Part shown: positions 1-64,000 of the stretch, piece by piece
Numbering within the stretch: the stretch's first letter is position 1
Layout of the letters: the number at the start of each line of letters is the position of its first letter
Source of the DNA: Candidatus Kuenenia stuttgartensis
GTDB taxonomy: Bacteria; Planctomycetota; Phycisphaerae; Phycisphaerales; SM1A02
Assembly (NCBI GenBank): GCA_945902075.1
Contig: CAMDMA010000018.1
Location: 1-64,000, forward strand
Length of the DNA stretch: 64,000 nucleotides
Direction: 5' to 3'
Translations under genes and position numbers: made by a program
Notes under the pieces: model-generated
Database searches by the model: none
What the model was told of the DNA's origin: nothing
Seen by the model: only the letters and a program-made list of their open reading frames with translations

Positions 1-111
1 TCGGCTTGCTCGACTTGCTCGGCTTGCTCGGCTTGCTCGGCTTGCTCGGCTTGCTCGGCTTGCTCGGCTTGCTCGGCTTGCTCGACTTGCTCGACTTGCT
101 CGGTTTCTTAA
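1..111. repeat. 9-bp tandem repeat encoding SKP tripeptides
   Basis: About twelve imperfect copies of ttgctcggc fill the left edge. Read on the minus strand in the frame of the edge gene they give Ser-Lys-Pro (or Ser-Lys-Ser) tripeptides. The array may continue beyond the window. Confidence 0.95.
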
Positions 112-1462
112 CCCCAGTTCGCGCGGGCGCGGACTTCTTTGATGCAGGCTGCTTCGCTGGAGACTTTAGAACTTGGGGCTTCTTAACTTGAGAATTTTTA
201 GCTTGAGAATTTTTGGCTTGAGAATTTTTGGCTTGAGAATTTTTGGCTTGCGTCGCCTGCCTCCGAGCGGCTTCCTTCGCCTTCGCGTCGGCCTTCGCCT
301 TCGCGTCAGCCTTCGCCTTCGCGTCGGCCTTCGCCTTCGCGTCGGTCTTCGCCTTCGCGTCAGCCTTCGCCTTCGCGTCAGCCTTCGCCTTCGCGTCAGC
401 CTTCGCCTTCGCGTCGGCCTTCGCCTTCGCGTCAGCCTTCGCCTTCGCGTCGGCCTTCGCCTTCGCGTCAGCCTTCGCCTTCGCGTCAGCCTTCGCCTTC
501 GCAACTTCGGCCTTGGCTTTTGCAACTTCGGCCTTGGCTTTTGCAACTTCCTTCGCGATGCGGTCGGCTTCACGCTGTGCAATCGCCGCGATGCGAGCGG
601 CCTCGCGCTCTACCCGCGCACGAACACGCGCGTCCTCTGCGTCGCGCTTTGCGCGCACACGCTCTTCTTCGCGCGCGATCTCTGCGAGACGCTTCTCCTC
701 GACAGCACGCTCCGCAGCCTCGATCACAGCGCGCTTCTGATCTTCAATACGTTGACGCTCGGCGTCCGCAGCTGCCTTAAAGCCAGCGTGTCGCGCAAGG
801 TATGCGCCGCGAATCTTCACGCCATTCTTGCCCGCTGCCTGCCATGCATCACGCGACATCGCATCAAGCGCAACATGGATCTTGATGAACTCCTCAACCC
901 GATGGTGCTTTGCGATCCAAGTAACGACATCTGCAGTCGATGCACTCGACTCAACCACGCCATTTTGATGGAGCAGTTCGACCGCCGTATCGTCGATGAT
1001 CGGGGCGGGATTCTCGAAAGCGACAAGCGACGTCCGCCCCGCGACGAAGGGGGGAATCTCGGACAGACTCTCGAGGTACGAACGCTGATCCTTGCGAGAC
1101 GCGTTGCGGAGATGATCAAGCGAAGTTCGGTGCTGTCGGCGGAAGATGTCGTTGAATGTGGCGCGGAGCCGCAGCGCACGCTCCTCGACGAACGGATACT
1201 TCTCACCGATTGTCTCCATCACCTCGCGCTCGAGCATGACGCGAAGTTCATTCACATCCACGATGACGCGGGAGATCTTCGCGAGTGCCTCTTCTGCGAG
1301 CGGCAGCGTGCTCTCCCACAGTAAGAAGTTCGTGAGCAGAATCGCGAGCGGATCATTCGGTTCGTGGCCCGCGAGCACTGGCGTCGCAGGCAACGTCGAT
1401 GATCCGCCAAACTTCTTGAGCAACGCGGCAAACTTGGGACCGCGGACGGGTTCGACCTTCAT
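1..1462 (-). CDS. Degenerate HhH-GPD (endonuclease III-like) protein with lysine-rich repeat tail, partial
   Basis: An open frame on the minus strand starts at ATG 1462-1460 and runs off the left edge without a stop; 487 codons are visible. ATG overlaps the rbfA stop (TGATG), so translation is probably coupled. Residues about 60-200 resemble planctomycete endonuclease III-like proteins: a VDxNELRV stretch near residue 70, a hairpin-like LSEIPPFVAGR near 130, and DDTAV near 157 matching the catalytic-Asp VDTHV motif. The catalytic Lys position is not recognisable and no Cys4 iron-sulfur cluster is seen, so DNA glycosylase activity is doubtful. From about residue 230 the chain becomes a charged helix, then Lys/Ala/Asp repeats (KADAKA), KNSQA repeats and SKP repeats, like a histone H1 tail. 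A DNA- or RNA-binding role is inference; the fold call is moderately sure. Confidence 0.72.
   Translation of the reverse strand, partial: MKVEPVRGPKFAALLKKFGGSSTLPATPVLAGHEPNDPLAILLTNFLLWESTLPLAEEALAKISRVIVDVNELRVMLEREVMETIGEKYPFVEERALRLRATFNDIFRRQHRTSLDHLRNASRKDQRSYLESLSEIPPFVAGRTSLVAFENPAPIIDDTAVELLHQNGVVESSASTADVVTWIAKHHRVEEFIKIHVALDAMSRDAWQAAGKNGVKIRGAYLARHAGFKAAADAERQRIEDQKRAVIEAAERAVEEKRLAEIAREEERVRAKRDAEDARVRARVEREAARIAAIAQREADRIAKEVAKAKAEVAKAKAEVAKAKADAKAKADAKAKADAKAKADAKAKADAKAKADAKAKADAKAKADAKAKTDAKAKADAKAKADAKAKADAKAKEAARRQATQAKNSQAKNSQAKNSQAKNSQVKKPQVLKSPAKQPASKKSAPARTGVKKPSKSSKSSKPSKPSKPSKPSKPSKPSKPSKSSKP
185..250. repeat. 15-bp tandem repeat encoding KNSQA pentapeptides
   Basis: Four copies of a 15-bp unit (gcttgagaatttttg phase) plus a partial one. 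On the minus strand each encodes Lys-Asn-Ser-Gln-Ala in the edge gene. The unit is far more AT-rich than the surrounding GC-rich sequence. Confidence 0.93.
275..508. repeat. 18-bp tandem repeat, about 12-13 copies, encoding ADAKAK
   Basis: Twelve near-identical 18-bp units (cttcgccttcgcgtcggc, with g/a and c/t variants) run from 275 to 490, and a thirteenth diverges at 503. In the edge gene each unit encodes the hexapeptide Ala-Asp-Ala-Lys-Ala-Lys. Two copies of a 21-bp unit (Lys-Ala-Glu-Val-Ala-Lys-Ala) follow at about 503-551. Confidence 0.95.
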
Positions 1463-2193
1463 CAAGTCTTGTCCTCCACCACATCGACCAAGGCGTCGAT
1501 AGGTTCTTCTATCCCGGACTGTTCCGGAGTGTGCGAGCCTGTCGCTCGGATGACCGCATCAAGTGCGGATTCGCGCTTGAGTCGCTCGTCGAGCTCGAAA
1601 AGAAGGCGCGGCACGCGACTGATACGCGTCTCGTCCATCACACGACGACGAAGGTGACCTGCAGCCGCACGAAGGCCCGAAACCGTCAATGATGATTTCT
1701 CAGCGGGAATCACTGAGACACGGATCCGTGCCTCAGCAAAATCTGGCGTGAGCGAGACTTCGGTGATCGAAATCATTCCCTGCACGCGCGGATCGTTCAA
1801 TCCGCGAGCGATCTCCGCTTGAAGCGCTCGTCGAATCTCAACGCCGACTTGGGCGGGACGATCGGACACCGGACCCGCGAGATCCAAGGGACCCGTGAGT
1901 CGCCGCGTGGTCGGACGCTGTTCCTTCGCGCGCGGAGGACCTGAGCGGGACTTGTCGGCAGTCCGATCGGAAGCCTTGCCGGAAGCCTTGCCGAAAGTTT
2001 TGCCGGTCGCGCCACCAGCCCGAGCGACCGCGTTGTCGCCCGCCTTTGGAGGAGCGCCAGAATCCGCCTTCGGCGAGAGCTTCTGGTCACGACTTCGCGA
2101 CGGACGACGAGGTTCACCTCGTACGTCGTCGCTTCTCGAGTCGCTTCTCGAGTCGCTTTTTGAGTCGAAGTTTGAGTCAAAGTTTGAGTTCAT
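1462..2193 (-). CDS. rbfA: Ribosome-binding factor A (RbfA)
   Basis: RbfA binds the 30S subunit during late 16S rRNA maturation. The conserved domain occupies about residues 105-220 of 243 and contains EIRRALQAEIARGLNDPRV and the KH-like core ending in PRLLFELDERL, typical of the family. It carries an unusual N-terminal extension of about 100 residues with a Ser/Asp/Arg repeat encoded by a 12-bp tandem repeat, then a Lys/Ala-rich linker. ATG 2193 is chosen because it follows the infB stop by 20 bp; the open frame extends upstream only into infB. The stop overlaps the next start by one base (TGATG). The typical family length is about 120 aa, so the extension is lineage-specific. Confidence 0.93.
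   Translation of the reverse strand: MNSNFDSNFDSKSDSRSDSRSDDVRGEPRRPSRSRDQKLSPKADSGAPPKAGDNAVARAGGATGKTFGKASGKASDRTADKSRSGPPRAKEQRPTTRRLTGPLDLAGPVSDRPAQVGVEIRRALQAEIARGLNDPRVQGMISITEVSLTPDFAEARIRVSVIPAEKSSLTVSGLRAAAGHLRRRVMDETRISRVPRLLFELDERLKRESALDAVIRATGSHTPEQSGIEEPIDALVDVVEDKT
2129..2188. repeat. 12-bp coding minisatellite in rbfA 5' end
   Basis: Five 12-bp units: two exact tcgcttctcgag copies, then increasingly diverged copies ending in tcaaagtttgag. They encode four-residue Ser/Arg/Asp and Ser-Asn-Phe-Asp repeats directly after the RbfA start codon. Confidence 0.9.
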
Positions 2194-2213
2194 ACCGTTG
2201 CGCTTCACCCGGA

Positions 2214-5200
2214 TCAACTCCTCTGCACCACGACGGTCCTGTAGCACTCGAGCACGTCGCCGACCTTGATGTCGTCGTAGCCCACGATCTTCATGCCGCA
2301 CTCCTGACCAGCGCGAACGTCCTTCGCGTCGTCCTTGAAGCGCTTGAGCTGCTCGAGTCGACGGTCCTTCTCGACGACGATGCCATCGCGCGTGACGCGG
2401 ATCTGCGCATTGCGCTCGACCACGCCGTCGGTGATGTAGCAACCGGCGATCGCACCAACCTTCGTGACCTTGAAGACCTGACGAACCTCGGCATGGCCAA
2501 GCACTTCGAGCTTGAGCTCCGGTGCAAGAAGGCCGCGCGCAGCTTTTGTGACATCGTCGATAAGGTCGTAAATGACTTCGTACAACCGAATCTCGACGCC
2601 CTTCGCCTCTGCAAGTTGGCGGGCCTTGCTGCTCGACGTGACATTGAAGCCCACGACAATCGCATTGGTCGCAGCTGCGAGCGAAACATCGCTCTCGTTG
2701 ATACCACCAGCAGATGCACTCTTGACGGAAACCGTGACCTCTTCGGTCGGCAACTTTCCGAGCATTCCCTTGAGCGCTTCGACGGAGCCTTGCACATCGC
2801 CCTTGACCACGAGGGCGAGTTCCTTGCGGCCTTGCTTCTCGAGGTGCTTGAAGATGTTATCGAGGGTGATCTTCGGAGTTGCGAGTTCGCGCTCGCGGTC
2901 GATGCGACGACGCTCCTCCGCGGCCTCTTCCGCTGCACGGATCGACTCGACGACGAAGGCCTTGTCACCTGCATCCGGCAACTCATCGATACCAGAGATC
3001 GCAACAGGAGTGGACGGGAACGCCTCGGTGATACGCTCGCCTCGATCGTTGATGATGTCACGCACGCGACCGTAACCGCGACCGATGACAATGAAGTCGC
3101 CCTTCTTGAGACGGCCCTCTTGCACCATGACACGTGCGACCGGTCCACGACCCTCTTCGATCGATGCTTCGAGCACGGTTCCGCGCGCGAAGCCGTCGAA
3201 GTCAGCCTTCAACTCAAGCAGTTCCGCCTGGTAATCGAGGATTTCAATGAGTTCTTGGATTCCGTCGCCACGTGTCGCGCTCGTCTTGATGACTTCGGTC
3301 GTGCCACCCCATTCGACAGGGTTCAACTCGTGCTCAGCAAGTTGGCCGAGAACGCGGCGAATACTCGCTTCGTTTGCATCGGGACGATCAATCTTGTTTA
3401 GCGCAACGACGATGGGCACGCCCGCCGCCTTCGCGTGATTGATCGACTCGATCGTCTGCGGCATACAACCGTCGACGGCCGAGACGACAAGGACGACGAT
3501 GTCGGTGACCTTCGCACCGCGAGCACGCATCGCGGTGAACGCCTCGTGACCTGGGGTATCAATGAAGGTAACCATGCGATCGATGTCGCCTGCCTTCACT
3601 GGAACGCAGAACGCGCGCGTCGACTGGGTGATTCCGCCGGCCTCACCTGCTGCAATGTTGGTGCTGCGGATGCGGTCGAGCAAACTCGTCTTACCGTGGT
3701 CAACGTGGCCAAGGATCGTGACGATCGGTGCGCGACGACGCTCATCCGTGCGTGGTCGATCTTTGAAACGCGCCTCAATGATGTCGGCGGCAGACTTCGC
3801 TTCATCGACGATGAGATCGATGTCGAACTCCATCATGATGTCGATGGCCTTCTCGCGATCGATACCACCGTTAATGGTGGCCATCGTTCCTCCGAGGAAG
3901 AGCTTCTTGATGATGTCGGTCGCCTTGATGCCGGTGGCAGCCGAGAGCTCCTTGATCGTGAGCGGCTCTGCGACATGGATCTGCTGAACTTCGCCGGGTT
4001 TGCGTTCGGTGCGTTGACCGCCGCCCGTTCCTCCGAAGCCCATGCGCCCGCCCGCGGGGCGGTGCTGCGACATAAACCCACGAGACGCGTCAAGCCGTGC
4101 TTGACGATCGCGAATGTCCTGCGCACCAATTGCCATGCGCGCAGACTCTCCAGCGCGGCCAGTGCGCGATGCACCGATGCCTCCGCGCGCGCCAGTCCGC
4201 CCAGCGCCGCCGGTACCAGTCGCTCCGCCCGTTCGACCGCGCGCGCCGCCGGATGATCCGCCTGACGAGCCATAGCCTCCCGGGGAAGCAGTTCCACCCG
4301 GACCGGTTCGCCGCATCGGTGGCGGAGTTGGAAGATTGTCGGCCTGCTCGACACGAATCACCTGAGGACCCGAAAGCCGAGTCTTTTCACGCGATCCGAG
4401 TTGCGGACCAACCGGCCCAACAATTGACGGACGCGTTGGGACATTCATGACCGGACTCGATCCGGCTGCATCGCTGATGGATGCTGGCGGCGGCGGTGGC
4501 GCGGTGATCATGCGACGCGCGACAACCTGCGGTTTCTCCACCGGTTTTGCTCCGGCCGGCGTGCTGCCATCCATGCGCGGCTGCTGCCGCGATGTGAGGC
4601 CGGCAGGAACGCGCATCGCCGCGGCGCGTGACGGCGTCAGCGACGGCGGTGCTGTCGGAGCGATCGGCGCGGGTGCGACGACGGCAGGCGTCGCGAGACG
4701 AATGTTGGATCGGTCCAACTGGGATGACTTGGTCGCGGTGGACGACACCGGGGTGGACGACACCGGGGTGGATGACATCTGGTTGGATGACATCGAAGTG
4801 GGCGTCTCGCCGGCAGGTAGACCTGCGGCGGCGGCCCTTTGGACGGACTGCTCAGGCGACGCAGACTCCACGCCGGAATCTACCCCGTGAGCGATATCTA
4901 GAGCGGGAGGAGCGCTCAGAGCTGGTGTGCTGCTGAGAGGAGACTGTGTCGCCTCGAGGGAAACACGCCTTCGAATCGGTTCGGCTGGGGCCGCAGTGGG
5001 TGCCGTCGCAACCTTTTTAGTCGCGCGCTTTGCGATCGGATGCGGGGTTGTGTCCGCATCTCCGATCACTTGCTCTTGCCCTTGCTCATCCCCATGGGGA
5101 CCGTCTGCAACTGCCGACGAACCCGCAGAGTGATTTGTGGTTCGGAAGCCGCCACCTCCGACGCCATGAGCTCCGGTTGCCGTCACCGAAGAGCCAGACG

Positions 5201-5510
5201 GCGTCTTCGTCACAGCGGGTTCGTGCGCAACGCTCGTACCTGCGTTCGACGCATCGCCTGCATGATCACCGGTCGTCCCAGCGCCCATCGCACCCGCGGC
5301 CCCTGCAAACCATTCGCGAACCGTCATCGCGAGTCCAATGGACACCGACGACAGGTGATTCACGATGTCGGGAATATCTTCGGACTGACATCGCGTAACG
5401 ATGTCCTTGGAACTCACTCCGAGTTCCTTCGCCAACTGGTGGACCTTCAACGACGCGGGTTTCTTCGACAAGCGTTCCTCCTGATCACTTTGCCATTCCA
5501 TCACGAACAT
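2214..5510 (-). CDS. infB: Translation initiation factor IF-2
   Basis: IF-2 is the GTPase that recruits fMet-tRNA to the 30S subunit and promotes subunit joining. The 1098-residue protein has an IF2_N helix domain at about 20-65 ([18 protein letters not shown]), a second one near 512 ([20 protein letters not shown]), and a G domain with GHVDHGKTS near 600, DTPGHE near 650 and NKID near 704, then the beta-barrel and C-terminal initiator-tRNA domains. Between the IF2_N copies lies a long Pro/Thr/Ser region followed by a Gly/Arg-rich segment (about 400-490). Start ATG 5510 is used; an in-frame ATG at 5501 is equally possible. It lies 60 bp after nusA and 20 bp before rbfA, forming the classical nusA-infB-rbfA operon. 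Confidence 0.97.
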
Positions 5511-5570
5511 CGCGACGGCAACGATCTCTTCCGACCATCAGTGCATTTACAGCACCTCTCACAGCATCAC

Positions 5571-6956
5571 TCAACTGTTCACGCGCCCCGACCGCATCGA
5601 TCCGAGGATCGAGTCGGCAGCGCTCTCCGCAGCAGCGTCTGGGGTGACCCCAGCCGCGCCCATCGCCACTTCACCCCCTGCGGCGCGTGCGCCACCACCG
5701 CCCAGAATTGCGTCTGTTGCGACAGCATCCTCTGCGGCGCGGGCAGCGGCCGCGGCCTGATCGCGCTCACGCTCGATCTCGACCTCGCGGGCGCGGTTAC
5801 TTGCCGATGCGCAGATAATGTCCGCGAGTTCGTCGGTGATGCCGAGTTCCTCAACGAGCATCTGCGGCCCGATTTCTTCGACGTCAAACACACTGATCAT
5901 GCCGAGCACGCCAAGCTTGTCGAGCATCTCGTCGGTGACACCGGCGATTGGCTTCAGGGTTTCCTGAAGGATCTCAAGTCCCTTGGTGAACTCTGGTGGC
6001 GTGAGGATGTCGATGTCCCAACCAGTCAAGCGCGCCGCGAGGCGCACGTTCTGTCCGCGTTTGCCAATCGCGAGCGACAGTTGATCTTCGCGCACGATGA
6101 TCGTGGCCCGACCGAGTTCGAAGCAGAGGCTGACTTCGTCGACGGCCGCTGGGCGAACAGCATTCGAGATGAGCACTTGGCTTGACTCGTTCCAGAGCAC
6201 GATGTCGATCTTCTCGCCGTTGACCTCGTCAACGATGTTGCGGATGCGGCTCCCGCGGACGCCAATGCAGGCGCCTTTCGCGTCGACCTTCGAGTCAACT
6301 GAGGCCACCGCAACCTTGCAACGCTGCCCCGGCTCGCGAGCGAGCGCCTTGATTTCGATCACGCGCTCCGCAACCTCCGGAACTTCTGCCTCAAAGAGGC
6401 GGCGGATGAAATCGGGATTGGCGCGAGAGAGGATAATCTTGACCTGGCTGCCGCCATCGCGCACGTCGAGAACAAGGCAACGAATGCGGTCGCCAGGCTT
6501 GAACATCTCACCTGGGATCTGCTCAGACTTCGGCATAAACGCCTCAGCGCGGTCGACCTGCACGATGAGCGCGGGGCCTTCCTGGCGGACGATGGTGCCA
6601 GTGACGATCTCGCCCTGACGCTTGGCAAACTCCTCCATGAGGGCGTTGCGCTCGTCTTCGCGGAACTTCTGAATCATGACCTGCTTCGCAGTCTGCGCGG
6701 GAATACGGCCCAAGCTCTCAATCGGAATCATCTCGCGCTCAATCGGGTTGCCGTCTTCATCGACAATGTTGCGCCAGATGGAAATTTGGCCGGAGAGGCG
6801 GTCCATCTCACAACCAAACTCCTCCGTATCAAGCGAGTCGAAGTGCTTGCGCGCGGCGCTCATCATCGCCATTTCAAGATCGCGAAAGAGATGCTCGCGA
6901 TCGATGTTTCGGTCGCGGGCGATGGAGTCGAGGATGCGGAGCGTTTCAGAATTCAT
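5571..6956 (-). CDS. nusA: Transcription termination/antitermination factor NusA
   Basis: NusA binds RNA polymerase and nascent RNA and modulates pausing, termination and antitermination. The 461-residue product has the N-terminal RNAP-binding domain (about 1-125), an S1 domain (about 128-195), KH1 with GVRGSRI near 240, KH2 with GKRGQN near 320, and a C-terminal helical repeat (about 365-420) rich in acidic residues, then an Ala/Gly-rich tail. The open frame continues upstream, but ATG 6956 (MNSETLRILDSIARDR) begins where family homology starts. No rimP gene precedes it and no ylxR gene lies between it and infB, both common neighbours elsewhere. Confidence 0.97.
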   Translation of the reverse strand: MNSETLRILDSIARDRNIDREHLFRDLEMAMMSAARKHFDSLDTEEFGCEMDRLSGQISIWRNIVDEDGNPIEREMIPIESLGRIPAQTAKQVMIQKFREDERNALMEEFAKRQGEIVTGTIVRQEGPALIVQVDRAEAFMPKSEQIPGEMFKPGDRIRCLVLDVRDGGSQVKIILSRANPDFIRRLFEAEVPEVAERVIEIKALAREPGQRCKVAVASVDSKVDAKGACIGVRGSRIRNIVDEVNGEKIDIVLWNESSQVLISNAVRPAAVDEVSLCFELGRATIIVREDQLSLAIGKRGQNVRLAARLTGWDIDILTPPEFTKGLEILQETLKPIAGVTDEMLDKLGVLGMISVFDVEEIGPQMLVEELGITDELADIICASASNRAREVEIERERDQAAAAARAAEDAVATDAILGGGGARAAGGEVAMGAAGVTPDAAAESAADSILGSMRSGRVNS

Positions 6957-7155
6957 GTCGTTCGTGGCCCTTCGAAAGATGTCGAACTCCCAGAAGACGG
7001 GTGGTTCGTTGTCGGTTCTGCCGACCTGGGTTGTCGCCGCGCGATGCGCGACGTTGGGATGTGTCGGAGTGCCCCATGGCAACACCGCTTGAAAAACACC
7101 GCGGCCACGCGTACTTGGCACGCATGGCCGGTCGACGAGGGACTTGAAGCACCTT

Positions 7156-7182
7156 CTTCTCAAGCTTCTCAAACTTCTCAAA
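7156..7182. repeat. 9-bp tandem repeat, three copies
   Basis: Three consecutive cttctcaag/cttctcaaa units lie inside the nusA leader. On the minus strand they could encode Lys-Phe-Glu repeats, but no gene is supported. Confidence 0.85.
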
Positions 7183-7496
7183 CTTCTTGTGCTCCACGGA
7201 GCACGAGAACCAGACAAGCATCAAGATCGGAAGGCACCTCCAAATCGCTGCCGAGAGCCCCAGTGCAAGGCCAATGACGCAAGCGCTGCGGCCTCAGGGA
7301 CACCTTGTCCGAAGAAGCACACAAACGAAGCGCAGCCTTGCACCACATTCGGATCAGATCGAAGATGAGACCCTGAAGGCCTCATCGCACGATTCCGACC
7401 CGAACGGTCCTGCCGCTTGACGGATCACGGGGGGTTGAATCACCGGAGATCGAAAGCATTGGACAAACCGCTCGGTCGCAGACCGGAAAACAGACA

Positions 7497-7523
7497 CGCC
7501 CAACGCAACAAACGCTTTGGGCG
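7497..7523 (-). promoter_or_regulatory. Hairpin at predicted 5' end of nusA leader
   Basis: An inverted repeat CGCCCAA ... TTGGGCG with a 13-nt loop lies immediately downstream of the predicted promoter, so it would sit at the start of the transcript. A stabilising or regulatory role is conjecture. Confidence 0.3.
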
Positions 7524-7531
7524 ACGGCTGA

Positions 7532-7560
7532 AAGATATCGACCTACGAGCAAAAGGTCAA
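7532..7560 (-). promoter_or_regulatory. Predicted sigma70-type promoter for nusA-infB-rbfA
   Basis: On the minus strand, TTGACC (7560-7555) and TATCTT (7537-7532) are separated by exactly 17 bp. It points toward nusA from the space just downstream of fliM. Confidence 0.5.
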
Positions 7561-7614
7561 TTGAACCGGGACAACTTCGCGTGGAGGTGTCGATCCAACG
7601 ACGGTTCAGGGCGC

Positions 7615-8658
7615 TTAGCCGCCGGTGCCTCCGCCGAGATCGATCCGCTCAGTCGGTGCCACTGCGCGACCAATGCGCAACGCTCGATTGCCACGAAATT
7701 GCCCGACCTGTGCCAAGAATTTCGGCCGTCCCTCAACACCAAGCACCGCAGGCGCGTTTGCTGCGCGACCGGTGACGATGAGATCTCCGACCTCAAGTTG
7801 TCGAAGTTCGCTCAGTGAAATCGTTGTGGTGGCAAGAGTTGCATCGAGCTCTACGCGAGCGCCCGATAGCCCCCCCGCAATCCGCTCTGCATTGCCCGAC
7901 CCGCCTTGGCTCTTGCCGGTCACAAACCAACTCTGCGCCGAGAGATCCTCAATGAGCGGCTCAATCGCGTTGTAGGGAATGCAAAGCGACATCGGCCCCG
8001 CGCGATTGGTGAGCTTGACCTCGAAACCGATAACCACCACCACCTCGTTTGGCGGAACGATCTGCACGAGTTGCGGATTCGATTCCATCTCGCCGAGAGC
8101 GAACTCGATCTTTCGGATTCCTTGCCACGCCTCCGACAACGCCGTCATACCGCGCTGGAGGATCTTCTGCAGCAGTTTCGTCTCGATCAGCGTCATCGGT
8201 CGCTGCGGCACAAAGAGCTCTTTGTTCGAGCCCCCGAGCAGTCGATCGATGATCGGGTAAAGCACCAGCGGCGATACCTCGAGGCAAATCTGCCCCTCAA
8301 GCGGCGGACAACGAACCAGGTTGAAGCTGGTCGGATTGGGAAGGCTTGAGATGAACTCCGAATAGGTCATCTGCGCCGCATGCGACACGCGGACCTCGAC
8401 GATGGTGCGGAGATAGCCGGAGAGCGACGCGCCGAAGTTGCGGGCGAAGGTCTCGTGCAGCATTTCTAGGGCGCGCATCTGATCTTTCGAGATGCGCTCA
8501 GGACGTTTGAAGTCGTAAGGGCGAATCTCGATCTTCTCGCGGTCACGGCGCGCGCGGGAGAAAATCTGGGTCGGTGGCGCTTCGACGGCAGGCGCAGGAT
8601 CGCTTGCCGCGTTGAGCAACGCGTCGATGTCGGATTGGTTGAGAACCTCAGTGCCCAT
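7615..8658 (-). CDS. fliM: Flagellar motor switch protein FliM
   Basis: FliM forms the C-ring of the flagellar switch and binds phosphorylated CheY. The 347-residue product starts with the CheY-binding peptide LNQSDIDALLNA, contains the CheC-like middle domain (about 45-240; RPYDFKRPERISKDQMR is characteristic) and ends in a FliN-like SpoA domain (about 255-330). The length is normal for the family. It stands alone: no other flagellar gene is visible within the window, so the rest of the flagellar set must lie elsewhere. The start ATG 8658 is the only one consistent with the conserved N-terminal peptide. Confidence 0.96.
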   Translation of the reverse strand: MGTEVLNQSDIDALLNAASDPAPAVEAPPTQIFSRARRDREKIEIRPYDFKRPERISKDQMRALEMLHETFARNFGASLSGYLRTIVEVRVSHAAQMTYSEFISSLPNPTSFNLVRCPPLEGQICLEVSPLVLYPIIDRLLGGSNKELFVPQRPMTLIETKLLQKILQRGMTALSEAWQGIRKIEFALGEMESNPQLVQIVPPNEVVVVIGFEVKLTNRAGPMSLCIPYNAIEPLIEDLSAQSWFVTGKSQGGSGNAERIAGGLSGARVELDATLATTTISLSELRQLEVGDLIVTGRAANAPAVLGVEGRPKFLAQVGQFRGNRALRIGRAVAPTERIDLGGGTGG

Positions 8659-8877
8659 TGTGTGGTCTCACTGGCGATAGACCCGGCTCCGCCGGGGCGG
8701 ACAGTCGTCCGCGAATTGGTTCATCGGCGGCAGCACCGCCGAGGCTTGAAGAGTGAAGTTTGCGGAAGAGAGTCACAGACCGTAGACCCAACGCGAGACG
8801 CATGGCTGAACCGCCACACAGGCTGCACCTTTGCGCGACCGGCAACGCTCTCCCCGCTGGGCCGTAGGATGCGCACC

Positions 8878-10917
8878 ATGAGAACCAACGACAGGCGTGC
8901 GGCCTTTCTTCCTCGACACCGCTTCGCCGCGCTTCTTTCGATTCTTCTCGCCCTTGTCTGCCTTTGGCCGACGGGGATGAGCACTGCCGCGTCCTCTCAA
9001 TCGCCGCCGAAGATCCCCGGACTGCCCGGTTTCGGGCGGCCGAAGGCGGATGTGCCTCCAGCATTTGGCGATTCGCGCGATCAGGTCGACGTACAGGTGC
9101 TACTCGGCCAGCCATCGGTGGCGCCCGGTGGCGACCTACCGCTTGCCCTCGAGTTCAAACTCCTGAAGCACTATCACATCTGGACCAAGCCCGGCCCCGC
9201 TGGGGAGGGATTCGCAGAGTTTGATGGCGCGATCCGTACTGAAATCACGCTGAACCCCGGCGAGAACGGCGCATCGATGCCGATCGCGGGAGTCTTCTTG
9301 AACGATCGATTTCTGCAGTGGCCGGAGCCGCATGCAGTCGAGGCGGATCTAGGTGAAGGACGACAGAAGTACGAGGTCTACGAGGGAGATTTTGCCGTTT
9401 TTGTGCCGATCTCGATCGCGAAAGACGCGAAGCCCGGCATGGTGGAATTCCCCCTCGTCGTGTCATTTCAAGCGTGCGACGACACGGGCTGCAGCGCGCC
9501 AGCGGAGATCGAACTCACGGTGCGCTTCGAGATCTCGGCATCACCCCCCGCCGCCGCCCCAAATGCTGCATTCTCCGCCTTTGATCCCTCAGTGTATGGA
9601 CGCATCCGCAGCGGCGACGCACCCACGGAACTCCTCGAGTTCACGCTCTTCTCCGCAACTTTCTCGATCGATCCGAATGGCGCCGGGTTTTTGCTACTCC
9701 TTCTCATCGCCGCGGCCGGCGGTGCCCTACTCAACTTTACGCCGTGCGTACTTCCCGTCATCCCGCTCAAGATCATTGGTCTTGCGCAAGCAGCGCAGGG
9801 AAGCCGCGCAAAGTGTTTCGCGCTCGGCTTTGTGATGTCTCTCGGTGTCGTGGCGTTCTGGATGGGGCTTGGCGTCATGATCGCGACGGTGAAGGGCTTC
9901 ACCAGCACCAATCAACTCTTCCAGACGCCCGCCTTCACCATCGCGGTCGGATGCATCATCGGCGTGATGGCCGTCGGTATGGCCGGGCTCTTCACGATGA
10001 AGCTCCCCGACTGGGTCTACATGGTTGAGGCGAAGCACGACTCCTACTGGGGGTCGTTTCTCTTTGGCGTGATGACTGCAGTGCTCTCGACGCCGTGCAC
10101 TGCGCCGCTGATGGGTACAGCGGTCGCGTGGGCAACCACGCAGGGACCCGGCACGATCCTCACGGTCTTCGCGGCAGTTGGCTCGGGCATGGCGTTTCCG
10201 TACCTCATCCTCTCGGCGAATCCGAAACTCATCGATCGCATGCCGCGCACGGGGCCGGCGAGCGACCTTATCAAGCAAGTCATGGGGCTACTGCTCCTTG
10301 CGGCTGCGGCCTACTTCATCGGCGCGGGCGTGGCCGGAATCCTCGTCGAACCGCCTGAGCCCCCGAGCCACCTCTACTGGTGGTTCGTCGCGAGCCTCGG
10401 TGGCGCCGCTGGCGGATGGCTCTTGCTGCGTACCTTCGCGCTCACGACGAAGTCAGTCAACCGCTTCATCTTCGGCGGTCTCGGCGCGTTCATCCTCACG
10501 GTGAGTGTCCTCATCGGACTCTCGCAAACCGCAAAGGGTCCCGTCGACTGGACCTACTACACGCCCGAGCGACTCGCAGCGGCGCAACAGGCTGGCAAGG
10601 TCGTCGTTGTCGACTTCACAGCGGAATGGTGCGCGAACTGCAAGACGCTGGAGGCACTCGTACTCAACACCCCTGCGGTGTCGAAGGAGCTCAACGCCGA
10701 CGACGTGGAGTCGATCAAGGTCGACCTCACCGGCAACAACGCGGCGGGCAACGCGCTTCTCAAGGCGTCGAACCGGGTGACGATTCCGCTTCTTCTCGTC
10801 TACGCGCGCGACGGGTCGCTCGTGATGAACTCCACCGAGTACACGCCTGCACAAGTGCTCGCCGCGATCGCGGAAGCGCGCGGAAAGTCTAAAGAGAACG
10901 GAGCATCCGGTGGCTGA
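8878..10917 (+). CDS. dsbD: Thiol:disulfide interchange protein DsbD
   Basis: DsbD passes reducing power from cytoplasmic thioredoxin across the inner membrane to periplasmic proteins. All three parts are present in 679 residues. After a signal peptide (about 1-38) comes the periplasmic alpha domain with the Cys pair in ACDDTGC. The multi-TM beta domain follows, with one Cys in NFTPCVLPVIPLK and one in LSTPCTAPLMGTA. The C-terminal thioredoxin-like gamma domain has WCANCK. ATG 8878 is chosen because it gives a typical signal peptide; the frame is open further upstream without homology. The stop overlaps the following gene by 8 bp. Confidence 0.94.
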   Translation: MRTNDRRAAFLPRHRFAALLSILLALVCLWPTGMSTAASSQSPPKIPGLPGFGRPKADVPPAFGDSRDQVDVQVLLGQPSVAPGGDLPLALEFKLLKHYHIWTKPGPAGEGFAEFDGAIRTEITLNPGENGASMPIAGVFLNDRFLQWPEPHAVEADLGEGRQKYEVYEGDFAVFVPISIAKDAKPGMVEFPLVVSFQACDDTGCSAPAEIELTVRFEISASPPAAAPNAAFSAFDPSVYGRIRSGDAPTELLEFTLFSATFSIDPNGAGFLLLLLIAAAGGALLNFTPCVLPVIPLKIIGLAQAAQGSRAKCFALGFVMSLGVVAFWMGLGVMIATVKGFTSTNQLFQTPAFTIAVGCIIGVMAVGMAGLFTMKLPDWVYMVEAKHDSYWGSFLFGVMTAVLSTPCTAPLMGTAVAWATTQGPGTILTVFAAVGSGMAFPYLILSANPKLIDRMPRTGPASDLIKQVMGLLLLAAAAYFIGAGVAGILVEPPEPPSHLYWWFVASLGGAAGGWLLLRTFALTTKSVNRFIFGGLGAFILTVSVLIGLSQTAKGPVDWTYYTPERLAAAQQAGKVVVVDFTAEWCANCKTLEALVLNTPAVSKELNADDVESIKVDLTGNNAAGNALLKASNRVTIPLLLVYARDGSLVMNSTEYTPAQVLAAIAEARGKSKENGASGG

Positions 10918-11254
10918 GACCTTTCTCTACTCCGTGCGATCAACCTTCACGAACGCCGCGGTCCGCGCAGACTTTCTTGCGTGGCTGTCGGGCGGGCATC
11001 TCGCGGACGTCGTGAACGCCGGCGCCCTCGACGCAGAAGTCGTCGAGTTCGAACTGGCGGCCGACGCGCCCGCCGATGCGATCGCGGACGTCGAGACGCG
11101 ATACCACTTCTCGTCGCGCACGGCTTTCGACGCCTACACGAATGGGCCGGCGGTGCCCCTGCGCGCCGAGGGCATGACCAAGTTTCCGCAGTCACGCGGA
11201 ATCGTCATGACACGCGGATTTGCGAAGTCAACGCTGCGGATCGAAGCTGTCTGA
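10910..11254 (+). CDS. DUF4286-like small protein
   Basis: A 114-residue protein starting with GTG at 10910, inside the last codons of dsbD, so it is probably translationally coupled. It begins with a beta strand (FLYSVRSTF), then a DFLAWLSGGHLADVV helix; this matches the layout of DUF4286 proteins (dimeric alpha-beta barrel fold), in which a WL..xH segment recurs. No catalytic residues are apparent. The family has no assigned biochemical function. Its convergent neighbour's 3' end overlaps it by 27 bp. Confidence 0.75.
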   Translation: MAETFLYSVRSTFTNAAVRADFLAWLSGGHLADVVNAGALDAEVVEFELAADAPADAIADVETRYHFSSRTAFDAYTNGPAVPLRAEGMTKFPQSRGIVMTRGFAKSTLRIEAV

Positions 11255-13603
11255 GCTAGGTTTTTCGCCGAGCGCCGCTTCGGGGTCCGCTTCGAGGGCT
11301 GCTTCGAGGGCTGCTTCGAGGGCTGCTTCGAGCGCCGCGAGTTCGCGCGGCGAAAGCTGCGCGAGCGGGTCAAGCGAGAGCTGCGCATTCACAATAACGG
11401 CGCGCTCGAACGCCTCGCGCGGATCGCGAATCTCCGTTGCCATAGAGTTGAGCCCCTTGTCCGCGAGACGATCTCGCACGATCTTCCGCGCCTCGCCAAC
11501 AGCCATCCATCGTCGCGGAATATTCGGCAACGCCTCCGCCCCGTTCTCAACCACCCGAAGCAGCGCGAACGCACTCCATCGTTCGTCATCTGCGCGCCGC
11601 AGAATCGCGAGCGCGACATCGGCGCGAAGCGCGTCCGACCGCGGCCCACGCAACTGCCGTTTCCAAGCAGTTTTCTCGGCAAGTTCAATCGCCGCGAGTT
11701 CGCGCTCGCCGATCGGTGTGCCCGGCCTCGCGTCGGGTCCACCTGCGACCCGAGCGGCGGTCAGTGCCTGCATCACCGCCGCCTCGAGTTCAAAGCGCGA
11801 CCACGCGTAGTCATTCGCCGTGAGCCGACGCGCGGCCTCCATGCGAATGTCGTACTCGCGCGCGGGCTCGCTTGCGATCGGCGCGAGTGAACGTGCAACA
11901 CTTTCGACGCGCGCTGCCCGCGAGAAATCTTGCCGAAGCCCGAGCATCATCGAACCCATCGCAAGAAACCCTAGTGTCACGATGACGAGATTTGATCCAC
12001 CGATCGCGAAGCGACCAGCCGATGGAGAAAGCCTCGCCGAATCAAGCGGCTTGCGCGGATCAAAATCCGTCGCACACGCGAGAAATGCGAGTGCAAGGAC
12101 GCACGAACCCGGCATCCATGCGACCGTTTCGATCTGGGCGTGCACCAGTACGAGGATGCCGAGTACAAGGGCAATCGCTCGGAGTGTCGCGCCGGAAATC
12201 ACAAGTGCCGCTTGCGCCGCGCATGGTGCAAGGAGCGCAAAGGTGAATAGCCCAACAAGGCGGGTGACAACCCAGTACTCATCGACGATCGGATTCTCCA
12301 CCATCGATGCGAGCAACATTCCAGGAAGCCCGAAGCCCACCGCGACCAAGAATGCAAACAGGATTGCGAATCGCCGTTCGCGTGCTGCATCCGCTTCGGG
12401 CGTCGACGGAACTTCACCATCCACGCGCATCGGCCAAAAAACAGCAACGACGAGCCCTATCCACGCAAATCCGCTCACACCGAAGGCGACGAGCCAGTCG
12501 AAAAAGATCGAGTGCACGCTCTTCACATCTTCGGGGCAATTTGCAGGCTTCGCGGCGTTGAAAAATTCTTGTACGCGATCGGGACCACAGCCGATGAGGA
12601 ACCAGTCGGTGTTGAAGAGAATGCTCAACCCGGCTTCGATGTAATAGCCTCGGAAGAGGAGACTCAATTCGCTGATGCGTGTACCCACGAGCCATCGCGC
12701 GCCGACCAGCGCGAGCATGCCAACCGCAAACACAATCGCCCAACGCGGTGACGGAACTTTTCCGCGGCGTTGAGCCACAACAAGCACCGCCGCTGCGAGG
12801 AGTGTCGCTCCGATCGCGCCTTTACCACCGTTTACGACGAGCAGCGCCGCGCATGCGCATGCCGCGAGTACGAGTAACAGCGTGTTGCCCGATTGCTGCG
12901 CGCGTCGCGCAAGGATCGCGAGTGCCGCGAAACCGAGGGCGCCCACTCCCATCATCGTTGAGAAAGGGTTCGAGAGCCCGAACCAACCCGTTGCCTCGGG
13001 CTGCATGAGTCGGCGCTCGTAGCTCAATGCAACGCTGGAGTCCGGAAGCCATCCACGCGCGGCGAAAAAATCGACACGTGTTTGCTCAAAGTGGGCGACC
13101 GTCGCCGGATGTTCGACGAGAACTTGAACCGCACCGCGCACTGCGAGGAGCCCGACAAGCCCAAGCAACACTGCGAGCACCGCCGCGCGCAACACTCGAT
13201 CCCGAACAAGATGCACCAACGCGACAAACGCAAGGATCGCAGCAATCCACGAATCGCTTCGGAAGCCATTCTCAGCGACGATCCCTGTGCGCGCGTGAAG
13301 TACGGCGATCGGTACCGGCAGGAGCGCGAGTACAACAAGGCTGATCTTGACACCTTGCCGCGCAGCTTGCCGATCATCTCGACCTGCGCGCGCCTCGCCA
13401 AAGAGTGCGAGCGCGGCCGACATGAAGAGCACAAGATCGAGGATGTGCGACTTCGCGGCTCCGAGTGCAAAAAGTGGCATCGGCTCGCGCGCGGGATCCA
13501 CATCGGCGAACCACACATTGGGCTCCACCGAAACCATCGACCGCACTACAGCAACGCCGAGTATTCCAGCGAGGCCCGCGATGCGCAGCCATCCGCTCAT
13601 CAT
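11228..13603 (-). CDS. O-antigen ligase family polytopic membrane protein
   Basis: A 791-residue protein with roughly 12 hydrophobic segments across residues 1-540 and a large region resembling the Wzy_C/WaaL core (GPDRVQEFF with a nearby HSIFFDWLVAFG, typical of O-antigen ligases and polymerases). The C-terminal 230 residues are soluble, helical and contain an LEAA repeat from a 12-bp minisatellite. Such proteins transfer or polymerise undecaprenyl-linked glycans at the periplasmic face. The start ATG 13603 overlaps the upstream WecA-like gene stop (ATGATGA), so the two form an operon for surface polysaccharide. The exact acceptor is unknown. Confidence 0.82.
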   Translation of the reverse strand: MMSGWLRIAGLAGILGVAVVRSMVSVEPNVWFADVDPAREPMPLFALGAAKSHILDLVLFMSAALALFGEARAGRDDRQAARQGVKISLVVLALLPVPIAVLHARTGIVAENGFRSDSWIAAILAFVALVHLVRDRVLRAAVLAVLLGLVGLLAVRGAVQVLVEHPATVAHFEQTRVDFFAARGWLPDSSVALSYERRLMQPEATGWFGLSNPFSTMMGVGALGFAALAILARRAQQSGNTLLLVLAACACAALLVVNGGKGAIGATLLAAAVLVVAQRRGKVPSPRWAIVFAVGMLALVGARWLVGTRISELSLLFRGYYIEAGLSILFNTDWFLIGCGPDRVQEFFNAAKPANCPEDVKSVHSIFFDWLVAFGVSGFAWIGLVVAVFWPMRVDGEVPSTPEADAARERRFAILFAFLVAVGFGLPGMLLASMVENPIVDEYWVVTRLVGLFTFALLAPCAAQAALVISGATLRAIALVLGILVLVHAQIETVAWMPGSCVLALAFLACATDFDPRKPLDSARLSPSAGRFAIGGSNLVIVTLGFLAMGSMMLGLRQDFSRAARVESVARSLAPIASEPAREYDIRMEAARRLTANDYAWSRFELEAAVMQALTAARVAGGPDARPGTPIGERELAAIELAEKTAWKRQLRGPRSDALRADVALAILRRADDERWSAFALLRVVENGAEALPNIPRRWMAVGEARKIVRDRLADKGLNSMATEIRDPREAFERAVIVNAQLSLDPLAQLSPRELAALEAALEAALEAALEADPEAALGEKPSSDSFDPQR
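11289..11336. repeat. 12-bp coding minisatellite in O-antigen ligase 3' end
   Basis: Three exact gcttcgagggct units and a fourth diverged one. On the minus strand they encode the LEAA repeat near the C terminus of the ligase-like protein. Confidence 0.92.
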
Positions 13604-14730
13604 GTATCGCCCTTTCCGCGCGCGACACTCGTTTCAAGCACGGCCATCACTGCGAAGATCCCGAGTAACTGCACTCCGACGAGCGCAGCCTGCCATGGCA
13701 GCAGCAGCCCAAGTCCAATCGCGCTCGTCGCGGTCACGCCCGTGAGGAGCCAAATCACCCCCACCGCGCGCCGTTTCGAGAGCCCGAGTTCGACCAAGCG
13801 ATGCGAGATGTGCTCATGACCTCCGATGAACGGACTCTTGCCACGTCGGATTCTCCAAAGCGTGACATACACGCCGTCATAGAGCGGAATTGCAAGCACG
13901 ATGATCGGCATCAAGACTCCATACCACGCGCTCCCAAGCGCGTAACCCGCGTGGTCGGTGTCGATGTAGACCGTGCGCGCGGCCAGCGTCGCCAGCATGT
14001 AGCCGATGAACAGCGAGCCGCCATCACCCATAAAAATCCGGGCGGGTGCAATGTTGAGAACAAGAAATCCAGCAAGCGCGCCCGCGAGTAACGCCAGTGC
14101 CGACGCGACAAACCACTGCGCAGTCAGAATGGTCGCCACCATAAAGGCGAGCGCCGCAATCATTGCGATTCCACCAGCGAGCCCATCCATGTTGTCGATG
14201 AAGTTGACGGCATTGACCACCACCACGATCCACGCGACGGTGAGCGCGATGCTGACGATCTCACCGCCGGGATAGTCGGCAAGAAAGTTCTGAAGCAGCC
14301 GAACATCAGAAAATAGCGCTGTGCCAAGCGCGATCGCGACCTGAAGCAAGAGCTTTGGCCACGCGCTCAATGCACGACGATCGTCGTACAGCCCAACGAG
14401 GTGGATCGCGAGCGCGCCGATTAGGATTGTGATCCAGTCACCGCGCGCGTCAGCAATGCGGTCGAGGTGGGTGGGAAGCGACGGAAGTCCGGCGGCGACC
14501 AAGTCAGGCACAAGTGCGAGCGCCGCGAGTCCGGCGGCAAGTGGGCCGATGGAGGCCCAAAATATGGCGATACCGCCGATATTGGGAATGCGGCGGAGCT
14601 CCTTCACATGCCCCGCAACCCCTGCTGAATCCAAAATGCCGACACGGTGCCCAAGCCGCACGAGGATCCATGTTCCCGGCAGCGCGAGCGCGAATCCGAC
14701 GACGAGAAGCGTGAGGACCGTTCCGACCAT
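13600..14730 (-). CDS. WecA/TagO-like undecaprenyl-phosphate sugar-1-phosphate transferase
   Basis: This membrane enzyme moves a HexNAc-1-phosphate onto undecaprenyl phosphate, the first step of lipid-linked glycan assembly. The 376-residue product has about ten membrane segments and the family motifs: GLYDDRRALS (Asp pair), NFIDNMDGLAGG, FMGDGGSLFIGY, and the cytoplasmic HEHISHRL motif diagnostic of WecA/MraY-type enzymes. The frame opens at 14772, but that would overlap the divergent LOG gene; ATG 14730 leaves 19 bp between the starts and begins directly with the first membrane helix. It is coupled to the O-antigen ligase gene downstream. Confidence 0.9.
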   Translation of the reverse strand: MVGTVLTLLVVGFALALPGTWILVRLGHRVGILDSAGVAGHVKELRRIPNIGGIAIFWASIGPLAAGLAALALVPDLVAAGLPSLPTHLDRIADARGDWITILIGALAIHLVGLYDDRRALSAWPKLLLQVAIALGTALFSDVRLLQNFLADYPGGEIVSIALTVAWIVVVVNAVNFIDNMDGLAGGIAMIAALAFMVATILTAQWFVASALALLAGALAGFLVLNIAPARIFMGDGGSLFIGYMLATLAARTVYIDTDHAGYALGSAWYGVLMPIIVLAIPLYDGVYVTLWRIRRGKSPFIGGHEHISHRLVELGLSKRRAVGVIWLLTGVTATSAIGLGLLLPWQAALVGVQLLGIFAVMAVLETSVARGKGDT

Positions 14731-14749
14731 CCTCGGTAAGGTACACACG

Positions 14750-15361
14750 ATGACCTCGCTTCGATCCGTCACGCTCTATTGCTCAAGTTCTCGCAGCCTC
14801 GATCCGCATTTCACCGTCGCGGCCCGAGCGGCAGGCGAGATTCTCGCTCAGCGCGGTATTACCTTGGTCTATGGCGGTGGCGCCCTCGGACTTATGGGGG
14901 AAGCCGCCCGCGCGACGAAGGCCGCAGGCGGGCGCGTCGAGGGCATCATCACCCGCAAGTTCCTCGACCTTGAGCAGGGCTGGCTCGGTTGCGACGAGCT
15001 CGTTGTCGTCGACACGATGCGTGAGCGTAAGAAGTTGCTGATTGAGCGCGCCGATGCCTTTCTCGTGCTGCCCGGTGGAATGGGCACGTTTGAAGAGTTT
15101 TTTGAAACGCTCGTTGGCCGACAGATCGGCGATCACACAAAACCGATCGCGGTGCTGGACGACCATGGCTACTACCTGCCGTTAAAGGCGCTCATTGAAC
15201 ACTCCATCGACCAGAAGTTTGCGCGCGAGGCCGTGCGCGAGATCCTGCATTTCGGCACCGACCTCAACACGCTCGTCGATTGGCTCGAGACGTCGGCGCG
15301 GATGCCGGTCCATGCAGACCCCGAACGATTTCTCCCGATGGGGCCAAAGATCCCAGCATGA
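14750..15361 (+). CDS. LOG family protein (cytokinin riboside phosphoribohydrolase-like)
   Basis: A 203-residue Rossmann-like nucleotide hydrolase of the LOG/TIGR00730 family. The motifs are clear: YGGGALGLMG, RERKKLL, and PGGMGTFEEFFE, which builds the active site. Family members release nucleobases or ribose phosphate from nucleoside monophosphates (cytokinin precursors or AMP). The start ATG 14750 follows a weak GGTAAGG site. The stop TGA overlaps the lpxI start (ATGA), suggesting cotranslation with lpxI, although the functional reason is unclear. Confidence 0.92.
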   Translation: MTSLRSVTLYCSSSRSLDPHFTVAARAAGEILAQRGITLVYGGGALGLMGEAARATKAAGGRVEGIITRKFLDLEQGWLGCDELVVVDTMRERKKLLIERADAFLVLPGGMGTFEEFFETLVGRQIGDHTKPIAVLDDHGYYLPLKALIEHSIDQKFAREAVREILHFGTDLNTLVDWLETSARMPVHADPERFLPMGPKIPA

Positions 15362-16272
15362 CGGCACGTGCGCCATCGAGATTCGCGGCCAACGCTGAGG
15401 ATGTCTCCCGTCCGATCGGGCTTATTGCCGGGCAGGGCGCGCTGCCGGTGATTGTCGCCGAGGGGATGCGCGCCGCAGGGCGCCGTGTTTCTTGCATCGG
15501 GCTCGCTGACCAATTCGTCCCTGAACTTCCGGCACTTTGCGATGATTTTGCGGAGGCTGGAATTGTCCAACTGGGCCGATGGATTCGTCTTGCGCGTCGA
15601 TTCGGAATTCGCGAGGCCGTGATGGTCGGTCGCGTTTCGAAGGCTCGTATGCACGACCCGCTGCGTGTCTTCCGCCAACTGCCCGACTTGCGCGCGATCA
15701 ATCTTTGGTATCGAAAGCTTCGGCACGACCGCCGCTCCGCGACGCTCCTCACGGTGCTCGCCGACGACCTTGCGAAAGAGGGACTTGTCTTGATCGATTC
15801 GACGACCTTCATTCCCGACCACCTGGCAAGCGCAGGGACGATGACCCATCGAGCACCGACTGCCGACCAACTTTCGGACATCGCCTTTGGCTGGCCACTG
15901 CTGCGGCAAGTCGGATCGCTCGACATCGGGCAGGCGATCGCGGTGCGCGAGAAAGATGTGATCGCCGTTGAGGCAGTCGAGGGAACCGACCGAATGATTG
16001 AACGCGCGGGAACTCTTTGTCGCCGCAAGGGATGGACATTGCTCAAGACCGCGCGTCCCGGGCACGACATGCGCGCTGATGTGCCGACGATTGGCATCTC
16101 GACCCTTGAGAATCTCCACGCGGCTGGTGGCGGATGTATCGCAGTTGGAATTGGCCGGGTGATCCTTGTCGACCGTCCGAAAGTCCTCGCCCTCGCGGAT
16201 CAGCTGGGAATCGCGATCGTTGGCGTGCCGGATGCGCAACACCGCGAACCATCAACCCTTCTGCGCTCCTGA
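15358..16272 (+). CDS. lpxI: UDP-2,3-diacylglucosamine pyrophosphatase LpxI
   Basis: LpxI hydrolyses UDP-2,3-diacylglucosamine to lipid X in lipid A synthesis, replacing LpxH in many bacteria. The 304-residue protein shows the family pattern: IGLIAGQGALP at the N terminus, GRVSKARM, LLTVLADDLAKEGL, GSLDIGQAIAVREKDVIAVEAVEGTDRMIERAG, and KTARPGHDMRADVPTIG. In this motif set the Asp of the MRxDVPTIG segment is essential in characterised enzymes. It starts in an ATGA overlap with the LOG gene. With KdsA elsewhere in the window it indicates an outer membrane with Kdo-containing lipid A. Confidence 0.95.
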   Translation: MTARAPSRFAANAEDVSRPIGLIAGQGALPVIVAEGMRAAGRRVSCIGLADQFVPELPALCDDFAEAGIVQLGRWIRLARRFGIREAVMVGRVSKARMHDPLRVFRQLPDLRAINLWYRKLRHDRRSATLLTVLADDLAKEGLVLIDSTTFIPDHLASAGTMTHRAPTADQLSDIAFGWPLLRQVGSLDIGQAIAVREKDVIAVEAVEGTDRMIERAGTLCRRKGWTLLKTARPGHDMRADVPTIGISTLENLHAAGGGCIAVGIGRVILVDRPKVLALADQLGIAIVGVPDAQHREPSTLLRS

Positions 16273-16301
16273 CCCCATTTCAAGATGTCTGCGAACAGGC
16301 C

Positions 16302-16330
16302 TTGAAAAAACAGTTAGGCTAATCTTTAGT
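16302..16330 (+). promoter_or_regulatory. Possible sigma70-like promoter upstream of the GTPase gene
   Basis: TTGAAA (16302-16307) and TTTAGT (16325-16330) are 17 bp apart in a relatively AT-rich stretch between lpxI and the GTPase gene. The match is moderate only. Confidence 0.3.
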
Positions 16331-16461
16331 TGGGTTTGGCCGTGGCGCCTCGCCACAATGTGCGATCCAATCGCGGTAGACGGCTCAAGCACACATCATG
16401 AGGAGCCGCTCGTCTGCTGCGCTCCGGCTTGCGGCGTTCACCTCTCGAGGAGATCGGTTCC

Positions 16462-17541
16462 ATGGTGTCCACTCGATCGGAGAACGCTCTACACGAAGCG
16501 CGAGGCGACAGCGGCCGCGACACGCTCATGGTGCTCGGCGGGCCAAGCGCGGGAAAAACGGTTTGGATCTGCCGACTGCTCGATGCCCTTCGTGTGCCCA
16601 CAACGCTTGTCGGCGGACGCATTCCGTCCGGCGAGACGCACGAATCGACTCCGAATGCTCACATGCTCCGTTGTGAGCCGACATCGGATGACACGCGCCG
16701 ACGGATCGCGACAACGATCACAGGGCTCGAGAGAAAATCGTGGCCGCTTCCAACAGCGGATGCCGTCGAGTATGAAGTGGACTTCACTCTGTCGGGCGAA
16801 ACCATTCGTACGCCTCATCGGCGGCTGACGATCGTCGACCTTCCGGGGTCCGCACTGCTTGCTGCTTTTTCGCCGAGTAATCCCAGCACGCTCACGATCG
16901 GCTGGACCGTAGGCAACCAACTCGTACGCACCGCTGCAGTCATCGTCGTGATCGATCCAGAGACTGTCGTCGAACGTTCGCAACAATCGCAAGATCTCCT
17001 TAACGTGACGGTCGCGATGCTTGAACATCTGCGTGCGAGTCCGGACGGAAGGTCGATTCCGATTGCGATCGTCCTCTCGAAATGTGACCGTGGCTACAAA
17101 GTCGTGATGCGCGAGGGCGGCGTCCGCAATTTCATGCAGCGACACCTCGGGCCCGTCCTCGTCGCGGCCGAGTCTGCGCGGGTGTACGCCTCATCGGCCA
17201 CGAGATCGCGCCTTGTCAGCGCGGGTTACCGCGAACCATCGACCCGTCGTCCGACCGAAAATCTCATCGAACCGATTCACTTCATCCTCGGAACGCTGGA
17301 TCGAATCGACAGTATTCGGAGGCAAACGCGGCGACTCCCACAGAGCAGCAAGCTCCCTCAGGACCTCTCACGCGACCTGCCGCGCCGCGAGGCACGAATT
17401 CCACCACTTGCTTGGACCGTGTTCGCGCTGGGTATGTTGGTGCTCGCTGGAACGGCTGTTGATTTCGCGCTCCGCCGCCCGTCGACGGAGGGGTCCCATG
17501 CAACCACAAAATCGGAGCCGACTCCGGAGGTCGCGCAATGA
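16462..17541 (+). CDS. Membrane-anchored P-loop GTPase-like protein
   Basis: A 359-residue protein of no named family. The N-terminal half is a P-loop NTPase: Walker A GGPSAGKT at 26-33, a WPLPT segment near 98, Walker B/G3 TIVDLPGS near 127, and a G4-like SKCD near 205 in place of NKxD. This order resembles the double-GTPase or DO-GTPase group; that assignment is tentative. One strong hydrophobic helix lies at about 312-332 (PPLAWTVFALGMLVLAGTAV), with a short tail after it, so the GTPase domain would be cytoplasmic. ATG 16462 follows GAGGAG at a good distance. Its stop overlaps the next gene's start (ATGA), so the two are likely one functional unit. Confidence 0.75.
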   Translation: MVSTRSENALHEARGDSGRDTLMVLGGPSAGKTVWICRLLDALRVPTTLVGGRIPSGETHESTPNAHMLRCEPTSDDTRRRIATTITGLERKSWPLPTADAVEYEVDFTLSGETIRTPHRRLTIVDLPGSALLAAFSPSNPSTLTIGWTVGNQLVRTAAVIVVIDPETVVERSQQSQDLLNVTVAMLEHLRASPDGRSIPIAIVLSKCDRGYKVVMREGGVRNFMQRHLGPVLVAAESARVYASSATRSRLVSAGYREPSTRRPTENLIEPIHFILGTLDRIDSIRRQTRRLPQSSKLPQDLSRDLPRREARIPPLAWTVFALGMLVLAGTAVDFALRRPSTEGSHATTKSEPTPEVAQ

Positions 17542-18050
17542 ACAACCCTGAAGACCGTCGCGATATATCGCACGCAGCGCATGAATCGCGCTTCGACCTC
17601 GGCGAAGCCGACTGCACTTCAGACGCACTTGATCGTGCGTTTGCTGCACTTCCCGGCGAGGAGACGATGATGGGCGCGGTAAGCCCGAGCATCGATGGCG
17701 CCTCGGACCCTGAGCTTGGCATCAAGTCCGATGATCCTGCGAACGACACGCTTCGCGGAGTCGACTCCCCGCTGATTGCGCCGCGTGGCAGCGGTACCCG
17801 ACTTCGGGACCGCGGAGAGCGAGCCTCGGACGAAGGCTTTCGTTTCTCAGGCGCATCGATGAGTTACGGGCAGATCGTGATCACCTCAGGGAGCGACGAA
17901 TGGGACGCGAACCACGCGCGCGAGAACCTCAACTCTGACATCGACGACCAACCTGTGTCCCGTACTGCGGAGTATCTCTTGATTTCCGCTGGAATCGCAG
18001 GTCTTTTTACGAGCGTGATCTTCTTTCTACTCAGCCGCGCCAACGCGTGA
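17538..18050 (+). CDS. C-terminally anchored acidic membrane protein, GTPase partner
   Basis: No family is recognised. The 170-residue protein has an acidic, low-complexity cytoplasmic part (about 1-135, rich in Asp, Ser and Arg) and one C-terminal membrane helix at about 145-164 (LLISAGIAGLFTSVIFFLLS) followed by only six residues, a tail-anchor layout. A better ordered segment, FRFSGASMSYGQIVITSGSDEW (split here: FRFSGASMSYG then QIVITSGSDEW), occurs near 101-122 and may be the binding motif. It is cotranslated with the GTPase-like gene (ATGA overlap) and converges with the flavoprotein gene 15 bp further on. Confidence 0.65.
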   Translation: MNNPEDRRDISHAAHESRFDLGEADCTSDALDRAFAALPGEETMMGAVSPSIDGASDPELGIKSDDPANDTLRGVDSPLIAPRGSGTRLRDRGERASDEGFRFSGASMSYGQIVITSGSDEWDANHARENLNSDIDDQPVSRTAEYLLISAGIAGLFTSVIFFLLSRANA

Positions 18051-18065
18051 TGACGCATCGCACGC

Positions 18066-19478
18066 TCAATCCGCGAGAGTCGCCCGCAGCGCGCGATGCC
18101 AATCACTTGAGAAGACATGTGTTGGGTCGTAAGCATCCTTGCGGGCAAGAAATTCTGGAAGTTCTGGGTACGCAGCGAGCAGCTGCGCTCTCGTTGCATG
18201 TCGGTGATATGTCAGGAAAAATCGCCCGCCACGCTCTAACGCGAGGTCGATGAGCGCGCGAAAGCACTCTGCAGAATGCGCGACCCCTGCCGCCGTGTGG
18301 TTGACATGGAGATTGAGGATCACACACGCAAGATCGCGCTTTGCCCACGACAAGTAACTCTCGACATCGGCGGTAATCAACCGAATTGTCCCGTAAATCA
18401 CTTCAGCGCCGCGCTCCGTGAGCATCCTTGCTGCCGCGTGAAGGAAGTCGATGAGTCGTTCGTGTGGCACGTAGAGTTCCGTGATTGCCTCACTTCCTCG
18501 ACAATGCGCACCGAGTGCGCGGTCTATTCGCTCGTGGTACCCATCAAGGTACACGCCGAGCTGATGCAGGTCTGACCAGTACAGTTGGCCATCGGTCGCA
18601 ACGTAGTGCTGCGCGTAACGGCGAAAGGCTTCCGCTTTGTTCGTGTGTGCGAGAATGAGAAGTTGCTCCCAGTCTGTGGCATCGAGTTCGCGCACAGTTT
18701 CGGCCGGAAGCACACCCTCGACAGGTTGGTAGCAACTCATCACGCCCTTGGTGAGAAACTCAGGAGAGGCTGGATCGATGTCGAACTGAAAATCACCGTA
18801 AATGAAGCCATTTTCGATGCGTCGACGCGCAGCGTGTGCCGCATCGTCGATGTCGATCACGCGCACAACGCGACGGAGAACAACGCGAGGCCGAAGCCGA
18901 AGCGTGACCGTTGTAATGATGCCAAAGAGTCCGTATCCGCCGATCGCGAGCGCGAAGAGTTCTGTGTTTTCTTTCCGACTACATCGCACTTCGATCCCGC
19001 GAGCATCAAGCAAGGTGAAGCGCTCGATGTCCGCGATGATCGGAGGCATCGAAAGTCCGCGACCATGCGCATTCGCCGAGAGAGCGCCGCCGAGCGTCAG
19101 ATGGTCCGCGCCGGTCTGCTTCTGCGCGATACCCCACCGCTCAGGCTGTCGCGGCTCACGTTCGCGCTGGATGGCGAGATAGCCCGTGATCAAGGCGGGC
19201 CATTCGATTCCCGCCTCTGCCGTGACATGGCCGCACTCCATGTCGAAGTCAAGGATCCGCGACAATCCGCGAATATCGACGAGTTCGCTGTCACTCAGAA
19301 ACTGCTGGCCCCCCATGGCATGCCTTGATCCCGAGACCGCAATGGACCGCCCTTCCTGAGCCGCAGCGCGCACGATCCCTACGAGTTCCTCCCGCGTCGA
19401 CGGCCTTGAAACCCGCTTGACCGTCGTCGCGTTGAGGCCCGAATGGACGTCGTTGACTTCAACCTGGGATGAGATCAT
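18066..19478 (-). CDS. FAD-binding (PCMH/VAO-type) oxidoreductase
   Basis: A 470-residue flavoprotein. The N-terminal FAD-binding domain contains SGSRHAMGGQQF near residue 50, GIEWPALI, and TGADHLTLGGALSANAHGRGL near 125, a pattern of the vanillyl-alcohol-oxidase superfamily. The His in GSRHAMGG is placed where some family members bind FAD covalently. The C-terminal half is the substrate domain (VPHERLIDFL, YGTIRLI, LNLHVNHT). Members oxidise alcohols or sugars (alditol oxidase, DprE1-like, lactone oxidases); the substrate here cannot be told. ATG 19478 is chosen since upstream residues of the open frame lack homology and would reach into the gyrA leader. Confidence 0.83.
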   Translation of the reverse strand: MISSQVEVNDVHSGLNATTVKRVSRPSTREELVGIVRAAAQEGRSIAVSGSRHAMGGQQFLSDSELVDIRGLSRILDFDMECGHVTAEAGIEWPALITGYLAIQREREPRQPERWGIAQKQTGADHLTLGGALSANAHGRGLSMPPIIADIERFTLLDARGIEVRCSRKENTELFALAIGGYGLFGIITTVTLRLRPRVVLRRVVRVIDIDDAAHAARRRIENGFIYGDFQFDIDPASPEFLTKGVMSCYQPVEGVLPAETVRELDATDWEQLLILAHTNKAEAFRRYAQHYVATDGQLYWSDLHQLGVYLDGYHERIDRALGAHCRGSEAITELYVPHERLIDFLHAAARMLTERGAEVIYGTIRLITADVESYLSWAKRDLACVILNLHVNHTAAGVAHSAECFRALIDLALERGGRFFLTYHRHATRAQLLAAYPELPEFLARKDAYDPTHVFSSDWHRALRATLAD

Positions 19479-19669
19479 CGCTGCAGCGTATCGCTTCCCC
19501 GCCACCAACGCGGAAACGCCATGATTCCTGCTGATTTTCTCGAATTCTCGCCTCGCAACCCAAGCCCCTCCGGCGCGCTCTTGCGGTGAGTTTCGGCTAC
19601 ACTCCGAGCCCCTCAGTTCCGTCCACGCAGATGCGTGTGAACGGTGTCCCGAAAGGACCGAGTTTCCCA

Positions 19670-22408
19670 ATGGCCGATACGACCGACGGCGCGATGCCGA
19701 ATCCCTCCGATGGTGTTCCTCCCACTCCCGCTGGGGCGCTGACGCCGGCGACGACCCCGCCGGTCCATGACCGCGTGCTCGACCTCAATATCGATCGCGA
19801 ATTGCACGAGAGTTACCTCACGTACGCGATGAGCACGATCATGGATCGCGCTCTCCCCGATGTTCGCGACGGGCTCAAGCCCTCGCAACGCCGCATTCTC
19901 GTTGCGATGAACGACCTCCGACTTGCGCCCGGAAAAAAGCACATTAAGTGTGCCAAGATCTGCGGCGATACAAGCGGCAACTACCACCCGCACGGCGAGA
20001 GCGTCATCTACCCAACGCTCGTCAACCTCGGACAGGATTGGAAGACGCGGTACATGCTCGTCGACAAGCAGGGCAACTTTGGCTCCATCGAAGGCGATCC
20101 GCCGGCAGCCATGCGTTACACCGAAGCGCGTATGACCGCGCCGGCAATGGCGATGATGGAGGATCTCGACAAGGAGACCGTCGACTTCAAGCCCAACTAC
20201 GACGAGCGACTCATGGAGCCGCTTGTCTTGCCGGGTAAGTTGCCGAATCTTCTGGTCAATGGTTCAAGCGGTATTGCCGTCGGCATGTCGAGCACGATGC
20301 CTCCGCACAACCTGCGCGAGATTTGCGGCGCGATCGTGGCAACCATCGATGATCCGCTCATCGGCGTGGATCGACTCATGGAGTTTGTGCCCGGCCCCGA
20401 TTTTCCCACGGGTGGCATCATCATGGGACGCCGTGGCATTATGGAGGCCTACGCCAGCGGGCGCGGTCGGCTCGTTGTGCGCGGTCGCGTGCGTCACGTC
20501 AAGATTGCGGGCCGCGATGCCATCATCATTGATGAGATTCCCTACCAAGTTTCGCAGAGCGCGCTTATCGAGAAGATCGTTGAGGCGTACAAGGACGGCC
20601 GTATCGAGGACATTTCGCAGGTCCAGAATCACTCTGGCCGCGATGCGCGAACGCGCATTCAAGTCCTTTTGAAGAAGGGTGCGGATCCCGCGACCGTTGA
20701 GAAGCAACTGTACGAGTTCACGCCGCTTCAGTCGTCGTACTCCATTCAGAACATCGCGCTCGTCCAACACCAACCGCGCACGCTCTCGCTGCGGCAGTTG
20801 ATCCAGTGCTACATCGATCATCGCTGCGATGTCATCCGCCGTCGCTGCGAGTTCGAACTCCGCCAAGCCAGACAAGCCGCCCACAAGCTCGAAGGTCTGA
20901 TTTACGCGGTGTGCGATATCGATGAAGTCATCCGCCTTATTCGCACGAGTCGCACGCGCGAAGAAGCAATTGAGCGGTTGATGGAGCGCGCGTTCCGCAT
21001 CCCTTCGAGTTACCCACGAATCGACATTGTGCCCGCGCGGCTCGTCGATCGTGCCGAGAAATTTTTTGCCGACGGCAAGGGTGGCGTGCACCTCACCCGC
21101 GTACAGGCTGATGCGATTGGTGCGCTGCGACTCATTCAGCTCGTTGGCCTCGAGATCGAGAAACTCGCGAACGAACTGAGCGCGCTGCTTGCCACGATCG
21201 ATGATCTCGAACTGATCCTTTCCGATGCAGCGCGTATCCTCGCGATCGTCCGCGCCGACACAATCCTGATGGCAGAGCGCTTCGGCAACGATCGACTGAC
21301 TTCGATCGAAGGCAATGAGGCCGAGGATTTCGAACTCGGCGAGCTCGTGCCGCAGCACACCGCAGTTGTGACCGTCAGCCACGCGGGCTACGTCAAACGC
21401 CTCCCACTTGATACCTATCGCACGCAAGGCCGCGGTGGAACCGGCGTCAAGGGTCTCGAGGCGCGCGAAGATGACTTTGTGGAACAAGTGCTCGTCTGCG
21501 GATCACACGACGATCTTCTTTGTTTCACCGACACCGGCCGTGTGTTCCGAATCAAGGTTTGGCAAATCCCCGAGATGGCGCGCACCGCGAAAGGTCGCGC
21601 AATCGTAAATCTGCTTGACCTCCGTGAAGGCGAGAAAATCAAGACCTTCCTGCCCATTGAGGACTTCGAGAAGAAGGAAGACTTCTTGCTCTTCTCCACC
21701 TCGAAGGGCCGCGTGAAGCGAACGAGCCTGAAGGATTATCGCAATGTCAATCGTGGTGGCATCATCGCCATCGCGCTCAATGATGGCGACAATCTCATCG
21801 GTGTCATCTCGACGAGCGGTGGCGATCACGTGCTGCTTGCAACCAAGGAAGGCATGGCGATCCGTTTCGACGAAGACGACGCGCGCGTCATGGGTCGCGA
21901 TACCGCGGGCGTCAAGGGAATCGACCTTGCAGAGAGTGACGAGGTTGTCGGCATCGTCCGTTGCGACGATTCGCGCGCACTGCTCACGGTCACAACCAAA
22001 GGCTACGGCAAGCGCACCGCTTTCAGCGAGTATCTCGTGCAACTCGAAGATGGCTCGACCCGCGCCCAATCGCGCGGAGGCAAGGGACGCATCGACATCC
22101 AGACCACCGACAAGAACGGCGTGGTGGTTGCGGTACTCCCGATCTCACCGAACGATTCCGTTGTCGTCGTCAGCGAGGGCGGCATGCTCGTCCGCACGCC
22201 AGCAGCTGAAATTCGCGAGGTGGGCCGCAATACCCAAGGCGTCCGCGTGGTCCGTCTCAAGGACGGCGACGCGGTCGTCGGCGTCGCATCCGCTCCGATG
22301 GATGAGGTTGAAGGTTCGACGGACGAACCAACCCCTAGCCAGAGCGCGTCAACTCCGCCGCCACCTGTTGGTGACAACCCCGCTTCGACTCCACCATCAC
22401 TGAACTGA
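19670..22408 (+). CDS. gyrA: DNA gyrase subunit A
   Basis: GyrA cuts and rejoins DNA in the gyrase heterotetramer that introduces negative supercoils. The 912-residue product has the winged-helix/breakage domain with catalytic Tyr150 ([10 protein letters not shown]), a coiled-coil arm, and a C-terminal beta-pinwheel with the GyrA-box [10 protein letters not shown], which separates it from ParC. A Pro-rich leader of about 30 residues precedes homology, and a Pro/Ser tail ends it. ATG 19670 follows GAAAGGA; an in-frame ATG at 19631 lacks a site. In the quinolone-resistance region Ser111 (E. coli 83) is kept, but the position equivalent to Asp87 is Pro115 and Asp82 is Glu110. Confidence 0.96.
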
Positions 22409-22417
22409 CCAACTCGG

Positions 22418-22440
22418 CAGTGATCACGGAACGATCACTG
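22418..22440 (+). other. Perfect inverted repeat downstream of gyrA
   Basis: CAGTGATC and GATCACTG flank a 7-nt loop, 10 bp after the gyrA stop. No T-tract follows, so it is not a canonical intrinsic terminator. It may be an RNA-stabilising hairpin, a factor-dependent termination signal, or an operator for exbD. Confidence 0.45.
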
Positions 22441-22497
22441 CACGATCTCCCCACAATCATTGCTCGGGCACGACGCACGCATCATTAACACGGCACG

Positions 22498-23022
22498 ATG
22501 TTTCGAATTCGACGAGTTTCCCACGACCCACGCATTGAGCTCGCGCCGTTGATCGACGTGATGCTCTTTCTCCTCACGTTCTTTATCTACAGCGTGATGA
22601 TGATGGAACGAGTCGATCTCGTTCCAATGGAGTTGCGCACCTATCAGTCTGGCAAAGCCGCGAAGCCGATCCCGGCAGCCACCGTCTCGGTCGACCTCGA
22701 AGGAAAGCTCTACCTCGATCGCGTGCCTGTCGCGCTTGACGGCTTGGTTGCGAAGCTCGAAGAGGCGCGTCAAGCCGCACCCGACCTCGTGGTCTACCTC
22801 GCACTGGCCGACGGCAAAGCGTCGGTCGACCGTTCCGCACTTCTCCTCGACGTCTGGGATCGACTACAGCCGGCGAAATTCAACGTCAACATCGTCGGCC
22901 GTCAGCAGCGCGGCCCGCTCATCCGCGACGCTGCAACACTGCCGACATCGCCGCCCGCAGTCGGGCCGACCGTCCCGCCGCTTGACGCGCCGAATTCCTC
23001 AGCAAACTCTCCAGTGCGCTGA
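22498..23022 (+). CDS. ExbD/TolR-type biopolymer transport protein
   Basis: ExbD works with ExbB to couple the proton gradient to TonB. The 174-residue product has a short cytoplasmic N terminus, a membrane helix at about 17-37 beginning LAPLIDVMLFLLTFFIY with the proton-carrying Asp20, and a periplasmic domain ending in a Pro-rich tail. The segment VYLALADGKASVDR corresponds to the conserved core of the periplasmic domain. It lies 53 bp upstream of a TonB-like gene; no exbB-like gene is found in the window. Confidence 0.9.
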   Translation: MFRIRRVSHDPRIELAPLIDVMLFLLTFFIYSVMMMERVDLVPMELRTYQSGKAAKPIPAATVSVDLEGKLYLDRVPVALDGLVAKLEEARQAAPDLVVYLALADGKASVDRSALLLDVWDRLQPAKFNVNIVGRQQRGPLIRDAATLPTSPPAVGPTVPPLDAPNSSANSPVR

Positions 23023-23075
23023 GCCTCGCGCACGCCTACTGTCCGCCCGCACACCAATCCGACTCTCTCCCTTCG

Positions 23076-24740
23076 ATGCAGTGGCTTCGAAACAACCTCC
23101 CCCTCGCCATCGCTGCCGCGCTTTCGGTGTCGGTGCATCTCTTCGTGCTCTTCCCAGCACTCGGAATTTTCAGAGGAGGCGAGGCTGAGGATGGCATCGA
23201 ACACTCGTCGCTCGAAACTCCGATTCCAGATCCGGCTTTGGGCGAGAACGCCGAACAGTCGGATGACGAGAAGTCGCTCAACGACGACGCGCAAAAATTT
23301 CAGAAGCGCGCCGACAATGCCCGCCGAGCTCTTCAAGAGCGACGCGAACGCGATCGAGAATTGCCGCCAGAGCTTCGCGAACAACCACAAGAAGATGATG
23401 TTCGACTCGGCATCGACCAGAGTGCTGCCGTCACGATGAATTGGATCGGTTACGAGCAATACGAACAACATCTCGCGGAGTTGGCAGAGATCGAGCAAGC
23501 CGCCTATCGACTCCAGCTTGCAAGTGGTTCGCGCGGAACCGAGGCGTCGACGCTCCCTCCCGCGGAGCCATCGCCGACGGTGGCAATGTCACCAAATCCA
23601 AGCGCACTTCCGCTGCCGGCGAGCGCCGTTGGTCCGAGTGTGCCAACGCCGTCGAATCTCGTCATGGTGCCCGCAATCGAACCAACGACGACGCTCCCCG
23701 CAGCGCCTCCAACAGAGTCTGCGCTCACGCGCGGAGCGGATGCAGAATCCGCGCGTCCACTGCCGCCACCTGAGGCTGCAACGGCTGCTGCTATTCCAGA
23801 CTCCAGTGTGCCGCCGGGTGATGCGCCGGAGTCAGCGATCGGGGACGAGCCAGCAGGCGCCGCTGCCGACCCGAGCGACGAACCCCGCGCAGAGCCGACA
23901 ACCGATGCTCCGCAGCCGCCGCTGCCGAGCCCCTTTCCTCCAAACGCGCCGGACGACGGAACGGAGCCAGTTCCGCCCGTGAAGGACCCGACGAAAACTG
24001 ACCCACTCAACGAACCCCGCGAAGATCCAACCGAAGTTCCAGACCCGTCAGCTGTCGACCCCGCGAAGCCGCTCAAACCATCGCCGAGTGGCGTCGAGCC
24101 GAACGCTCCGCCGCGCGATCCGGCAGATCCAACGCGAGAGTCGCCGAAACCGCCCGTCGACGCGCCCAAGCCAAACGACGAGCCCAATCCCGAAGTTCCT
24201 CCAGCAGAAAATCCCGCTGTTTCCAATCCTGCGGACAGCACTGTTTCCAATGCGGCCAACGCACCAAACGCAACAGGCATGCAGGGAGGTGGCATTGCCG
24301 GACCACAGCCGGTGGATGGGATTCAAAATACTCCGACGGCACCCTCGCCCGCTGGCGCGCCTGGCGATACCACCTCACCGAGTGGCGAGCTCTCCGACCG
24401 CGAGAGCGATCCGACTTCGACAATCGATGTCGAGATGGTGCACTGGAAGAACGGCAAGCCCCTCGCCTCGGAGGGAATCACGCTGAAACCAGCGCGTCCG
24501 CGCTTCACGACACTCAACTATGTCGATGGCGTTGGCCGAAATCCAATCGGCGAACTTGTGTTCGGGCGCGATGGCGTTCCACAGCTGGCGCGCATTATTC
24601 GTTCTACCGGCAATGCGGGCGTCGATGAGGCGATCCGCGCGGCGCTCTTCAAGTGGCGCGCGAGCGGGAAAAAGCTCGAAAAGTTGAAGCCTGGACAAAA
24701 GCTGACGATCCGACTTCGCATCATCATGCTTGCCGATTGA
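23076..24740 (+). CDS. TonB-like energy-transduction protein
   Basis: A 554-residue protein with an N-terminal signal-anchor helix (about 8-30, LPLAIAAALSVSVHLFVLF), an acidic helical stretch, then a very long Pro/Ala/Glu-rich spacer (about 150-450) that could span the periplasm, and a C-terminal domain at about 470-554 (GELVFGRDGVPQLARIIRSTG, VDEAIRAALFKWRASGKK) with the TonB C-terminal fold pattern. TonB carries energy from ExbB/ExbD to outer-membrane receptors. It is about twice the normal length because of the spacer. It follows exbD in the same orientation and converges with surE. Confidence 0.83.
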   Translation: MQWLRNNLPLAIAAALSVSVHLFVLFPALGIFRGGEAEDGIEHSSLETPIPDPALGENAEQSDDEKSLNDDAQKFQKRADNARRALQERRERDRELPPELREQPQEDDVRLGIDQSAAVTMNWIGYEQYEQHLAELAEIEQAAYRLQLASGSRGTEASTLPPAEPSPTVAMSPNPSALPLPASAVGPSVPTPSNLVMVPAIEPTTTLPAAPPTESALTRGADAESARPLPPPEAATAAAIPDSSVPPGDAPESAIGDEPAGAAADPSDEPRAEPTTDAPQPPLPSPFPPNAPDDGTEPVPPVKDPTKTDPLNEPREDPTEVPDPSAVDPAKPLKPSPSGVEPNAPPRDPADPTRESPKPPVDAPKPNDEPNPEVPPAENPAVSNPADSTVSNAANAPNATGMQGGGIAGPQPVDGIQNTPTAPSPAGAPGDTTSPSGELSDRESDPTSTIDVEMVHWKNGKPLASEGITLKPARPRFTTLNYVDGVGRNPIGELVFGRDGVPQLARIIRSTGNAGVDEAIRAALFKWRASGKKLEKLKPGQKLTIRLRIIMLAD

Positions 24741-24755
24741 ACGAGCACAACGTGT

Positions 24756-25544
24756 TCATCTTCCGTGCAGTCGCTGTCGCCATTCGGCGATGCGATGGGT
24801 ATCCGTCAGGTCGTACTGCAGCGGCGTGATTGAGAGGAAGCGATCGTTCAGCGCTTCCACATCTGTGCCTTCCTTCGTGTGATAAAACTTCATGCCGTCG
24901 CCATTTGGCCAGTAGTACGCCTGACCTGAAGGCGACTCGCGGCGCTCGTAGTTGTCGATACCAGCGGCGGTATTCATGCTGACCACTCGAATCGGGGGCA
25001 TCGGCGCGTCGGCCGTATGCGTGCGCGGAACATTGATATTGATGACGTTGTGCGCGTCGATGCGGTGCTGCAAGACCTCGTCGATTGCGTGACGCGCAAT
25101 CTCGGCGGCGCGGCGCCAATGCGGTGCCCCACCTCCCATATGCAGGCTGACCGCGATCGCTGGAACGCCAAGAAATGCAGCCTCAACTGCCGCACCCACG
25201 GTGCCGGAGTAGATGACATTAATGCCGACGTTTGCGCCGGAGTTCATACCTGAGATCACGAGATCAGGCGCTTGTCCCGCACCGAAGAGATCGGGCCACA
25301 GCCGACGGAGTCCAAGTTTGACGCAATCGGCGGGTCGACCATCGATCGCGAATCCCTTCATGTGCGCGTTGGCCGTCACTTCCTCGACCATCAGGGGAGT
25401 GTGAAATGTGATGCCGTGGCTCGTTGCGCTCTGACCGTCACTCGGCGCGATGACAACCACCTCGCCAAGATCACGAATCGCGCCGTGTAACGCTTCGATT
25501 CCAGGTGCGTGAAAACCATCGTCGTTGGTGAGCAGGATGCGCAT
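24756..25544 (-). CDS. surE: 5'/3'-nucleotidase SurE
   Basis: SurE is a metal-dependent phosphatase acting on nucleoside 5'- and 3'-monophosphates and short polyphosphate. The 262-residue protein has the typical N terminus MRILLTNDDGFHAPGI with the metal-binding Asp pair, PSDGQSATSHGIT with Ser and His contacts, and SGMNSGANVGINVIYSGTVGAA, which contains the metal-binding Asn. The C-terminal part (DTHRIAEWRQRL) matches the dimerisation tail. The open frame extends upstream, but ATG 25544 is where homology starts. Confidence 0.96.
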   Translation of the reverse strand: MRILLTNDDGFHAPGIEALHGAIRDLGEVVVIAPSDGQSATSHGITFHTPLMVEEVTANAHMKGFAIDGRPADCVKLGLRRLWPDLFGAGQAPDLVISGMNSGANVGINVIYSGTVGAAVEAAFLGVPAIAVSLHMGGGAPHWRRAAEIARHAIDEVLQHRIDAHNVININVPRTHTADAPMPPIRVVSMNTAAGIDNYERRESPSGQAYYWPNGDGMKFYHTKEGTDVEALNDRFLSITPLQYDLTDTHRIAEWRQRLHGR

Positions 25545-25619
25545 GGGGGGCGCAGTGTAGAAAGTCGCGCGCGCAGTGGCAGCGCCCTTGCAAGGCCCCG
25601 GCTCAAGTAGGATGCGGCG

Positions 25620-26822
25620 ATGACTCCCTTCGGGATCATCCTCGGAAGCGTCGTTGGCTTCCTCTGCCTCTGCGGCTGTATTGCGTCGATCGTCGTGATC
25701 GTGCGCGTGCTGCATGCCGACAGTTCGGTTCCACGCGTCCGTGATGGCGACAAGTTGCCGCCTGCACCGGGGCTCCTCTCGATCGTGATCCCAGCGCACA
25801 ACGAAGAACGCGTCATCGAAGCAAGTGTGCTCGGGCTTCGACGACAGACTCGACGCAACTTCGAGGCGATTTATGTGCTCGATCGTTGCACCGATCGCAC
25901 GCGCGAGCGACTCCTCTCGGCAGCGGAAGGTGATCCGCGCATCCGTGTGATCGACAATACATCGTGTCCGCCTGACTGGGCTGGCAAGTGCAATGCCTGC
26001 CGAGTGGGCGCGGAAGCGGCTTGCGGCGAGTGGATTCTTTTTACCGACGCTGATTGTCGATTCGGCCCCGATCTCATCGACGCGATGCTCTCGCTCGCGC
26101 ATGCGAACGGGACCGCGCTCCTCTCCGCGCTCGGTCGGCTCACCTACAAACATCGCTTTGAGCGCGTGCTTCAACCGGTCGCTACGACGGTGTTGTTACG
26201 GATTTTCCCGCTGAACAAAGCGAATCGCGAAGCCTCGAAGCGTTGGCCATTTGCCAACGGTCAATTCCTGCTCTTCCAACGGGAGGCCTACGACGCATTC
26301 GGCGGTCACGCTGCGGTCAAAGACGCATTGCTCGAAGATCTTGCGTTCGCACGCGGCCTGCATGTGGCCCGTCGCAAACTCATGGTTGTCGATGCAACAC
26401 GACGCATGGAGGTCGCGATGTACGACTCGGTTGCATCGATGCGATCGGGTTGGACGCGCATTTTCATCGAGAGTCTCGGGAGGCGCCCGAGTCGACTTTG
26501 GCGTACAGCGATCGAACTCACGGTGGTCTCCGTGATCCTGCCGCTTGCGGCGTTCGCTGCCGTGACCCTCGGTGTCCTCGGTGTTCTGCGTGGCGATAGC
26601 GGAGCGATCGCGCTGAGCACACTCGGCGCGCTCGCGATTGTCGTGGGGTTCTCAGCGATTGCGCTCCTCCACCATCGGCAACGCGCGCCCCTCTTCGGCG
26701 CGTTTGTCCACCCGATCGCGGCGCTCTGTGTGGCTTACTGGCTCTACGACGGCGCGCGCATGCTCCGTCACCGCATCCCTGTTCGATGGGGTGGCCGGGC
26801 GTATGTACTCGAGCCGCGCTGA
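25620..26822 (+). CDS. HpnB/CrtQ-like family 2 glycosyltransferase
   Basis: A 400-residue membrane glycosyltransferase: an N-terminal helix (about 5-30), a GT-A domain with LSIVIPAHNEERVI at about 53, LDRCTDRT, FTDADC (DxD) near 140 and a GQFLLFQREAY acceptor-side motif, then three or more C-terminal membrane helices (about 300-385). The arrangement matches the HpnB group, often found with hopanoid genes, and the broader CrtQ type. A squalene-hopene cyclase occurs 21 kb away. The substrate is not shown by the sequence. It starts 75 bp from the divergent surE and is followed at 45 bp by the permease gene. Confidence 0.82.
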   Translation: MTPFGIILGSVVGFLCLCGCIASIVVIVRVLHADSSVPRVRDGDKLPPAPGLLSIVIPAHNEERVIEASVLGLRRQTRRNFEAIYVLDRCTDRTRERLLSAAEGDPRIRVIDNTSCPPDWAGKCNACRVGAEAACGEWILFTDADCRFGPDLIDAMLSLAHANGTALLSALGRLTYKHRFERVLQPVATTVLLRIFPLNKANREASKRWPFANGQFLLFQREAYDAFGGHAAVKDALLEDLAFARGLHVARRKLMVVDATRRMEVAMYDSVASMRSGWTRIFIESLGRRPSRLWRTAIELTVVSVILPLAAFAAVTLGVLGVLRGDSGAIALSTLGALAIVVGFSAIALLHHRQRAPLFGAFVHPIAALCVAYWLYDGARMLRHRIPVRWGGRAYVLEPR

Positions 26823-26867
26823 ACCGTCCGGAATGTGGCGCGAAGTGTTACTCTTCGCACTTCCACG

Positions 26868-28526
26868 ATGTACGCCCCGCTCCTCGCGAACCGTTACCTC
26901 ACCTCGCGCATCATCCCGTTCATCGCGGTCGCCGCGGTCGCGCTGTGCGTTGCGCTCGTGATCATCGTCGTGAGCGTGATGACGGGCTTTCTCGACATGG
27001 TCCGCAACTCAGGCAAGACCCTGATCGGCGATGTGGTCATTACCCGTGACATCACGGGTATTCCCTACTACGCTGACCTGATTGCCGAGATTGAAGCGAC
27101 TCCCGAGGCCGAGGCTGCGAGTGCGCTCGTCGAAACCTACGGTTTACTCCAGATGCCCTATGGGACCGGCGACGGTGGCAGCCGCATCGAGACGGTGCAG
27201 GTGTGGGGTATTGATTCGGCGTCGCTCGACCGCGTCGCCGACTTCCATGACAAGCTGTACTGGAAGAAGCCAACCGACGCACTCGCGAAGCAACTCAAGC
27301 CGGATGATCCGCGCCTCGACCCTGAGTACCAGCGCGAGGAGGAGGGCAAGTCGCTGATGACGCGCGACGGCGAGCCCGGCCTCGTCCTCGGTATCGAAAT
27401 CTCGCCATTTAACCGGCGCACCCAGGACGGCAGCTACCGCACTGAAAATCCTGGTGGCAGGCAGGACCCCGGCTACTTCATGCCAAACGCGGGCTCTGCG
27501 CGGCTCACGCTGGTTCCGGTTTCAGGTTCGGGCAACATTATTGGCGAGAAAAAGGCGGCGTTCCGCATCGTCAACGAGTTTCAGAGCGGCGTCTACCAAA
27601 TCGATGCGCAGCGCGTACTCGCGCCCCTTGACGTGGTGCAGCGCCTGCTCATGCTCGATGAATCCGAACTCAAGTCGCGCACGGAGCTCGACGAGAACGG
27701 TCGTCCGAAGACCATCGGTCGAAGCCCTGCGCGCGCCACCACCATCGTCGTCAAAGCGAAGCCTGGCTTTACCCCGGAACAATTGCGCGACTCGGTCAAC
27801 GCCGCATACAAACGCTTCGTCACGCGAAGTCTCGAAGACCCGGCGCGCATCGTCAAGCCGCCAAGCCTTGTCACGGTCGCAACCTGGGAAGAACGACTCG
27901 CGGATCTCATCGGCCCGGTCGAAAAAGAACGCGAACTCATGCGCACGCTGTTCTCGATTGTCTACCTCGTCTGTGCAGCACTTGTGCTCGCGATCTTCTG
28001 GGCGATCGTGCAAGAGAAGACCCGTGACATTGGCATCCTCCGCGCGATCGGCGCTTCGCGCACCGGAATCCTCTGGATCTTCCTTCGTTACGGACTGCTC
28101 ATCGGTGTCGCTGGATCGCTGCTTGGCGTGGGACTTGCCTGGGGTATTGTCGCACGGATTAACGACATTCACGACATGCTTGGGACACCGGCGCCCACCT
28201 GGGTCAAGATCGCAGCGTGGATCGCGGTGATAGCGTCCATCGCGATGACCGTGCGCGGAGTGCTCCGTGCCTCTGCCCTGCAGACCGTGCTGTGGACATT
28301 TGCCTCGATCGGCCTTGTCCTTGTCGGCGTGGTGCTCTTTCTTCACCGCGGCTTTCTCATCTGGGATCCAAGCGTCTACTACTTCAGCCGTATTCCAAGT
28401 GAGATCGATGCGATCACGGCGGCCACCACCGTGATCGGCGGAATCATCTTCAGCGTGATCGGCGCATCCATTCCCGCCGCGCGCGCGGCCGACACCGACC
28501 CAGTGCAGAGTTTGAGGTACGAATGA
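26868..28526 (+). CDS. LolC/LolE-like ABC transporter permease
   Basis: An FtsX/MacB-fold permease of 552 residues: a first membrane helix (about 14-40, following LANRYLTSRI, the typical LolC/E start), a large periplasmic domain (about 45-365) and three C-terminal helices with the FtsX core (SIVYLVCAALVLAIFWAIVQEKTRDIGILRAIGAS is the signature, here split: SIVYLVCAALVLAIFW and EKTRDIGILRAIGAS). LolCDE extracts lipoproteins from the inner membrane for the outer membrane. The periplasmic domain is longer than in E. coli LolC/E, and an extra hydrophobic stretch (about 440-500) is present. A single permease gene is present, so it may act as a homodimer. It is coupled to the ATPase gene by an ATGA overlap. 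Confidence 0.86.
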   Translation: MYAPLLANRYLTSRIIPFIAVAAVALCVALVIIVVSVMTGFLDMVRNSGKTLIGDVVITRDITGIPYYADLIAEIEATPEAEAASALVETYGLLQMPYGTGDGGSRIETVQVWGIDSASLDRVADFHDKLYWKKPTDALAKQLKPDDPRLDPEYQREEEGKSLMTRDGEPGLVLGIEISPFNRRTQDGSYRTENPGGRQDPGYFMPNAGSARLTLVPVSGSGNIIGEKKAAFRIVNEFQSGVYQIDAQRVLAPLDVVQRLLMLDESELKSRTELDENGRPKTIGRSPARATTIVVKAKPGFTPEQLRDSVNAAYKRFVTRSLEDPARIVKPPSLVTVATWEERLADLIGPVEKERELMRTLFSIVYLVCAALVLAIFWAIVQEKTRDIGILRAIGASRTGILWIFLRYGLLIGVAGSLLGVGLAWGIVARINDIHDMLGTPAPTWVKIAAWIAVIASIAMTVRGVLRASALQTVLWTFASIGLVLVGVVLFLHRGFLIWDPSVYYFSRIPSEIDAITAATTVIGGIIFSVIGASIPAARAADTDPVQSLRYE

Positions 28527-29215
28527 GCACGCTTCTCGATGCCGTCCATGTGAAGAAGACCTATCGGCTTGGAAAGGTCAGTGTGCCCGTGCTGCGCGAT
28601 GCCTCGATGGAGGTTCGTACGGGCGAATGGGTCGCGATCGTTGGGAGTTCGGGAAGCGGAAAGAGCACGCTGCTCCACCTGCTCGGCGGTCTCGACCGCG
28701 CCGATGACGACTCGGGGCCGATCCGCTTTGGTGGAGAAGATCTGCGAAGGTTCAGCGCACGACGCGAGAACCACTATCGAAACCGCGATGTCGGCTTCGT
28801 CTTCCAGTTTTACCACCTGCTTCCCGAGCTCAGCGTGCTTGAGAACGCCATGCTTCCTGCACTCGTCGGCCTCTCAAGGCTTCGATGGCTTTCGTCGCGA
28901 ACCGCACTCAAGGATCGCGCTTCCGAACTACTCGCGACCTGCGGCCTCGGCCACCGACTGAGCCACCGTCCTGCCGAACTGTCGGGCGGTGAGCGTCAGC
29001 GCGTCGCGATCGCCCGCGCACTCATCAATGGGCCGAAGGTGCTGCTCGCCGATGAACCCACCGGAAACCTCGATGTAAAAACGGGCGGCGGCATCCTCGA
29101 CCTTCTCGCCGACCGACACGCGGCAGGCCTCACGCTCGTGATGGTGACGCACGACGCACAAGTCGCCGCGCGCGCACAGCGTCGGGTGCGAATCGAAGAT
29201 GGCCGAGTGGAGTAG
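28523..29215 (+). CDS. LolD-like ABC transporter ATP-binding protein
   Basis: A 230-residue ATPase of the MacB/LolD group: Walker A GSSGSGKST near 42, a Q-loop in VFQFYHLLPELSVLENAMLP (typical of LolD), signature LSGGERQRVAIARAL near 154, and Walker B LLADEPTGNLD near 177, with the switch His in VTHD. It powers the permease encoded just upstream (ATGA overlap), most likely for release of outer-membrane lipoproteins to a LolA-type carrier. No lolA gene is visible in the window. Confidence 0.92.
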   Translation: MSTLLDAVHVKKTYRLGKVSVPVLRDASMEVRTGEWVAIVGSSGSGKSTLLHLLGGLDRADDDSGPIRFGGEDLRRFSARRENHYRNRDVGFVFQFYHLLPELSVLENAMLPALVGLSRLRWLSSRTALKDRASELLATCGLGHRLSHRPAELSGGERQRVAIARALINGPKVLLADEPTGNLDVKTGGGILDLLADRHAAGLTLVMVTHDAQVAARAQRRVRIEDGRVE

Positions 29216-29253
29216 CGCTTCGTGCATACAGCTGCATCGTGATGGGACAATGG

Positions 29254-29493
29254 TCATTTCAGTTTCAACGCAAGTTGGGCACGATTCGTGACGCCGAGCT
29301 TGCGGTAGACGCGCCGCGTGAGTTCGCGCACCGTGTGCGCCGAGAGTCCCAGTGCTTCGGCCGCCATTGCGATGGTGATGCCTGACGACAAACGCTTCGC
29401 GAAATCACGCTCGCGCGCTGAAAACGCGTTGTACGAGTCCACCCTCCAAAGGCGTCTCTCAGGAACACGCAGGAAACTGTTTCCCCAGCACAT
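29254..29493 (-). CDS. Solo LuxR-type helix-turn-helix protein
   Basis: Only 79 residues. Residues 24-79 form a complete GerE/LuxR DNA-binding domain: FSARERDFAKRL, IAMAAEALGLSAHTVRELTRRVYRKLGV, NRAQLAL. No receiver or ligand-binding domain is attached, as in other single-domain members such as GerE. ATG 29493 is the first usable start and is followed by about 20 residues without homology, so a remnant of a longer regulator cannot be excluded. Its gene is divergent from the dockerin exoprotein gene and may act on that shared region. Confidence 0.75.
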   Translation of the reverse strand: MCWGNSFLRVPERRLWRVDSYNAFSARERDFAKRLSSGITIAMAAEALGLSAHTVRELTRRVYRKLGVTNRAQLALKLK

Positions 29494-29730
29494 TCGGGCT
29501 ACGCCGCGCGCCCAGTCACCACCCCCTCAGACAAACCCCGGGAAACGCCCCTCAATCCTCATCGGCGCGCTCGTCCGCGTCGTGTCACACGACCAACCTA
29601 CAAATCCGTCCCGCCTACGAAAAATCGCGCCTTGCGGTTGTGCGAGAACCCTTTCTGTGGCATGGTGAGCACCTCCCAACCCCCTTGTGAAGCCACATCC
29701 CTGCAGAGGTGGTCCGAACAAGCCTCCCCC

Positions 29731-29756
29731 CAAAGGACCCTCACAAAGGACCTTCA
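29731..29756. repeat. 13-bp tandem duplication upstream of the dockerin gene
   Basis: CAAAGGACCCTCA and CAAAGGACCTTCA stand head to tail, 23 bp before the start codon. Both contain AAAGGA, so one may supply a distant ribosome-binding site; a regulator site is another possibility. Confidence 0.8.
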
Positions 29757-29778
29757 CTTGAGTCACACAAGCTGTTCC

Positions 29779-31734
29779 ATGCTCAAATCCCCTGCTTTTT
29801 GTGCCTCCCACCTGGTTTCAGGGCTCTTGGCACTCGTCGCGATCCCGACTGCGCATGCGGATCTGACCGTGACCAACTTCCAGATATCGCGCTACTCGGT
29901 GTCGTTTGACATCTCAGGAACGGTTCCCGCGGGGGTTCCTGGACCCGGCGAAAACGGACGCGGTACGCTTCGACTCTCCCGGTCTACTGTCAACTGCAAC
30001 TGGTTCGACACTGCGACGGGGCAGGCAAATGCTTCTGTTGGCCCCGCTCGCACTTCGATCGACTGGATCGTGGACAACACGGGTAGCGACGGCCAGTGGG
30101 GTCTCTCGAATGTCGGCACCGCCACGAACGGAACCTTCACGTGCTACCGCATCGATGTCGGGTGCCACCCGACCTATCCGAACTACTCCGACTACGTGAA
30201 CTTCTTCTTTGGCGAGACTCCCGCAGCACTTCAGACAGGGACTACCGTCTCTGGACATTGTCAGGTGAACTTCGGCCCAAATGTCGAGATGATCAACCTC
30301 GACACACTGAAGTTCTCGCTCAGTATCGGTTGTGTGGTCATCGCCACCGACCTGCAGAATCCACCAGCAACGCCGACTCTATCGCTCACCCCGAGTGATT
30401 CCACGCTCCAGACCGGACAGCAGTTCACGGTGGACGTCGCGATGAATGCGACCTCGGCCTCGCTCACGGGTCTCCAGCTCGCGATGAACTACGACCAGAC
30501 CAAGTTGCGTCTCGACTCAGTCGCGCCAGCAACAAGCAGTCCGTTCGCTGCCGAAATCGCTGAGCAGATCAACAACACCAACGGCACGCTCCGTTACGCC
30601 AGCGGCGTCGATGAGACGCAGAGCGCAACCAGTTCCGCAGCGAATCTCGTGACGCTGTCGTTCACCGCACTGACCAACGAAACCTGCGGCGCTGCCGGCC
30701 TGGTCTCGTTCGGCACCGTCTCGGGCACGACGACGAAGTTTGCGCTTGCGGACGCCACCACTCTCACGCCGAATCTCGGAACCTTCGCAAGCATCAAGAT
30801 CGACGGCTCCCTACCTGTCCTCAACAACGTCCTCGCGAACGTGTCGGTCGCCACCGATGCGGGCTCGACCTTCGGCGCCTATGTGGCCAACCCGGGCGTG
30901 ACCGTCAGCGACAACTGCGACACGCTCACGCCGACTCTTCTGATTACCTACCCCAGCAGTTCGACCGCATCCGCATGGCCTTCGGACGGCATGTTCCCGA
31001 TCGGCACGACCACACTTGCGTGGAGTGTTACCGATGCGTCGGGCAACTCTGCCTCCGCCTCGCGCACCATCGTGGTTGCGAACTACCAGCTCGTCAATAC
31101 GACCATGTCGTTCGACGGCCCATTCGTCAATGCATCCACGCGCTCGATTCGCTTCAAGGCGGGTAGCAACACGCAGGTGCTGAGTTTGTCGGCGTCGGGG
31201 AGCCCGTTCTCAGGCGGCTCCATCAACGCCATTCAGGTGCCGGTCGCGGCGAGCTATCTCTGCCTCAGCGCCAAGGATGCTGCCCACTCCATCACCGACA
31301 CTGCAGCAGCGACCATCTCCGGCGTGCGCTACCAGGCGGCGTTCTCCCTCCAGCAAGGCGACTCGAACGACGACGATGTTGTCGACATCGTCGACTTCGG
31401 CATCTTCGTGGCCGCACGCGGCGCGGGGAAGGCGTTGGATGCCGCGTCGAACTTCAACTCCGACACCGTCATCGGCACCGCGGACTTCTCCTACATCGGC
31501 ATCAACTTCTTCGATGTCGGCGAAGCCTGCGGCGCATACAACGGCGCGACGCCGCGCAGCCGCATCAAGGTCACCGAACTCCGCCGCTCCGGTCGCGGCG
31601 AACTCGCCATCGCCGACATCAACGGCGACGGTTGGGTCGACACGACCGACATCACACTCTTCTTGCAGGGCGTCGAGCCGCGGCAACCAAAAAACCAAGC
31701 GATTCCTTCAGTCTCTCGCGATGTGCACTGGTAA
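29779..31734 (+). CDS. Secreted cohesin-like/HYR/dockerin protein
   Basis: A 651-residue exported protein. A signal peptide ends at about 27 (LVSGLLALVAIPTAHA). A unique N-terminal beta domain with several Cys (about 30-195) is followed by a cohesin-like domain at about 200-350 (TLSLTPSDSTLQTGQQFTVD, LQLAMNYDQTKLRL), a HYR domain at about 355-440 (TVSDNCDTLTP, WSVTDASGNSASASRTIVV), a further domain, and C-terminal dockerin-type calcium repeats: QGDSNDDDVVDIVDF, a degenerate NFNSDTVIGTADF, and ADINGDGWVDTTDI. Cohesin and dockerin modules pair to build extracellular assemblies. ATG 29779 is chosen for the signal peptide. Followed by a strong terminator. Confidence 0.85.
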   Translation: MLKSPAFCASHLVSGLLALVAIPTAHADLTVTNFQISRYSVSFDISGTVPAGVPGPGENGRGTLRLSRSTVNCNWFDTATGQANASVGPARTSIDWIVDNTGSDGQWGLSNVGTATNGTFTCYRIDVGCHPTYPNYSDYVNFFFGETPAALQTGTTVSGHCQVNFGPNVEMINLDTLKFSLSIGCVVIATDLQNPPATPTLSLTPSDSTLQTGQQFTVDVAMNATSASLTGLQLAMNYDQTKLRLDSVAPATSSPFAAEIAEQINNTNGTLRYASGVDETQSATSSAANLVTLSFTALTNETCGAAGLVSFGTVSGTTTKFALADATTLTPNLGTFASIKIDGSLPVLNNVLANVSVATDAGSTFGAYVANPGVTVSDNCDTLTPTLLITYPSSSTASAWPSDGMFPIGTTTLAWSVTDASGNSASASRTIVVANYQLVNTTMSFDGPFVNASTRSIRFKAGSNTQVLSLSASGSPFSGGSINAIQVPVAASYLCLSAKDAAHSITDTAAATISGVRYQAAFSLQQGDSNDDDVVDIVDFGIFVAARGAGKALDAASNFNSDTVIGTADFSYIGINFFDVGEACGAYNGATPRSRIKVTELRRSGRGELAIADINGDGWVDTTDITLFLQGVEPRQPKNQAIPSVSRDVHW

Positions 31735-31812
31735 AAATACCCCGTACACAACGAGTGAAAACCGTTCGCATGGCTGTGCGAATGATGTGAACCGCACGCC
31801 ACTCGAGTGATC

Positions 31813-31858
31813 GACTGCGGCGCCGACGAAGTTGTTCCGTCGGTGCCGCGGTCTTTTT
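31813..31858 (+). terminator. Intrinsic terminator after the dockerin gene
   Basis: A 16-bp stem (GACTGCGGCGCCGACG against CGTCGGTGCCGCGGTC, with two G-U pairs), a 9-nt loop and a TTTTT run at 31854-31858. It is the clearest rho-independent terminator in the window and lies 78 bp after the stop. Confidence 0.9.
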
Positions 31859-31930
31859 CAAAGCACCCATTTCACGCAGCGACCACCATATTGTCAGAGT
31901 GTGTCGCACACTCGCAGTTCTGCGTGTGAT

Positions 31931-33265
31931 TCAGTCGTTGGTCTGAAACCATCTCACGGCGTTGTCCGCAGCAGCAGCGAGCGAAACTGCGAAGGCCTTC
32001 TGAAATCGGACTTCGACCGTATCGATTGAACTCATCGTTCCCTTCGCAAAGCGAAACAACCTCGATGGACTCTGCTCATAAAGCCATCGGACAAAAATGT
32101 AGGACATCGACTGCGCGATTCCCACATCGCCGGTCCACATCGGGTCTGCATAGGTTGCATGAAATAGTGACGAAAACCCGCCGCCCGCGCGGAGTGCAAC
32201 AAGCGCGGGCTTACGAAGAAGCTCGTCCATCGATGCAGTCGGCGTCGCCACCTCCGCCATCACCCGAGGAAGTCCCTCGTTGAGCCACGCAGGACCGCGT
32301 TCCGTTGAACTCGTGGAGTGCAGCATCGCGCGCGCCACACCAACCGACGCGAAGTAGCGCTGTCGCGCGCGATCGCTGTTCGGCGCGACGAGCACAAGTG
32401 CTCGCGGCGGTGCACCCGCAGGTGCCACCGGATAGGTCACGAGCACATCTGGGTACATGGATGCATCGCAGCCCGCCGACGCCACAATCAGTCGCCATCG
32501 GTCGCGGTCACCAACCACAACGACGGGAATTCTGCCCTGCAGCGCGAGCGTGGCACCGACGTCGGTGAACATCTGCGCCCATCGTCCGACGAACTGCTCG
32601 AGCGAAGCCGCATCGGAACGGAAGGCCTCGTCACCACTCTCCGCAAGAAGGGCGACATGCTTTGTCTCATGCATCGTGCCGCTCGTACCCGCACGCGAAA
32701 GTACCGCACGCGCCGCCTCAAGCATTTCCGCACTCGCTTGTTCGAATGCCGCGTCTGAGAGCACCGTCCAAGGAGTCTTTGGAAAACTCCCTGCCTCCGG
32801 AGTCAGCGTCGAGAGTTTGGCCCGAACCGCTTTTTGCTCCCGCTCGAGGCGCGCAGCACGAAGCACTTCTGCCTCTTTGCGGGCCGCCGTAAGTTGCTCG
32901 TCTGTCGCTCCAGAGCGCCGAGCCCAGTCGGTGATTGTTCGCCCCGCTGCCTCCGCGGCCGGGAGCGACAGTACGACCGCCACCGCATCCGCCGATGCAG
33001 CGGCGTCTTTCGCGGGGACGCAGGCGCGCAAAATGGCGACGACGCCGCCAGGCTTGATGTCCTCCCAACGCGTGGTGCCGCACGCCCCATCCACGCTCTC
33101 TCCCGACCACGCCCGCACCGCACAGGGAATACTCCGTCCGCTCAGAAGTTCGATCTTGGTCGGCACTTCCGCGCTGAGTTCGCGACGTTGAATATCCGCT
33201 GCAGTGGTTGCATGAATGGCCAGAACGGCAGACGTCCCGAGGAAGAGTGCGGCATTGGTCAGCAT
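31931..33265 (-). CDS. Secreted protein with degenerate gluzincin-peptidase fold
   Basis: A 444-residue protein with a signal peptide (about 1-23, ALFLGTSAVLAIHATTAA). Residues about 30-110 contain a small beta domain (KIELLSGRSIPC) and a helical linker (about 120-200). The C-terminal region (about 250-440) ends in a pattern like M1/M61-type peptidases: a helix VGVARAMLHS is where HExxH would be, followed by GPAWLNEGLPRVMAEV, which matches the downstream P-WLNEG Glu motif. The zinc-binding HExxH is absent, so the protein is predicted to be catalytically dead. ATG 33265 is chosen for the signal peptide rather than an upstream GTG. Divergent from clpC. Confidence 0.72.
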   Translation of the reverse strand: MLTNAALFLGTSAVLAIHATTAADIQRRELSAEVPTKIELLSGRSIPCAVRAWSGESVDGACGTTRWEDIKPGGVVAILRACVPAKDAAASADAVAVVLSLPAAEAAGRTITDWARRSGATDEQLTAARKEAEVLRAARLEREQKAVRAKLSTLTPEAGSFPKTPWTVLSDAAFEQASAEMLEAARAVLSRAGTSGTMHETKHVALLAESGDEAFRSDAASLEQFVGRWAQMFTDVGATLALQGRIPVVVVGDRDRWRLIVASAGCDASMYPDVLVTYPVAPAGAPPRALVLVAPNSDRARQRYFASVGVARAMLHSTSSTERGPAWLNEGLPRVMAEVATPTASMDELLRKPALVALRAGGGFSSLFHATYADPMWTGDVGIAQSMSYIFVRWLYEQSPSRLFRFAKGTMSSIDTVEVRFQKAFAVSLAAAADNAVRWFQTND

Positions 33266-33488
33266 CGGTTTCAAAGAATACCCGCCGTTTCGCCTATCTC
33301 GAGCGGGCCTCTGACCGAAGAAGAACTTCGGGCGGTGGTATGAGGTTTGCCCTGTCCGGCACAATCCCACGAACAGTGGGCTGCGTCGAGTGAGTAGGAT
33401 GTCAGAACGTCTGTCGGCGCGACCTCATTCGAAGTTGCGATTGACGACCACACAGGCACGGAACTGCCGGAATCCTGGACTCAACCGG

Positions 33489-33494
33489 CAAGGA
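33489..33494 (+). promoter_or_regulatory. Ribosome-binding site of clpC
   Basis: AAGGAG lies 7 bp upstream of ATG 33502 and decides the clpC start. It is the best Shine-Dalgarno match in the window. Confidence 0.75.
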
Positions 33495-33501
33495 GTCTCC
33501 C

Positions 33502-36078
33502 ATGTTTGAACGATTGACCGACCGAGCTCGCAAGGTGATGGCCCTGGCAAACCAGGAAGCGCAACGCTTGAACCATGAATACATCGGAACCGAGCACATT
33601 CTGCTTGGACTGGTCAAGGAGGGATCGGGGGTCGGCGCGAATGTGCTGAAAAACCTCGATATCGACCTTCGCAAAGTGCGGATCGAGGTCGAAAAACTCG
33701 TCAAGACCGGGCCGGAAATGGTCACGATGGGCAAGCTGCCCCAAACCCCGCGCGCCAAAAAGGTCATCGAGTACGCGATCGAAGAGGCGCGAAACCTGAA
33801 TCACAATTACGTTGGAACCGAGCACCTTTTGCTTGGACTCCTGCGCGAGCATGATGGCGTCGCTGCGCAAGTCCTGATGAATCTCGGGCTCAAGCTTGAG
33901 GAAGTCCGCGAGGAAGTCCTCAACTTGCTCGGAGCGGGTACGGAGAGCGAAGAAGCTCCGCCGCAGGCTGAACCGCAGGAGCCGCCATCGATGGGCGGGC
34001 CGCCGTCTGGTGGCGACTCCGCCGCCCGTCGAGGAGCAAAGAGCAAGACCCCTGCCCTCGACAGTTTCGGCCGCGACCTGACTGAGTTGGCGAAGGCTGG
34101 CGAGCTTGATCCGGTCATTGGCCGTATGAATGAGATCGAGCGCCTGGTACAGATTCTGTGCCGTCGCACGAAGAACAACCCTGTCCTCCTCGGCGAGGCG
34201 GGCGTGGGCAAAACGGCGATCGTTGAGGGCCTTGCGCAACGCATCATCAACCAGGAAGTCCCGGACATTCTCTTCGACAAGCGCTTGGTCGTGCTCGACC
34301 TCGCCGCGATGGTCGCCGGAACAAAGTACCGCGGACAGTTTGAGGAGCGCATCAAGGCGGTCATGAACGAAGTCCGCCGCGCAAAGAACATCCTCCTGTT
34401 CATCGATGAGCTACACACCCTCGTTGGTGCGGGCGGCGCCGAAGGCGCGATCGACGCGTCGAATGTGCTCAAGCCTGCACTTGCCCGCGGTGAAATCCAG
34501 TGCATCGGCGCAACGACCTTCGACGAGTACCGCAAGTACATCGAGAAGGATGCCGCTCTCGAGCGGCGCTTCCAGTCGATCACCGTTGAGCCGCCAAACG
34601 CGGAGCAGACCTTTGAGATTCTCAAGGGAATCCGCCCGAAGTACGAAGCCCACCACCGCATCAAGATCACCGACGTCGCGCTCCGCGCAGCGATTGAGCT
34701 CTCTGGTCGCTACATCCCCGGTCGCGTGCAGCCCGACAAGTCGATTGACGTGATCGACGAAGCAGGCGCGCGTCTGCGTCTCCGCTCCATGGCGAAGCCG
34801 CCAAATCTCGCGGAGATCGAAGAGAAAATCGAGCGCCTCGCGATCGAGAAGGATGAGGCGGTCAAGAACGCTGATTACGAGCGCGCCGCCCAGATCCGTG
34901 ATCAGATGGACAAGCATCGCCGCGAGCGCGAGCGACTCCAGGTCGAGTGGAAGGAACGCATGAGCGAGACTGTCGGCACGGTTGACGAAGAAGTCGTCGC
35001 TGAGGTCGTTTCGAAGATGACTGGCGTGCCGCTGACGCGACTTGAGAAGGCTGAGAGCGAACGGCTCATGGCGCTCGAGGGCGAGTTGCACAAGACCGTC
35101 GTCAGCCAAGACGATGCAGTGAAGGCGGTCGCCCGCTCGATCCGCAAGGCGCGCTCGGGCCTCAAGGACCCGAAGCGCCCGATGGGTTGCTTTATCTTCG
35201 TCGGCCCGTCCGGCGTTGGAAAGACGCTGCTCGCGAAGGCCCTCGCCGAGTTCATGTTCGGTGATCAGGATGCACTCGTGTACCTCGATATGTCGGAGTA
35301 CATGGAGAAGCACAATGTGAGCCGACTCGTCGGAGCTCCTCCCGGATACGTCGGATACGAAGAGGGTGGCCAGCTCACCGAGCGCATCCGTCGTCGGCCG
35401 TACGCGGTCGTCCTCCTCGACGAAGTCGAGAAGGCGCACCCGGATGTCTTCAACATGCTGCTCCAGATCATGGAAGAAGGTCGCCTTACCGATAGCTTCG
35501 GACGCCATGTCGACTTCAAGAACGTCATTCTCATCATGACGTCAAACCTCGGCGCAGATGTCATCAAGGGCGGAGCCAGCTTTGGATTCGGCAAGCGCGC
35601 GGAAGTGCAAGACTACGAAAAGATGCGCAAGGCGCTCATGGGCGAAGTCGAGAAGTTCTTCCGACCGGAGTTCATCAACCGTCTCGATGATGTCGTCGTG
35701 TTCCGTCCGCTGCTGAAGGATGACCTTGTCACCATCATCGAGTACGAACTCTCGAAGGTGCGTAAGCGCCTCCTTGAGAAGGGCATGAAAATGGAACTTG
35801 ACACGGCTGCGAAGGACTTCCTCATCGACAAGGGATACAACCCTGACTTTGGTGCCCGTCCGCTGCGTCGCGCGCTCGGAAGTTACATCGAGGATCCGTT
35901 GGCTGAGAACCTACTCATGGGCGAGTTCAAGTCCGGCGATGACATCCGGGTTACCCGCGTCGAAGGCCAGGATCACCTGACCTTCAAGGCTTTGCGCGCG
36001 GGCGACGGGGGCGGCGGCGATGGCGACAGTGCGCCCAAGGAGCCCACTCCAACCCCGCTCGCAGGTGCTGAGAGCTGA
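33502..36078 (+). CDS. clpC: ATP-dependent Clp protease ATP-binding subunit ClpC
   Basis: ClpC is the AAA+ unfoldase that feeds ClpP. The 858-residue product has the double N-domain (about 1-145, [19 protein letters not shown] and a second [17 protein letters not shown] copy), AAA1 with GEAGVGKT near 231, a UVR-containing middle region ([14 protein letters not shown], near 458), and AAA2 with GPSGVGKT near 569, followed by a Pro-rich tail. The N-domain and UVR motif are ClpC, not ClpB, traits; in Bacillus the ClpC N-domain binds phosphoarginine. mcsA and mcsB occur at 55.4-57.1 kb. ATG 33502 has AAGGAG at 33489-33494. No CIRCE or CtsR-like operator was recognised. Confidence 0.96.
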
Positions 36079-36115
36079 TTTCAGACCGCTTCCCGACCAT
36101 CATCCAAACACCATT

Positions 36116-36154
36116 CACTTCGCGGCGTGCTCCACACGCCGCGAAGTGCATTTT
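36116..36154 (+). terminator. Intrinsic terminator after clpC
   Basis: A perfect 14-bp stem (CACTTCGCGGCGTG / CACGCCGCGAAGTG) with a 5-nt loop, followed by CATTTT. It lies 38 bp after the clpC stop. Confidence 0.87.
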
Positions 36155-36354
36155 GTGACTTCCATGTAAAAAATGGCAAAATAATCAATCCGCACTTGCG
36201 ATCGAGATTGGCAGGTGCAGAATGTCAATACTTCGAGTTTCGACACGCAAGAATTCGTCACCCGAAGGAGCAAACGCGCAAAAGGGGCGCGCTTGTGAGA
36301 GTTCTCGAGACGGCAGTGGCGGACGCCCGCTGACTCTGAGAATTCGACGCGTGA

Positions 36355-36424
36355 GGTTGAGGGCAAAAGGTTGAGGGCAAAAGGTTGAGGGCAAATGGTT
36401 GAGGGGAAGAGGTTGAGGGGAAGA
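36355..36424. repeat. 14-bp tandem repeat, five copies
   Basis: Five contiguous 14-bp units: two exact GGTTGAGGGCAAAA, one ending AAAT, then two GGTTGAGGGGAAGA. It lies 31 bp upstream of the next start codon. Confidence 0.95.
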
Positions 36425-36455
36425 CTGTCCCGTCATCGGGCGAAAGAAGGTTGTG

Positions 36456-36956
36456 ATGGCTTTGAACCACCATGGTTTGCTGTCTGTTGGTACGGCAGTA
36501 GTGATCGGTCTTGCGTTGGTGTCCGACGCCCGGTCTGCATCTGCTGCGCTCTGTACGAACTTGCACCAAATCGCATCGGGCGCTCTCTCCGCTGGTTCCG
36601 CTTCGACATCCGAACAGGGATGTTCCCAGCGATCCACTGCCACGCAGGCCGTACTAACCGGCGCAGTAGGCGCGAAGCTCATGGGAGCCGATCCCCTCGT
36701 GGAGAATGTCGGCTCCGTGATGGCATGTGTCTCAGGCTGCGCACGGCACGAGATGATCATCCGAATGTTTCACTATGTGTCCCTCGCCCATGAGAAACAC
36801 GTACACACCCTCGAACTTCTGAACGGCTTCCGGGCGACCTCGACTGTCGATTTTTTGATCGTTCCAATGCGCAGTGCCGTTTCGCCCGACATCCAGGTAT
36901 CAAGCGTCTGGCTACCGCGCGGCGGTTCCGTGCTAGTCGCAGGAATCCTCGACTGA
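36456..36956 (+). CDS. Hypothetical secreted protein
   Basis: A 166-residue frame with no recognised family. Residues 1-30 read as a signal peptide (LLSVGTAVVIGLALVSDARSASA). The mature part has five Cys (in CTNL, GCSQ, ACVSGC contexts), which could form disulfides. ATG 36456 is preceded by AGAAGG at good spacing; an adjoining GTG at 36453 is possible. It sits alone between clpC and a convergent lipoprotein-like gene, just after a minisatellite. Codon composition is less strongly GC-biased than its neighbours, so the call is uncertain. Confidence 0.5.
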   Translation: MALNHHGLLSVGTAVVIGLALVSDARSASAALCTNLHQIASGALSAGSASTSEQGCSQRSTATQAVLTGAVGAKLMGADPLVENVGSVMACVSGCARHEMIIRMFHYVSLAHEKHVHTLELLNGFRATSTVDFLIVPMRSAVSPDIQVSSVWLPRGGSVLVAGILD

Positions 36957-36992
36957 TCGCACGAATTCTTACAACGCTTCGCTGCGATCAAC

Positions 36993-37691
36993 TCATCGAA
37001 TTCCCGAGAGCAGCACACGCTTTCCATCGAATTCGATCTCCACAATCTTGAATCGAAAGTCCGAAGAGATTTGTGGCGTCAACTCGATCTGCAATGACGT
37101 CGGGCCGGTCTTTCGCATGATCACAGCGTTTGTGCTGAAACCGAAGCTGATTCGGTTGAGCAGTTTCATGACATCGTCGCGTGCGCCGCCACACCACGCA
37201 ACGAATTGCTCGCGCGCCGCATCAGGGCCCGACTCTCGTGCAGCGCGCGTTCGGACGCCTTCCGCGACCATCTGCTCCCAAAGTGCCGCATAGCGCTCTT
37301 CGCGAAATGCCCGCATGGTGTTGGCGACAACCTGCTCAGGCATCATGGCCTGCATACGCACGGTTTCTTCATCGATCTCTTCCCAGGGCAAAAACGATGG
37401 CCGCGCGGGGTCGGACGACTCACTCTCGCTCGTACTGGGTGCCTCATAGGCGTTCCCCTGCTGTCGCGCACGCTTACGCGCGAGAAACTCGGTCAACGGG
37501 ACGTAGCGAATGATCGTGCCATCGGACAGCGTCACCTCGTCAGGAAGGTCTTCAGCGGTTGTGAATCCAGGTCTTGCGCGGTACTCGACACGCGGTCCAC
37601 AAGACACGCAGAGCGTGAACAACACACAACAGAAAAACAACGGCGTCGCCAAGTCAATTGCGCGCAACAGTTGGGCGCGCGCACCGATCAT
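36993..37691 (-). CDS. Putative lipoprotein, function unknown
   Basis: A 232-residue protein with an N-terminal hydrophobic segment (about 12-30, LATPLFFCCVLFTLCVSCG) ending in a Cys that may be lipidated; the lipobox is imperfect. The middle contains TLSDGTIIRYVPLTEFLARKRA-like sequence (LSDGTIIRYVPLTEFLARK), and the C-terminal half (about 125-230) looks like a compact alpha-beta domain of the SnoaL/NTF2-like kind (AFREERYAALWEQMV), although this is only a visual impression. The start overlaps the nadB stop (ATGA), so it is translationally coupled to NAD biosynthesis without an obvious reason. Confidence 0.6.
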   Translation of the reverse strand: MIGARAQLLRAIDLATPLFFCCVLFTLCVSCGPRVEYRARPGFTTAEDLPDEVTLSDGTIIRYVPLTEFLARKRARQQGNAYEAPSTSESESSDPARPSFLPWEEIDEETVRMQAMMPEQVVANTMRAFREERYAALWEQMVAEGVRTRAARESGPDAAREQFVAWCGGARDDVMKLLNRISFGFSTNAVIMRKTGPTSLQIELTPQISSDFRFKIVEIEFDGKRVLLSGIR

Positions 37692-39442
37692 GCGTTCCCC
37701 AGATCGACTCGATCCGGCACCACGCTCAGAGCCTCGCCTCCACCAAGACTCGCCGTCGCCCGACCCACATCCCCCGCCTGCACCGCACCACCTGCTGCAA
37801 CCGCCCGAAGTTCAGGCTTCAACTCCGTGATTCGATAGAGCCGGTGCTGGAGTTCCGCTGCGCGCTGCGAGGGAAAATCGGAGCGCGTATGCGTTCCTCT
37901 CGATTCCTCTCGCGCTCGCGCGGCTGTGGCGACGAGCGCCGCGCACGAAAGCATGTTCTGAATCTCCCAGCCAGAAAGATCGTCAAAGATCTTGTCAAGC
38001 GAGTAACGACACCAGAAGTGAATCATGTCGAGCGCATCGGCAAGGCGATTGCCAGCGCGAACGATCCCGACATTTCGCCACATCGCGCTGCGGAGGCTTG
38101 AGCGCACATCGACAAGATCAAGTTCGCCCTTGTCACTCGGACGAATGTCGCTCACCACGCGCATATTCCCGCGCGGCGCGACATCGGACAACGCCGCAGC
38201 AACTCCGGCGCGCCGTCCAAACACCAATCCCTCGAGGAGCGAGTTCGACGCCAACCGATTCGCGCCGTGAAGCCCGTTACAGGCTGCCTCGCCACAGGCG
38301 AAGAGCCCCGGAACGTTGGTGCGTCCATCGAGGTCCGTCCAGACGCCCCCGATCGTGTAATGCGCGGCAGGCATGACAGGAATTGGTGTCGTGCCAGGAT
38401 CGATGCCGTAGCCAGCAAGTAACTGACCAAGCCCCGGAAAACGATCGGCAAACCCCCGAGAACCAAGCGAACGCGCATCAAGAAACACGTTTGGATCCTG
38501 TGTCTCGGCGAGGTGTTCAACGATGCCGCGACTGACAATGTCACGAGGCGCAAGCTCCGCAAGCGGATGGCGACCCTGCATGAATCGCCGTCCGGCGCGA
38601 TCCACAAGCGTCGCACCCTCCCCGCGCACTGCCTCCGAAATCAAAAAACGCCCCGCACCCGCGACGTAGAGCGCGGTGGGATGAAACTGCATGAACTCGA
38701 GGTCGGCGACAACCGCACCCGCGCGCCAAGCCATCGCAACACCATCGCCGGTTGCAACGCGCGCGTTGGTCGTCTCGCGCCAAATCTGACCGAGTCCACC
38801 AGACGCAAGAATGGTTGCACGCGCCCAAATGATCTGCAGCCCGTACTTCGGATGATGGGTTATTGCACCGAGCACCCGGTCATCGCCGCGCGCGGATGTT
38901 CCCGCGGTGACAAGGTCGAGGGCAAAGCACCTGTCAAACATGCGTATCCGCGCATCGGTGCGACACGCGGCGAGCAGCGTCCGTGAGAGCTCTCGTCCGG
39001 TCGCGTCACCATCTGTATGCACAATCCGTCGACGACCGTGTCCTCCCTCGCGCGTGAGCGCAAGGCGTCCTAGGTCATCACGATCAAAGCGCATGCCGAC
39101 ATCAATGAGCCTCTCAATTTCGCGCGGACCTTCCTCAACGAGTGTGCGCACCGTGTCGAACTCACAGAGCCCCGCGCCTGCCTCGAGCGTGTCGTTGATG
39201 TGGTCGGCAACCGCATCATCCGGCGCGAGCACCGCGGCAATTCCACCTTGCGCCCACGCCGTGTTGGTGCGATCGAGTTCATCCTTCGCGACGACAATCA
39301 CATCGCCATGTTCGCTCGCCGCCAGCGCCGCGCGCAGCCCCGCCACGCCTGAACCGATCACAAGCGTGTCGGTGAAGATCGCCGGCAGCAACTGCGATCG
39401 AAATGGAATCAGATAGCGGCGATCGGCAATCGGCGTGAGCAT
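37688..39442 (-). CDS. nadB: L-aspartate oxidase NadB
   Basis: NadB oxidises L-aspartate to iminoaspartate, the first step of de novo NAD synthesis. The 584-residue flavoprotein has the dinucleotide-binding motif VIGSGVAGLRAALAA near 30, TAWAQGGIAAVL, HTDGDATGRE, the catalytic FMQFHPTALY, RGEGATLVDRAGRRFM, MPAAHYTIGGVWTD and GANRLASNSLLEGLVFG, all standard for NadB. The fumarate-reductase-like C-terminal helical domain is complete. It follows the TolB-like gene by 6 bp and overlaps the lipoprotein gene. No nadA or nadC is seen nearby. Confidence 0.96.
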   Translation of the reverse strand: MLTPIADRRYLIPFRSQLLPAIFTDTLVIGSGVAGLRAALAASEHGDVIVVAKDELDRTNTAWAQGGIAAVLAPDDAVADHINDTLEAGAGLCEFDTVRTLVEEGPREIERLIDVGMRFDRDDLGRLALTREGGHGRRRIVHTDGDATGRELSRTLLAACRTDARIRMFDRCFALDLVTAGTSARGDDRVLGAITHHPKYGLQIIWARATILASGGLGQIWRETTNARVATGDGVAMAWRAGAVVADLEFMQFHPTALYVAGAGRFLISEAVRGEGATLVDRAGRRFMQGRHPLAELAPRDIVSRGIVEHLAETQDPNVFLDARSLGSRGFADRFPGLGQLLAGYGIDPGTTPIPVMPAAHYTIGGVWTDLDGRTNVPGLFACGEAACNGLHGANRLASNSLLEGLVFGRRAGVAAALSDVAPRGNMRVVSDIRPSDKGELDLVDVRSSLRSAMWRNVGIVRAGNRLADALDMIHFWCRYSLDKIFDDLSGWEIQNMLSCAALVATAARAREESRGTHTRSDFPSQRAAELQHRLYRITELKPELRAVAAGGAVQAGDVGRATASLGGGEALSVVPDRVDLGNA

Positions 39443-39448
39443 CGCAGA

Positions 39449-40579
39449 TCAGTTCTTCGAATCGCTCGACGGTGGCGTCGCGGAATCGATGTAAGTCCCA
39501 ACATACAACTGGCTCGACTTACCCTCATGGCGCTGGCCGGTCCAAAGAAGCCACTTTCCATCGGGAGAAAACACGGGCAGCACATCCGCTCCTTCTGCCT
39601 CGGTGACACGACGGCGCAGCGGCTCGGTCGCGGCGCCATCTGGCAGCACGATCTCAAACACCTCATAGTTCCGGTGTCCGATTTCACTCGACGCATAGAC
39701 GAGCGTCTTTCCATCGGGACGGAAGAACGGGCACCAGTTGACATGCTCATTCGCCGTCAATTGACGCTCGTTGGCGATGCCGGTGATTACGCCGTCTTTG
39801 TCGAACACGAGATCGGCGACGAAGACTTGCAGCAGATTGTCGTTCTTGCGATCGGAGCGGTAGCAAATGCGCTTTCCGTTCGGCGAAAAGAACGGCCCGC
39901 CGTCATACCCAGGTGCTTTGACAATCGCGGTGCGCGCGCCGGTCTTGAGATCTCGAACATAGAGGTCCCCGTCGCCCGACTCAAGCGAGCAGAAGAGGAG
40001 ATGACGGCCATCGGGCGAGGTGCTTCCTTCCGCGATGTACGCCTTGCCGTCGCCCTCGACGTTCTTGAGTGACGCCGCGGAGCCATCAGCAGTCGCGAGG
40101 TCGACCTCGACGATGCGCGTCTCCGGCGGAAAACTCCATCGATACCGCGATGTGCCTCGTTGGTAGCCGGGCGTGTTCTGCGCGGTCGGCGGCCCAACGG
40201 TGGATGCAAACAACAGCGTGCCTGGCCTCGTCGAGTGAAACCAACCGCAGGTGTTGGCGCTTCCCTTAGGAGAGACGCGGCGAATGTTGGTGAGGCCGGT
40301 GATGTTGCCGCGTCCGTCGCGCGCGACATCGGAGACATACATCGCATAAAAGTCCTCTGCTTCAGCACCGTCGACAGGTCGTTCGATCGCTTGAAACACG
40401 ATGTGTTTGGCGTCAGGCGAGAAGTAACTCTCTCCAGCCTTGAGAAAGCGCTCCGGGAACGTAAGTTGGATCGCGCCGGAAACGCCGGGCTCTGCCGCCG
40501 GCGGCGCGGCAGACGCGACCGTGTTCATCGCGAGCGTGAGAGTGAATACGGACGCGGTTCGAGTGACTGCGGAAAGCAT
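39449..40579 (-). CDS. TolB-like beta-propeller (PD40) exported protein
   Basis: A 376-residue exported protein: signal peptide (about 1-25, TLTLAMNTVASAAP) then a TolB/PD40 propeller. The blade motif SPDGKxLLF recurs as FSPDAKHIVFQ, SPDGRHLLFCS, FSPNGKRICYRSDR, FRPDGKTLVYAS and FSPDGKWLLWTGQ, giving about six blades. No enzyme residues are seen. It may bind peptides or other periplasmic partners as TolB does, but it lies next to nadB rather than in a tol-pal cluster. Confidence 0.85.
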   Translation of the reverse strand: MLSAVTRTASVFTLTLAMNTVASAAPPAAEPGVSGAIQLTFPERFLKAGESYFSPDAKHIVFQAIERPVDGAEAEDFYAMYVSDVARDGRGNITGLTNIRRVSPKGSANTCGWFHSTRPGTLLFASTVGPPTAQNTPGYQRGTSRYRWSFPPETRIVEVDLATADGSAASLKNVEGDGKAYIAEGSTSPDGRHLLFCSLESGDGDLYVRDLKTGARTAIVKAPGYDGGPFFSPNGKRICYRSDRKNDNLLQVFVADLVFDKDGVITGIANERQLTANEHVNWCPFFRPDGKTLVYASSEIGHRNYEVFEIVLPDGAATEPLRRRVTEAEGADVLPVFSPDGKWLLWTGQRHEGKSSQLYVGTYIDSATPPSSDSKN

Positions 40580-40602
40580 GGTCGGTTAGTGTAGTCATCC
40601 TC

Positions 40603-41250
40603 GTGACTTTCCCCGGCTACGCGATCCTCTTCCATGACCCGTTTCTTGTCGCCGTCGACAAGGTGTCGGGGCTGCTCTCCGTGCCCGGCATTGGGCCGGA
40701 AAAGGCAGATTGTCTCGTCGCGCGTCTGCAGAATGACTTTCCAGGCGCGCGCATTGTGCATCGGCTTGATCGCGATACTTCGGGGGTGCTTGTCCTTGCG
40801 AGAGACGCAGCGACCCACCGGTCGCTGTCGATGCTCTTCGAGGCGCGCGAGGTCGAGAAAATGTACGAAGCCCTTGTTGCCGGGCATCTCGCCGACAACC
40901 GCGGTGACATCGATCGACCGCTTCGTAAGGAGGCGCTTGGGAGCGCGCGGCAGATCGTGCATCAAACGGAGGGGAAGCCCAGTTTGACGACCTACGAAGT
41001 GCTCGCGCGGGCAACCGATCCAGACGGCTTCGCGTGGACGAGGGTTCGACTCCTGCCAAAGACTGGCCGAAGCCACCAACTCCGCGTTCACATGCTTTCG
41101 ATTGGGCATCCGATCCTCGGAGACGACCTGTACGCCGAAGGCCCTGCCCGAAGCGTGCGTCCACGGCTCTGCCTACACGCGGGGATGCTTGCTTTCCGGC
41201 ATCCTGCGACGGGCGCGCACGCGGTGTTTACAGCACCGTCTCCGTTCTGA
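40603..41250 (+). CDS. RluA-family pseudouridine synthase
   Basis: Pseudouridine synthases isomerise uridine in rRNA or tRNA. The 215-residue protein has ILFHDPFLVAVDKVSGLLSVPG at the N terminus, the catalytic-Asp motif HRLDRDTSGVLVLA near 52, TGRSHQLRVHM near 148, and GHPILGDDLY, characteristic of RluA-type enzymes. There is no S4 domain, and the length fits RluA rather than RluC/RluD. GTG 40603 is the likely start, as it precedes homology directly. Divergent from the TolB-like gene by 23 bp. Confidence 0.94.
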   Translation: MTFPGYAILFHDPFLVAVDKVSGLLSVPGIGPEKADCLVARLQNDFPGARIVHRLDRDTSGVLVLARDAATHRSLSMLFEAREVEKMYEALVAGHLADNRGDIDRPLRKEALGSARQIVHQTEGKPSLTTYEVLARATDPDGFAWTRVRLLPKTGRSHQLRVHMLSIGHPILGDDLYAEGPARSVRPRLCLHAGMLAFRHPATGAHAVFTAPSPF

Positions 41251-41303
41251 CCAGAAATTGAGGTCGTTTCGTTTCATTCGGCACGCAGCGAGTGACCCGA
41301 GGT

Positions 41304-42203
41304 TCAACGGCCGCAGAGGAGCGCTGTCGCTTCTACCGCGAGTCGGGCCGTACGCCCATCGATGTCGGCTGATGGATTCACCTCAACCACCTCAACCGCC
41401 ACAACGCCACGATGTGCACCGACGCGCATAAGTATCTCGGCGGCCTCTGACCACTCAAGGCCGCCGGGAACGTGGCAATCCACGCCGGGTGCGATTGATG
41501 GATCAAGACTGTCGAGATCAAAGCTCACGCTGAGTCGACCGTCCGCACCGGCGGCAATGGAGAGCGCCTCGGCCATAACGCTGGCAACTCCGCGCGCACG
41601 GATTTCTAGTGGCGTGATCATGCGACAGCCGAGACGCGCGACGATTTCGCGCTCGCCGTCGTCGACATCGCGCGTGCCGAGATACACCGTCCGTCGGGGG
41701 TCGCGAAGCCCTCCGTCGACCACGGCGCGAAACGCCGGCACATCGATCCCATGAATCGCTGCCAACATCATGCCGTGGAGGTTTCCTGAGGGCGTGCTCT
41801 CCATGGTGTTCGCATCGGTGTGCGCGTCGATCCAGAGGAGTCCCGGCGGCTCCCATCCACGTGCGCGTGCGGAGCGACCAACTGCAGCCTGCGTGGCCGC
41901 ACCGAGCGAATGATCACCGCCAAGAACGCAGGGCAGCGCGCCACGCAACAGTACCGCCTCAACAGCTGCACGCAACTCAAGCGAGTAACGCTCTGTTTCC
42001 TCGACAAGCGCCGCTCCGGGATCGCGACCTCGTTGGCGCTCGACATCGCGAGCGACAATGTCCCCAAGATCACGCATCGCGCCGAGCCTTCGCGAAAGCC
42101 CCGCCGCGCGCATCGCAGTCGGCCCCGCTGCCGTCCCGCGACAACGCCCGCCAAGCCCAAATCGCGCACCGATCACTTCAATGGAACGCTGCACACCCGT
42201 CAT
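41304..42203 (-). CDS. Arginase (ureohydrolase family)
   Basis: Arginase splits L-arginine to ornithine and urea with a two-manganese centre. The 299-residue protein has all metal-ligand motifs: GGDHSLG near 95, DAHTDANT near 125, and SFDLDSLDPSIAPG near 227, plus SGNLHGMM, which favours arginase over agmatinase. The length is normal. The start overlaps the stop of the upstream M1 peptidase gene (ATGA), so the two may be cotranslated, perhaps linking peptide and arginine degradation (inference). Confidence 0.92.
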   Translation of the reverse strand: MTGVQRSIEVIGARFGLGGRCRGTAAGPTAMRAAGLSRRLGAMRDLGDIVARDVERQRGRDPGAALVEETERYSLELRAAVEAVLLRGALPCVLGGDHSLGAATQAAVGRSARARGWEPPGLLWIDAHTDANTMESTPSGNLHGMMLAAIHGIDVPAFRAVVDGGLRDPRRTVYLGTRDVDDGEREIVARLGCRMITPLEIRARGVASVMAEALSIAAGADGRLSVSFDLDSLDPSIAPGVDCHVPGGLEWSEAAEILMRVGAHRGVVAVEVVEVNPSADIDGRTARLAVEATALLCGR

Positions 42204-44878
42204 GTTCCCCCACTTCGTCTCCCGCGACGGCTACTTTCGCGGAGTTCGCCCGCCGAAGTCACGATGAACGACAGATCATCGTCGGTGCCGATCGCTCCAT
42301 CCGGTCCTGCTGACACGATTTGCGCGATACCACCGCTTTCCTCTGGCGCACCATCGAGGATGACAAACGCATGTCCCCAGCCGTCTCTCAAAGCGACAAG
42401 GTCTTCGCTTGTCGTCACGCTTCCTGCACTCCGTCCGGCTTTGATCGCAACGGCAACCCGCGAAGCCAACGTCGTCGCACCCGCACGGGTTGTCTCGCTG
42501 CCGACCGCGTCCTGCGCGTCACGCATCGGGTTCGACCCACGATCACGCGGCTCAACGGTGAATGCGCCCTTTGCAATCTCTTGGGGAAAGGCGTTGTCAC
42601 TCGGGTCGCGATCCGCAGTCTCACGATGCGGATCAAGCTCGATTCGCGCGATCTCACGCTCGGTGACGAAAAGTTTCGCTGCCTGCTGGCCACCGGCATA
42701 CCGCCAGATTTCCGCAGGAATCATCACACTTTCCGTCGACCCGTCCGTGAAGGTCAAAAGCAAAGGAAGCGGCGACGGTACACCTCCGTTGTTGGTGAAT
42801 CGCGCGATGGCAAACGAAAGCCGCGTGTTGAGCAGTGCCGCGTCGCGTTCACCAAGTCGTTCGACCAAGCGCTTGAAGCGCTTGCGGTCTTCCGCAGTGA
42901 CATCCAATTCATCGAAGGTCGAATAAAAATCAAGGAGTTCCGGAAATCGATCCGCGCGCACTGCAAGCTCTGCGTTGCGCTCCGTGCTCCGCGTCTTCGG
43001 TTGTGCGTCGCGATCTGACTTCTTCGCCGATTTCACAATCTCAGGATCGCGGGTATCAAGCGTGTACCGCGTGAGTTTCTCGATACGAATGTCGACCGGC
43101 CGCGTGGTGTAAAACCAACCACGCCAGAACCAATCGAGATCAACACCTGATGCGTCTTCCATCGAGCGAAAGAAGTCTGCCGGCTCCGGACGCTTGAACG
43201 CCCAACGTCGACAATATTCACGGAACGCGAAGTCGAAGAGTTCGCGGCCAAGCACGGTTTCGCGCAACACATTGAGCGCAGTCGCCGGCTTGGCGTAGGC
43301 GTTCGGCCCGAGCTTACGGACGCTCTCCGAATTGGTCATGATCGGCTCCTGATCGACGTCGGTCATATAGCCGACGATTCGCTCCGGATCACCGCGACCG
43401 CTTGGATATTTATGCTGCCACTCCTGCTCGGCAAGAAACTGAACGAACGTGTTGAGGCCTTCGTCCATCCACGTCCATTGCCGCTCATCCGAATTGATAA
43501 ACATGGGAAACCAGTTGTGACCGACCTCGTGGATCACCACTCCGATGAGGCCCCACTTTGTACCCGCGGTGTAGGTCCCGTCCTTTTCAGGACGCGGGCC
43601 GTTAAAGGAAATCATCGGGTACTCCATTCCACCCACGGGCCCGTTCACGCTTATCGCGACCGGGTAGGGATACGGGTACGCGTGGTGCGAGTAGGAGTGA
43701 ATCGTGTGCGCCACTGCGTGCGTCGAATAGCGGCTCCAGAGTGGCTCGGCCTCGCGTGGGTAAAAACTCATCGCGAGTGCTGATCGATCGGTGCCGGGGA
43801 TAGGCGCATTCGACGCGTCCCAAATGAATGATGGACTCGCGCCGAATGCGACATCGCGCACGTTTTTCGCGGCAAATCGCCACGTTCGCGTACCGACGGG
43901 TTTCGCCGCCCGAAGGGTCGCTGCCTCCTCAGGCGTCGTAATGAATTGCGGCTTCTCATCCATGCGCGCGGCTGCAAGACGCTCCTGCTGCGCGGCGGAG
44001 AGGACATCGGATGGATTTGTCAGTTCGCCTGTTGCTCCAACGGTCCATGTGTCCGGCACGGTCACGGCAAGTGTGTAGTCGCCGAACTCAAGCGCGAATT
44101 CGCCAGTTCCAAGAAACTGCTTGTGCTGCCAACCGCGTACATCGTTGTACGGTGCAAGCCGTGGGAAAAACTGCGCCATCACGTAAAGCGGCGCGAGGTC
44201 GGGCGATTTGAGTTCGGGGTCGCTCTCGCCAAGCAACTCATAGTTGGAACGCGCGCGCGATGTGGTGTTTTTTACAACCGAGAATCGCCACATCATGTCG
44301 AACGCAAACGATGCACCCGGCTGGAGCGGCGTCGGCAGATCGACGCGCATCATCGTGTCGACGACGGTCGCGGCGAGCGTCGATCCGTTGGTGTCATTGA
44401 TCACAATGTCGCGATAGCCGCCATCCCATGCCGCGTTCTCAACCGCTTGGCGAAGGAAGTTGATCCCCTGCGGTTTGGACAGATCTGGTGCTGGTTCTGC
44501 GCGAGCACCGAGCGCATCGTCGCGAAAGCGATTTTGATCGAGTTGCAGCCAGAGGTAGCGCAGTTCATCGGGTGAGTTGTTGTGATAGGTGATGCGTTGA
44601 CGACCAACAACTTCGGCACGCACCGGGTCAAGCGTGACCTCAATCGCGTGATCCACTTTCTGCTGCCAGTACCGCGGGCCGGGTGCGCCCGATGCTGTGC
44701 GGGTATCACTTGGCGTTGGCAACACCTCGTCGAGTTGTCGAAAGGAGTCGCCTTCGACGAGCACGGAGGGCGGCACAATCACGGGTTGGACAAAGTCCAT
44801 CGCGAGGTCCGGAGGCTGGACGACGGCGAGGAGCACGAGGGTCGCGAGCGCGGAAAGCATCTGCGCAATGTAAGCCAT
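42200..44878 (-). CDS. M1-family metallopeptidase, exported
   Basis: An 892-residue zinc peptidase of the M1 gluzincin type. An N-terminal signal peptide (about 1-20, MLSALATLVLLAVVQ) precedes the beta domain and the catalytic domain, with HEVGHNWFP near 449, 18 residues, then the Glu of WMDEGLN, exactly the HExxH-X18-E ligand set. A GMEYP segment (near 414) stands in place of the GAMEN substrate-binding motif. The C-terminal region (about 620-892) is less conserved and ends in a beta segment with an Arg-rich tail. It follows the kinase gene by 20 bp on the same strand. Confidence 0.9.
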   Translation of the reverse strand: MAYIAQMLSALATLVLLAVVQPPDLAMDFVQPVIVPPSVLVEGDSFRQLDEVLPTPSDTRTASGAPGPRYWQQKVDHAIEVTLDPVRAEVVGRQRITYHNNSPDELRYLWLQLDQNRFRDDALGARAEPAPDLSKPQGINFLRQAVENAAWDGGYRDIVINDTNGSTLAATVVDTMMRVDLPTPLQPGASFAFDMMWRFSVVKNTTSRARSNYELLGESDPELKSPDLAPLYVMAQFFPRLAPYNDVRGWQHKQFLGTGEFALEFGDYTLAVTVPDTWTVGATGELTNPSDVLSAAQQERLAAARMDEKPQFITTPEEAATLRAAKPVGTRTWRFAAKNVRDVAFGASPSFIWDASNAPIPGTDRSALAMSFYPREAEPLWSRYSTHAVAHTIHSYSHHAYPYPYPVAISVNGPVGGMEYPMISFNGPRPEKDGTYTAGTKWGLIGVVIHEVGHNWFPMFINSDERQWTWMDEGLNTFVQFLAEQEWQHKYPSGRGDPERIVGYMTDVDQEPIMTNSESVRKLGPNAYAKPATALNVLRETVLGRELFDFAFREYCRRWAFKRPEPADFFRSMEDASGVDLDWFWRGWFYTTRPVDIRIEKLTRYTLDTRDPEIVKSAKKSDRDAQPKTRSTERNAELAVRADRFPELLDFYSTFDELDVTAEDRKRFKRLVERLGERDAALLNTRLSFAIARFTNNGGVPSPLPLLLTFTDGSTESVMIPAEIWRYAGGQQAAKLFVTEREIARIELDPHRETADRDPSDNAFPQEIAKGAFTVEPRDRGSNPMRDAQDAVGSETTRAGATTLASRVAVAIKAGRSAGSVTTSEDLVALRDGWGHAFVILDGAPEESGGIAQIVSAGPDGAIGTDDDLSFIVTSAGELRESSRRGRRSGGT

Positions 44879-44898
44879 AAATCGCTCTCTTCACCTCT

Positions 44899-47172
44899 TC
44901 ACGGACGACTGGGCGAGATCTTCGCATCGTGCTGTCCACGCAGCCGATCGACATCGGCACGGAGGCTAGGCTCCTCAACTGGCTGGCACTCCGAGAGCGC
45001 GCAGTCCTCAAGGTATTCGGCGAGCAGACGCTCGGCTGCATCGACATCGGCCGAGGCGTCGATCCAGCTGCGGAGGTACTGGAGCGTCCACGCGGTCATC
45101 GCGCCTTGCGGCCCATCGACGCGGCGACATCGACGGGTCACCTCGAGACCTTCCTCAATTGCTGCTGCAAACTCGCCCCGACCGGCACACTGACACGCTC
45201 GGTTGAATCGAATTCCAAGAACGCTTGAGTGGTCGGGTCCAAGTTGCGCGGCGAGGTCGGGAAGCTCGGCATCGACAAAGGTGGCGAAGTCAGCGTTACG
45301 ACCAGCAAGCGCGAGGCCCAGCGTCACAGCGACCGACGCACTTCCACGCTGCGCGACGAGTTGAGGGAGCAAGCGCAACCGCTCAACCTCGGCCAAAAGT
45401 TCTGACACCGTCGCGCCTCGTGAATAATCGAGCCGATGTCGTGCGGCGAGGATGCGCGCCTCGAACGCCGATTGCGATTCCGCGCCACAAGCCTGCTCGA
45501 TGTGGGCGATGACCTTGCGTGCCGCTCGATCAAAATCACCGCCCGCGGCCGACGGTTGCTGCTCGCCCGAAGTCTCGACCAGAGGGTGACGCACGAAGTC
45601 GAGCCCCGCTTCTGGCACGAGGAAATCACGCAACCCAACGGCAAGAATCGAGCAACTCTCGCGATCAATAGGCCACGGACTCTCTGGTCCAAATGTCCCC
45701 GACGCGAGTACCCGGCGCGCGAGTAGCCGAAATGCTGCTCCGTCAGGTTCGCGCGCCGATGTGCGCGCCGCGACGACAAGGAGCGCGCGCAAGATAGGGT
45801 CAGTGTCGTCCGCAAATTGCTCGAGTTGCGCCACTCCGGCCTGCGCAATCACATGCGCGTCAGCCCGAAATCCGAGCGTGCGCCACGCGGACGCCAGCGT
45901 GAGTCGAATGCGGGAAGCGCCAATCGGATCGCGCGCGTCGTACAGCGGGAGTCGATCGGTTGCTGTTCGAAGCACATCGAGGAGCAACGTGCGGTCGCGG
46001 CCCTTCGCCAGTGAGGGCTCAAGGCCCTCGAGGATGTCTTCGAGAAACGCGGCAGAGATCTCAGCACTCTGAGCAGATTCACGCGCCCGAAGTGCAGCGC
46101 GCGTGGCAACCGTTGTCGTCACGCCGAGCGTCAGCACAACCGTTGAGAGCGCGACAGCGAGCGTGCGATGTCGCTTCGCAAGCCGTGCGATCTGCCGAAG
46201 CGAACCCTCGGGCCGCGCGGAAATCGGACAACCAGCCAGCGACGCCACAATGTCATCACGAAACGCATCGACACTTTGATAGCGCCGCTCCGGATCGGGG
46301 TCGAGTGCCTTCATCACGATCGCGTCGAGATCGCCGCGTAAGCGCATCGCATCGCCCGCGAGGCTCGACGCGCGCGATGGCAGCGCGGGGCGATACTCGC
46401 GGAGGTATCGGGCAAGCCCAGCAGGCGAAAGCCCGCGAACATCGTCGCGCGAAAATGGAAGCGTGCGCGTCAACAGCATGTAGCAAAGCACACCGAGCGA
46501 CCACACATCCGATCGAACATGCCCGCGCGATGCGCCGCCTGAAGCCTGCTCAGGACTCATGAACTCTGGCGTGCCAATCGTGCCGACAAGAGAATCTGTG
46601 CGGAGTTCTGCCGCCAACACACGCGATCTGTCGAGTGCGCGCGCGATTCCCCAATCGATAATACGAACGCGCCACTCCCCTTCGATGCGCTCCGCAAGCA
46701 CGTTCCCCGGCTTCAGGTCGCGGTGGAGAATTCCGCGCTGGTGTGCGTGCGCGACACCGGCGAAAACCTGCAACAGCAGCTCAAGGCGTTCGTCAATCGA
46801 GTGCCCCATCGTTTCGCACGCCGTCGTCAGCGGCTGACCATCGACAAAGGGCATCGCAAAAAACGGGCGTCCATCGTCGGTGACGCCGGCATCGTTGATC
46901 GCGATGATCGCGGGATGGTCAAGTTCAGCAAGTGCCGCTTGCTCCGCCTCGAACCGACGGACGGCGTTGGGCGAGTCGAGTTCCGTGCGGAGAATCTTGA
47001 CCGCACACAGTCGCTGTATCGCACCAAGTGGCCGTGCAAGATAGACAATTCCGTGGGCACCCTCGCCAAGTCTTGAAAGGATTTCATAGCGCGGAAGTGC
47101 AGGAAATCGAACATGCGACGCTGATAGCTCGCCGCTCGTCGCCTGAACTGCACCGATCAATTCGTTCAGCAT
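44899..47172 (-). CDS. Transmembrane Ser/Thr protein kinase with helical-repeat sensor
   Basis: A 757-residue Hanks-type kinase. The kinase domain covers about 28-300: the glycine loop LGEGAHGIVYLA, catalytic Lys in CAVKIL, HRDLKPGNVLAE near 150, then DWG (about 171-173) instead of DFG, and GTPEFMSPEQ in the activation loop. A single membrane helix is at about 338-358 (LAVALSTVVLTLGVTTTVA). The external 390 residues are mostly helical, TPR-like (ALEGLEPSLAKGRDRTLLLDVL-type heptads are not exact), with several Cys. The signals it senses are unknown. It lies between the M1 peptidase and squalene-hopene cyclase genes. Confidence 0.9.
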   Translation of the reverse strand: MLNELIGAVQATSGELSASHVRFPALPRYEILSRLGEGAHGIVYLARPLGAIQRLCAVKILRTELDSPNAVRRFEAEQAALAELDHPAIIAINDAGVTDDGRPFFAMPFVDGQPLTTACETMGHSIDERLELLLQVFAGVAHAHQRGILHRDLKPGNVLAERIEGEWRVRIIDWGIARALDRSRVLAAELRTDSLVGTIGTPEFMSPEQASGGASRGHVRSDVWSLGVLCYMLLTRTLPFSRDDVRGLSPAGLARYLREYRPALPSRASSLAGDAMRLRGDLDAIVMKALDPDPERRYQSVDAFRDDIVASLAGCPISARPEGSLRQIARLAKRHRTLAVALSTVVLTLGVTTTVATRAALRARESAQSAEISAAFLEDILEGLEPSLAKGRDRTLLLDVLRTATDRLPLYDARDPIGASRIRLTLASAWRTLGFRADAHVIAQAGVAQLEQFADDTDPILRALLVVAARTSAREPDGAAFRLLARRVLASGTFGPESPWPIDRESCSILAVGLRDFLVPEAGLDFVRHPLVETSGEQQPSAAGGDFDRAARKVIAHIEQACGAESQSAFEARILAARHRLDYSRGATVSELLAEVERLRLLPQLVAQRGSASVAVTLGLALAGRNADFATFVDAELPDLAAQLGPDHSSVLGIRFNRACQCAGRGEFAAAIEEGLEVTRRCRRVDGPQGAMTAWTLQYLRSWIDASADVDAAERLLAEYLEDCALSECQPVEEPSLRADVDRLRGQHDAKISPSRP

Positions 47173-47229
47173 TCACCGGGAAAGTAGCAGAATTTTCGGC
47201 CAAACTGCGCGCGACGTCGACTCAAGCAG

Positions 47230-49314
47230 TTACGCGAACAACGCCGCACGCTCGCCGCGATCGATGAGCCGCTTTCCCGGAAGACCCCGGCCATGGGCGT
47301 CGAGGTACCGCCCGATCGCCATCGTCGGAAAGTACAGACGATAAAGGTGATAGCGCAGATAAAAGACTTTGGGGAAGCCGGTACCGGTGTATTCCGTTTC
47401 CCGCCAACTCCCGGCAGCGTCGCCATCCGGATTGGAAATCGGGTCGGCAGCCGAGAGCGAATCGAGTTGCGTGCGGCAGAGCCATTCGATCGCGCGGCGG
47501 AGATCGGGGTCCTCCGCACCAAAAACCTCTTGGAGCACCATCGCCGCCCAGGCGGTTTGACTCGCGGTCGATGGACCTTGCCCCTTGAGTGCGGGATTCT
47601 CGTAACTGTCGGCGCTCTCGCCGAAACTTCCGTCAGACTTCTGAATCGACTTCATCCAACGGCCGGCGCGCTGAATCCAAGGTTCATCTTTCGACACACC
47701 ACAGCGGATCGGGCCGATCACCGCCTGCCAAGTTCCGTAGATGTAATTCACGCCCCAACGGCCGAAGAAGCAGCCTTCAGGTTCTTGACGTGCGCGAATA
47801 AAAGCGAGTGCTGATGCGACAGTCGGATGCGTACGGTCGTACCCATGCCACGCGAGGCACTCGAGCACGCGCCCGGTGATGTCGGGGCACGACGGGTCCT
47901 GCATCGCGTTGTGGTCGGCAAACGGAACATAGTCGAGTATGGGCCGATGCCGCGTGCGATCAAACGCCGCCCAACCGCCATCGTCATTCTGCATCGCAAG
48001 CATCCAGCGCACGCCGCGTGCCGCTGCAGCACGATTCTTTTCGCCACCCACGCGCATGAGTGACATCGCGACCATCGCCGTGTCGTCGGAATCTGGGTAG
48101 TGCGCATTCGCATACTCGAAGTACCAACCACTCGGCGCGACCGACACATCAAGATTTTTCTGCCAGTCGCCGCGGAATCGGCATTCCCTCTGGACGAGCC
48201 ATTCCGCGGCGCGCTCCGCTTCCGCATCGTTGACGTTGAAGCCGCAATCTGCGAGCGCATAGAGCGCGATCCCGGTATCCCAAACTGGTGAGAAACAGGG
48301 CTGGATTCGGATCGGCGCATCGGCGCCCGCACCGAGTGGCACAAAAAACGCATCAAGCTCGCGCTCGGCACGAATCACGAGAGGATGGTTGCGCGCGTAG
48401 CCAAGCGCGTGCAACACAATCTGCCAATACACCATTGGGGGAAAGATCGCACCAACCCCGTCGGTGCGCGCAGAGCCATCTTGACCAGCGCGTGCGGCGA
48501 CCCAATCGAAGGCGCGATCAAGCGCGACCTTGCGCAACGGCGTGCCACCAAGGTCGTGGATTTTCTTGAGCACGCGGTCGACCCGCAAGAAAAATCGCTT
48601 CCACTTGGCCGGCGCATCATTCGTCGGCTTGAGCACATGCCGCGCATCGTGATCGATGAAGAGTTCGCCGATCCCGCATTCAACCGGAAGTTCCCGAGTC
48701 GGTCGCTTCGTCGCAACGATCGCAAGCGGCAAAATCATTGTGCGGCTCCACGCGCTCACCTTGTCGAGGTGAAAGGGGAACCAGCGAGGAAGCAGCACGA
48801 TTTCGGGCGGAATTGCAGGAACAGCGTTCCAAGAAATCTGCCCAAGCGCCGCGAGGTAAAAATTGGTGAATGAATTGCACTTCTCCGCACCACCCATGTG
48901 ATGGATGAGTGCGCGCGCCTTTTTCATGTGTGCGCTGTCCGGCGAGTCACCGAAAAGCTTGAGGCAAAAGTATGCCTTCACACACGCTGAGAGATCGGGC
49001 GCCGAGCGTGGGTACTGACCCCAGCCGCCATCGTCACGCTGTTGAGATCGCAAGTACGTCACGATGCGCCGAAGCGTTTCCGGCCCACGCCCGTCCGTCA
49101 AAGGCTGCGATTCTTGCCCAAGGATCCATTTCAGCAGCAGATACTCGCTCTGCAGAATCGAATCACCCTCAAGTTCCGCACACCAATGGCCGTCTGCGCG
49201 CTGTTGCGCTTTCAGTGCCCCAACCGCGCGCGCCAGGTGCTGCTCGAGTTCGGCATGGGAGAGCGGTCGCTCTTCATGCGCTGCGGGGGGGAACGAGTGC
49301 GGAACTTCGCGCAT
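47230..49314 (-). CDS. shc: Squalene-hopene cyclase
   Basis: This monotopic membrane enzyme cyclises squalene to hopene, the base of hopanoid lipids. The 694-residue product has the class II terpene-cyclase acid motif DSDDTAM (DxDD) near 405 and several QW repeats (QQRDDGGWGQ, QNDDGGWAAFD, QKSDGSFGES). GWYFEYANAHYPDSDDTAM and RWGVNYIYGTWQ are typical of SHC. ATG 49314 (MREVPHSFPP) is preferred; the open frame upstream has no homology. A HpnB-like glycosyltransferase at 25.6 kb is the only other hopanoid-linked candidate here. Confidence 0.95.
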   Translation of the reverse strand: MREVPHSFPPAAHEERPLSHAELEQHLARAVGALKAQQRADGHWCAELEGDSILQSEYLLLKWILGQESQPLTDGRGPETLRRIVTYLRSQQRDDGGWGQYPRSAPDLSACVKAYFCLKLFGDSPDSAHMKKARALIHHMGGAEKCNSFTNFYLAALGQISWNAVPAIPPEIVLLPRWFPFHLDKVSAWSRTMILPLAIVATKRPTRELPVECGIGELFIDHDARHVLKPTNDAPAKWKRFFLRVDRVLKKIHDLGGTPLRKVALDRAFDWVAARAGQDGSARTDGVGAIFPPMVYWQIVLHALGYARNHPLVIRAERELDAFFVPLGAGADAPIRIQPCFSPVWDTGIALYALADCGFNVNDAEAERAAEWLVQRECRFRGDWQKNLDVSVAPSGWYFEYANAHYPDSDDTAMVAMSLMRVGGEKNRAAAARGVRWMLAMQNDDGGWAAFDRTRHRPILDYVPFADHNAMQDPSCPDITGRVLECLAWHGYDRTHPTVASALAFIRARQEPEGCFFGRWGVNYIYGTWQAVIGPIRCGVSKDEPWIQRAGRWMKSIQKSDGSFGESADSYENPALKGQGPSTASQTAWAAMVLQEVFGAEDPDLRRAIEWLCRTQLDSLSAADPISNPDGDAAGSWRETEYTGTGFPKVFYLRYHLYRLYFPTMAIGRYLDAHGRGLPGKRLIDRGERAALFA

Positions 49315-49492
49315 CAGGATTCTCGGATCGGATCGCCAATGTAGCGGGCGACGACATCCAACATGGTGCGAAAAGTCATGAGGAAATCTGCTTACCGATC
49401 CGACGAGCAACACTCCGCTCGGATTGGCGTCCATGCGTCCCCGTTTTTCCGGTTCCGCGCAATCAAGTTGGCCCAGCTTGGCTCAGATTGGC

Positions 49493-50737
49493 TCAGAACT
49501 TGTCGAGTTCGCGGATGGGAACCGGACGGCGCTCGCGGGCGGAGCGAATCGCCGCTTCGAGCACGCACTGCGTCTTGAACGCGTCTTCAAAGTCGGGCAG
49601 CGCGACCACCGGTGAGCCACCGGCGATGACTGCACAGATGTCGGCGGCTTGGCTGATGAAACCTTGCTCGTAGCCGATCAAGTGTGCTGCTGGCCAGTAG
49701 TGCCCCGCGTACGGATGCGCTGCGTCGGTGCACATGATCCGGCTCCATCCGCGCAACTTTGGCTCGAGCGTGTGATCCCACCACTCGAGCTCATTCATGC
49801 GCTCAAAGTCAAACTTGATAGAGCCCTTTTCGCCGTTGATTTCGATGTTGTTGCGATTCTGGTTGCCCGTTGCGAGCCGCGACGCCTCGAAGCTCGCGAT
49901 CGCGCCCTGCTTGAAGCGCGCCAGAAACAATACGGCGTCGTCGACGGTCGACTTTCCTGACTTTCGGCCGCTGGAAGAAGACTTCGCGCCCTTCCCTGAG
50001 ATCTCGCCGCCCGAACTCGCGATCACTGCACGCTCTTTCACAAAGGTTTCTTCGATGGAGCCAACGACCTCGGTGACTTCGTCGCCCGTGATGAAGCGCG
50101 CCATATCGATGATGTGCGCATTGAGGTCGCCGTGCGCGCCAGAACCGGCGAGATCACCTTGAAAACGCCAGAGGAGTGGCGTATCAGGACCGCCCCAATC
50201 TTGAAGGTACGACGCACGTACATGGAAGATGCGCCCGAGTCGACCGTCTCGCACCAAGCGATGCGCAAACGCGACTGCTGGACAGCGACGATAGTTGTAC
50301 CAAACGAAAGTTTGCACGCCCTTCTTGCGCGCGGCCCGCGCAGCAAGCACCATGCGCTTTGCGTCGGCCAGTGTGCCCGCAAGCGGCTTCTCGCACGCGA
50401 CATGCTTGCCCGCTTCGAGGCAGGCAATCGACATCTCTGCATGAAGATGGTTCGGCGTCGAAACATCGACAAGTTCGACGGTGTCGTCGGTGAGCAAGTC
50501 ACGCCAGTTGGTGGTTGAAGCCTTCCACCCCCACTTGGTCGCGAAGACAGCGGTTTCATCTGGGTTGCGCCCAGCGACCGCGCTCATCACGGGATTGCGC
50601 TTCAGATCGAAAAACTGCGAAGCCTTGCTCCAGGCCGTCGAGTGGGCGCGGCCCATGAACTTGGTCCCGATCAGTCCGATGCCGATGGGGCCGGCAGAAG
50701 TTGTGCGGACGGACTTCTCTCGATCGTTCTTCGCCAT
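49493..50737 (-). CDS. Gfo/Idh/MocA family oxidoreductase
   Basis: A 414-residue NAD(P)-dependent dehydrogenase family protein: Rossmann start GIGLIGTKFMGRAHSTAW (about 18), nucleotide-binding STPNHLHAEM, and catalytic ACEKPLAGTLADAKRM with the Glu-Lys-Pro motif near 117. The C-terminal alpha-beta domain has HIIDMARFI and YYxR-like segments. A Ser/Gly/Lys-rich insert at about 245-270 (GKGAKSSSSGRKSGKS) interrupts the sheet region and is unusual. Substrates of this group are sugars and inositols; the one here is unknown. ATG 50737 starts MAKNDREKS. Confidence 0.9.
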   Translation of the reverse strand: MAKNDREKSVRTTSAGPIGIGLIGTKFMGRAHSTAWSKASQFFDLKRNPVMSAVAGRNPDETAVFATKWGWKASTTNWRDLLTDDTVELVDVSTPNHLHAEMSIACLEAGKHVACEKPLAGTLADAKRMVLAARAARKKGVQTFVWYNYRRCPAVAFAHRLVRDGRLGRIFHVRASYLQDWGGPDTPLLWRFQGDLAGSGAHGDLNAHIIDMARFITGDEVTEVVGSIEETFVKERAVIASSGGEISGKGAKSSSSGRKSGKSTVDDAVLFLARFKQGAIASFEASRLATGNQNRNNIEINGEKGSIKFDFERMNELEWWDHTLEPKLRGWSRIMCTDAAHPYAGHYWPAAHLIGYEQGFISQAADICAVIAGGSPVVALPDFEDAFKTQCVLEAAIRSARERRPVPIRELDKF

Positions 50738-50849
50738 GGGTTCGATCCTTCTCAATGATTGCCCGCGCGCCGGATGATGCATCCGTCGAAGGCGCGGTCG
50801 ATATGCTAACCGCCCCGCACGGCCATGCAGGCCTGCGACTGGAGATGAC

Positions 50850-52175
50850 ATGCCGAACAGCCACGAGTCCGATGCCCGCACGACCGACCTTCACGCCGAA
50901 TTCGCGTCGCTGCGCACCGAGGTTTCGCGACTTCGACGCGAAACTCGCTCCGCGCGCATCATCGGCGGATTCGCTGCGATGGGGCTCCTCCTCGGACTTG
51001 TCGCGATGCGCGATCCGCAGATTGTCCCCGTCATTCAGACGAAGCGCCTTGAGATTGTCGACAACGCCGGGCGGGTGACGGTGATGGCTTCGTCGACGGC
51101 GCAGGGCGGTCGGCTTGACCTCTGGGATTCGACCGGCGCCAACACCGCGCGGCTCGGCGCGAACGACCTTGGTGGCGATTTCATTCTGTGGTCTCGCGAC
51201 GGGAAGGCCGTCTTTGGCGCCTACGCGCAGCAGACTGGCGGTCGTGCCGAACTCGGGACAAACACAGGCCGCGTCGGCGCGTTTCTTGAGTCAGGCCCCA
51301 CGGGCGGTCGCATGAGCCTCGCTGATCCCTCGGGCGATCCGGTTGTCGCGGCGGGCGCGTCGGCAACGGGCGGCACGATCCGCGTGGCCGACGGAAAGAA
51401 CCGCGATGCTGCCGTTATTGAGTCGACGGAAAACGGCGGCAATATCTCGCTCTCATCTCCAGAAGGCACCGTGATGGCGCGAATCCGGGCCGGCGAGCGC
51501 GGCGGCGAATTCGACCTTGCTGGAAAAACGGGCGGCGGACGCGTGAGCGCATCTGTAAACGAAAACGAGAGTCTTGTGATCGCTGTTTCTGCGGCGGGCG
51601 CGGGCAAAATTGAAGCGAGCAAGGTCGGCGGAATGGTCGACGTGCTCAACGAAAATGGCGACCGCCTCGCGTCGCTCGAACGCAACGACGGCGGCGGACT
51701 GCTCGTTTGCCGGACGACTGGAGATCGACCGGTTGCGTCGCTTGGCGCAAGTGCGGGCCGCGCGAAGGGCGGACTGCTTCAGGTCTACAACGACCAGCAA
51801 AGCCCTGTCCTCGCGGGGGCCGTGAACGCTGAGGGCGCAGGTCGGCTTGCGATCGGGACGGCCGCCGGCGTGGCCACGCTCACCGCGGAGGCTGGCAAAG
51901 ACGACGGTGCGAGCATCAGCCTCGTGCGCGGCGGTAAGCGCTCGATTGCCTTCATCGCAGGCGCAAATGGCGGGCTCATGAACCTGTTCTCCGCTGCGGG
52001 AAACCCCTGTGTTGTCGCAGGAAACGCCGACGATGCCGCGGGCGGCGTGATTCTCATCCGCGCCGCCGAGGGCACGGACCTCGCGCGCATGGGTATCGAC
52101 GAAAAGGGTTCCGGCAACGTGGTGCTCTTCAACAAGGACGGAACCGAGCGGAAGACCGTCGCTGGTCCACGCTGA
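50850..52175 (+). CDS. Membrane-anchored beta-solenoid-like repeat protein
   Basis: No family is recognised. The 441-residue protein has a short coiled coil (about 15-36, DLHAEFASLRTEVSRLRRET), one membrane helix (about 39-55, GGFAAMGLLLGLVAM), and then roughly fourteen repeats of about 22-27 residues across 65-430. The repeat pattern is G-G-x-L-x-L-x-D/N-x-x-G-x-x-x-A-x-L-x-A, seen in GGRLDLWDSTGANTARLGA, GGRMSLADPSGDPVVAAGA, GGMVDVLNENGDRLASLE. Such glycine-rich repeats suggest a right-handed solenoid on the outer side of the membrane. The ATG 50850 start has GGAGATGAC just upstream. Two-thirds of the protein is extracytoplasmic. Confidence 0.75.
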   Translation: MPNSHESDARTTDLHAEFASLRTEVSRLRRETRSARIIGGFAAMGLLLGLVAMRDPQIVPVIQTKRLEIVDNAGRVTVMASSTAQGGRLDLWDSTGANTARLGANDLGGDFILWSRDGKAVFGAYAQQTGGRAELGTNTGRVGAFLESGPTGGRMSLADPSGDPVVAAGASATGGTIRVADGKNRDAAVIESTENGGNISLSSPEGTVMARIRAGERGGEFDLAGKTGGGRVSASVNENESLVIAVSAAGAGKIEASKVGGMVDVLNENGDRLASLERNDGGGLLVCRTTGDRPVASLGASAGRAKGGLLQVYNDQQSPVLAGAVNAEGAGRLAIGTAAGVATLTAEAGKDDGASISLVRGGKRSIAFIAGANGGLMNLFSAAGNPCVVAGNADDAAGGVILIRAAEGTDLARMGIDEKGSGNVVLFNKDGTERKTVAGPR

Positions 52176-52236
52176 ATTTCGCTCTTCACGCCACGCTGCG
52201 CGGTGCAACCCGCTGAGCCGCAGGTACGCTTCGAGG

Positions 52237-53439
52237 ATGCTCTCCCACTTTCTCGTGGCGTTGGTTGGTTTCGCCGCATCTGCCCCGGCCGCGGCGCAAC
52301 CGTTCGTACAGACGGCACCATCGCGCGCGGCGGACGATTCAGAAACCGAGTTTCCCGAGGAGTGGTTCTGGCGTCTGGGCAGTGCAGGCAAGGCGCACCG
52401 CGCGATGGTCGGCAAGGCACCCCCCGCACTCACTGTGCGTGACTGGCGCGGAAGCGATGCCGCGCTCGAACCCATCGCCAAGGCGAGTGGCGATGTTCTC
52501 ACCGCGCTCAAGGGAAAAGTCGTCGTCGTTGATTTTTGGGCGACATGGTGCGGGCCCTGCCGAAAGGCGCTTCCCGAAAATGTTGCGATGGTGAAGGAAC
52601 TTGGTTCGAAGGGCTTGATCGTGATTGGCGTGCACGATGCAGCGCGCGGCAGCGAACGCATGGACGAGATCGCGAAAGGCGCGAGCATCAACTATCCGCT
52701 CGCGATCGACGATGGCGGCGCGAGCGCGAAGGCATGGAATGTTGGTTTCTGGCCGACGTACGCCGTGATTGATCGTGCAGGCACCCTTCGCGCAATCGGG
52801 CTGCAGCCCGAACGTGTCCGCGCGGTTGCTGAGAAACTCCTCGCCGAAGGCGGTGCAAAGCCGTCGAAACCAGAGACGACGCCAAGTTCGCCACCTCCCA
52901 TCAAGAATGGGCGTGAACTCGAAGCGACGACAACTCCAGTGCGACTCGAAACCTCTCTGCTTGAGGGCGATACCCGCCGTCGCGCCAAACTCGCGGACTT
53001 CGACCTTTGTCCCGTGGCCCCGTCACTTGGTGCTGCAACGCAATGGACCGACAGCGGTGGCGCGCTCGGCACTGCGAAATCGCTCGACGAACTCAAGGGC
53101 AAGATTGTGGTGCTCGACTTTTGGGCAACCTGGTGTGGCCCATGCATCGCAAGCATTCCAATGATGAACGAGGTCGCGCGCAAATACTCTGCGGATGGCG
53201 TGGTGATCCTTGGTGTTTGTCACAAGGACGGCGGCGCAAAAATGCTCGAAACAGCGCGCGCGAAGGGTATCGCCTATCCCATCTGTCTTGATGCGATGGG
53301 TGAAGCCAACGTGGCCTTCAAGGTCGACAGTTATCCCGATTACTACATCGTTGATCGCGCTGGCCGCCTCCGCGGCGCGGACATCGCAAGCGCGCAACTC
53401 GAGAGTGCGATCAAGAAGCTCATCGCTGAAAAGCCGTGA
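52237..53439 (+). CDS. Exported double-thioredoxin (TlpA-like) protein
   Basis: A 400-residue protein with a signal peptide (about 1-21) and two TlpA/ResA-like thioredoxin domains. Domain 1 (about 85-215) has VVDFWATWCGPCRKALPEN and domain 2 (about 270-398) has VVLDFWATWCGPCIASIPMM, each with an intact WCGPC. The linker (about 208-250) is Pro/Thr-rich. Periplasmic TlpA-like proteins reduce disulfides or feed cytochrome c maturation; a DsbD at 8.9 kb could supply electrons. Two tandem active domains in one chain is unusual. Its ATG is 61 bp downstream of the repeat protein gene on the same strand. Confidence 0.92.
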   Translation: MLSHFLVALVGFAASAPAAAQPFVQTAPSRAADDSETEFPEEWFWRLGSAGKAHRAMVGKAPPALTVRDWRGSDAALEPIAKASGDVLTALKGKVVVVDFWATWCGPCRKALPENVAMVKELGSKGLIVIGVHDAARGSERMDEIAKGASINYPLAIDDGGASAKAWNVGFWPTYAVIDRAGTLRAIGLQPERVRAVAEKLLAEGGAKPSKPETTPSSPPPIKNGRELEATTTPVRLETSLLEGDTRRRAKLADFDLCPVAPSLGAATQWTDSGGALGTAKSLDELKGKIVVLDFWATWCGPCIASIPMMNEVARKYSADGVVILGVCHKDGGAKMLETARAKGIAYPICLDAMGEANVAFKVDSYPDYYIVDRAGRLRGADIASAQLESAIKKLIAEKP

Positions 53440-53488
53440 GAACGGCAGTTTGAGGCGCGTGCCTGCAACAAACCAACCTCACGCCGCG

Positions 53489-54277
53489 TCACGCCGCGGT
53501 GCCAGCAACACCATCGCGCGTCACATAAAAGAGTTCCCGCGTAATTGGGTAGGGCAATCGAAGGTAGTCCTCCTCGACGCGCGCCTTCAACCGATCGATG
53601 AAGTTGTCCGGACCAACGCTGATCGCGATGAACGTGTCGCGCGCTGGAGTGGCGACATAGAAATCGCCCTTCATTTCCCGACAAAGTCGACCGTGCAGCG
53701 TTGAGAGTAAGAGTCGCGCCGCGTCATAGCCATCTTGCTGTGCGACGATTGCGGCACGACCGCCGTCATGCGAATCGACGACGCGCACTTCAAGATCGGG
53801 CGCGTAACGAGCGAGATTCTCCCGCGAAATCGCGTCGAGGTCATCCACTTGCAATCCCCACCGAATCATCTGCTCCGTCGTGATCGAGACCGTGAGTTGC
53901 GGCAGGTCGATCACAAACACGATCACGGTGTCGTTTACGAAGGGAACATGCGCGACCTGCTCGCGATCAAGATGTTCGAAGATTGAAATTGGCTGAATGC
54001 GTGGCATCACTCGGGTACGAGCGACGGAGAACGGCAGTGGCGCGCCGGAGATCTGGTCGCCTTCGAGAAGCCGTTCGAGATAATTCTCGATGATCTCCGC
54101 ACCGTTGCGCGGATCGCGAAGAACCATCCGGTAAAGGTTCTCAAGCCCGAGATGACGACCGTCGAAGACCACATGCAGTGGACCGGTGACCGAAGCCTCG
54201 CGCATCGGAAACTGACGCCGGAGCATCGCAAGAACATGCGCGGCAAAAGCATCGGGTTCGAGTGGGAGATTGTCCAT
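53489..54277 (-). CDS. DUF1444 (YtpQ-like) family protein
   Basis: A 262-residue cytoplasmic protein. The C-terminal two-thirds follows the YtpQ/DUF1444 pattern: a segment VMPRIQPISIFEHL, then VFVIDLPQLTVSITTEQM, ISRENLARYAP, the core AQQDGYDAARLLLSTLHGR (compare NDGYDATRIL in Bacillus YtpQ), and GDFYVATPARDTFIAI. No enzymatic function is assigned to the family. The start ATG 54277 is chosen over a much longer upstream frame that overlaps kdsA. It is divergent from kdsA. Confidence 0.82.
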   Translation of the reverse strand: MDNLPLEPDAFAAHVLAMLRRQFPMREASVTGPLHVVFDGRHLGLENLYRMVLRDPRNGAEIIENYLERLLEGDQISGAPLPFSVARTRVMPRIQPISIFEHLDREQVAHVPFVNDTVIVFVIDLPQLTVSITTEQMIRWGLQVDDLDAISRENLARYAPDLEVRVVDSHDGGRAAIVAQQDGYDAARLLLSTLHGRLCREMKGDFYVATPARDTFIAISVGPDNFIDRLKARVEEDYLRLPYPITRELFYVTRDGVAGTAA

Positions 54278-54458
54278 GGGTGGGACTCGTCGTGAGCAGG
54301 TGCGTGCGCGAAGACGGGCCAGGAACGGCCTTCTTCCGAGAACGTCGACCGACTCGCCTTCCGGCTTTTCCGAAGTCACCAAAGTTGTCAACAAACGCTC
54401 GCGCCGCTGCAAAAGAAGCGCACGAATTGCCGCCATCGCCACCGTACACTGCGCCCCG

Positions 54459-55334
54459 ATGAAGAGCCCCCCGGAAGCGTTCCCCCTGTCCACACCCCAC
54501 GACCGACTCGGTCCGTGGTTCGCTGCCGCTCCTGGCGCGCCTCGCCCGCTGCTTCTGATCGCGGGTCCGTGCGTCCTCGAAGACGATGCAACCAACGCGT
54601 TGATCGGCGAGACGGTCGCGAGCATCTGCGCAGACCTCGGCATCACCTACGTCTTCAAGGCAAGTTTCGATAAAGCAAATCGGTCAAGCATCAAGAGTCC
54701 CCGCGGACCGGGCCTCACGCGCGGCCTCGCGATGCTCGCAGAGATCGGGCGTCGGCTCGGTGTTCCCGTGACCACGGACATCCACGACCCAGATCACGCG
54801 CAGCCAGCCGCCGAAGTCGTCGACATTCTGCAGATTCCGGCTTTTCTCTGTCGTCAGACCGACCTTCTCGCAGCAGCCGCCGCCACCGGCCGCGCGGTGA
54901 ATGTGAAAAAGGGCCAGTTCATGTCGCCCGCAGAAATGCGTAACGCGCTTGAAAAGCTCCGCGAAGGTGGCGCGACGCGCATGATGCTGACGGAGCGCGG
55001 GACATTTTTTGGCTACAACCGACTCGTGACCGACTTCATCGGGCTTGGCGACATGATCGACCTTGGCCGCGAGTTTGGCGCGCCAACCTGCTTTGACGCG
55101 ACGCACTCGACGCAACTTCCAGGCGGCGACAAGACTTCGACCGGTGGACGCCCCGACCGCTGCGCGCAACTCGCGCTCGCGGCGATCGCGACCGGCGTGG
55201 ACGCGATCTTCCTCGAATGCCATCCCGAGCCAAAGCGGTCGAGCTCGGACGCGAGCACAATCCAGCCACTTTCCGCCGTGCGCGGCATTCTCGAATCGAT
55301 CGTGGCCGTGCGAAGTGCGCTCTCCGTGCGATGA
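54459..55334 (+). CDS. kdsA: 3-deoxy-8-phosphooctulonate synthase KdsA
   Basis: KdsA condenses phosphoenolpyruvate and arabinose 5-phosphate to Kdo 8-phosphate for lipopolysaccharide. The 291-residue TIM barrel shows LLIAGPCVLEDD, FKASFDKANRSS, TTDIHDPDHA, CRQTDLL, NVKKGQFMSP, and CFDATHSTQLPGGD. The Cys in AGPC corresponds to the metal-binding Cys of metal-dependent KDO8P synthases such as that of Aquifex, where E. coli has Asn. ATG 54459 directly precedes homology. mcsA follows 79 bp later on the same strand. Confidence 0.95.
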   Translation: MKSPPEAFPLSTPHDRLGPWFAAAPGAPRPLLLIAGPCVLEDDATNALIGETVASICADLGITYVFKASFDKANRSSIKSPRGPGLTRGLAMLAEIGRRLGVPVTTDIHDPDHAQPAAEVVDILQIPAFLCRQTDLLAAAAATGRAVNVKKGQFMSPAEMRNALEKLREGGATRMMLTERGTFFGYNRLVTDFIGLGDMIDLGREFGAPTCFDATHSTQLPGGDKTSTGGRPDRCAQLALAAIATGVDAIFLECHPEPKRSSSDASTIQPLSAVRGILESIVAVRSALSVR

Positions 55335-55413
55335 CACGCAATCCCGAGCGATGAAGCGGCTACAGTAAACCTTCGCCACGATCGCCCCGAACCGAGCATG
55401 CACCTCAATCACG

Positions 55414-55968
55414 ATGGAACGAACCTGCGACTGCTGCCCGAACCCTGCCGTGGTGCACGAGACCGTCGTGCATTCGGGTATCCAGACCGAAGTGCATCTG
55501 TGCGCCGAGCACGCTGAGCAGCGCGGGTACATCCTGCCATCGGCGACTGGTCCAGCGCTCATCGTGGGGAAACTTCTGCAACAGGTGCAGTCGGCAGCAG
55601 CGCGCCCCGCCAACGCATGCGCCTCCTGTGGCACCACGATGGCGACCGTGCGCGAGACGGGCCTTGTCGGTTGCCCACTTTGCTATCGACATTTCGAAGA
55701 CGCGCTCGGCGCAGTGATCTCGCGCGCTCAAGCGGGCGCGTCGGTCCATGTTGGTCGGCATCCTGCGCACGCGGCTGACCTTGTCGATCGCGCTGCGATG
55801 CGGAACCGTCTGGCACGCGAACTCCGCGAGGCGGTGTCCCGCGAAGAGTACGAACGCGCTGCGAAACTTCGCGATCGGCTGCATGCGATCGGTGGAAGCC
55901 CAAGCGACGCATTCGCCTCTGCGGACGCCGACGACGCGACGCGGGTAGAAGGCGGTTCGGCCGAATGA
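55414..55968 (+). CDS. mcsA: McsA, activator of protein arginine kinase
   Basis: McsA binds zinc and activates the McsB kinase. The 184-residue protein has a first Cys cluster (TCDCCPNPA, then LCAEHA), a second CxxC pair (CASCG ... CPLCYRHF), and a C-terminal UVR motif (REEYERAAKLRDRLH-like, near 150) similar to those of UvrB and ClpC. This layout is typical of McsA. Its stop overlaps the mcsB start (ATGA), and they form the standard pair. Confidence 0.94.
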   Translation: MERTCDCCPNPAVVHETVVHSGIQTEVHLCAEHAEQRGYILPSATGPALIVGKLLQQVQSAAARPANACASCGTTMATVRETGLVGCPLCYRHFEDALGAVISRAQAGASVHVGRHPAHAADLVDRAAMRNRLARELREAVSREEYERAAKLRDRLHAIGGSPSDAFASADADDATRVEGGSAE

Positions 55969-57107
55969 GTACTTCTGGACGCGAACCCATCGACGATGAG
56001 CGCACACCGGAAGGGCGCGGTTCGCAACAACCGCACGCCTCACCACTCATCGGCTTCGGCGACGCGTGGGGTGATGCGCGGGGTGATGCGCGGGGTGGCA
56101 GCGAAATCCCCTGCGGCGACTGCGTCCTTTCGAGCCGCATTCGGCTTGCGCGAAACCTCGTTGGATTTTCCTTCGTCAATCGCGCAACACAGTCGCAGCT
56201 CTCTGATGTCGTGCACCGCGTGCAAGCCACGCGCCTTGGTGGGCCATTTGAGTCGGGTGTGCGCTGGGTCAATGTGCAGGCGACCGCGCCCGTCGATCGA
56301 CTGCTGCTCTTCGAGCGGAATCTCATCTCGCGGCCCTTTGTTGAAGCAACGCATCCGCGCTGCGTCGCGATCTCGACCGACGAAACGGCGAGCGTCATGG
56401 TGAATGAAGAAGATCACCTCCGGTTGCAGATGCTCGCGCCTGGCCTACAACTGCGACCGCTCGCCGAGCGCATGTTTGCTCTCGACAGCGCGCTTGATCG
56501 TGGCCTTGAATTCGCGTTTCATCCGCGCTTTGGCTACCTCACCGCCTGTCCGACCAATGTCGGCACGGGCATCCGCGTGAGCGCGATGCTCCATCTTCCG
56601 GCGCTCCACATGCTTGAGGAACTTGAGAAGGTGCAGCGCGCGGCCAAGGATCTGCACCTCGCCGTTCGAGGCTTCCACGGCGAAGGAACCGACGCGCTCG
56701 GCGACTTCTTCCAAGTTTCGAACCAGACCACACTCGGCCGCAGTGAACAGGATCTCGTCGATGAATTCACCGACTCGATCGTGCCGCGCTTTGTCGAGTA
56801 CGAACGCGCCGCACGCCGCGCGCTCTGTGAACGCGACCTTGCGTCGCTTGATGACCGCGTCTTCCGCGCGCTTGGCATCCTTCGCGCGTGTCGTTTGCTT
56901 GCGCTTGATGAGGCAATTAAGTTTCTCTCGCGCGTGAGGCTCGGTGTCGCGCTCGGGCGCATCTCCGATATCCCACTCGGGCTGGTGAATCGTCTACTTC
57001 TCGAAGTGCAGCCCGCGCATCTTGCCCGTGCGCGCGGCGGCGAACTCGGAAACGGTCGCGACGATCGTGCGGCGCGCGCCGATCTTATTCGCGCGGCGCT
57101 GCGCTAA
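55965..57107 (+). CDS. mcsB: Protein arginine kinase McsB
   Basis: McsB phosphorylates arginine residues on proteins to mark them for ClpCP. The 380-residue guanido kinase-like protein has VLSSRIRLARNL near 54, the catalytic VNEEDHLRLQ near 145, TACPTNVGTGIRVSAML (near 190) with the active-site Cys, and GFHGEGTDALGDFFQVSNQ with TTLGRSEQDL near 230. A Gly/Asp repeat (GDARGDARGG, from duplicated ggtgatgcgcg units) precedes the domain. The C terminus keeps the phosphoarginine-binding helical region. It is the final gene of the mcsAB pair. Confidence 0.95.
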   Translation: MSTSGREPIDDERTPEGRGSQQPHASPLIGFGDAWGDARGDARGGSEIPCGDCVLSSRIRLARNLVGFSFVNRATQSQLSDVVHRVQATRLGGPFESGVRWVNVQATAPVDRLLLFERNLISRPFVEATHPRCVAISTDETASVMVNEEDHLRLQMLAPGLQLRPLAERMFALDSALDRGLEFAFHPRFGYLTACPTNVGTGIRVSAMLHLPALHMLEELEKVQRAAKDLHLAVRGFHGEGTDALGDFFQVSNQTTLGRSEQDLVDEFTDSIVPRFVEYERAARRALCERDLASLDDRVFRALGILRACRLLALDEAIKFLSRVRLGVALGRISDIPLGLVNRLLLEVQPAHLARARGGELGNGRDDRAARADLIRAALR

Positions 57108-57130
57108 GCGCGACGCGCCTCAACACGGCT

Positions 57131-57721
57131 TTACGCCAGACGCATCGCGAGAAAATTCGCGAGGAGCCGTGGACCTTCGACGGTGAGAAAACTCTCCGGA
57201 TGAAACTGCACGCCTTCAAGCGGTGCCGCGCCCGCAGGCGCCTTCCAACGCAAGCCCATGATCTCGCCGCGCGCGGTCCATGCGGTGCGCTCGAAATCGG
57301 AATGAAGCGTCGCTGGGTCAACGACGAGCGAGTGGTAACGCGTTGCAACGAATGGATTCGACATTCCCGCAAAGAGTCCGCGACTGTCGTGATGAATCTC
57401 TGAGGTCTTGCCGTGCACCGGCTCATCGTTGCGGCGGACAAGCATGCCGTGGCAATCGCCGATCGTCTGATGACCGAGACACACGCCAAGAATCGGAATT
57501 TTTCCGCGGAAACGCATGATCAATTCCGCGCTCACCCCCGCCTCCTTCGGCGTGCAGGGCCCGGGAGAAATGACAAGATGCGTGGGCTTGAGTGCCTCGG
57601 CCTCGTCGGCGGTGATGCGATCGTTGCGGACGACCTCCACGCGAAGGCCGCGTTCGATCTCGCCGAACCGCTGCACGAGGTTAAACGTGAAGGAGTCGTA
57701 GTTGTCGATCAGGAGAAGCAC
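57131..57721 (-). CDS. Anthranilate/aminodeoxychorismate synthase glutamine amidotransferase subunit
   Basis: A class I glutamine amidotransferase that supplies ammonia to anthranilate synthase (TrpG) or aminodeoxychorismate synthase (PabA). The 196-residue protein begins LLLIDNYDSFTFNLVQ, has SPGPCTPKEAG, the nucleophile motif LGVCLGHQTIG with Cys near 80, and ends with the catalytic QFHPESF. The start is GTG 57721; no other start is compatible with the conserved N terminus. The two alternatives cannot be told apart without the partner, and no trpE or pabB gene is in the window. Convergent with mcsB by 23 bp. Confidence 0.92.
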   Translation of the reverse strand: MLLLIDNYDSFTFNLVQRFGEIERGLRVEVVRNDRITADEAEALKPTHLVISPGPCTPKEAGVSAELIMRFRGKIPILGVCLGHQTIGDCHGMLVRRNDEPVHGKTSEIHHDSRGLFAGMSNPFVATRYHSLVVDPATLHSDFERTAWTARGEIMGLRWKAPAGAAPLEGVQFHPESFLTVEGPRLLANFLAMRLA

Positions 57722-57766
57722 AGTCGGATGGTACGGGCAAGGGCGAAGCGTGTATCTTCCCGCGCC

Positions 57767-58180
57767 ATGACGACCGAACCCGCGAACGAACGCGCTCTTT
57801 GCACCGCACGCCTCGAAGAGTCGACCTCTGCGAAGATCGTGGTGTCGATCCCGGGCACCGAGTACACACTGACGCTCGTTCCTGCGGGCACGACAACCGT
57901 GGCGCCGGGCAAGCGCCTCGCCGGAACGATCACTGGTCGTGCACAAAAGTTCCATCGCGCCCAAGCGGGCGGCGAGTTCATAGAACCGGTCGAGGGACAT
58001 CCGCGCATCGTGCAAGGGCGCGTCCGCGAGAGTGACCCGGCGAGAAACCGCGTGCTGCTTCAAGCGGTCGTTCCGATGTGGGTCACGCTTTGCGCGGAGC
58101 AGTCGGCGAAGGAGTTTTCCGCAGGCGATTTCGTCAACTTCTACATGGAGAGCGGAGTCACCTTCGCGCCACACGCATGA
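57767..58180 (+). CDS. Conserved-looking small protein of unknown function
   Basis: A 137-residue protein, no family recognised. It is mostly beta strands: KIVVSIPGTEYTLTLVP, LAGTITGRAQKFHRAQ, GGEFIEPVEGHPRIVQGRV, RNRVLLQAVVPMWVTL, ending GDFVNFYMESGVTF. The pattern suggests a small barrel of OB or similar fold with conserved Gly turns. Start ATG 57767 lies 45 bp from the divergent trpG/pabA. Its stop overlaps the start of the next gene (ATGA), so it is cotranslated with a Gfo/Idh oxidoreductase and may bind the same substrate (inference). Confidence 0.7.
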   Translation: MTTEPANERALCTARLEESTSAKIVVSIPGTEYTLTLVPAGTTTVAPGKRLAGTITGRAQKFHRAQAGGEFIEPVEGHPRIVQGRVRESDPARNRVLLQAVVPMWVTLCAEQSAKEFSAGDFVNFYMESGVTFAPHA

Positions 58181-59163
58181 GTGCGAAGAGCGTGGGTGTC
58201 GGCATCATCGGGCTTGGCTTCATGGGGCGAACCCATCTTGCAAGTTACGCGCGGGTGCCGGGGGCTGAGGTGCGCGCGCTGTTCGACCCGTCGCAACGCG
58301 CTGCGTCGACAGGCAACCTCCTCACGACTGCCGACGACGCTGAGAAACTCCTCGCCTCACTTCCACGCGAGACAACGCTTGCCCATTTTCTTGCACGCAG
58401 CGACATCGAACTCGTCTCGATTTGTACGCCCACCGATACCCATATCGAACTTGTTCGCGCATGCGTAGCCGCTGGGAAACATGTACTCGTCGAAAAGCCG
58501 ACCTCACTCGACGCCGCTGCGATCGACGCGCTCGACCGCGAGGCGCGCGCGGTGGGTGTCCTCGTGATGCCCGCGCATTGCATGCGCTTTTGGCCCGCAT
58601 GGGCGTGGATGGCTGAGTCGATTCGCACGCGCCGCTTCGGTTCGGTGCGTCGCGCATCGTTTCGCCGACTGGGTGCCGCGCCATCGTGGAGCCAGGATTT
58701 TTACCTCAACTTCGCGCGATCGGGCGGCGCAGTCGTCGACCTCCACATTCACGACGCCGACTTCGTGCGCTTCGCCTTTGGTGAGCCGACCACGGTGCGC
58801 GCGACTGGCTCGCGCCGACATGTGGTTGCGCACTACGAGTTTGCGGGCGGCACGCAGGTTCTTGCTGAAGGCGGTTGGATGGAGGATCCGAACTTCGCGT
58901 TCACGATGACAGCGACGGTCGAATGTGAGCACGCGGTCATCGACTTCCGACTTGGACGCGAACCTGAGTTGATCGTGGTTGAGGACGGTGCGCAGCGCGT
59001 GATCCGTGCGGGCGTCGACTATCCCGACGGAAACGGTTACGACGGCGAGATCCAAGCAATGGTGACTGCGATTCAAACTGGCGGCGATGCGCCAGTCACG
59101 CTTGCGGACGCCGCGGCCACACAGCGCTTGCTCGACCGAGAAATCGCCGCGATGGTCGCTTGA
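58177..59163 (+). CDS. Gfo/Idh/MocA family oxidoreductase
   Basis: A 328-residue NAD(P)-dependent oxidoreductase with GVGIIGLGFMGRTHLASYARV at the N terminus (read as GVGIIGLGFMGRTH then LASYARV), STICTPTDTH-type SICTPTDTHIEL near 90, and the catalytic VLVEKPTSLDA near 108. The C-terminal domain contains GGAVVDLHIHDADFVRF and RRHVVAHYEFAGG, typical of the family. There is no low-complexity insert, unlike the paralogue at 49.5 kb. It is coupled to the small unknown gene upstream and converges with phhB. The substrate is unknown. Confidence 0.92.
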   Translation: MSAKSVGVGIIGLGFMGRTHLASYARVPGAEVRALFDPSQRAASTGNLLTTADDAEKLLASLPRETTLAHFLARSDIELVSICTPTDTHIELVRACVAAGKHVLVEKPTSLDAAAIDALDREARAVGVLVMPAHCMRFWPAWAWMAESIRTRRFGSVRRASFRRLGAAPSWSQDFYLNFARSGGAVVDLHIHDADFVRFAFGEPTTVRATGSRRHVVAHYEFAGGTQVLAEGGWMEDPNFAFTMTATVECEHAVIDFRLGREPELIVVEDGAQRVIRAGVDYPDGNGYDGEIQAMVTAIQTGGDAPVTLADAAATQRLLDREIAAMVA

Positions 59164-59184
59164 GCAAACAGCAATGCAAAGACT

Positions 59185-59487
59185 TTATAGAGCGCCCGCG
59201 TCGAGCGCCAAGCGCTCTGCGGCCTGCGCGAAGTCAAAGTCCTTGTCCGTGATCCCGCCTGCATCATGGGTCGAGAGCGAGAGCGTCACTCGGCTGTAGC
59301 GGATGAGGATGTCCGGGTGATGCTGCACGCGCTCCGCGCGATCGGCCACCTGCTCGACAAAGTGCATCGCAGCGACAAAATCCTTGAAGCGGAATGTGCG
59401 CTGAATTTCCTCGCCAGGCTGCGACCACTCGGGTAACGCGTCGAGTCGGGTTGCAATTTCCTGATCGCTAAGCTTCGTGAGTTCCAT
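59185..59487 (-). CDS. phhB: Pterin-4a-carbinolamine dehydratase
   Basis: A 100-residue enzyme that dehydrates 4a-hydroxytetrahydropterin or acts as a dimerisation cofactor. The family motif ERVQHHPDILIRYSRVTLSL (split: ERVQHHPDI and RYSRVTLSL) includes the catalytic HHP pair, and the C terminus has ITDKDFDFAQ. Length and start are normal (ATG 59487). No phenylalanine hydroxylase is nearby. Confidence 0.95.
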   Translation of the reverse strand: MELTKLSDQEIATRLDALPEWSQPGEEIQRTFRFKDFVAAMHFVEQVADRAERVQHHPDILIRYSRVTLSLSTHDAGGITDKDFDFAQAAERLALDAGAL

Positions 59488-59536
59488 GGATCGAAAGTGT
59501 ACTCAAGTCGGCGGTCAATCCGCGTACGCTGTTCCG

Positions 59537-60517
59537 ATGGCCGCCGACGCGCGAACAACCCGGCTTGCTCCGACACCGTCTGGATCGCTCCACATTGGAA
59601 ACGCACGCAGTTTTCTCATCACCTGGGCGCTGGCACGGCGCGAAGGTTGGCGCGTGGTGCTTCGGCTCGAGGATCTTGATATCGGGCGCGTCAAGCCGGG
59701 TGCACACGATGCTGCGATCGCGGATCTTCGCGCACTTGGCATCGACTGGGACGGCGCGCCTGAGGTGCAGTCGGCCGATCTCGCGCCCTACCGCGACGCG
59801 CTTTCGACACTCGCTTCGAAGGGCATGCTCTTTCGTTGCGACCGCTCGCGAAACGACATCCGCACCGCTGCAAGTGCGCCCCACGCAGAAGATGGCGAGA
59901 CGCGCTTCCCACCTGGGTTGAGACCGCCTGCATCGTGGCCCACGCGTGTCGACGATTGGCACGCAAACCATCGACTACTCGTCGAACCCGGCATCGAGCG
60001 CGTCCACGACGAACTCCTCGGCGACCACACCTTCGATCCGGGGAGCGAAGCAGGCGACCTCGTCGTGTGGACCAAACTTGGTGTGCCCGCGTACCAACTC
60101 GCGGTGGTCGTGGATGACGCGCGCCACGGTGTCACCGATGTTGTCCGCGGCGACGATCTCCTCGCGAGTGCCGCGAGGCAGCAGTACATCGCACGCACGA
60201 TTGGCGTGTCCCATGCGCGTTGGTGGCACCTGCCGCTGGTCTACGATGTCGACGGAAAGCGGTTGGCGAAGCGTCACGGCGCACACAGTTTGCAGGCACT
60301 TCGCGAAGCTGGAGTCTCGCGCGAGCGCATCGCCGGATGGTGTGCGTGGAGCCTTGGATTGATCGATACGCGCGTCGCGCTTGACCTTCGTGCGCTCGTC
60401 GAACTTGCAGACTCAAAGCATCTGCAGATCGCAGCTCGTGCGACGCGCGCGGCACCAACAGTCTTTCGGAACGAAGACCTCGCGTGGCTCGTGCAAAGGA
60501 ACCACCACGCCACTTGA
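59537..60517 (+). CDS. gluQ: Glutamyl-Q tRNA(Asp) synthetase
   Basis: GluQ-RS attaches glutamate to queuosine in tRNA(Asp). The 326-residue protein is the catalytic part of glutamyl-tRNA synthetase: TRLAPTPSGSLHIGNARSF (HIGH motif), RLEDLDIGRVKPG, and KRLAKRHGAHSL in the KMSKS position, without an anticodon-binding domain. The usual zinc-binding motif (CxC ... C) is reduced: FRCDRSRNDI keeps one Cys where others have CxC, and the YPGxC site reads FPPGL. ATG 59537 is chosen since upstream residues overlap phhB regulation. Divergent from phhB by 49 bp. Confidence 0.9.
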   Translation: MAADARTTRLAPTPSGSLHIGNARSFLITWALARREGWRVVLRLEDLDIGRVKPGAHDAAIADLRALGIDWDGAPEVQSADLAPYRDALSTLASKGMLFRCDRSRNDIRTAASAPHAEDGETRFPPGLRPPASWPTRVDDWHANHRLLVEPGIERVHDELLGDHTFDPGSEAGDLVVWTKLGVPAYQLAVVVDDARHGVTDVVRGDDLLASAARQQYIARTIGVSHARWWHLPLVYDVDGKRLAKRHGAHSLQALREAGVSRERIAGWCAWSLGLIDTRVALDLRALVELADSKHLQIAARATRAAPTVFRNEDLAWLVQRNHHAT

Positions 60518-60548
60518 CTCCGCGCCCCGTCGCGCTTCTCATCCAGTG

Positions 60549-61049
60549 ATGCACGCCCTCACTTCCGTGGCCTCACTCAGTTCTGTCGCGCTCTTGGCCC
60601 TCGCAGCCTGTGAATCCGGAACCGCCCCCACCACGATGGCGGTGACCGCTGGCGGCCGCACCTTCGAGTGCAAAATCTCTGCGGACGAGGCCAGCCGCGA
60701 GCAAGGTCTCGGCGGCGTCGCAAGCCTCGGCCCTGATGAGGGCATGATCTTTGCGTTTCCCGGTGTCGAGACGCACAACTTTTGGATGCGCCGCTGCATC
60801 ATCGGGCTCGACATCGCGTTCATCGACCCGCTCGGATTCGTTACCGCCGTACACACCATGCCCGCCGAAGAACTCCAGCGCCCAGACGAGAGTGAAGACG
60901 AGTATCTCAGTCGGCTGAAGCGATATCCGTCGATCGCGCCCGCGCAGTTTGCCCTCGAGGTCGCCCCGGGAACCCTCGAACCGCTCGGCGTGCGTCGGGG
61001 CTCGAGGCTCGAATTCGACCGGGACGCCCTCAAGAAGCTCGCGCGCTAA
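60549..61049 (+). CDS. DUF192 lipoprotein
   Basis: A 166-residue lipoprotein: signal sequence ending in LLALAAC (Cys21) followed by ESGTAP, then a DUF192 domain: FECKISADEASREQGLGG, GMIFAFPGVETHNFWMRRCIIGLDIAFID (split: GMIFAFPG, HNFWMRRCIIGLDIAFID), and VLEVAPGT-like ALEVAPGTLEPLGVRRGS. DUF192 proteins are common in bacteria and archaea; no function is established. It follows gluQ by 31 bp and precedes the phosphatase gene by 22 bp in the same direction. Confidence 0.88.
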   Translation: MHALTSVASLSSVALLALAACESGTAPTTMAVTAGGRTFECKISADEASREQGLGGVASLGPDEGMIFAFPGVETHNFWMRRCIIGLDIAFIDPLGFVTAVHTMPAEELQRPDESEDEYLSRLKRYPSIAPAQFALEVAPGTLEPLGVRRGSRLEFDRDALKKLAR

Positions 61050-61071
61050 GCCGATCTCCCCGGACGCGGGC

Positions 61072-62334
61072 ATGTCCTGCGTCCCCATGCCAGCACCCCG
61101 CACCGTCGTCCGCGTCACCCTCGTGAGCACCGAAGCACTCGGCGCCACGGCTCGTGTGTGGCGCGAACGGATCGAGCGCGAAGTCGCTGGCGTGAATGTC
61201 GTCCATCTCGAGAGCGATGCACTACTCCATGCCGATGGCACGGCGATGCATGTCGATGCGGAAGTTGCCATCGTCTTCGCAGGCGAGGAACCGGTGTCGG
61301 CGCAAAGGGCGCTCGATCGCACGCTCCACTCTGTCGAACGCGCCGCGAACGACGCATACTCGATTGCGTCTGCCCGTGTCCTTGCCGTGAGCGACCTCCT
61401 TGCTTTGACACCACCGCGATCAACCTCCGATGTCATGCCGCTCGCGCGCGTCGAGAGCGATCTTGTGCCCTACCTCCGCGGCGTACTCGCCTGCGCTTCG
61501 AATCTGCGCGAGGCGCGGCGTGAGCTCTCGCTCCTCGGCCGCGTCGTCGACTCGATGCGCAGCGAACTCGAAGAACGCAGCGAAGAACTGCAGCTTGCAG
61601 CCCTCGTCCAACGCGATTTTCTCCCGCTGCCGGTTCCGGCTGTGCATGGCGTGCGCGTCGCGACGTTCTATCGTCCGCTCGCGGGCGTGTCCGGCGATGT
61701 CTACCACGTCGAGCAGCTCGACGAAGACCGCGTGTCGATCTTCCTTGCCGATGCGGTCGGACACGGCATTCCTGCGGCACTCCTCGGCATGGCGATTTGT
61801 CGCTCGCTCGAAACCATCGACCGCACCAACGGCGACGCACGACTCCTCGGTCCCAGCGAGACGCTCTCGCGCGCCAATCGACGCTTGGTCGAACATCAGC
61901 GCGCGACCACGCGATTTGCAACAGCCATCGCTGGCGTCCTTGATTGCCGCACGCGTCGGCTGCGACTCGCGATCGCGGGACATCCACCAGCAATCCTCTT
62001 GCGTCCCGGCTGCGCACCCGAGCAAATCGCCTGCGAAGGCGGGCTACTTGGAATTTTCCCCGACGAACCCTACGAAGAAATCGAACTCGAACTTCGTCCG
62101 AACGATCGCCTCCTCTTCTACTCGGACGGCTTCGAGCAGGCCTTCACCGAAGGCGGCGCCTCGCGACATGTTGAAGAGTTCGGCTTGCTCAGCGGCGTGC
62201 TCGACGCCGACCAACTCGTCCAGGAGATTGCCTCGCGCATCGATCAACAATCGGGTTCGCTTCATCAGGCCGACGACCTGACGCTGCTCTGCATCTCGGT
62301 TGAAGAGATCAGTTCGCTTCGGCTCGCTGCCTAA
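61072..62334 (+). CDS. SpoIIE-type PP2C protein phosphatase
   Basis: A 420-residue protein. The first half has a beta-rich start (VVRVTLVSTEALG) and a coiled-coil linker (about 165-210, RELSLLGRVVDSMRSELEERSEELQ), and the second half (about 210-415) is a SpoIIE/RsbU phosphatase with LAGVSGDVYHVEQL, IFLADAVGHGIPAALLGM and LFYSDGFEQAF plus a final QADDLTLLCIS, giving the metal-binding Asp residues. Such enzymes dephosphorylate anti-anti-sigma factors, but none is encoded near. An alternative start at ATG 61087 is possible. It overlaps the convergent ribE stop by four bases. Confidence 0.88.
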   Translation: MSCVPMPAPRTVVRVTLVSTEALGATARVWRERIEREVAGVNVVHLESDALLHADGTAMHVDAEVAIVFAGEEPVSAQRALDRTLHSVERAANDAYSIASARVLAVSDLLALTPPRSTSDVMPLARVESDLVPYLRGVLACASNLREARRELSLLGRVVDSMRSELEERSEELQLAALVQRDFLPLPVPAVHGVRVATFYRPLAGVSGDVYHVEQLDEDRVSIFLADAVGHGIPAALLGMAICRSLETIDRTNGDARLLGPSETLSRANRRLVEHQRATTRFATAIAGVLDCRTRRLRLAIAGHPPAILLRPGCAPEQIACEGGLLGIFPDEPYEEIELELRPNDRLLFYSDGFEQAFTEGGASRHVEEFGLLSGVLDADQLVQEIASRIDQQSGSLHQADDLTLLCISVEEISSLRLAA

Positions 62335-62975
62335 GCGCCGCGTTGCGGTTCAGGCACCTTCATCCACTCAAGTTGACGCGCGACCAGTTTCGCGAGGTGG
62401 TCGACCTCCACATTGAGCACATCGCCCACCGCGCGCTCGGCGAGATTTGTCCGCGCGAGCGTTTCAGGAATGAGGCAGACATCCACGACCGAGCCATCCG
62501 CGCTGTCCTCGACGCGCGCGATGGTGAGCGACACTCCGTCGAGCGCGATCGAACCCTTGTCGACGACAAACCTCGACAGCGCGGGCGGCAGCCGAAGGCG
62601 CACGCGCCACTCTCCGTCCTGCGCGACGGAAACGACCTCTGCAAGCCCATCCACGTGCCCAAGGACGACATGCCCGCCGAGGAATGTCATCGGAGTTGCG
62701 GCATGCTCGAGGTTCACGCCATCACCGACGCGAAGCCGGCCGAGGCTTGTGACGGCAAGCGTTTGCGGAATGACATCGAAGCCGATGAGGCTCCCGACCT
62801 CAGTGCCGCTCGCGCCACGGTCGACGACCGTCAGGCAACAGCCGTTGACCGCGATCGACGCACCCGACTCGGGGCGATGCGCCCATGTGCCAACATCCAC
62901 GATGAATCGTGTCGAAACCGCACCTCGATCGATGGCGGCGATCCTGCCGAGAGCTTGTACGAGTCCTGTGAACAC
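62331..62975 (-). CDS. ribE: Riboflavin synthase alpha subunit
   Basis: RibE joins two 6,7-dimethyl-8-ribityllumazine molecules to make riboflavin. The 214-residue product consists of two lumazine-binding repeats: VFTGLVQALGRI, SIAVNGCCLTVVD and FDVIPQTLAVTSLG in the first; GGHVVLGHVDG, SIALDGVSLTIARV and VCLIPETLARTNL in the second. The start is GTG 62975, since the N-terminal FTGLV is conserved at residue 2. No other rib gene is near, and no FMN riboswitch is seen in the 123-bp upstream region. Confidence 0.95.
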   Translation of the reverse strand: MFTGLVQALGRIAAIDRGAVSTRFIVDVGTWAHRPESGASIAVNGCCLTVVDRGASGTEVGSLIGFDVIPQTLAVTSLGRLRVGDGVNLEHAATPMTFLGGHVVLGHVDGLAEVVSVAQDGEWRVRLRLPPALSRFVVDKGSIALDGVSLTIARVEDSADGSVVDVCLIPETLARTNLAERAVGDVLNVEVDHLAKLVARQLEWMKVPEPQRGA

Positions 62976-63083
62976 GCGACGACCATACCTTCCCGCCGGA
63001 TTTCCCGCCCCCCGAGGCGTCGATGCGCTTGACGCTTCTGCCCCGGAGGCGCGATACTCCGCCACTCGGCCCTCGGGCCACCT

Positions 63084-63088
63084 AGGAG
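63084..63088 (+). promoter_or_regulatory. Ribosome-binding site of the right-edge propeller gene
   Basis: AGGAG lies 10 bp upstream of ATG 63099 and fixes the start of the partial gene at the right edge. Confidence 0.7.
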
Positions 63089-63098
63089 CCTGATTCTT

Positions 63099-64000
63099 AT
63101 GACGTCCCTCTCGACGCTGTTCTCGACCTTCCTGCTTCCGACCTCGGTCGCTTCCGTCCTTCTCGCCGCGGCCCCCGCGGTTGCTATCGACGACGCGCAG
63201 GACGCCGCCGCGAACCGTGTCGCCAGCGATGTCGCCAAGGTCGAAGAAACCTACCTCGTCGGCCCGAAGGCCGCGGCCGATCTCGGCTGCATCGTTGCGT
63301 GGCAGGCCAACATTCCGGTGCCGACCAACCACGGCCTGCTGATGGTCGCATCGTCACCGGACGGACTCCTCGCGCTCAACACGCGGAACGAAGTCTCGCT
63401 CATCCGTGCCAACACCGGCGACCGCGCGTGGACCGCCTCCGCCGCACAGGCGATTGACCGCGTCTTTGGGATGAAAATCCTCGGCAGCGACCTGAGCGTG
63501 GCCCGCGGACGCATCGCTGTTTCAACCGACACCGTGATGTACCTCCTCGACCTTGAGAACGGCGCAAGCCTGAAGCGCAGCACCATGCGCCACATGCCAA
63601 GTACGCGCCCGGTGTTCGTCGACGGCATGGTGATCTTCGGATCGCGCAACGGTCAGTGCGTGTGGGTCAACGCGAAGACCGGTTTCCTCTTCAAGTCAGC
63701 CACCATCGATAGCCCGCGCGTCGAACCAAGCACGATCCCGGCCCGCCCCGCGACCGACGGCGACGTCGTCGTCATTGGCAGCGCCCGCGGCACCATCGCA
63801 GCGTTTGACGCGGCGAGCGGCTCTGCACTCTGGCGGCGCGAACTTCTTGGCGGCGTCGTGGCGTCGCCCGTGATCGCCGACGGCGTTGTATTTGTCGCCA
63901 GCGAAGATCAATACTTCTACGCGTTCGACCTCGGTACCGGCGAGACACTGTGGAAGTACTTCACGCAAACTCCGCTCACGTCGACGCCGTTCCTTGCGGG
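63099..64000 (+). CDS. PQQ-like beta-propeller exported protein, partial
   Basis: An open frame that begins at ATG 63099 and runs off the right edge; 300 codons are visible with no stop. A signal peptide (about 1-29, VASVLLAAAPAVA) is followed by a beta-propeller with PQQ/BamB-like blade motifs: VSLIRANTGDRAWTA, GTIAAFDAASGSALWRREL, ASPVIADGVVFVASEDQYFYAFDLGTGETLWKY. Cleaved protein would be in the periplasm. AGGAG at 63084-63088 supports the start. The function (scaffold or dehydrogenase) cannot be told because the C-terminal half is missing. Confidence 0.85.
   Translation, partial: MTSLSTLFSTFLLPTSVASVLLAAAPAVAIDDAQDAAANRVASDVAKVEETYLVGPKAAADLGCIVAWQANIPVPTNHGLLMVASSPDGLLALNTRNEVSLIRANTGDRAWTASAAQAIDRVFGMKILGSDLSVARGRIAVSTDTVMYLLDLENGASLKRSTMRHMPSTRPVFVDGMVIFGSRNGQCVWVNAKTGFLFKSATIDSPRVEPSTIPARPATDGDVVVIGSARGTIAAFDAASGSALWRRELLGGVVASPVIADGVVFVASEDQYFYAFDLGTGETLWKYFTQTPLTSTPFLA

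Follow-up and report, generated by a model that had tools for sequence, protein, structure and literature searches.

A diverged relative of DO-GTPase2 coupled to a largely disordered, tail-anchored protein in the position of GAP1 in five species of one genus

Introduction

Does a pair of overlapping genes, coding for a GTPase and an acidic protein that each end in a membrane anchor, represent a new kind of GTPase system or a variant of one already described? The question is raised by a stretch of 64,000 nucleotides (hereafter the window) from Candidatus Kuenenia stuttgartensis (GCA_945902075.1, contig CAMDMA010000018.1, positions 1-64,000, forward strand), for which a new membrane GTPase system with a tail-anchored partner had been proposed.

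Kaur et al. 2020 (eLife, PMC7159879) described the family that turns out to bear most closely on this question, DO-GTPase2, together with its GAP1 partner and GTPase-centric systems of the GAP1-N2 type. Among the features of the family is a glutamate conserved in Walker B/switch II (PMC7159879). Roles in conflict or membrane stress have been proposed for DO-GTPase systems (PMC7159879, PMC11237479), and a DO-GTPase has been reported in psp operons (PMC11237479). In the literature that names these systems we found no experimental test of them, the predictions being drawn from comparative genomics.

Results

Two coupled genes between lpxI and gyrA

The two genes, here called P1 (the GTPase) and P2 (the partner), share a 4-nt ATGA overlap (Table 1). 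Their starts and ends as originally predicted were borne out by the reading frames, the Shine-Dalgarno-like sites and conservation, as were a P-loop GTPase with a C-terminal membrane helix (from motifs, hydropathy and an AlphaFold2 helix) and an acidic second protein that also ends in one. Both genes were called by a simple codon-usage gene finder, which placed the P1 start later and gave P1 a low codon-usage score.

The pair had been described as having no recognised neighbours, which is incorrect: a LOG-type gene and lpxI lie upstream, with a 189 nt gap between lpxI and P1, and gyrA lies downstream. Convergent to P2 is a gene for a FAD-linked oxidase with FAD_binding_4 and ALO domains (18066-19670, minus strand), which separates P2 from gyrA in the genome of the window only; in three other carriers gyrA comes immediately after P2. 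No effector domain was seen around the pair, the flanks of which consist of housekeeping genes. The suggestion that the pair has its own promoter found no support, despite the 189 nt available: a sigma-70 scan returned none, and an alignment of the upstream DNA of the orthologues revealed no convincing common promoter.

Table 1. Positions of the P1 and P2 genes and their sequence features within the window
Feature	Position	Strand	Description and basis
P1 GTPase gene	16462..17541	+	ATG to stop; 359 aa
P1 layout	16462..17541	+	Ras-like domain ~residues 19-290, linker, C-terminal membrane helix ~315-338, low-complexity tail of ~20 residues
P2 gene	17538..18050	+	ATG to stop; 170 aa; acidic (net -15), mostly disordered, tail-anchored partner
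Shine-Dalgarno-like GAGGAG, 5' of P1 start	16447..16452	+	read from sequence; similar GGAG in three orthologues
Shine-Dalgarno GGAGGT for P2, within P1 3' end	17526..17531	+	read from sequence
P1 G1/P-loop GGPSAGKT (residues 26-33)	16537..16560	+	sequence; GRRxxGKT or GRTxxGKT in GAP1-coupled relatives
P1 G3/switch II IVDLPGSAL (residues 124-132)	16831..16857	+	Ser in place of the DO-GTPase glutamate of DYPGE
P1 G4 SKCD (residues 206-209)	17077..17088	+	sequence, orthologue alignment
P1 G5-like SSATR (residues 244-248)	17191..17205	+	sequence, orthologue alignment (SSATRS in P1)
P1 C-terminal membrane helix (residues 315-338)	17404..17475	+	AlphaFold2 helix, hydropathy
P2 conserved linear motif DEGFRFSGASMSYGQ (residues 98-112)	17829..17873	+	orthologue alignment, motif search
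P2 C-terminal membrane helix (residues 147-165)	17976..18032	+	structure prediction, hydropathy

P1 is a diverged member of, or borders on, DO-GTPase2

Motifs and predicted structure agree that P1 has a TRAFAC/Ras-like GTPase fold with G1, G3 and G4 present. The AlphaFold2 model is confident (pLDDT 86.5) and comprises a Ras-like domain, a linker and a C-terminal helix (315-338) that coincides with the only hydrophobic segment of the protein. When compared with solved folds, the model aligned over 246 residues with YcjX (Z 16.4, rmsd 3.8) and, at an equal Z, over ~165 residues with Arf/Arl-type GTPases. GIMAP2 and G-alpha, which ranked at the top of a Foldseek search, were rejected as kin, being generic Ras-like matches with low TM-scores.

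The best Pfam match of P1 was DO-GTPase2 (PF19993), at 26.0 bits (E 9e-6) one bit below the cut-off of 27, whereas PF04317 (YcjX/DUF463) reached just 11.5 of 25 bits (E 0.14). The four orthologues scored 26.1, 27.4, 33.1 and 30.1 bits against PF19993, three of them above the cut-off, and more distant relatives in the same bacterial family (~23-34% identity) exceeded it wherever they were scanned. For most of these relatives, the next gene downstream encodes a protein with a single membrane helix at about residue 265-325 and, N-terminal to it, a GAP1-N2-like domain, and 12 of the 16 partners of membrane-anchored DO-GTPase2s matched GAP1-N2 (PF20013). In the tree, the P1 sequences form one clade (100/100), which sits on a long branch within the membrane-anchored DO-GTPase2s that are coupled to GAP1-like proteins (85/98); its closest group consists of three GTPases of another genus, here termed A-type (88/85, with a long-branch warning). 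By these profile scores and this tree, P1 belongs to, or borders on, DO-GTPase2, and is not a new family. Of the proposed new GTPase system, then, a two-anchor unit with a different partner stands, while an unknown kind of GTPase does not. The G4 motif SKCD had been called degenerate, but Ser for Thr is a conservative change within S/TKxD, and the orthologues all keep K and D; the odd site is switch II.

P2 is acidic, largely disordered and tail-anchored

P2 has a single hydrophobic segment, C-terminal at ~147-165, and was predicted to be disordered except for a short helix and a C-terminal helix (142-169), in a model built from five sequences with a pLDDT of 56.5. Its orthologues carry a net charge of -14 to -17, and the chain stops 2-5 residues past the best hydrophobic segment. 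The membrane-proximal flank is acidic, not positive. Of the same cytoplasmic topology suggested for both proteins, the membrane anchors hold up; the orientation of P2 is no more than the default for tail-anchored proteins. Conservation within P2 is highest in DEGFRFSGASMSFGQ, and a search for the P2 motif across all fetched loci returned matches in orthologues only. P2 showed no similarity to a GAP1-like profile and no detectable homology to the 85-aa tail-anchored protein of the A-type loci; neither P1 nor P2 had a match in NCBIfam, PADLOC or PHROGs.

The pair is strictly co-retained and has an accessory distribution

The pair recurs in four more genomes of this genus (G001, G002, G005 and G010), again between lpxI and gyrA, with P2 divided between two contigs in G005 and the contig of G010 starting within the lpxI 3' end. 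A search of genome contigs found three loci, which proved to be the same contigs as those of G001, G002 and G005. The four orthologous GTPases are 49-62% identical and the complete P2 orthologues 31-44%, and the 4-nt overlap is retained in all four (as GTGA in G005). Among 181 genomes of the bacterial family, both genes occur together in five of five carriers and were otherwise not detected; the P2 profile added to these one weak match, a stop-containing frame in a genome that has no P1. Further afield, 392 sampled genomes of the phylum yielded one weak, partial match outside the bacterial family, plasmids a single weak partial match, and viral contigs no relative.

Both genes evolve faster than LpxI. 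With dS near saturation, dN/dS was ~0.17-0.35 for P1 and 0.28-0.57 for P2, and below 0.6 for both genes in every pair with a defined value; as judged from these ratios, P1 and P2 are under purifying selection. The original prediction had named two findings that would count against it, a GTPase from a well-known family with a known partner and a second gene not conserved with it. We found the former, because P1 belongs to or borders on DO-GTPase2, the known partner of which is GAP1, but not the latter, P2 being strictly co-retained.

In eight other members of the genus, counting genomes in which lpxI and gyrA could be read on one contig, lpxI leads directly into gyrA, from which it follows that the pair is dispensable. 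No P1 match was found in G011, the closest sister of carrier G001, where lpxI runs straight into a gyrA leader (locus L084) near-identical to that of G001 from ATCGCCAGCCC on; so either G011 lost the pair or its sister acquired it, in both cases recently. The pattern of presence requires three changes on a tree of LOG, LpxI and GyrA, several forks of which are weak. On this comparison of gene orders, the pair is accessory and sits as an insert between lpxI and gyrA.

P2 occupies the position of GAP1, and the switch-II glutamate is lost

In all five P1 orthologues switch II reads DLPGS or ELPGA, as opposed to DY[PS]GE in the GAP1-coupled relatives, so that the signature glutamate is lost. This forms part of a two-state pattern among the GTPases of the bacterial family (three further calls are without an N-terminus). 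In one state, 24 GTPases have a GRRxxGKT or GRTxxGKT P-loop and all retain the glutamate (DY[PS]GE); 19 have a GAP1-like gene after them, four run to a contig edge and one (L031) is fused to trypsin. In the other state, eight GTPases, the five P1s and the three of A-type, have a GGxxAGKT P-loop and Ser, Ala or Gly in place of the glutamate (DxPG[SGA] or ELPGA), and each of the eight has a small tail-anchored protein encoded after it, either P2 or an 85-aa protein with RNWMLPL..QEFRVPD. Since they form a joint clade (88/85, under the long-branch warning already given), the eight may derive from one evolutionary event.

After switch II, the P1 clade has the near-invariant, clade-specific SNPSTLTIGWTVGNQL, and the switch-II extension AF[AS]PSNPSTLT..WTV.NQL, likewise near-invariant there, is missing from the GAP1-coupled relatives.

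In the genome of the window (97% complete), searches for GAP1-N2, a GAP1-like gene and a second DO-GTPase detected none. P1 itself falls under the threshold of the DO-GTPase profile search used there, so a similarly diverged paralogue could escape it; a direct search with P1 found P1 alone. A separate GAP1-N2 gene is present elsewhere in G001 and G005, and a second DO-GTPase in G005. What is new, as read from gene order, is that the GAP1 position is occupied by P2 in five species of one genus: the known partner GAP1 is absent from it and a different tail-anchored protein stands there instead, and the pair is therefore a distinct variant.

Some neighbouring arrangements were seen along the way. 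At L028:6944-8406, an A-type DO-GTPase that has lost the glutamate is ATGA-coupled to the 85-aa protein, of which three genomes of a single genus have conserved copies, and a standard GTPase-GAP1 pair comes immediately downstream of the two. Also at this locus, a GAP1-like membrane protein carries bacterial TSP3 repeats on the C-terminal side of its membrane helix (L028:9613-12147), and in L031:7741-9525 a trypsin-like peptidase domain is fused to a DO-GTPase, with a membrane helix between them.

Discussion

We favour, at a probability of about 0.55, a reading in which P1 is a membrane GTP switch and P2 its tail-anchored adaptor, derived from a GAP1-coupled DO-GTPase2 and serving an envelope-stress or conflict response. 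The ancestor of P1 would have been a C-terminally anchored DO-GTPase2 encoded beside a GAP1-N2-type membrane protein, which in one genus would have lost this partner and gained translational coupling to P2. The two proteins would sit next to one another on the inner face of the membrane, where the nucleotide state of P1 could govern whether the P2 motif DEGFRFSGASMS[YF]G docks on the switch-II surface of P1, which is remodelled and near-invariant, with P2 acting as a regulator or effector adaptor. We infer GTP binding by P1 and a physical P1-P2 complex; the response, envelope stress or conflict, is suggested by analogy with the roles proposed for related systems. Near-invariance within the clade, and absence from relatives coupled to GAP1, make the switch-II extension a likely docking surface for P2, and since most of the P2 model is of low confidence it is conservation that points to this docking.

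The glutamate lost in P1 follows DxxG, at what we take to be the position of Gln61 in Ras; for this reason P1 may be slow in hydrolysing GTP, or dependent on a partner. In the strongest form of the latter, P1 would hydrolyse GTP only when an acidic/Arg motif of P2 is inserted, making P2 a membrane-tethered GAP-like subunit. The glutamate is gone both from all five P1s and from three A-type GTPases of another genus, the tail-anchored neighbours of which have a conserved E-F-R (QEFRVPD) where P2 has a conserved D-[ED]-G-F-R, and the pattern E.?FR is rare (4 in 18,200 aa). Yet this common motif was chosen post hoc in two proteins that have no detectable homology, and P1 could use another mechanism of hydrolysis, so that we think such completion by P2 unlikely. 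Similarly doubtful is its generalisation, that a DO-GTPase lineage swapped the folded GAP1 for short disordered tail-anchored partners, in the two forms of P2 and the 85-aa protein, each carrying a linear motif by which the GTPase active site would be completed or gated at the membrane; the glutamate in the catalytic position would have been lost along with the swap.

The same loss, taken with the low codon-usage score of P1 and the absence of the pair from G011, could instead mark a decaying relic, P1 being a non-hydrolysing remnant of a DO-GTPase/GAP1 system, P2 an unrelated small membrane protein and the pair under loss. That is less probable again, given that dN/dS is well below 1 for both genes, that G1, [DE]xPG, SKxD and SSAT are retained across five species, and that co-retention is strict with a conserved overlap. 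We give no more credence to a housekeeping envelope factor acting with LpxI or the adjoining cell-surface glycosyltransferase: the pair is constantly downstream of lpxI on the same strand, but a 189 nt gap separates them, lpxI leads directly into gyrA in eight genomes, and a very close relative lacks the pair. As to polarity, an early suggestion that gained no support, the Ras-like fold of P1 would suit an MglA-like switch with an MglB-like partner; however, profile searches gave P1 no Ras-, Arf- or MglA-type match in Pfam or NCBIfam, its best family being DO-GTPase2, and P2 has no roadblock domain, which makes such a switch highly improbable.

The adaptor reading, though confined to a pair with a narrow distribution (five species of one genus), would provide a case of a GTPase re-wired to an unrelated, disordered membrane partner, and the pair, as a minimal two-gene DO-GTPase version without GAP1 or effectors, would offer an easy entry point for functional tests.

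Comparison with known systems

Like the GAP1-N2 system (Kaur et al. 2020, PMC7159879), which is also present in planctomycetes, the pair combines a GTPase of this family and fold with membrane association and tight coupling to a downstream partner gene. It differs from that system (PMC7159879) in that the partner is P2, with no GAP1 gene adjoining or detected in the genome; in that P1 has another P-loop and neither the signature Walker-B glutamate nor a zinc ribbon; and in that no FNIII component or effector gene was found near it. The YcjX stress GTPase (DUF463, PDB 6nz4-6nz6) gave the longest alignment to a solved fold, along with a weak, below-cut-off profile match, and the anchor and partner of P1 lie outside this alignment.

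Within the same bacterial family, the pairs of a membrane DO-GTPase and a GAP1-like protein (for example L025:5542-8676 and L028:8469-12147) likewise consist of an anchored GTPase followed by a one-helix protein, but there a GAP1-N2-like domain of ~265-325 residues precedes the helix and a large further part follows it, and P2 has neither. The A-type DO-GTPases with their 85-aa partners (L028:6944-8406 and two relatives), unlike P1-P2, immediately precede a standard GTPase-GAP1 pair, and no homology between the 85-aa protein and P2 was detected; they share with P1-P2 the loss of the glutamate, a GGxGAGKT P-loop and a small tail-anchored protein coupled through ATGA (or nearly so), and form its weak sister group in the tree.

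What the first reader, a model, noticed from the sequence alone, without database searches (positions are those of the whole stretch)
50850..52175. Uncharacterised membrane-anchored repeat protein
About fourteen glycine-rich repeats of 22-27 residues with a regular pattern predict an elongated solenoid on the outside of the membrane, fixed by an N-terminal helix and coiled coil. No known family was recognised; the neighbouring double-thioredoxin protein may be its partner.
Basis: partly seen in the sequence, partly recalled or inferred. Interest (0 to 1): 0.6.

Follow-up and report, generated by a model that had tools for sequence, protein, structure and literature searches.

The report
Membrane-anchored beta-hairpin repeat protein
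A lake-dwelling planctomycete carries a gene for a long protein made of repeated hairpins and held in the cell membrane by one helix; its relatives are widespread but uncatalogued, and the predicted shape is a ribbon-like single sheet, not a coil, with an unknown job on the outside of the membrane.

Summary
ORF 50850-52175 (+, 441 aa) is a real gene under purifying selection, with a cytoplasmic coiled coil, one membrane helix and about 16-17 glycine-rich repeats, seven of them exactly 22 residues apart. No Pfam, NCBIfam, PHROGs or PDB-sequence family matches it above its cut-off. Two AlphaFold2 models (window protein; a 529-aa relative) agree on a continuous beta-meander. They match OspA, CPAP TCP10, MORN and RHS/teneurin hairpin sheets, so 'solenoid' is not the right word. 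One face is strongly hydrophobic (unlike the fully hydrated TCP10 sheet), so I infer homo-oligomer packing: an extracytoplasmic fibre or spacer. The oligomeric state and the function are untested.

The thioredoxin gene is a genus-level neighbour. In 36 scored family genomes, 12 have both genes, 15 the repeat gene only, 6 thioredoxin only and 3 neither (no association, Fisher p 0.44). A conserved cysteine confined to the thioredoxin-linked clade is the one hint for partnership.

Distant relatives (coiled coil, membrane helix, VxxxxFxxVDxxGxVRAxL repeats) occur in 38 of 148 other Planctomycetota genomes searched, and on Nitrospirota plasmids. This is an uncatalogued repeat family with a known kind of fold. 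Interest is moderate.

The parts
50850..52175 (+). Gene of the membrane-anchored hairpin-repeat protein, 441 aa
   Evidence: ORF; relatives in 27 of 61 genomes, own genome included; dN/dS 0.11-0.37 against six relatives
50889..50951 (+). Predicted cytoplasmic coiled coil, residues 14-34
   Evidence: Helix in the AlphaFold2 model; a/d positions L14, F18, L21, V25, L28
50952..51008 (+). Membrane helix, residues 35-53
   Evidence: Most hydrophobic 19-mer, mean Kyte-Doolittle 1.9; 5 K/R in the 15 residues before it, 2 in the 15 after it
51042..51239 (+). Membrane-proximal first hairpins, residues 65-130 (RLEIVD..GR, GGRLDLW, GGDFILW): the most conserved part of the family
   Evidence: 9 of the 16 invariant columns of the 22-row alignment A1 fall in residues 68-130, none in 131-330
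51105..51566 (+). Seven repeats whose GG pairs are exactly 22 residues apart (residues 86-239)
   Evidence: GG spacing and autocorrelation; pLDDT mostly above 90
51567..52172 (+). Less regular repeats and C-terminal strands (residues 240-441), with Cys287
   Evidence: Strands in the model; repeat HMM hits at 260, 307, 331, 374
52237..53439 (+). Downstream neighbour: exported-looking protein with two thioredoxin-like (AhpC-TSA/Redoxin) domains, each with WCGPC
   Evidence: Pfam AhpC-TSA E 1.8e-35, 2 stretches; same order in 12 of 27 repeat-gene genomes
49493..50734 (-). Divergent neighbour: Gfo/Idh/MocA oxidoreductase
   Evidence: Pfam GFO_IDH_MocA E 3.3e-23; next to the repeat gene in 14 of 27 genomes

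Best explanation
It is an extracytoplasmic structural fibre or spacer. The N-terminus stays in the cytoplasm as a short coiled coil, one helix crosses the membrane, and the rest is a continuous antiparallel beta-meander of about 17 hairpins (34 strands, roughly 16 nm at 4.8 A per strand if extended). Each 22-residue repeat is strand (GGxLxLx), [ND]xxG turn, strand (xVxAxA), two-residue turn. One face carries the hydrophobic and small residues, the other the charged ones, so the sheet most likely packs on copies of itself (the coiled coil would bring two or three chains together). Length is set by repeat number; the conserved part is the membrane-proximal end. Shown: the gene, the repeats, the two-faced pattern, the family, selection. 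Predicted by program: fold, topology. Inferred: oligomer, spacer role. The thioredoxin protein is a neighbour, not a necessary partner.
For: Two models on different proteins give the same strand-turn-strand series (pLDDT 83.1 and 82.7, most ten-residue blocks of residues 101-300 at 90 or more). Best fold matches are antiparallel hairpin sheets: OspA Z 12.6 (261 residues, rmsd 8.8), TCP10 Z 11.2 (161, 8.9), MORN1 Z 10.8 (184, 6.3); second model 6kk9 OspA Z 14.6 (166 residues, rmsd 4.9). Over 395 repeats, positions 4 and 6 are 96-98% hydrophobic and 15, 17 and 19 almost only hydrophobic or small residues; in the window protein the two faces average +2.1 and -0.8 Kyte-Doolittle, charged or amide residues 5 of 59 against 27 of 62. 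Ectodomains of the near relatives with whole genes range from 200 (L043) to 467 residues (L042) while both ends stay conserved. R-h-x-x-h-E, a coiled-coil trimer motif (recalled), is in 17 of 27 N-termini against 1.7 expected when the hydrophobic pattern is kept.
Against: No coordinates were inspected: antiparallel pairing is inferred from the two-residue turns and from the matches. AlphaFold2 can give regular folds to any strong repeat; alignments were shallow (14 and 7 rows), pTM only 0.58 and 0.49. The rmsd values are large. No oligomer was modelled. The trimer motif is absent from the window protein and from all 8 genus-type rows of the 27. Nothing ties the gene to a pathway: its neighbours change between sub-lineages, and it is missing from an otherwise intact locus in six genomes.
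Confidence: 0.5

Rival explanations
1. It is a partner or substrate of the downstream double-thioredoxin protein: the pair acts in envelope thiol chemistry, the repeat protein being a scaffold held near the membrane.
For: Same strand, 61 bp apart in the window, no terminator-like site on + between them, conserved order in 12 of 27 repeat-gene genomes and in three further named contigs L038, L040, L041. A Cys in GGxxxCR context (Cys287) is present in all thioredoxin-adjacent proteins except L006 and L021, and in none of the others.
Against: 15 of 36 scored genomes have the repeat gene without the thioredoxin gene at the locus, 6 the reverse; odds ratio 0.4, p 0.44. The conserved cysteine has no conserved second one, so an internal disulphide is unlikely, and it sits on the hydrophobic face; it follows one clade, so it may be ancestry only.
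Confidence: 0.12
2. It is a two-sheeted beta-solenoid (curli- or HET-s-like), in which each 22-residue repeat is one coil and the hydrophobic residues point inward.
For: The period (22) and the strand-loop-strand pattern with inward hydrophobic positions would fit a flat solenoid too.
Against: Both models and their best matches are hairpin sheets; the two-residue turn pairs positions 19-2, 17-4 and 15-6, all hydrophobic or small, as in a hairpin.
Confidence: 0.15
3. The hydrophobic face is a lipid or hydrophobic-ligand track between membranes, like bridge-type lipid carriers (AsmA/TamB type, recalled), anchored in the inner membrane.
For: Membrane anchor, long amphipathic antiparallel sheet, length of the order of an envelope.
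Against: Strands are only 7-8 residues, the face is rich in Ala and Gly, which suits close packing more than a groove; no AsmA-like or Lpt Pfam domain; LptD rows in the fold lists have rmsd above 30 A.
Confidence: 0.08

Closest known systems
CPAP/TCP10 (G-box) domain
   Same: Free-standing single-layer antiparallel meander of glycine-rich hairpins, often with PDG turns (passages of PMC3776556; Z 11.2, rmsd 8.9 over 161 residues)
   Different: TCP10 lacks a hydrophobic core and has both faces hydrated; here one face is strongly hydrophobic, there is a membrane anchor, and no sequence match was found
OspA central single-layer sheet and its engineered extensions
   Same: Best Z values for both models (12.6 and 14.6)
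   Different: OspA is a lipoprotein whose sheet is capped by globular domains (recalled; PMC3776556 makes that contrast for the engineered forms); identity 4-13% in the OspA rows
MORN repeats
   Same: 23-residue repeat, one hairpin each, Gly in a type I turn (passages of PMC7725318); Z 10.8
   Different: MORN consensus GxG...YEGEW and a six-residue linker between hairpins; here GGxLxL...[ND]xxG and a two-residue turn; no Pfam MORN match in the window protein
RHS/YD repeats and teneurin shells
   Same: Many consecutive hairpins; top Foldseek rows for the second model
   Different: Those chains are mostly 660-2100 residues and form closed shells (lengths; shells recalled); global TM below 0.2; Pfam RHS reached no cut-off in the window protein or ten other relatives
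Distant planctomycete and Nitrospirota proteins with VxxxxFxxVDxxGxVRAxL repeats
   Same: Coiled coil, membrane helix, hairpin-like repeats; profile match 99.5%, E 3.4e-22
   Different: Mostly shorter, turns with GP or DG in place of GG, C-terminus often WxAP; listed as hypothetical proteins where annotated

Membership tests
MORN repeat | Sequence match to Pfam MORN models above cut-off | tested here: not met
   No MORN model among the Pfam matches of the window protein up to E 10; MORN_2 only E 0.054, under cut-off, in one distant relative
MORN repeat | YEGEW-type second strand and six-residue linker (PMC7725318, passages) | tested here: not met
   Repeat consensus GG-R-L-D-L-W-N..G...V.A.A with a two-residue turn
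CPAP TCP10 / G-box | Single-layer antiparallel meander of hairpin repeats | tested here: inconclusive
   Models match at Z 11.2-11.5 but rmsd is 8.9-9.3 A; no coordinates inspected
CPAP TCP10 / G-box | No hydrophobic core, both faces hydrated | tested here: not met
   One face mean +2.1, the other -0.8
OspA-like lipoprotein | Lipobox cysteine after the N-terminal helix; capping globular domain | tested here: not met
   No cysteine in or just after residues 35-53; no C-terminal globular domain in the model
RHS/YD repeat | RHS/YD models above cut-off | tested here: not met
   No RHS model for the window protein; PF03527 under cut-off in two distant relatives
Curli/HET-s type beta-solenoid | Parallel stacked coils | tested here: inconclusive
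   Both models give hairpin meanders, but only by prediction
Trimeric coiled-coil fibre proteins | Trimeric assembly | not testable with these tools
   No multimer prediction on hand; motif statistics only

The most novel reading that the evidence does not exclude
A widespread, so far unnamed class of bacterial envelope fibres: two or three membrane-anchored chains zip their one-sided (amphipathic) beta-meanders together into a prism-like rod of variable length, a way of burying a single-layer sheet that OspA and TCP10 do not use.
Probability: 0.2. Interest if true: 0.6.

Novelty: new variant of a known kind. Interest (0 to 1): 0.4.

Why it matters
Single-layer beta-meanders are rare in solved natural proteins; the TCP10 authors called theirs unique among natural proteins in being free-standing (PMC3776556, passages). 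A bacterial family built almost wholly of such hairpins, with distant relatives in about a quarter of the planctomycete genomes sampled (38 of 148) and no Pfam or NCBIfam model that reached its cut-off, would add a natural series of sheets of different length for studying how they avoid aggregation, and would give a name and a testable role to many 'hypothetical' envelope proteins.

Tried and rejected
Thioredoxin partnership: tested by co-occurrence and by cysteine conservation; no association, one weak hint kept as a rival.

Small C-terminally anchored protein downstream of the repeat gene in eight other genomes (G019, G022, G023, G025, G027, G034, G035, G036) and in L042 and L043 as a partner: rejected as dedicated, because it is in 51 of 61 genomes, including many without the repeat gene.

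Phage or mobile origin: no match in 50,697 phage records with the L042 protein, none of 175 pattern stretches confirmed in viral contigs, none in plasmids with the window protein. In these collections nothing speaks for it.

Weak family names rejected: NCBIfam NF058648 (20 bits, cut-off 100) and Pfam DUF7552 (12.9 bits, cut-off 27) for the window protein. L074 (WD40-like repeats on reading) is a false positive and was dropped before the later counts; its genome G095 has another true match. The own genome is one of the 27 matches, of the 22 and of the 39.

Not listed in the fold tables, which says nothing final: curli, HET-s and other beta-solenoids.

Literature: only the listings were seen, plus passages of PMC3776556, PMC7725318 and PMC13055192. 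No description of this family was found in them; that is not proof of absence. That R-h-x-x-h-E favours trimers is recalled; one search shows only that papers use the motif name.

Full report
The window lies in a 3.3 Mb, 97% complete genome. Its closest named matches are metagenome-assembled genomes called Planctomycetota, Planctomycetaceae, Phycisphaera or Phycisphaerales, several of them with lake or pond names (one contig is labelled Limnohabitans, probably mis-binned, and one 'uncultured bacterium'), so the organism is most likely a freshwater Phycisphaerales-like planctomycete.

The gene. ORF 50850-52175 (+) codes for 441 aa and is the only copy in the genome. Relatives are in 27 of 61 genomes searched, all 27 among the 37 of the same family (own genome included) and 0 of 24 from other families of the order. 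Purifying selection is clear. With a profile of 22 relatives (A1), 22 of 149 genomes of the phylum match at 1e-5, the own genome included.

Anatomy. Residues 14-34 show a coiled-coil pattern (L14, F18, L21, V25, L28) and 35-53 a membrane helix. In 27 rows, 3-6 K/R stand in the 15 residues before the helix and 0-4 in the 15 after it, so N-in is the best guess and the repeats lie outside the cytoplasm. The repeats are 22 residues long at seven consecutive GG pairs and less regular after about residue 225. Of 16 invariant columns in A1, nine fall in residues 68-130 and seven in 331-422, none between. Ectodomain length among the near relatives with whole genes runs from 200 (L043) to 467 (L042) residues. 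So the ends are conserved and the middle varies in length.

Fold. AlphaFold2 gave mean pLDDT 83.1 (pTM 0.58, 14 rows) for the window protein and 82.7 (pTM 0.49, 7 rows) for the 529-aa relative L042: 34 and 42 strands, mostly alternating two-residue and about five-residue turns. Foldseek and VIA-align put OspA sheets, CPAP TCP10, MORN1, junctophilin and RHS/teneurin chains on top, all hairpin meanders as far as I know them; in the viral library most of the named rows are MORN proteins. The rmsd values are large, as one would expect for long flexible sheets, and I did not inspect coordinates. The position profile of 395 repeats fits hairpins: across the two-residue turn positions 19-2, 17-4 and 15-6 pair, and all are hydrophobic or small; the other face is mostly polar. 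In the window protein the two faces average +2.1 and -0.8 on the Kyte-Doolittle scale. The TCP10 sheet, by contrast, is described as hydrated on both sides and lacking a hydrophobic core (passages of PMC3776556). A one-sided sheet has to bury that side; packing against its own copies is the simplest answer, and the N-terminal coiled coil would hold the chains together. R-h-x-x-h-E occurs in 17 of 27 N-termini (mean 1.7, maximum 7 in 2000 pattern-preserving shuffles), but in none of the eight genus-type rows, the window protein included. The rows are related, so this is a hint only.

Neighbours. On the left is a divergent Gfo/Idh/MocA oxidoreductase, next to the repeat gene in 14 of 27 genomes. 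On the right is the two-domain thioredoxin-like gene, next to it in 12 of 27. In G007, G008, G012, G013, G021 and G028 the oxidoreductase and thioredoxin genes stand side by side with no repeat gene between them and with no remnant found (best tblastn E 1.1). On a tree of 23 oxidoreductase proteins the rows without the repeat gene need two changes, and four of them nest among genus rows that have it: a clean loss in one sub-clade is the simplest reading, though the root is arbitrary and several branches are long. Scoring 36 of the 37 family genomes by hand (G014 set aside, its contig starts inside the thioredoxin gene) gives both 12, repeat only 15, thioredoxin only 6, neither 3; Fisher p 0.44. 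Three of the 15 (G018, G025, G033) have short contigs or contig ends near the gene, so 'no thioredoxin' is less sure there. Cys287 is conserved in the thioredoxin-linked clade except L006, and absent from the linked but distant L021.

In eight other family genomes and in L042 and L043 the next gene is a small C-terminally anchored protein without a Pfam family, followed in the two loci scanned by RNase III. Since that protein is in 51 of 61 genomes, this is synteny and not a dedicated pair.

Wider family. Nine distant relatives, none from the window's family, give profile A5; hhalign A1 against A5 is 99.5%, E 3.4e-22, and spans the coiled coil, membrane helix and repeats. A5 finds the window gene at 3.9e-9 and matches 39 of 149 genomes, the own genome included. 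Eight of A5's nine members were found with A1, so the two are not independent, and repeats inflate scores. The ninth comes from a plasmid: a search with the L046 protein matched hypothetical proteins on three Nitrospirota (Candidatus Manganitrophus) plasmids, and the one I opened stands next to metal-efflux genes. Neither the window protein nor ten other relatives reaches a Pfam or NCBIfam cut-off. So the family is real and uncatalogued in these libraries.

Verdict. Real gene, real repeats, uncatalogued family with a known kind of fold; the solenoid is better called a single-layer beta-meander; the partner claim is not supported; the fibre/spacer role is the best inference, at about even odds.

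Noticed in passing
window 55414-57107 (+): A UVR-motif protein followed by an ATP:guanido phosphotransferase: looks like the McsA-McsB protein-arginine kinase pair (name recalled) in a planctomycete.
   Followed up: no
window 47233-49434 (-): Squalene-hopene cyclase (both Pfam domains, E 5e-100 or lower), two genes left of the finding and near the repeat gene in many relatives.
   Followed up: no
L042:7719-8219, L043:7017-7478, L082:8512-8979 and similar: Conserved 154-198 aa protein with a C-terminal hydrophobic helix and a DPTDPRW...FDANLIIA core, no Pfam family, present in 51 of 61 genomes.
   Followed up: partly
L098 (CP114563.1 45258-55746): Distant relative of the repeat protein sits between an RND metal-efflux operon and an ArsR-type regulator on a Candidatus Manganitrophus plasmid.
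   Followed up: no
L049, L047: Very long distant relatives (about 490-690 aa as called) with many repeats; L047 has strongly regular GG-type repeats in another planctomycete family.
   Followed up: no
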